From positions 1 to 17,619 of the forward strand of contig QKYT01001280.1 in NCBI GenBank assembly GCA_003550305.1: a DNA stretch of 17,619 nucleotides, read 5' to 3'. The position numbers were made by a program, and so were the translations under genes. The stretch is from Glomus cerebriforme. Lineage: Eukaryota > Glomeromycota > Glomeromycetes > Glomerales > Glomeraceae. Below the pieces are notes generated by a model that was given only the letters and a program-made list of their open reading frames with translations, made no database searches and was not told where the DNA came from. The first letter of the stretch is position 1; each line of letters starts with the position of its first letter. Shown here in pieces: positions 1 through 17,619 of the stretch.

Positions 1-590
1 CGGTAAGATTATTCCTTAAACAGTAAGTAATTTGCGGGAAATTTTACATTAAATTAGCGCTCATCTATTTTTAGGATTTATTTTATTATTTCAGACGAAG
101 ATCTAACTATAAGTAGCTCTAGAATATTTACAAATAACAGATAATGTGTGCTAGATTAAAACTTTAGATGAGCCATCTATTTTTAGAAACAATAGTTAAA
201 ATTTTTTCCGATCACAACGTTAGATCACCTGAAGATAGATGATTATTAATTTACCAAAAATCGAAAGGTCTGTGCCTATAAAAAATTTTTTTTCAAAATG
301 GGATCATTTAATACAACTATTCATTTATTCTCAAGAATAAAAAAATAATACTTAAATAGAATTTCCAGTTCACTTGAAGCATTATCTCGATTGTAGATAT
401 TTTTTTTTCTTACAGTAAGTCAGTTTCTTTTTTCTTTTATAATATCATGTATATTTAAATTCTTATTAACAGATTGTTAAAACTAATAAAACTTTATTCC
501 CAAGAATCATTACATATATTTTATTTATCGATAATTGATTTATATTTGTTACAATTATATGAACTAATAATTAAAAAATTATCACCAGGT
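1..590. other. Intergenic, no gene seen
   Basis: A+T-rich sequence without a convincing reading frame or tRNA-like box. A short motif CATCTATTTTTAG occurs near 64 and again near 173, the only repetition I noticed. Confidence 0.6.
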
Positions 591-595
591 ATGGT

Positions 596-689
596 ACCAA
601 ATCCCGAAACTCAAAATCCCGACAGGCCAAAATCCTGAAACTCAAAATCCTGAAATCCAAAATTCTGAAAGGTTCAAAATCCTGACAGG
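596..689. repeat. Short tandem array, 15-17 bp unit
   Basis: About six imperfect head-to-tail copies of a unit close to CAAAATCCTGAAACT start near 596, 612, 628, 643, 658 and 675. Copies differ by C/T changes (ATCCC to ATCCT) and by small length changes. The array abuts and partly forms the left arm of the inverted repeat at 640-833, so it may be the subterminal repeat of that element. Confidence 0.65.
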
Positions 690-833
690 TACGAAATTTC
701 GAAAAATTAGCCCGCATTAAGCTTTAATGCTGCCCGGAATTATAATTCGTGATTTATTAAACTTCTGAAAAAATCCGGAAACTTAATTCCGGCACATTAA
801 AGCTTAATGCGGGCCAATTTCAGGATTTTGAGT
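640..833. repeat. Long imperfect inverted repeat (MITE-like hairpin)
   Basis: Two pairs of exact inverted arms are visible: 640-656 against 817-833 (17 bp, ACTCAAAATCCTGAAAT), and 711-729 against 795-813 (19 bp, starting CCCGCATTAAGC). Between the inner arms, CCGGAATTA (735-743) and TTAATTCCGG extend the pairing with small gaps. The left side has about 50 bp of extra tandem-array sequence not matched on the right. No coding sequence and no clear target-site duplication were found, so a non-autonomous DNA element is inference. Confidence 0.6.
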
Positions 834-1260
834 TCGTTATTTATTTTTTTATTCGAAAATTTTTCTTTGCCGATAAAAAGTAATTGACGATCAGATGACA
901 AATAATGTGATCAGAATTTTTGTATTACATGTACATTTTAACCACATGATCTGGTTAAAATAAGTTATTTGCGTTATTTGCACAAAAAAAAAAAAAATTC
1001 TATACCAAGTAAAATTATATACTTTATATTGAGGGTTCCTAAATAAACTTATTGAACACAAATCACAAAGCAGGCACTTCTAGGAAAAAATAAAATTATA
1101 AATTTTATCATCGTTTCTACTTTGATCAACTGCTAATTTAAAATCATTTTATATGACTATTAATTTAATATTTGAAAATCACTTGAAAATACTTTTACAT
1201 TGATTACAGTATACTGTATATTCAATATATTATCCCTATCAGCTATTATCACTACCAATT
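834..1260. other. Intergenic, no gene seen
   Basis: A+T-rich spacer with an A-run near 985-997. I found no reading frame, RNA gene or repeat that I can support. Confidence 0.5.
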
Positions 1261-1341
1261 AATTTCCATTTATGCCGAGGTCTATTAGTCGGTATTCTCA
1301 TAACATCTCTTTTAGATTGATACCTAGTGGTCAAATAACCA

Positions 1342-1752
1342 CTATTTGTTTGAGTCCTCACAAGGCCTATCCCAGATATTGTTTCCAATATTAAGTCCTA
1401 AAAATACATAAAATATGTATAATTTAGTATTTTACATGAAGTATATATAAATACATAAATAGCACAAAGCCCTATGTACCGTCAAACATAGCGATGGCAA
1501 TTACTAAGATCGCATTCACTGTCAGAATATTAACTCGTGTCCAATTAATAAGCTTATACTGCCTCGCCATAACTTCTGGACTAGCCAGCCTTTCGGGTAC
1601 AGTATTGAAGCAATCAGTAGCGAGCCAACCTGCAAGCAAATGGTATGGCAATGATACATACCTTTTCTGATGGTCTTCCTTAAAGCCTTTGTAGTTTTAT
1701 GATTTATAAATTTTTTAAACCTAGTATTTTGGCTATTATATACTTCACCCAT
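1342..1752 (-). CDS. Candidate small spliced membrane-protein gene, unrecognised
   Basis: This patch is richer in G+C than its surroundings. On the minus strand a frame from 1629 to 1480 reads about 50 ordinary-looking residues beginning GWLATDC and ending in a hydrophobic stretch (VNILTVNAILVIAIAMF), likely one membrane segment. A GTACAT donor at 1479 and a TTTTTAG acceptor at 1398 would define an 82-nt intron, leading to a short last exon 1397-1342 that ends NIWDRPCEDSNK. The upstream piece, starting at ATG 1752 and ending at 1662, would need a 32-nt intron (1630-1661, GTATGT...TTGCAG). That is unusually short, so the first exon may lie elsewhere. Other frames here are also open. It may be a gene, a decayed copy or part of a repeat. 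Confidence 0.25.
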
Positions 1753-2165
1753 CTACATAATAAAAAGGATAAGGGTTAAATAATGGCCGTGGATATCAAT
1801 AAGTTAACCCATAAAGTACCGTATCCTTAACATAGATACGGAGGTGCATACCTTTTTTTTATAACTTTAGTTATGCTCACACAAGTAAGCCCTCCCCGGT
1901 CATGGAGGTAGCCAGCAATACACAAAAAAATATTTATTATGTTAAAGCAAGGTACATAGGATCCACGTCTATAGCATCAGTCTCTCTAGATATATGTCAA
2001 ATAATAGAGGTTTTTAACATAATATTAATGTATATCCTCAAGCAGTTACTGTACAAAAGCAGAGGTCTTCTCAGATGCTTTGGACACAAAAGAGCAAAAC
2101 CAAAGTGAAAAATAATAGAAGGGTCAATCCTAAAGACCAAGGCCGAAGTGAGAAGTGGGACCAAA
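1753..2165. other. G+C-richer patch, possible old repeat
   Basis: Base composition differs from the flanks. A small stem is present: CCGTATC (1819-1825) pairs with GATACGG (1835-1841). Forward frames near 2050-2200 are lysine-rich in all three phases and I recognise none, so I call no gene. It may be the upstream part of the candidate gene at 1342-1752 or a dispersed repeat. Confidence 0.3.
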
Positions 2166-3150
2166 AAAAAATTAGTAGGTTCAAAATAAAAATACTAAAG
2201 GTTTCTTAGTGATAAACAATTTTAAAGAAAAAAAAACTTAAAAAAAAAAGTATTTCACATAGGGTATATATAGTTTTTTGAATTTCAACTTGGTCATATG
2301 AGTCATATGAGTCAAAATTGTCTGAAATATCATAACAATTATAACTGTTCTTTGATATTTTCTATTTTTTAATTATTTCATACAATAAAGTTTATATTAT
2401 TTTTTAAAATAAATTATTGAATTATGGTAAATAAGAGTATTTTATTTAGGAAAATCAACTATGTGATAGATAATATCAATATATCAATTACTTTATCATG
2501 ATTAATATGACGTACCAATATTATTTGATCGATCAACAAAGTATTTTAATAACCGCCAGATGCAAACCTTTAACAAAGTCAACATTACCAATAATTTTTA
2601 TGAAAATTGCGGAAGTTAACTGACATAAAAAATTTTTTTTATCATAAAAAAGTACATTTTATTTATCATGATAATTCGACCAATCTCATTTGATGAATGT
2701 ATAGAAGAACAGATAACAAATTTAGAAAAGAAAATATATTTGTAAACGAAAAAGTATGGAAAAGGAATATATTATTAATTGATTCGATAGTATATAGTAA
2801 TTAATTACCAAAAAGTAAAATAGGGAAAAGGCTAGGAAAATAATATGGTAAATAGATGTAAGGATACAAATAGAATAAAAAAAACTATATAAAACAATAG
2901 AATACAAAAACAAAAGATTAGAACAATAAATTTTTTTTTTCGAATAATGACATAGTGCCGCAGTGTCGCAATGACAAAAATGGAAAGAATTGGATTTTGG
3001 AACAATAGGATATAATAAATCCATTGTTGCACCATTTGATCACCAGATCACACAAACAAAAATGCATGCTTTTTAAATAACGACGCCAATTAATTTTTTT
3101 ATTCAAAAAAAGAAATTTTTTTTCTTTTTTATTTTTTTTTTTTTGTAAAC
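2166..3150. other. Intergenic region and upstream leader of the kinase gene
   Basis: Nearly pure A+T sequence with several T-runs; the last 45 bases before the ATG at 3151 are almost all T, typical of a fungal leader. Minus-strand frames at 2722-3106 are made of Phe, Leu, Ile and Tyr codons from A+T sequence and look like chance. No defined promoter element can be named. Confidence 0.5.
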
Positions 3151-4868
3151 ATGAAATTCAAGTTCAAGAAACTTTTAAATAATACATCATCACCTCAAAA
3201 GAATAGAATAAAAGAGGGACCTTTAGGGTTATGTGNAGAATGTACTCGTCTTATGAATGTAAGTGGCGGAGAAATATGTCAATCATGTCAATTGAAATAT
3301 ATGAAAAATAGTTCTACAAATTGGACCGAGGAAAAAACTGAGTATTTCACTCAAAAAAGACAANCAAAACCTAAAGGACGATGTATAAAATGTTTTTATN
3401 ATGAAAGGGATAAAAAATTATGTAAATCATGTCAATTAAATTATTTAAAAGAAAATTTTAAAAATTGGACTAGTGGAAATGAAAAAATTGATGATTTCAT
3501 TCAAAAAGTTCAAATTGATGAAGCAGGTAGTTATTTAATATTTGAATGGATACCATATGATCAGTTTAGTAACATTAAAGAAATAGGAAAAGGTGGTTAC
3601 GCTACAGTATATTCAGCAATATGGAAGGATGGTCCATTACGTTATCTTTACGAAAAAAGAGAATGGAAAAGATCATATGATGAAATAATTGCTTTAAAGC
3701 GTTTACATAACTCACGAAATATAACCAATGAATTTTTAAATGAGGTATGGNAATTTTCATAAATTAAATATTTTTTATTTTATTTTTAATAATAATAATA
3801 ATGTAATACATTTATTATATTTAATAGGTTAAAGCATATTCAAATATGCATGCTGGTAATATTATTATAAGACATGGAATTTCTCAAAATCCAGATACAA
3901 AAGATTATGTTATGGTCCTTCAATATGCAAATGGAGGGAATTTAGATAAATACGTGAANGAAAATTATAAATCTTTTAGTTGGAAAACTATAATANNAAC
4001 ATTAATTGATATAAACGATGCCCTTAAAATAGTTCATCAGAAACATATGTTTCATCGGGATCTTCATACGGGAAACATATTATTTAATGATATAACGGCA
4101 TATATTACAGATATGGGATTATCTGGAGAAGTTGATAATCCAAATAAATCAAATGTTTATGGAATTATGCCTTATATAGCTCCTGAAGTNTTAGAAGGAA
4201 AGCCTTATACTCAAGCAGCAGATATATATAGTTTTGGTATGATTATGTATTTTGTAGCGACTAGAAGACAACCTTTCAGCAATCGTGCTCATGATTTATC
4301 TTTATCAATTGATATCATATGTAATGAAATTAGACCTGAAATAAATAAGACGGAAGCACCAACTTGTTATATNGATTTGATGAAAAAGTGTTGGGATTCA
4401 AATCCAATTAATAGGCCAAATACTCTGGAAATATCTGAATCATTGGAATTGTTTCGTAAATCAACTAGATTTATAAATGGGGAAGAACAAGAAGATAATG
4501 AGTTCAAAAAGATATTCGAAATGGTGGAAGAATATAGAAGTGCAATAACTTTAGGAGATTATGAAATTCAAAAGCAACTTGAAGATGATGAAGAATATAG
4601 AGCTGCAATATGTATATTTGAAGGAATTGAACAAGATTTNGATTACGAAACTAAAAAAGAATTTGATAAAGNGGAAGAACACAGAAAAGCAAATCTTTCA
4701 TCTAATGAAAATAACAAATCAACTATTCATCCACAAGCAACTTATGTATCTCGACAACTTAATAAATTTAGTGTTAAATTTAGTGACAAATTTAGTGACA
4801 AATTTAGTGACAGTGTCGCAATGGAGAATTTGATATTATCAAACGAATTAAATGATTTGAACGATTAA
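3151..4868 (+). CDS. TKL-type protein kinase with two N-terminal Cys modules
   Basis: Two exons, 3151-3744 and 3828-4868, give 544 aa. The likely role is protein phosphorylation; the substrate is unknown. Residues 28-46 and 78-94 are two CxxC...CxxC modules, probably zinc-binding. The kinase domain covers about 140-410: glycine loop GKGGYATVY (146-154), ATP-anchoring Lys in ALKRL (K183), alphaC Glu (E198, last codon of exon 1), HRDLHTGN loop (D276, N281), DMG instead of DFG (D293-G295), APE (316-318), DIYSFG (from D331) and a terminal Arg (R394). All key residues are present, so it is probably active. The tail has acidic helical segments, a KFSD repeat and the motif HPQATYVSRQLN, which recurs in the kinase gene on the minus strand. 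Scattered N bases obscure about nine codons but break no frame. The start is the first ATG of the frame; an upstream exon cannot be excluded. Confidence 0.9.
3745..3827 (+). other. Intron of the kinase gene (83 nt, phase 0)
   Basis: The donor is GTATGG after a GAG codon and the acceptor is TTTAATAG before GTTAAAGCATATTC. Removing it joins FLNE to VKAYSNMHAGN in frame and restores the normal alphaC-to-beta4 order. The position and both splice-site sequences match the introns of the minus-strand gene at 10873-15249, so it is conserved between the two genes. It contains one ambiguous base (3751). Confidence 0.9.
4764..4811 (+). repeat. Four 12-bp in-frame tandem repeats
   Basis: The unit AAATTTAGTGAC occurs four times end to end; the first copy ends in TT instead of AC. 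It encodes KFSV then three KFSD units in the kinase C-terminal tail. Because the unit is 12 bp, copy-number change keeps the frame and would give length variants. Confidence 0.9.
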
Positions 4869-5353
4869 ACTAATCAGTGGCACAGTAAAATAGTTTTAAG
4901 ATTATTATCTAACACTTTATATATTTTTTTCTGTTTTTATTTTATTAATAAAAATATATACTTTATTATTAAAAAACCAAAAAGCTAGGTCTTTTGTTCG
5001 CTTGAAACTACAAACTACAAATACAAACATGTTGATCATGTTATTGAGTCACGTTACTGGATAATGTTATTTTGTTTTTGACGTATTAGAATTTAATTCT
5101 TTTATTTTTAAATCATCANAATAAAGTTGGATCAGAAATGGCTCGAATATAATCTCAAATTTTTATATAACAGTTCAAATAAATTGATTTTGTGGACTTG
5201 TTTATATACTGAATCTTCCTTGTATAACACCTAATGTTTTAGTTTGAAATGTTGGAAAGGAATATACTTTGCATCTAATATTTATAGTTTTTTTCACCAG
5301 AACCATCAGTCATTGAAATATAACAGAAAATTTAAGTTCATTTGACATTAATT
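4869..5353. other. 3' flank of the kinase gene, no other gene
   Basis: An AATAAA at 4947-4952, about 80 bases after the stop, is a plausible polyadenylation signal. The rest is A+T-rich with one ambiguous base (5119). Nothing else is supported. Confidence 0.4.
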
Positions 5354-5647
5354 TTATGGCTTGATTTGTGACACATAATTATATTGTGCATAGCATATAG
5401 CTAAACTATTCATTGCATCTTCATTACCATTATCTGCTGCTTTTTGATACCAATAAAAAGTTAATTCTAAATTCTTTTCTATTCCTTTACCATCTTCATA
5501 ACATTTGGATAAATTATACATTGCATCTTTATGGCCATTTGCTGCTGCTTTTTGATAATTCATTGCGACTTCATTATTACTTTCTTCTTGTCATTCTAAC
5601 AAATCAATATTATCACTTGAATAATTATTATTAGCAGGAGTTGACAT
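5354..5647 (-). pseudogene. Sel1-repeat protein remnant with internal stop
   Basis: From ATG 5647 the frame runs 18 codons (MSTPANNNYSSD...), meets TGA at 5593-5591, then continues in the same frame to the stop at 5354. The region after the TGA holds one Sel1-like repeat (AMYNLSKCYEDGKGIEKN...FYWYQKAADNGNED) and the start of a second (AMNSLAICY). Sel1 repeats are helical protein-binding units, often attached to kinases in this type of genome; no kinase domain is attached here. Upstream of the ATG the frame stays open for nine codons and then has TAA. I infer a decayed 3' end of a longer Sel1 gene. A short protein starting at the Met at 5563 (69 aa) is possible but has little more than one repeat. 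Confidence 0.7.
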
Positions 5648-5760
5648 TTCCAACACTTTTTCTGGAAAATTATCTTATGGATAGTCAAATTAAAATTTTT
5701 TTTATTATATTAAATTCTTTATCGACATTTATAAAGCGGAATATTCAAAGAAACCAAATC

Positions 5761-5983
5761 AGGTTAGATTATAACATCGTTAACATAATTTTTTTTTTTT
5801 TTTTTTGCACCAATTGTTGTGTTGTGCATCAGGTGTCAATTTGCGTAAGATTACTAATGTTGCCAAACTTTCTTAGGACATTATAGAAATCAGCCCAAAT
5901 GGGTACATAATTTAGGCCAATTGACATCTAACGCAAATTGATTATCTGACGCACAACGTTAGATATTACATTTGATCTAACCT
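5761..5983. mobile_element. MITE-like inverted-repeat element
   Basis: The ends AGGTTAGAT (5761-5769) and ATCTAACCT (5975-5983) are exact inverted copies. Further in, GTTGTGCATCAGG...CAATTTGCGT (5821-5846) pairs with ACGCAAATTG...CTGACGCACAAC (5931-5957) with few mismatches. The element is about 223 bp, carries no coding sequence and has a long T-run inside the left arm. No clear target-site duplication was found, so the exact ends are uncertain. Confidence 0.5.
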
Positions 5984-7201
5984 CATTTACCCACGCTGTT
6001 TAAAATACTCTTGTATGAAACAAAGAGATATTTGGCCAAAATTAGCCCAATTTTACCAGAATTATAAATTTTTTTTAACTATACAATGTACCCTAATCAC
6101 ATAAAATTATTTTTGCATAACTAGGTCTTTTTTAATTATTTATTAATGGAATAACAGATATAATAGATTTAAGAACTGACCGCAATTTAGTTTTTTTACA
6201 GGATTTATTTTAAACTTTTTTTATTTGGTTTAGATAAATTGAGGAAAAAAAAAATCAAATTGTGATGTCTTATTTCAAAATGAAACAAACAAAATTTCTT
6301 TAAGCGAAGTAATAAATTTTTGGTTAAAGAACTAATAAATTTTGACCAAAAAGTTGGTAGATATATAATCAGAACTTGATACGACGAACCTTCGGTACTA
6401 AAAAAAAAAATCTGTTTAGCGTGAAATTTGTTATATCAATATTGCAATTAATTCCGATAAAATAATAATTATTTTAGTTTAATCATTATTTCATTAAGTT
6501 TATTTTACATACTATGTTCTTTAGTTTTTCATTTCTAAACCCTTTATTAATCCACATATGACATATCCACGTACTGAAAGTTTCTGGTATGTTTTCCAAA
6601 TTCCGCTACGGGTGGGTAAAGTACTTGTGTTATTATGTATGATAATTATATAAAAAACCAAAATATAAAAATAAATTTTATATGATATTAATTAGCAAAC
6701 AATTTAATCAAAATATTTTAATAATGAAAAAGTAAGCAGATGACGATTTAATAAACAATCGATTGTATTCGATTAAAGAATAATGTTAGTTTTTTTAATA
6801 ATTTGAAGAAAGTAATCTACTGAATAATATACTAGATTTTCTCTTATCAGGCCGAATAGTCAAATAAAACAACAAAAATTTTAAAAATGATGGCTTATAT
6901 ATATATTATCAGTACAATTAGTGGACCCATTCAAGAAAAATTGCGCCAGCATTTGTAGAATTAGTCATTTTACACACGTACAATATATATAATTTTTCTT
7001 GTAAATCAGATATAAAGAAATTGATATTGAAGAACGAGATTTATAAATTATTTAAATATCACAAAAAAATTAATATTTTTTTTATTTAACGTCAAATGAT
7101 TGTGTATAATTAAAAATATTAACATTCAATATACTCAATCTACACATATAAAAGATTTGAAACAATTAGGATCTGACGTTCAATTTATTCGATTATCTTA
7201 G
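5984..7201. other. Intergenic, no gene seen
   Basis: A+T-rich spacer. I saw no convincing open frame, RNA gene or ordered repeat beyond short A or T runs. Confidence 0.5.
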
Positions 7202-7439
7202 GTTCCGCAGTTTTAATGACTCGAGTATGGTTTTAGACGGTTTCTGTTTCTGTTCATTTCGGCTCAGTTGTTTTGAGTTGACCGCGGCTCGGTATATTTT
7301 TTTTTAAAAAAAATGAGAATTTTTTCGATCACTTCGATTTTTTTATGAGTTCGGTTTCGGTTCTCAGAGCTGGTCCACCCTGAATTGATTATTACAGCGG
7401 TTCTGATTTAATCGCTCCGGAGAACTAAAACTGCTGAAC
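7202..7439. repeat. Inverted-repeat-bounded G+C-richer element
   Basis: GTTCCGCAGTTTTA (7202-7215) is inverted at 7426-7439 (TAAAACTGCTGAAC) with one mismatch. The interior is clearly richer in G+C than its surroundings and has recurring CGGTT, TTCGG and GGTTC words. No coding potential was found. The structure suggests a small non-autonomous element, but the arms are short and it could be a diverged simple repeat. Confidence 0.4.
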
Positions 7440-7700
7440 TAAACGAACGCTTCCCTATTGGAATGACAAAATTTTTCTCAAACACGCGTCCTGATCATTG
7501 GAATTCTATCGAAAATTTAAATATTTCCGTTTTGTCTCGCTCTCTTATTTAAAAAATTTAGTTAAATTTCATGATTTCTTTTTTTGAAAGTAGCAAACTT
7601 AAAAATCGAGATGTTTTTATTATTTATGTTAATATGTACATGACAAAATCAAATTATATTAATTTTTTTATTCTTGAAAACTATAAGGAAAATCATTTGT

Positions 7701-9104
7701 TCATTTACTATTTGCAATACATGAATCACTTTTGAGTACACCATCATCTATAAATTTATAGAATACATTCGAAAGTGCTTCTTTGGAACATTCGACATTT
7801 AAATCAAGTTTAAAATAAAGGGAACTTCGTCTTTCTTTCCAATTATTTAAAAATTCTTTTAGCCTTTCTATCGAAAATTTCCAATCACCATTAATTTCAA
7901 TGTGTTGTAATGAAATAGATTTTAATAAAATCTTTAATAATGTATCCCCATTTAAATAAAATCCGTTTATAAAGATTTTCTTTAATTGTTTACAATTTCT
8001 TAACAATTCCCCTAATGAATTATTGACTTCAACGACATAAGGGAAACAAAAATATTCAAGCAAAGGACAATGTTGATGGATTATACTTATAATCGGTATA
8101 ATATCATCTGCCGTGACCCGTGGCTTGTAAATTTCGATTTTTTTGAGATGTCCACTCGTATTTTGAATCAATTCTTTTACGTTGGTAAGATAGCAAACCT
8201 TAAGATATTGGAGTTTTGGAAGTGTAACTAAATGTAAATCATTCATATCGTTCGTAGAATATCCTAACATTAAAGTTTCTAAATTTATAAAAGAATTTAA
8301 TCTAGTTGAAGGGATACATAATCGAATTGGTGCATCAAAATGTTTAAGTGAACTAGCATGTTTAATTAATGCTGAATCCATCCCTTTACAAAAGCTATTC
8401 CAGTCATACAATCTACTTTTCCTCCCTTTATAACAAAAATATTCTAATTGATTTTGTGCCTCAATTAATCTAAATAAACCATGATTATTTTTATTTTTCC
8501 TTCTAATTTCAAGTCTTTTTATATTTACACATATTTCCGCCAATATATAAAAAATTTTTTCATCCACACATTGTGCGCACGTAAATTCAACAAGATTTGA
8601 GAGATGATCCTTTGACTGTATAAAATTCACCACATCATATTTCCTTTCATAAAATTCATTTGAAAGGTCCAAATATTTTATTCTAGAACATTGACTAAAA
8701 ATTATATTATTAAATTCTTTATCTATAATTTCTTTTTGTATTTCTGTAAAATTTGAATTAAAACAAACTTTAATAACTTGGGACATATCAAAAATAATTA
8801 TGGATTTAATAAAACTTATATAATTAAATAATGGTTTTTGTGTTGAAACAAAAGATAAATTAACTTTATTTTCATGAAATAAACGTAAACTTGGGGAGTT
8901 TTCGGGTAAATAATAAAAAAAGATTTTAAGAAGGGAATAAAATTTGTAATTTATGTGAACATAATTTAAAAAATCCTTCCATAAAATTGGAACGGTCGTT
9001 TTACACCAAAATTTATTTACTAAAAGACAGTTAAATAATGAATTATAGTCATTATCCAAATCTTCAATAATCAAAACGAGAATATCAAAAATTAGTTTAG
9101 ACAT
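7701..9104 (-). CDS. F-box protein with leucine-rich-repeat-like body
   Basis: A single exon encodes 467 aa. Residues about 2-48 match an F-box: SKLIFDILVLIIEDL, then CLLVNKFWC and VPILWKD, the Leu-Pro/Val-Trp pattern that binds Skp1. Residues about 100-440 show spaced Leu/Ile/Cys blocks such as LKKIEIY, LQHIEING and LEYFCF, fitting degenerate leucine-rich repeats for substrate recognition. By family knowledge it would be the substrate-selecting subunit of an SCF ubiquitin ligase; the target is unknown. The ATG has a good A-rich context (AATAACA) and follows a pyrimidine-rich leader. Reverse-strand AATAAA signals lie at 7667-7672 and 7616-7621, 29 and 80 bases after the stop. The frame is intact with no sign of decay. 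Confidence 0.9.
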   Translation of the reverse strand: MSKLIFDILVLIIEDLDNDYNSLFNCLLVNKFWCKTTVPILWKDFLNYVHINYKFYSLLKIFFYYLPENSPSLRLFHENKVNLSFVSTQKPLFNYISFIKSIIIFDMSQVIKVCFNSNFTEIQKEIIDKEFNNIIFSQCSRIKYLDLSNEFYERKYDVVNFIQSKDHLSNLVEFTCAQCVDEKIFYILAEICVNIKRLEIRRKNKNNHGLFRLIEAQNQLEYFCYKGRKSRLYDWNSFCKGMDSALIKHASSLKHFDAPIRLCIPSTRLNSFINLETLMLGYSTNDMNDLHLVTLPKLQYLKVCYLTNVKELIQNTSGHLKKIEIYKPRVTADDIIPIISIIHQHCPLLEYFCFPYVVEVNNSLGELLRNCKQLKKIFINGFYLNGDTLLKILLKSISLQHIEINGDWKFSIERLKEFLNNWKERRSSLYFKLDLNVECSKEALSNVFYKFIDDGVLKSDSCIANSK

Positions 9105-9117
9105 TGTTATTAATTTG

Positions 9118-9145
9118 AAAAAAAAGAGAGGGAGAAGAGAGAAAA
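9118..9145 (-). promoter_or_regulatory. Pyrimidine-rich leader before the F-box gene
   Basis: Read on the minus strand, this is an almost unbroken C/T tract ending about 14 bases before the ATG. Such tracts are common in fungal core promoters and leaders near transcription starts. It supports 9104 as the true start; it is not a defined factor site. Confidence 0.45.
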
Positions 9146-9160
9146 TTTTAATTTAAAAAC

Positions 9161-10872
9161 ACAAAAATACGGAACTTTGAGGGTATTTATCTGGTAGCAT
9201 CCAAATTTAAACGACAAACGCACAAATGCAGTAACACTAAACACTGAACAATAGCCCAGCTATTTTGAGTGTGAGTGGCAAACTTAAAATCCGAAGTCAT
9301 ATGATGGTGAGAATGTCTATATGTTGAATATGTTGATCAAATGCAAGTATCAACTGAAGTATCATATGAAACAGTATTTTATAATGGTACCAAATAAATA
9401 AACGTGCATTGGCTAACAATAATAGAATAGTATATATTACACGTGTGTAATTTATTTTAGTAATTGATTTTTAATAGATTGTTACAAAGTGTTATTTGTA
9501 ATTTGTCAAATAAAAAGATCATTAAATTATCCGGCCGAATGATTCCTTCTTTTATGTATATAATTTAAGACAAAATTGCTTGAAATTTTTTAATATATTT
9601 TAATAATTGTAGCAAAAAAATAAATAAATAAATAAATAAAATATTTTTTTTTCTTATTTTTGGCTAGAGACTATACAAAATTTTTTTGTTGCCATCAGAT
9701 AAAGTTAATTGCCAAATCTTAGCAAATATTATTTCAGTAGGTATTATTAATACCTAGAATTTTATTTGACTTTAAAATATTGTTAATAACTTTTTATATA
9801 TATATATAAGTTAGACACTAACTTTCATGTACAGTATATATGGTATCAACATTACTAACAAGTGTAATTTTTAATATTTTAGTATTACTGTAGTTTAAAA
9901 AATTTTTGAATAAAATAAATTCTTTTTGTGTCACAGTAATGTTACAATTTCTGAGACTCAAAATCGTCATTATTTATCTACTTTTATAAAATTGTAGAAC
10001 CAATGAAATTATTACACATAATTCTTAATTTTTAAAATATTAGAATCTTAGAATGGATATACATAGAAAAATTGTTCTGCTTTTGAGATCGACTTTGTGC
10101 ATTTCTCCGATTTTGCTATACTTTTGTTTATTTAAAACTACTGCTGTTATAAAAGTAAATTGATTTATAATTTAATATATCTTTTGTGTAAAATAATATG
10201 ATGTTTTATTGTGATCATACAGTATATAAAGTTAAAATTTCTGTGGCGCGGTAAATTTCGATTGAAAAAAAAGTCACGAAAAATTCACGTGAAATTTCAT
10301 CACCGGTGTCACATCGGACACTTCCTTCCGCATTTCATTTTTACAGAATTTTTTCATTAGTGAAATGTCTATTCGTCACCTTCTGTCACGTGAGCGCTAC
10401 ACTTAATTCCGGTCAAGATATTTAATACCGGCCGTTTCGTGGCAATTTTTTCAGGTTACACTGAGGTAGTCAGATTCATACTGCTGCGGTCAGCTGATTA
10501 TATAAATCATTATATATTATAAATTGAGGTATTTAAATTTATTGAATCATAAAAATTGATTTTATTTTTGAATATTGTTCAATTACAAACTGATTTATTT
10601 ATGTAAAAAAAAAAAAAAAAATTTACATATACTCTATAATCAGTGTTGAACAAAATCAAATAAATATACAGTAAATATAGTAAGTATAAAGAAATGAATA
10701 ATAAATGTTACATAACTACTTTAAATTTGAAATATTATTTTTACTAAAAACTTCAAAATATTTTCCTTAATGAAAATAATTAACTATTTCATTTCATTTT
10801 TTTTAGTGTAATTATTTGTATCATTTGTTAAAAAAATAGAATTACAATATTATTAAACATGTGAACCTTTGT
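9161..10872. other. Intergenic with simple repeats and a short-palindrome patch
   Basis: No gene is supported. There is an AAAT microsatellite of about five units (9618-9640) and a TA run (about 9795-9808). A G+C-richer patch at about 10240-10490 carries short palindromes: CACGTG at 10286-10291 and 10387-10392, and CACCGGTG at 10301-10308. It also contains ACTTAATTCCGG, which occurs near 781 in the inverted repeat there. Confidence 0.5.
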
Positions 10873-12084
10873 CTAATCAGCAATTTCACATTCTAAACAA
10901 TCAGAATTAAACTCATATTCTGAAAGATCTTTTGTAAAGGAATTTAGTAACCGAGATGTATAAATAGCTTGTGGATGAGTGGTTGAACTTTTTTCCTCTA
11001 AAAAGGAAAGTTTTGATTCTTTGTATTCATCTGCTTTTTTGAATTGCTTTTCAATATCACTATATTGAATTTCTTTTTCATCATCACTATGTTTCTCTAC
11101 CTTTTCATCATCGCTATGTTGCTCTTGTCTTTCATCATCATCATCACTATGTTGCTCTTCTCTTTCATCATCATCATCACTATGTTGCTCTTCTCTTTCA
11201 TCATCATCATTATGTTGCTCTTCTCTTTCATCATCATCATTACTATGTTGCTTTTCATTTTCATCATCATCATCACTATGTTGCTTTTCATTTTCATCAT
11301 CATCATCACTATGTTGCTCTTCATTTTCATCATCATCATCACTATGTTGCTCTACATTTTCATCATCACTATGTTGCTCATCATTTTCATCATCATCATC
11401 ATCATGTTGCTTTCCTTTTTCATTATTATAAGAATCATAAAATAAATCAAACATTTTCATTATTTCAGTAGCTTTAGGTCTATTATCTGGATTTGCATCC
11501 CAACATCTTTTCATTAAGTCAATATAACATTTTGGTGCTTCCAATTCATTTATTTCAGGTCTAATTCCACTACAGATGTCTAATGTTAAAAATTGATCAT
11601 GTGCACGATTAGCAAAAGGTTGTCTTCCAGTTGCTATAAAATACATAATCATACCAAAGCTATATATATCTGCTGCTTGAGTATAAGGATTTCCTCTTAA
11701 TACTTCAGGGGCTACAAACGGCATAACACCATAAACGTTTGTTTCATCTATATTATTAACTTCACCACATAATCCCATATCTGAAATACGCAATGAAAAA
11801 CCATCATCTAAAGATGTAGTGGTTGACAATATATTCCCTGTATGAAAATCATGATGAACCATTTTACTATGATGAATTTCTTCGAGGCCACTAATAATGT
11901 GTGATAGTGCATTTATATTATAAGTCCAATTAAAATTATTGTAATGTTTATATATCCAGTAATATAAACTTCCACCTTCCGCATAATCAAGAATCATAAT
12001 ATAATTTTTTGTATCTGGATCTTGAGATATTCCATATATTGGAAGAATGTTACCACTATGTTGTTTAATAGAATATGCTTTAAC
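10873..12084 (-). CDS. Exon 7: kinase C-lobe, acidic repeat and conserved tail
   Basis: 403 aa (913-1315). It begins VKAYSIKQHSGNILPIYGIS, then the hinge DYAEGG. The catalytic loop is VHHDFHTGN: Arg of HRD is His, while Asp (D991) and Asn (N996) remain. The metal-binding motif is DMG (D1014-G1016), APE is at 1038-1040, followed by DIYSFG and the Cys-Trp...NRP end of the domain. A long Asp/Glu/His repeat follows (about 1139-1252). The C-terminus has HPQAIYTSRLLN, as in the kinase at 3151-4868. RD-type activation control is altered; catalysis remains possible. Confidence 0.9.
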   Translation of the reverse strand, partial: VKAYSIKQHSGNILPIYGISQDPDTKNYIMILDYAEGGSLYYWIYKHYNNFNWTYNINALSHIISGLEEIHHSKMVHHDFHTGNILSTTTSLDDGFSLRISDMGLCGEVNNIDETNVYGVMPFVAPEVLRGNPYTQAADIYSFGMIMYFIATGRQPFANRAHDQFLTLDICSGIRPEINELEAPKCYIDLMKRCWDANPDNRPKATEIMKMFDLFYDSYNNEKGKQHDDDDDENDEQHSDDENVEQHSDDDDENEEQHSDDDDENEKQHSDDDDENEKQHSNDDDEREEQHNDDDEREEQHSDDDDEREEQHSDDDDERQEQHSDDEKVEKHSDDEKEIQYSDIEKQFKKADEYKESKLSFLEEKSSTTHPQAIYTSRLLNSFTKDLSEYEFNSDCLECEIAD

Positions 12085-15000
12085 CTATTAAATTGTAAAA
12101 ATTATTATTAGTATATTGAAAAATTTTAAATTAAATAAAGAAATTTCATACCTCATTTAAGAATTCAACAGAAATATTTTCTGAGTTGTGTAAACATTTT
12201 AAAGCAACTTTTTTATTCTGATCTCTTATACATTCGTTGAGTCCATTATTTTTTAATGGACCATTCTTCCATATTGCTAAATATATTGTAGAAAATCCAC
12301 CTTCACCTATTTTTTTAATATTACTAAACTGATTATATGGTATCCATTCAAATATTATATCATCTGGTTCATTAATTTTTAGTTGCATTGCTTGAATTAA
12401 ATTATCAATATTTATATTTCCACTGGTCCAATTTGTAAAATCTTCTTCTAAATAATTTATTTGACATTGTTTACACCATCTATCATCTATATTTGTGTAT
12501 TTTTCATCACATTTTTCACAATATTCATTTTCAAGAACTATGATATAATCTTTTGTATCAGAAATTTGAGATATTCCATACACTTTAAGTTCATTATCAC
12601 AAGTATCACTAATTGAATATTTCTTAACCTATTAAAAATATTTAAAAGACATCTTATTAAAAATTAAAATAGTATTATGTAAATTTAAATTTACTAATAA
12701 TTACCTCATCAGTAATATTTTGTGAATATTTTAAAGTACATTTCAAATCTAATCTTTTCGTCTGTTTCTTATTATAAAGATAATCATAATATAATAAATC
12801 ATTCTTCCATATTGCTGAATATATCTTTGTAAAATCATTTTCTTTTATTTTTTTAATATCATTAAATTGATTGTATGGTATCCATTCAAATATTAGATCA
12901 CCTGGGTGATTAATTTTTAATTGCATTTCTTGAATTAAATTATTGATTTTATCATTTTCAGTCCAGTTTGTAAAATTTAATTTTAAATCATTTACTTTGC
13001 ATTTTTTACACCATTCATCATCATATCCATTCCAATAATCCATATATTTTTTACCACACCTTTTACAATATAAAATATGCTGAAAAACAATGATATAATC
13101 TTTTGTATCTGGATTTTGAGATATTCCGTATAATGGATTATAATAAGCATGTCTTATTAGATGCATTTTAACCTAAAATAAAATTATATTAACATAAAAA
13201 TATTTTTTTGAAGTTATAAAATTTTTAAGAAATTTCGTACCTCAGTTAAAAATTCATCCGCATTTTGTGAGTCATATAATTTTAAAGAAACATTTTTATT
13301 TGATTCTCTTGACCATACCTTATTATAATAAAGTAATGGTCCATCCTTCCATATTGCTGAATATACTGTAGCAAAACTACTTTTACCTATTTCGTTAATA
13401 TTAATGAACTGATTATATGGTATAAACTCAAATAAAAATTCCAAAAAACCAATTTTTGATTGCTGTTTTTGAATAAAATTATCAATTTTTTCATTTTCAC
13501 TGGTCCAATTTATAAATAATTTTTTCAACAAAATTGTGTGACATGGTCTACACCAATTATTATATGTATCTGTATATTTTTCACCACATTTTTCGCATTT
13601 TTCACTATATTCATCTTGAAGAACTATAATATAATCTTTTGTATATAAATTTTGTGAAATTCCAAAAATTTTATTGTGATACTTGTTTAAATCTGCTTTA
13701 ACCTATTAAAGTATAAAAATATTTATTAAAAAAAAAGATATTTTTTAATTAAATTAAGTAAAGAAATCTCATACCTCATCTAAAGATTCATTAATGGAAT
13801 TGATTGTTTTTAAAATAACTTTTGCATTCTGCTGGTTTCTTGCATATATATTTTTTCTTTTATTATAATTTAATGGACCATCCTTCCATATTGCTACATA
13901 TACCTTATCAAAACTTTCTTCACCTTCTTTAATATCACTAAACTGATTATATGGTATCCATTCGAATACCATATCATCCAATTTATTAATTCCTAATTGC
14001 ATTTCTTGAATAAAATTATCAATTTTTTCATTCCCACTAGTCCAGTTTTTAAAATTATTTATAAAATTATTTATTTGACATTGTTTACACCATTCATACT
14101 TTGCATAATTTTTATCTATATATTGTTCATCACACCTTTTACAATATTCATTTGGAAAAACCATAATATAATCTTTTGAATCTGGATTTTGTGATATTCC
14201 ATAAATTTTAAGATCATTAAGACCTTTATAATCGGACTTAACCTATTGAAATAAAATAAATTAATAAAAGAAAAAATAATTTAAATTGAATGTTATCTAA
14301 AGAATTCATACCTTGTTCAGAAATTTAATGATATTTTGTGAATTATATAAATATTTTAGAGTAACTTCTTTGTTTGATTTTCTCATCCATTCCCTATCAT
14401 GATAACATAACGGGCCATCCTTCCATGTTGCAGAATATAATATATGCAAATCATCTTTAATTATTTCTCTGATATCATTTAACTGATCATATGGTATCCA
14501 TTCAAATACTATATCCGAGTCATAATCAATCTTTAATTGCATTTCTTGAATTAAATTATCAATTATTTCATTTCCACTAGCATGATTTTTTCTAAAACAA
14601 TTTATTTGACATGGTTGACACCATTCTTCAATTATATTTGTATACTTTTTACCACATTTTTCACAAAATACATCTTGGAAAACGATAGCATAATCTTTTG
14701 TATTTGGACATTGAGATATTCCATATATTTTAAGAACTTCATCAATATATGTTATTGAATATTTTTTATCCTATTAAAGTATAAAAATATACATTATTAT
14801 AAAAGGTATTTAAATTTAGATTAAAATTCATGAAATTTTATTATTACCTGATCGATAAAAAATTCATTAATAATATTTTGTAAGTTAGTATATAGTTTTA
14901 AAACAATCTTTTTATTCCGATTTCTTGTATATTCATTTTTATTTTTATTATAATTTAATAGACCATCCTTCCATATTGCTGAATATACTTTATCAAAACT

Positions 15001-15249
15001 TTCTCCGCCTATCTCTTCAATATCACTAAACTGATTATATGGTATCCATTCAAATATCATATCATCCGGTTCATTAATTTCTAATTGCATCTCTTGTATC
15101 AAATTATCAATTCTTTCATTTTCACTGGACCAATTTGTAAATTTCTTTTTTAAATCATTTATTTGGCATAATTTACACCATTCATACTTTACACTTGTAT
15201 ATTTCTCGCCACATTTTTCACATTTCTCATAACTTTCTTGAAGTGACAT
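10873..15249 (-). CDS. Seven-exon kinase gene with six tandem Cys-module/N-lobe cassettes
   Basis: Exons on the minus strand: 15249-14848, 14770-14312, 14242-13775, 13702-13241, 13172-12705, 12628-12152 and 12084-10873. They join through six phase-0 introns of 67-77 nt into 1,315 codons. Exons 1-6 each encode a CxxC...WCxxC module, a linker like FTNWTSGNEKIDN, then the kinase N-lobe from FEWIPYNQF to alphaC. Exons 2-6 begin with kinase beta4-beta5 (YGISQxPDTKDYIIV), so each N-lobe is followed by the next Cys module rather than a C-lobe. Exon 7 carries the only C-lobe. Exons 6+7 together form a complete kinase. The ATG at 15249 is directly preceded by an in-frame TAA. Whether all exons are joined or used alternatively cannot be decided from sequence. 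Kinase activity is probable for the exon 6-7 pair; substrate unknown. Confidence 0.8.
11065..11406 (-). repeat. In-frame minisatellite coding His-Ser-(Asp)n-Glu units
   Basis: About eleven head-to-tail units of 27-33 bp encode 9-11 residue blocks such as HSDDDDENEEQ and HSDDDDEREEQ, with shorter HSDDENVEQ and HSDDEKVEK forms. All unit lengths are multiples of three, so copy changes keep the frame. The segment is highly acidic and probably disordered. Long forward and antisense frames over it are shadows of the repeat. Confidence 0.9.
12152..12628 (-). CDS. Exon 6: beta4-beta5 + Cys module + intact N-lobe
   Basis: 159 aa (754-912), starting VKKYSISDTC. The Cys module is C790, C793, C805 and C808. 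This is the only copy with an intact loop, GEGGFSTIY (861-869), the ATP Lys in VALK (K897) and the alphaC Glu at the end of FLNE (E912). It lies next to the C-lobe exon, so selection appears to have kept just the N-lobe that completes the kinase. The donor is GTATGA. Confidence 0.85.
12705..13172 (-). CDS. Exon 5: beta4-beta5 + Cys module + degenerate N-lobe
   Basis: 156 aa (598-753), starting VKMHLIRHAY. The beta4-beta5 part is near consensus (YGISQNPDTKDYIIVFQ). CKRC and WCKKC form the module. The glycine loop is lost (IKENDFTKIY) and the beta3 Lys region is rearranged (LDLKCTLKYS), so ATP binding is unlikely. It ends ITDE; the donor is GTAATT. Confidence 0.85.
13241..13702 (-). CDS. Exon 4: beta4-beta5 + Cys module + N-lobe lacking glycines
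   Basis: 154 aa (444-597), starting VKADLNKYHN. VLQDEYSEKCEKCGEKY closely repeats the gene's first residues (SLQESYEKCEKCGEKY); WCRPC completes the module. The loop GKSSFATVY keeps only the first glycine. SLK keeps the Lys and FLTE keeps the Glu. The segment VWSRESNKNVSLK resembles exon 2 (EWMRKSNKEVTLK). The donor is GTACGA. Confidence 0.85.
13775..14242 (-). CDS. Exon 3: beta4-beta5 + Cys module + degenerate N-lobe
   Basis: 156 aa (288-443), starting VKSDYKGLND. CKRC and WCKQC form the Cys module and the full NWTSGNEKIDN linker is present. The glycine loop is EGEESFDKVY, one residue shorter before it than in the other copies. VILK keeps the Lys, and the exon ends SLDE with the Glu. ESFDKVY and the LNYNK segment are shared with exon 1. 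Confidence 0.85.
14312..14770 (-). CDS. Exon 2: beta4-beta5 + Cys module + degenerate N-lobe
   Basis: 153 aa (135-287), open throughout, starting DKKYSITYID after a TTTAATAG acceptor. YGISQCPNTKDYAIVFQ is followed by CEKC and WCQPC (C170, C173, C185, C188). The linker is shortened and lacks the Asn-Trp-Thr part. The glycine loop is lost (IIKDDLHILY), while TLK keeps the Lys. The exon ends FLNK, so Glu is replaced by Lys. The donor is GTATGA. Confidence 0.85.
14848..15249 (-). CDS. Exon 1: Cys module + N-lobe with weakened glycine loop
   Basis: 134 aa (residues 1-134). It starts MSLQESYEKCEKCGEKY; C10, C13, C25 and C28 form the Cys module. The glycine loop is GGESFDKVY (81-89), lacking the second and third family glycines in register, but VLK keeps its Lys (K118). 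It ends INEFFIDQ, so the alphaC Glu at the exon end is replaced by Gln. The donor is GTAATA. Confidence 0.85.
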
Positions 15250-15734
15250 TTATAAAAAGTATTATCAAAACAAAAAAAAAATATTTAAAAATTAATGAAT
15301 TTATTTCGCAAAAAGAAAAAAAAATAACACAAAGGTTTCAAAAAAATTTGTACAACCATTATATATGATATTTTGGCGCTATAATGTTATCCTAATTTGT
15401 AGGTAAATCAAACAATCAATGAACCGATAATTATGTACATGTTATACATGTATATCAATTCCGCAGTTTTATTATTTGAAAATATCTAATGGTGGTACTG
15501 AAATACATACTGTATGTGGGGGTACACTATTTTTATGAGGTTAGGTGTAAAAATGCGGACTTTTTAGTTAAAGTTAGGTTATTTAAAATTTTGAATGCAA
15601 GAGGATTTAGTTTGTATATTTTTCATAAATTTTCCTGATAATACATATTTGCGATTTTTATATTATTTAAGTTTTGAGTCTAATAACATCTTTATTATAA
15701 AAATATGTAAATTTATCTTTTATTAATAAGTAAA
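15250..15734. other. Upstream flank of the seven-exon gene, no gene
   Basis: On the minus strand the leader before 15249 is T-rich, as for the kinase at 3151. A GGTTAGGT/GTTAGGTT pair sits near 15540-15580. No promoter motif or gene can be supported. Confidence 0.4.
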
Positions 15735-16000
15735 GTTGTAGAGCCGAACTAAAATATACATTATACATAATATTCGATTATTAAGTTTATATAATAAAAA
15801 GATAGACTCACACTTAAATTTTCGCGCTCAATTTTGATATTTTTGGCAGTTTCCATATATAGAACTCAAAAATATATTCTAAATCAGCCTTTTATTGTTA
15901 AAATTATAGAGGCCGAATATTTACATGTAATATTTAATTTTAGGACATATAATGAATATATCTCAGGCTCACGCTTAATTTTCGTGTACAATTTTAACAT
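15735..16000. repeat. Diverged direct duplication, about 165 bp
   Basis: GTTGTAGAGCCGAA near 15735 matches ATTATAGAGGCCGAA near 15903. AGACTCACACTTAAATTTTCG near 15804 matches AGGCTCACGCTTAATTTTCG near 15965, followed in both by a CAATTTT stretch. The offset of 161-168 bp suggests an old tandem duplication of non-coding sequence. Confidence 0.45.
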
Positions 16001-16259
16001 CCATCCATATTTAAAATCAAATTTAGCATGTTAAGTTGTAGTATAAGTTGTAGTATCAATAAATTTTACATGTAATCCTTTAATTATCCAAAATCTTGAA
16101 AAAGTTCAGAAAGTTCAGAATTTTTTCGACTTTATGAAAAAAGTATTGAAACAAAATTATATTATGGCACAGTAAATTTCTGTTAACTAAATTTATATAA
16201 AATCTATTGTTATGATATCGAAAATTTTTTATTCAAGCAAATAAAAACACAAATATAAA

Positions 16260-16834
16260 CTAGGCATGTTTGTAATTGTCTAGTTCCCGTTTTAACTCTT
16301 GAATTTCTTGGTCGTTAGGTTGAATGTTAGGAGTTTGATTATTACCAAAACTGTCAAGCCTATGATTATCGTTTCTTTTAGCATATTTTATCTACTTAAC
16401 ATTCACAGAATAGTTAATAAACCTACTGCTATTCAGAACACCCCTCGGTAAAAAGCATCTTGTTTTTTGTAATAGTCTAAAGGTCTACGGGCTTGCTGTT
16501 GAGCCTTGCCACTATATTCATTTCATTTTTGAGAAATTTTATTTTCCATTTGTTCAGTGCGGTTGACGGTAGGTCTTTTAACCCAGTTTTCTCATCTATT
16601 TTCTACTTGACTCGGAGTTTCTAAATGCCACATCACGTGATGTATTAGGTCGAAGAAATAAATTTATAAAAAAAGGAAACATTATAAAAAATTATAGCCT
16701 GCATCATTATTTTTATTTTTCCAGTTCTTAATTACATTTACTAAGAAACTTCTAACAATTTTATTATGTAGCTCAATTAATGCACTTTAATTTGAAGGCT
16801 TTATTTGCACAGGTTGGCTAGTGGTTGGCTCCAT
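16260..16834 (-). pseudogene. Decayed protein gene, family not recognised
   Basis: From ATG 16834 one frame reads coherent protein broken by stops: MEPTTSQPVQIKPSN, TAA (16789-16787), SALIELHNKIVRSF..., two TAA near 16683-16664, then HLETPSQVENR, TGA (16594-16592), ENWVKRPTVNRTEQ..., TGA (16525-16523) and NEYSGKAQQQARRPLDYYKK. A small insertion or deletion near 16440 shifts the frame. The rest continues with one TAG (16394-16392) and ends QEIQELKRELDNYKHA at 16260, a likely short coiled coil. Composition is unlike the A+T spacer, so this was real coding sequence. It is rich in Lys, Arg, Gln and Asn with Trp at intervals, which could suit a DNA- or nucleic-acid-associated or element-encoded protein, but I cannot name it. 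Confidence 0.6.
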
Positions 16835-17324
16835 GTATTCTAAATAAATATTAGTTGAGTAAATAATAATGATAATACACACAGAAATTTTTTTATAATA
16901 AACTAACAATCTTTGAAATTAGAAAATGACTTTAAAATTTAATTCTCAAAATCGACTTTTACAACTAATTTTTGGGTAAAATTAAAAAAATCTATATTAT
17001 CAACTAAAATAGTTGGTGATCAATATGAAAAATGGCAAATGTATCTTGACTTATAAAAAGTCAAAGCATCATCACTAAGTTTCCAAGAGGTCTGATAACT
17101 ATCAATGAACAGAATGTCCACAGTCCACAGACCGTTAGTTATACGTAATACTGATGGAAATTTTTATTTGATTAATAAATAAATAAAAAATTCCTTTTTT
17201 TTTGTTTATATAAGAAATCGAACTGAACATGTCTTTAATGATATATCTCTCAATTATCTCACATTCCAACAACTAGACTATTTTTTTTTAAAAATTATTT
17301 AATAAATAATTTTACTTAATCAAC
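16835..17324. other. Spacer between decayed gene and helicase end
   Basis: A+T-rich. Neither strand shows a supportable frame. GGTCTG and CAGACC near 17089 and 17127 form a small inverted pair of unclear meaning. Confidence 0.4.
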
Positions 17325-17361
17325 TAGTAATTGTTTTACATGGTGGGTGACTTCGTCACCC
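17325..17361 (-). other. Perfect hairpin downstream of the helicase (possible Helitron end)
   Basis: GGGTGAC (17345-17351) and GTCACCC (17355-17361) form a 7-bp perfect stem with a three-base loop, G+C-rich in an A+T background. On the minus strand it lies about 42 bases after the helicase stop, and a CTAG followed by T lies about 20 bases beyond it. Helitrons end in a short hairpin followed by CTRR. The spacing here is longer than usual, so the element end is inferred. Confidence 0.35.
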
Positions 17362-17402
17362 AATCGTTTTCCTTATGGTATAAAAGAAATTTTATTATGA
17401 AT

Positions 17403-17618
17403 TTAAATAGGTAGTCTGTTGTTTGATATTTGTTCTAANNTAATGTATTCTTTTTTAACCCTTTCATCTACTAAAAATGCATTTGATGTAAGGGATAGAA
17501 TTTTTACATCATCCCAAGTCCTACACCTGCTTAGAGCAACATAAGATTGGCCTCGTGCAAACATTTGATTATTTAAGTAAAGTGATGTTTGTGGTAATGT
17601 TATTGCTTGTGTTTTGTG
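17403..17618 (-). CDS. Pif1-like DNA helicase, C-terminal end (partial)
   Basis: 71 residues of a gene whose 5' part lies beyond the right edge. HKTQAITLP corresponds to helicase motif V, and GQSYVALSRCR is the hallmark motif VI of superfamily 1B Pif1/Helitron helicases (arginine-finger region). The tail runs through WDDVKILSL, AFLVDERVKKEY and a final LEQISNNRLPI. Two ambiguous bases (17439-17440) obscure one codon. Pif1-like helicases occur both as host genome-maintenance proteins and as Helitron transposases. The partial sequence cannot separate these, but the hairpin just downstream favours a transposon origin. Confidence 0.88.
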   Translation of the reverse strand, partial: HKTQAITLPQTSLYLNNQMFARGQSYVALSRCRTWDDVKILSLTSNAFLVDERVKKEYIXLEQISNNRLPI

Positions 17619-17619
17619 A

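Follow-up and report, generated by a model that had tools for sequence, protein, structure and literature searches.

A predicted kinase chain built from tandem, intron-split N-lobe modules and a single C-lobe in Rhizophagus cerebriforme

Protein kinases are expanded in arbuscular mycorrhizal (AM) fungi, with 2,533 kinases reported for R. irregularis (PMC10234402) and PF07714 described as the most frequent motif of the expanded genes (PMC6123716). The kinase expansion in Rhizophagus, which accounts for about 28% of the putative genes treated in one study (PMC3886924), is also noted elsewhere (PMC4219462), while the word "kinase" is absent from the main text of the R. clarus genome paper (PMC6007072). 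The genes considered here resemble the expanded PF07714 (TKL-like) kinases of AM fungi in genus, in kinase type, in the Cys module before the N-lobe and, in a single-unit gene of the same window, in an intron after helix C, but differ in that chains of N-lobes ending in one kinase go unmentioned in the accessible portions of the published accounts of this expansion; no description of the arrays appeared among the papers listed by the literature searches either. A pseudokinase survey by Kwon et al. from 2019 reportedly may touch on Rhizophagus. The nearest functional analogy is offered by the plant tandem kinase-pseudokinases (TKPs, e.g., WTK1/Yr15), for which a decoy role has been proposed and in which an intact kinase likewise shares one chain with kinase-derived parts lacking catalytic residues (PMC6170490). 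However, TKPs, as defined in the accessible part of that source, contain two whole kinase domains, and the present gene, with its one C-lobe, falls outside that definition; in this gene and its relatives the dead parts are confined to N-lobes, of which as many as 15 precede the last unit, separated by Cys modules. Janus kinases and pseudokinases of the MLKL/RIPK type also differ in having whole two-lobed domains. Arrays of symmetric exons are found in genes such as Dscam, titin and fibronectin, where repeated exons of equal phase similarly permit in-frame expansion, whereas the repeat border described below cuts through a fold and each module is common to two exons.

The window, i.e., the whole stretch of 17,619 nucleotides analyzed here, carries on its minus strand (15249-10873) an array gene of seven exons and six introns (Table 1), whose conceptual joining yields a product of 1315 residues. 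The array is probably best read as one seven-exon gene encoding this single chain, in which five disabled N-lobe modules would precede one complete TKL-type kinase. The lengths, open frames, phase-0 borders, donors and acceptors of exons 1-6 (15249-12152) agree with the preliminary description, which had counted six exons; the count is raised to seven by the terminal exon carrying the C-lobe. Its six Cys modules, six N-lobes and one C-lobe also hold, with the addition, missed at first, that each N-lobe is split by an exon border, so that β1-αC ends one exon and β4-β5 opens the next. The acidic repeat in the terminal exon adds to the length of the product, which compares with 1172-1203 residues in six-unit orthologues.

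Table 1. Coordinates of the array gene and of the neighboring single-unit kinase in the window
Feature	Position	Strand	Length (nt)	Description
Exon 1	14848..15249	-	402	Start codon, Cys module (CxxC..WCxxC), helical linker, β1-αC of N-lobe 1; G-loop IGGESF without the second Gly; exon end ..FIDQ
Intron 1	14771..14847	-	77	GTAATA..ATAG, phase 0
Exon 2	14312..14770	-	459	β4-β5 of N-lobe 1, Cys module, linker, β1-αC of N-lobe 2; G-loop IIKDDL
Intron 2	14243..14311	-	69	GTATGA..ATAG, phase 0
Exon 3	13775..14242	-	468	β4-β5 of N-lobe 2, Cys module, linker, β1-αC of N-lobe 3; G-loop -GEESF
Intron 3	13703..13774	-	72	GTATGA..ATAG, phase 0
Exon 4	13241..13702	-	462	β4-β5 of N-lobe 3, Cys module, linker, β1-αC of N-lobe 4; G-loop IGKSSF
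Intron 4	13173..13240	-	68	GTACGA..TTAG, phase 0
Exon 5	12705..13172	-	468	β4-β5 of N-lobe 4, Cys module, linker, β1-αC of N-lobe 5; G-loop IKENDF
Intron 5	12629..12704	-	76	GTAATT..ATAG, phase 0
Exon 6	12152..12628	-	477	β4-β5 of N-lobe 5, Cys module, linker, β1-αC of terminal N-lobe 6; intact G-loop IGEGGF, VALK, αC Glu
Intron 6	12085..12151	-	67	GTATGA..ATAG, phase 0
Exon 7	10873..12084	-	1212	Includes stop; β4-β5 of N-lobe 6, only C-lobe (HHD, DMG, APE), then tail
Minisatellite in exon 7	11105..11423	-		In frame, 33-nt period, ~10 copies, encodes acidic EQHSDDDDE tail
Single-unit kinase	3094..4868	+		One N-lobe, two Cys modules in first exon; some bases N

At the base composition of the array region, 10.6% of random codons are stops, and an exon of the size found in the array would stay open by chance with a probability between 2e-8 and 3e-7. 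Read in any of their five alternative frames, the six array exons contain 5 to 34 stops each, and every intron (67-77 nt, starting with GTA and ending with AG) has stops in at least two frames. The divisibility of exon length by three (64/64 exons) is a consequence of how borders were chosen and was not counted as evidence.

The architecture of the array is that of a whole gene subfamily rather than unique to this locus. A search of the R. cerebriforme genome with the C-lobe, in which 150 of 2147 candidates were scored, returned at least 73 matches at 226 bits or more, followed by a drop to 211 bits at approximately 48% identity; one shorter match (199 bits, 62%) may be a further member. With the unit exon, at least 151 matches were obtained (150 of 1774 candidates scored), and five of the rows listed contain stops. 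Genes were read in 20 regions plus one, picked as holding the most similar C-lobes apart from C527, and these regions harbor 22 genes in addition to the window's own two. Of the 22, 19 contain between two and eight units, two contain a single unit, and one has no recognized unit. The junction is in phase 0 in 83 of their 88 cases, in phase 1 in three and undecided in two. The same phase-0 intron, here 83 nt long, occurs in the plus-strand single-unit kinase of the window (3828-4868 plus the upstream exon), suggesting that the intron may predate the array. Of 72 units examined, 41 had both a β5 and a CxxC that could be located, and in 34 of these the distance between β5 and the first CxxC is either 4 or 8 residues, as would fit one original fusion point. 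Units of one array can be nearly identical in DNA (95% for units 2 and 3 of L028, 92% for units 2 and 6 of L025), which indicates recent copying within arrays. The open frame of 3256 residues at C527 was considered as a possible spliced retrocopy. This idea was dropped because the region L041, reaching some 870 bases past the point at which the C527 C-lobe frame starts, contains an ordinary intron-bearing array and lacks any ORF of 400 residues.

Among the matches listed, the species-named relatives belong to Rhizophagus or Glomus cerebriforme, and the best 120 of 479 full-length relatives contain 3-16 units each. A search for the same array in related species, as proposed at the outset, recovered it mostly unit by unit in six-unit proteins (P0131, P0133, P0134, P0136, P0140 and P0145) from R. 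irregularis, R. clarus and R. diaphanus. Their units match those of the window along the diagonal in five or six of six cases, at 56-78% unit identity, and in the off-diagonal cases unit 3 of the window pairs with unit 1, to which it is nearly a twin. Starred clades unite units 2, 4 and 5 of the window with their counterparts in a 110-unit tree, while P0153, a protein of seven units, gives no diagonal match to the window. This conservation bears on two readings in which no chain would exist. An assembly artefact stacking copies of different loci could be imagined for a short contig (17,619 bp) and a large family, but the window units differ by 35-52% in protein, a divergence much larger than mis-joined reads could account for, and their order mostly recurs in the proteins of other species, making this explanation extremely improbable. 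Hardly more credible is a row of separate, unspliced pseudogene fragments of tandem kinases. The genome does harbor decayed arrays, such as L029, whose broken frames and stop in the C-lobe illustrate what a pseudogene of this subfamily looks like. However, the six exons of the window are open, with six matching splice pairs in one frame; the preliminary description rightly argued that independent pseudogenes would not keep such matching acceptors, donors and frames. That 19 of the 22 other genes encode comparable chains, and that orthologues are annotated as single proteins, is likewise at odds with it.

Splicing of the window array into one chain is inferred from its sequence together with gene models. 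A GenBank protein of Glomus/Rhizophagus cerebriforme (P0208) aligns with the L028 region over five long stretches (100% identity in four of them, 98% in the fifth), and its blocks abut exactly at four introns of that region (5149-5216, 6200-6261, 6712-6779 and 7817-7890). Its second junction cannot be clearly read on L028 because neighboring units are nearly identical; P0208 also has one join where the present reading of L028 left the junction undecided, and this reading does not contain two more joins that P0208 has within units 3 and 6. For the array gene of the window, no identical annotated protein (at least 723 residues) occurs among the matches listed. Splice scores differ modestly between true junctions and decoys inside exons (medians 15.5 versus 11.7, n=86 each), so it is phase and shared position, not signal strength, that carry the argument. 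The recurring phase-0 junction, the P0208 gene model and the orthologues favor the single gene with a tandem exon array that had first been proposed. Counting the window, the phase-0 junctions have introns of 62-103 nt, and 85 of 90 donors start with GTA. Across the arrays of L021-L041 and the window, introns begin with GTATGA in 47 and with GTATAA in 12 of 90 cases; read-through at such a start gives Val-stop at once, and a retained intron would thereby end the chain precisely between two modules. In a search for intron-free junctions, ORFs of jgi/ena contigs (P0315, P0341 and P0014) were found to cross a unit junction, which proves neither transcripts nor splicing; all three are ambiguous, some beginning or ending as if at unspliced introns, and they possibly reflect the loss of single introns. 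Pairwise intron identity compared with shuffles was uninformative, because gaps inflate identity.

Exon 7 of the window matches Pkinase (PF00069, E 7.2e-32), while array exons 1, 3 and 6, scanned singly against Pfam, give no match at E 0.001. In the orthologue P0134, positions 4-256 of the 258 in the PF07714 profile are matched, and the terminal domain corresponds to a complete two-lobed TKL-type kinase (PF07714/PF00069); the solved structures nearest to P0134 by sequence are TAK1, Roco4, MLK1 and RIPK1. The catalytic motifs of kinases comprise GxGxxG, the VAIK Lys, the αC Glu, HRD, DFG and APE. The window's terminal kinase retains IGEGGF, VALK, the Glu, the Asp of HHD, the Asp of DMG, and APE. 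It has HHD, with Arg replaced by His, where the consensus of 18 aligned relatives is HRD, and the activity of this particular kinase is thus not assured. The terminal kinase would be the only catalytic part of the chain.

In the window and in P0134, inner modules consist of an N-lobe without a C-lobe and therefore do not amount to a full pseudokinase fold. In the P0004 model (pLDDT 82), an inner module has five strands and helix C (β1-3 at 77-121, helix C at 130-138, β4-5 at 152-170); such a module is thus predicted to adopt an N-lobe fold whose β1-αC part comes from one exon and whose last two strands come from the exon that follows. All 50 of the 50 Foldseek rows shown for this model are kinases or pseudokinases, with TM values of the smaller model that are low (0.24-0.31 in the rows shown) because only part was aligned. 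The full-length model is weak (pLDDT 71, pTM 0.45). In the R. cerebriforme genome, CxxC..CxxC is found in most units that are first (16/20), inner (42/52) or last (15/20) in an array and in one of three single units; the Cys module matches Pfam zinc ribbons weakly (NOB1, E 0.051), and metal binding is putative. By profile, units 3-7 of L026 and units 3-4 of L023 are without a Cys module, and their β4-β5 runs nearly straight into the linker and the next N-lobe.

The ATP-binding G-loop changes with position along the arrays. When 998 units of 120 annotated, related Rhizophagus proteins (the best 120 of 479) were aligned to one profile, the G-loop glycine (column 108) was present in 105 of 120 last units compared with seven of 120 next-to-last units (Fisher p = 1e-41, for proteins that are related to each other), and in 10/120, 8/119 and 9/117 units further upstream. 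The four columns out of 146 that best separate last from other units, 108, 111, 110 and 109, all lie in the G-loop. This glycine is lost in the five inner units of the window and in most inner units of relatives; the genes of R. cerebriforme, window included, have it in 20 of 20 last, 12 of 72 other and three of three single units. The VAIK Lys is far less affected (117/120 last versus 743/878 non-last units). Exceptions occur in both directions, with 15 of the 120 last units lacking the glycine and the next-to-last unit of L023 keeping an intact loop. In L026, four inner units with approximately 88-91% identity among the listed pairs all have a codon other than glycine at this site, and no two of these codons are the same. 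In the tree of 110 units (134 columns, made without those of the G-loop), which is poorly resolved with nine of 107 inner branches starred, last units do not form one clade (18 changes versus a shuffled mean of 22.7). This suggests that the glycine was lost repeatedly, though the tree is weak, and with only one independent pair on starred branches the count of glycine changes, for which the best tree requires at least 23, is uncertain. Taken from the alignments, copies away from the C-lobe would tend to lose ATP binding, with the terminal unit apparently held to the kinase pattern.

This positional switch also bears on the possibility of mutually exclusive splicing, in which one of the six αC half-exons would be joined to the C-lobe exon to give a menu of alternative kinases. 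Arrays of the Dscam type are such mutually exclusive menus. The six borders of the window are alike in phase 0, any exon could be joined in frame to any later one, and the same phase at 83/88 junctions of the other genes would equally allow it. However, given the distribution of the glycine between last and next-to-last units, joining an inner half to the C-lobe would mostly produce a kinase without an ATP loop; in addition, the inner exons bring the β4-β5 strands that complete the preceding module in the P0004 model, and unit order is mostly kept in orthologues. The splicing menu is accordingly improbable, and the single chain, in which the array would be constitutively spliced at its six matching phase-0 introns and only the last N-lobe would work with the C-lobe, is favored over it.

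Selection was estimated by a simple method as pooled dN/dS over unit pairs of at least 80% nucleotide identity, which overlap and are not independent. The pooled value is 0.59 for non-terminal units (63 pairs), 0.30 for terminal units (six pairs) and 0.50 for C-lobes (46 pairs), the nine closest C-lobe pairs giving 0.20-0.42; the inner-unit value is not clearly different from the C-lobe pool. These values indicate units that are coding and selected, with weak constraint on the inner ones. Diversifying selection was not found, since pooled dN/dS lies below 1.

The main rival to a binding or control role of the inner modules is that they are expanding ballast, a chain that is spliced and translated but in which unequal crossing-over has generated the inner modules as by-products, doing little more than leaving the terminal kinase unharmed. 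The variable number of units (2-8 in 19 of the 22 other genes, 3-16 in the 120 annotated relatives), the identity of up to 92-95% between units of one array and the inner dN/dS of 0.59 would all suit it. However, six-unit orthologues keep the number and mostly the order of units across species at 56-78% unit identity, frames are open with pooled dN/dS below 1, and loss is focused on the ATP loop while the rest of the N-lobe is kept, as the Lys in 743 of 878 non-last units illustrates. We therefore regard ballast as unlikely, if the most serious of the alternatives weighed here.

Under the reading of a single chain with a controlling array, the hybrid exon may have arisen once, when two tandem two-exon kinase genes were fused by deletion of the first C-lobe, and may then have multiplied; both of its ends being in phase 0, any copy number keeps the reading frame. 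The inner modules and their Cys pairs could act in tandem to bind partners or as decoys, gating or targeting the terminal kinase, and a rack of disarmed N-lobes would bind partners, or the kinase itself, and so control it. It is quite possible, though somewhat less likely than not, that these genes represent a new class of repeat proteins, in which a kinase N-lobe cut by an intron within its sheet has become an endlessly extendable tandem recognition module, disarmed away from the C-lobe, and provides symbiotic fungi with a fast-evolving sensor rack that has one kinase as its read-out.

The published expansion of kinases, told as gene or domain counts in the accessible parts of the literature, would in part consist of modules placed before one enzyme rather than of more enzymes, and array genes in these genomes can be overlooked or broken up when kinases are counted by ORF or by domain. 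The arrays offer a clear case of in-frame protein lengthening by means of a symmetric hybrid exon, a sharp change from dead to intact loops according to position, and a natural series of 1 to 16 units for testing how disabled kinase parts regulate a live one. Elsewhere in the window, the minus strand carries an ORF end at 17403-17618, which has no Pfam match below E 0.1 and presumably resembles the tail of a PIF1-type helicase, a protein of 467 residues with a weak F-box-like start at 7704-9104 (PF12937, E 0.021), and a Sel1-repeat fragment at 5357-5590 (PF08238, E 8e-13).
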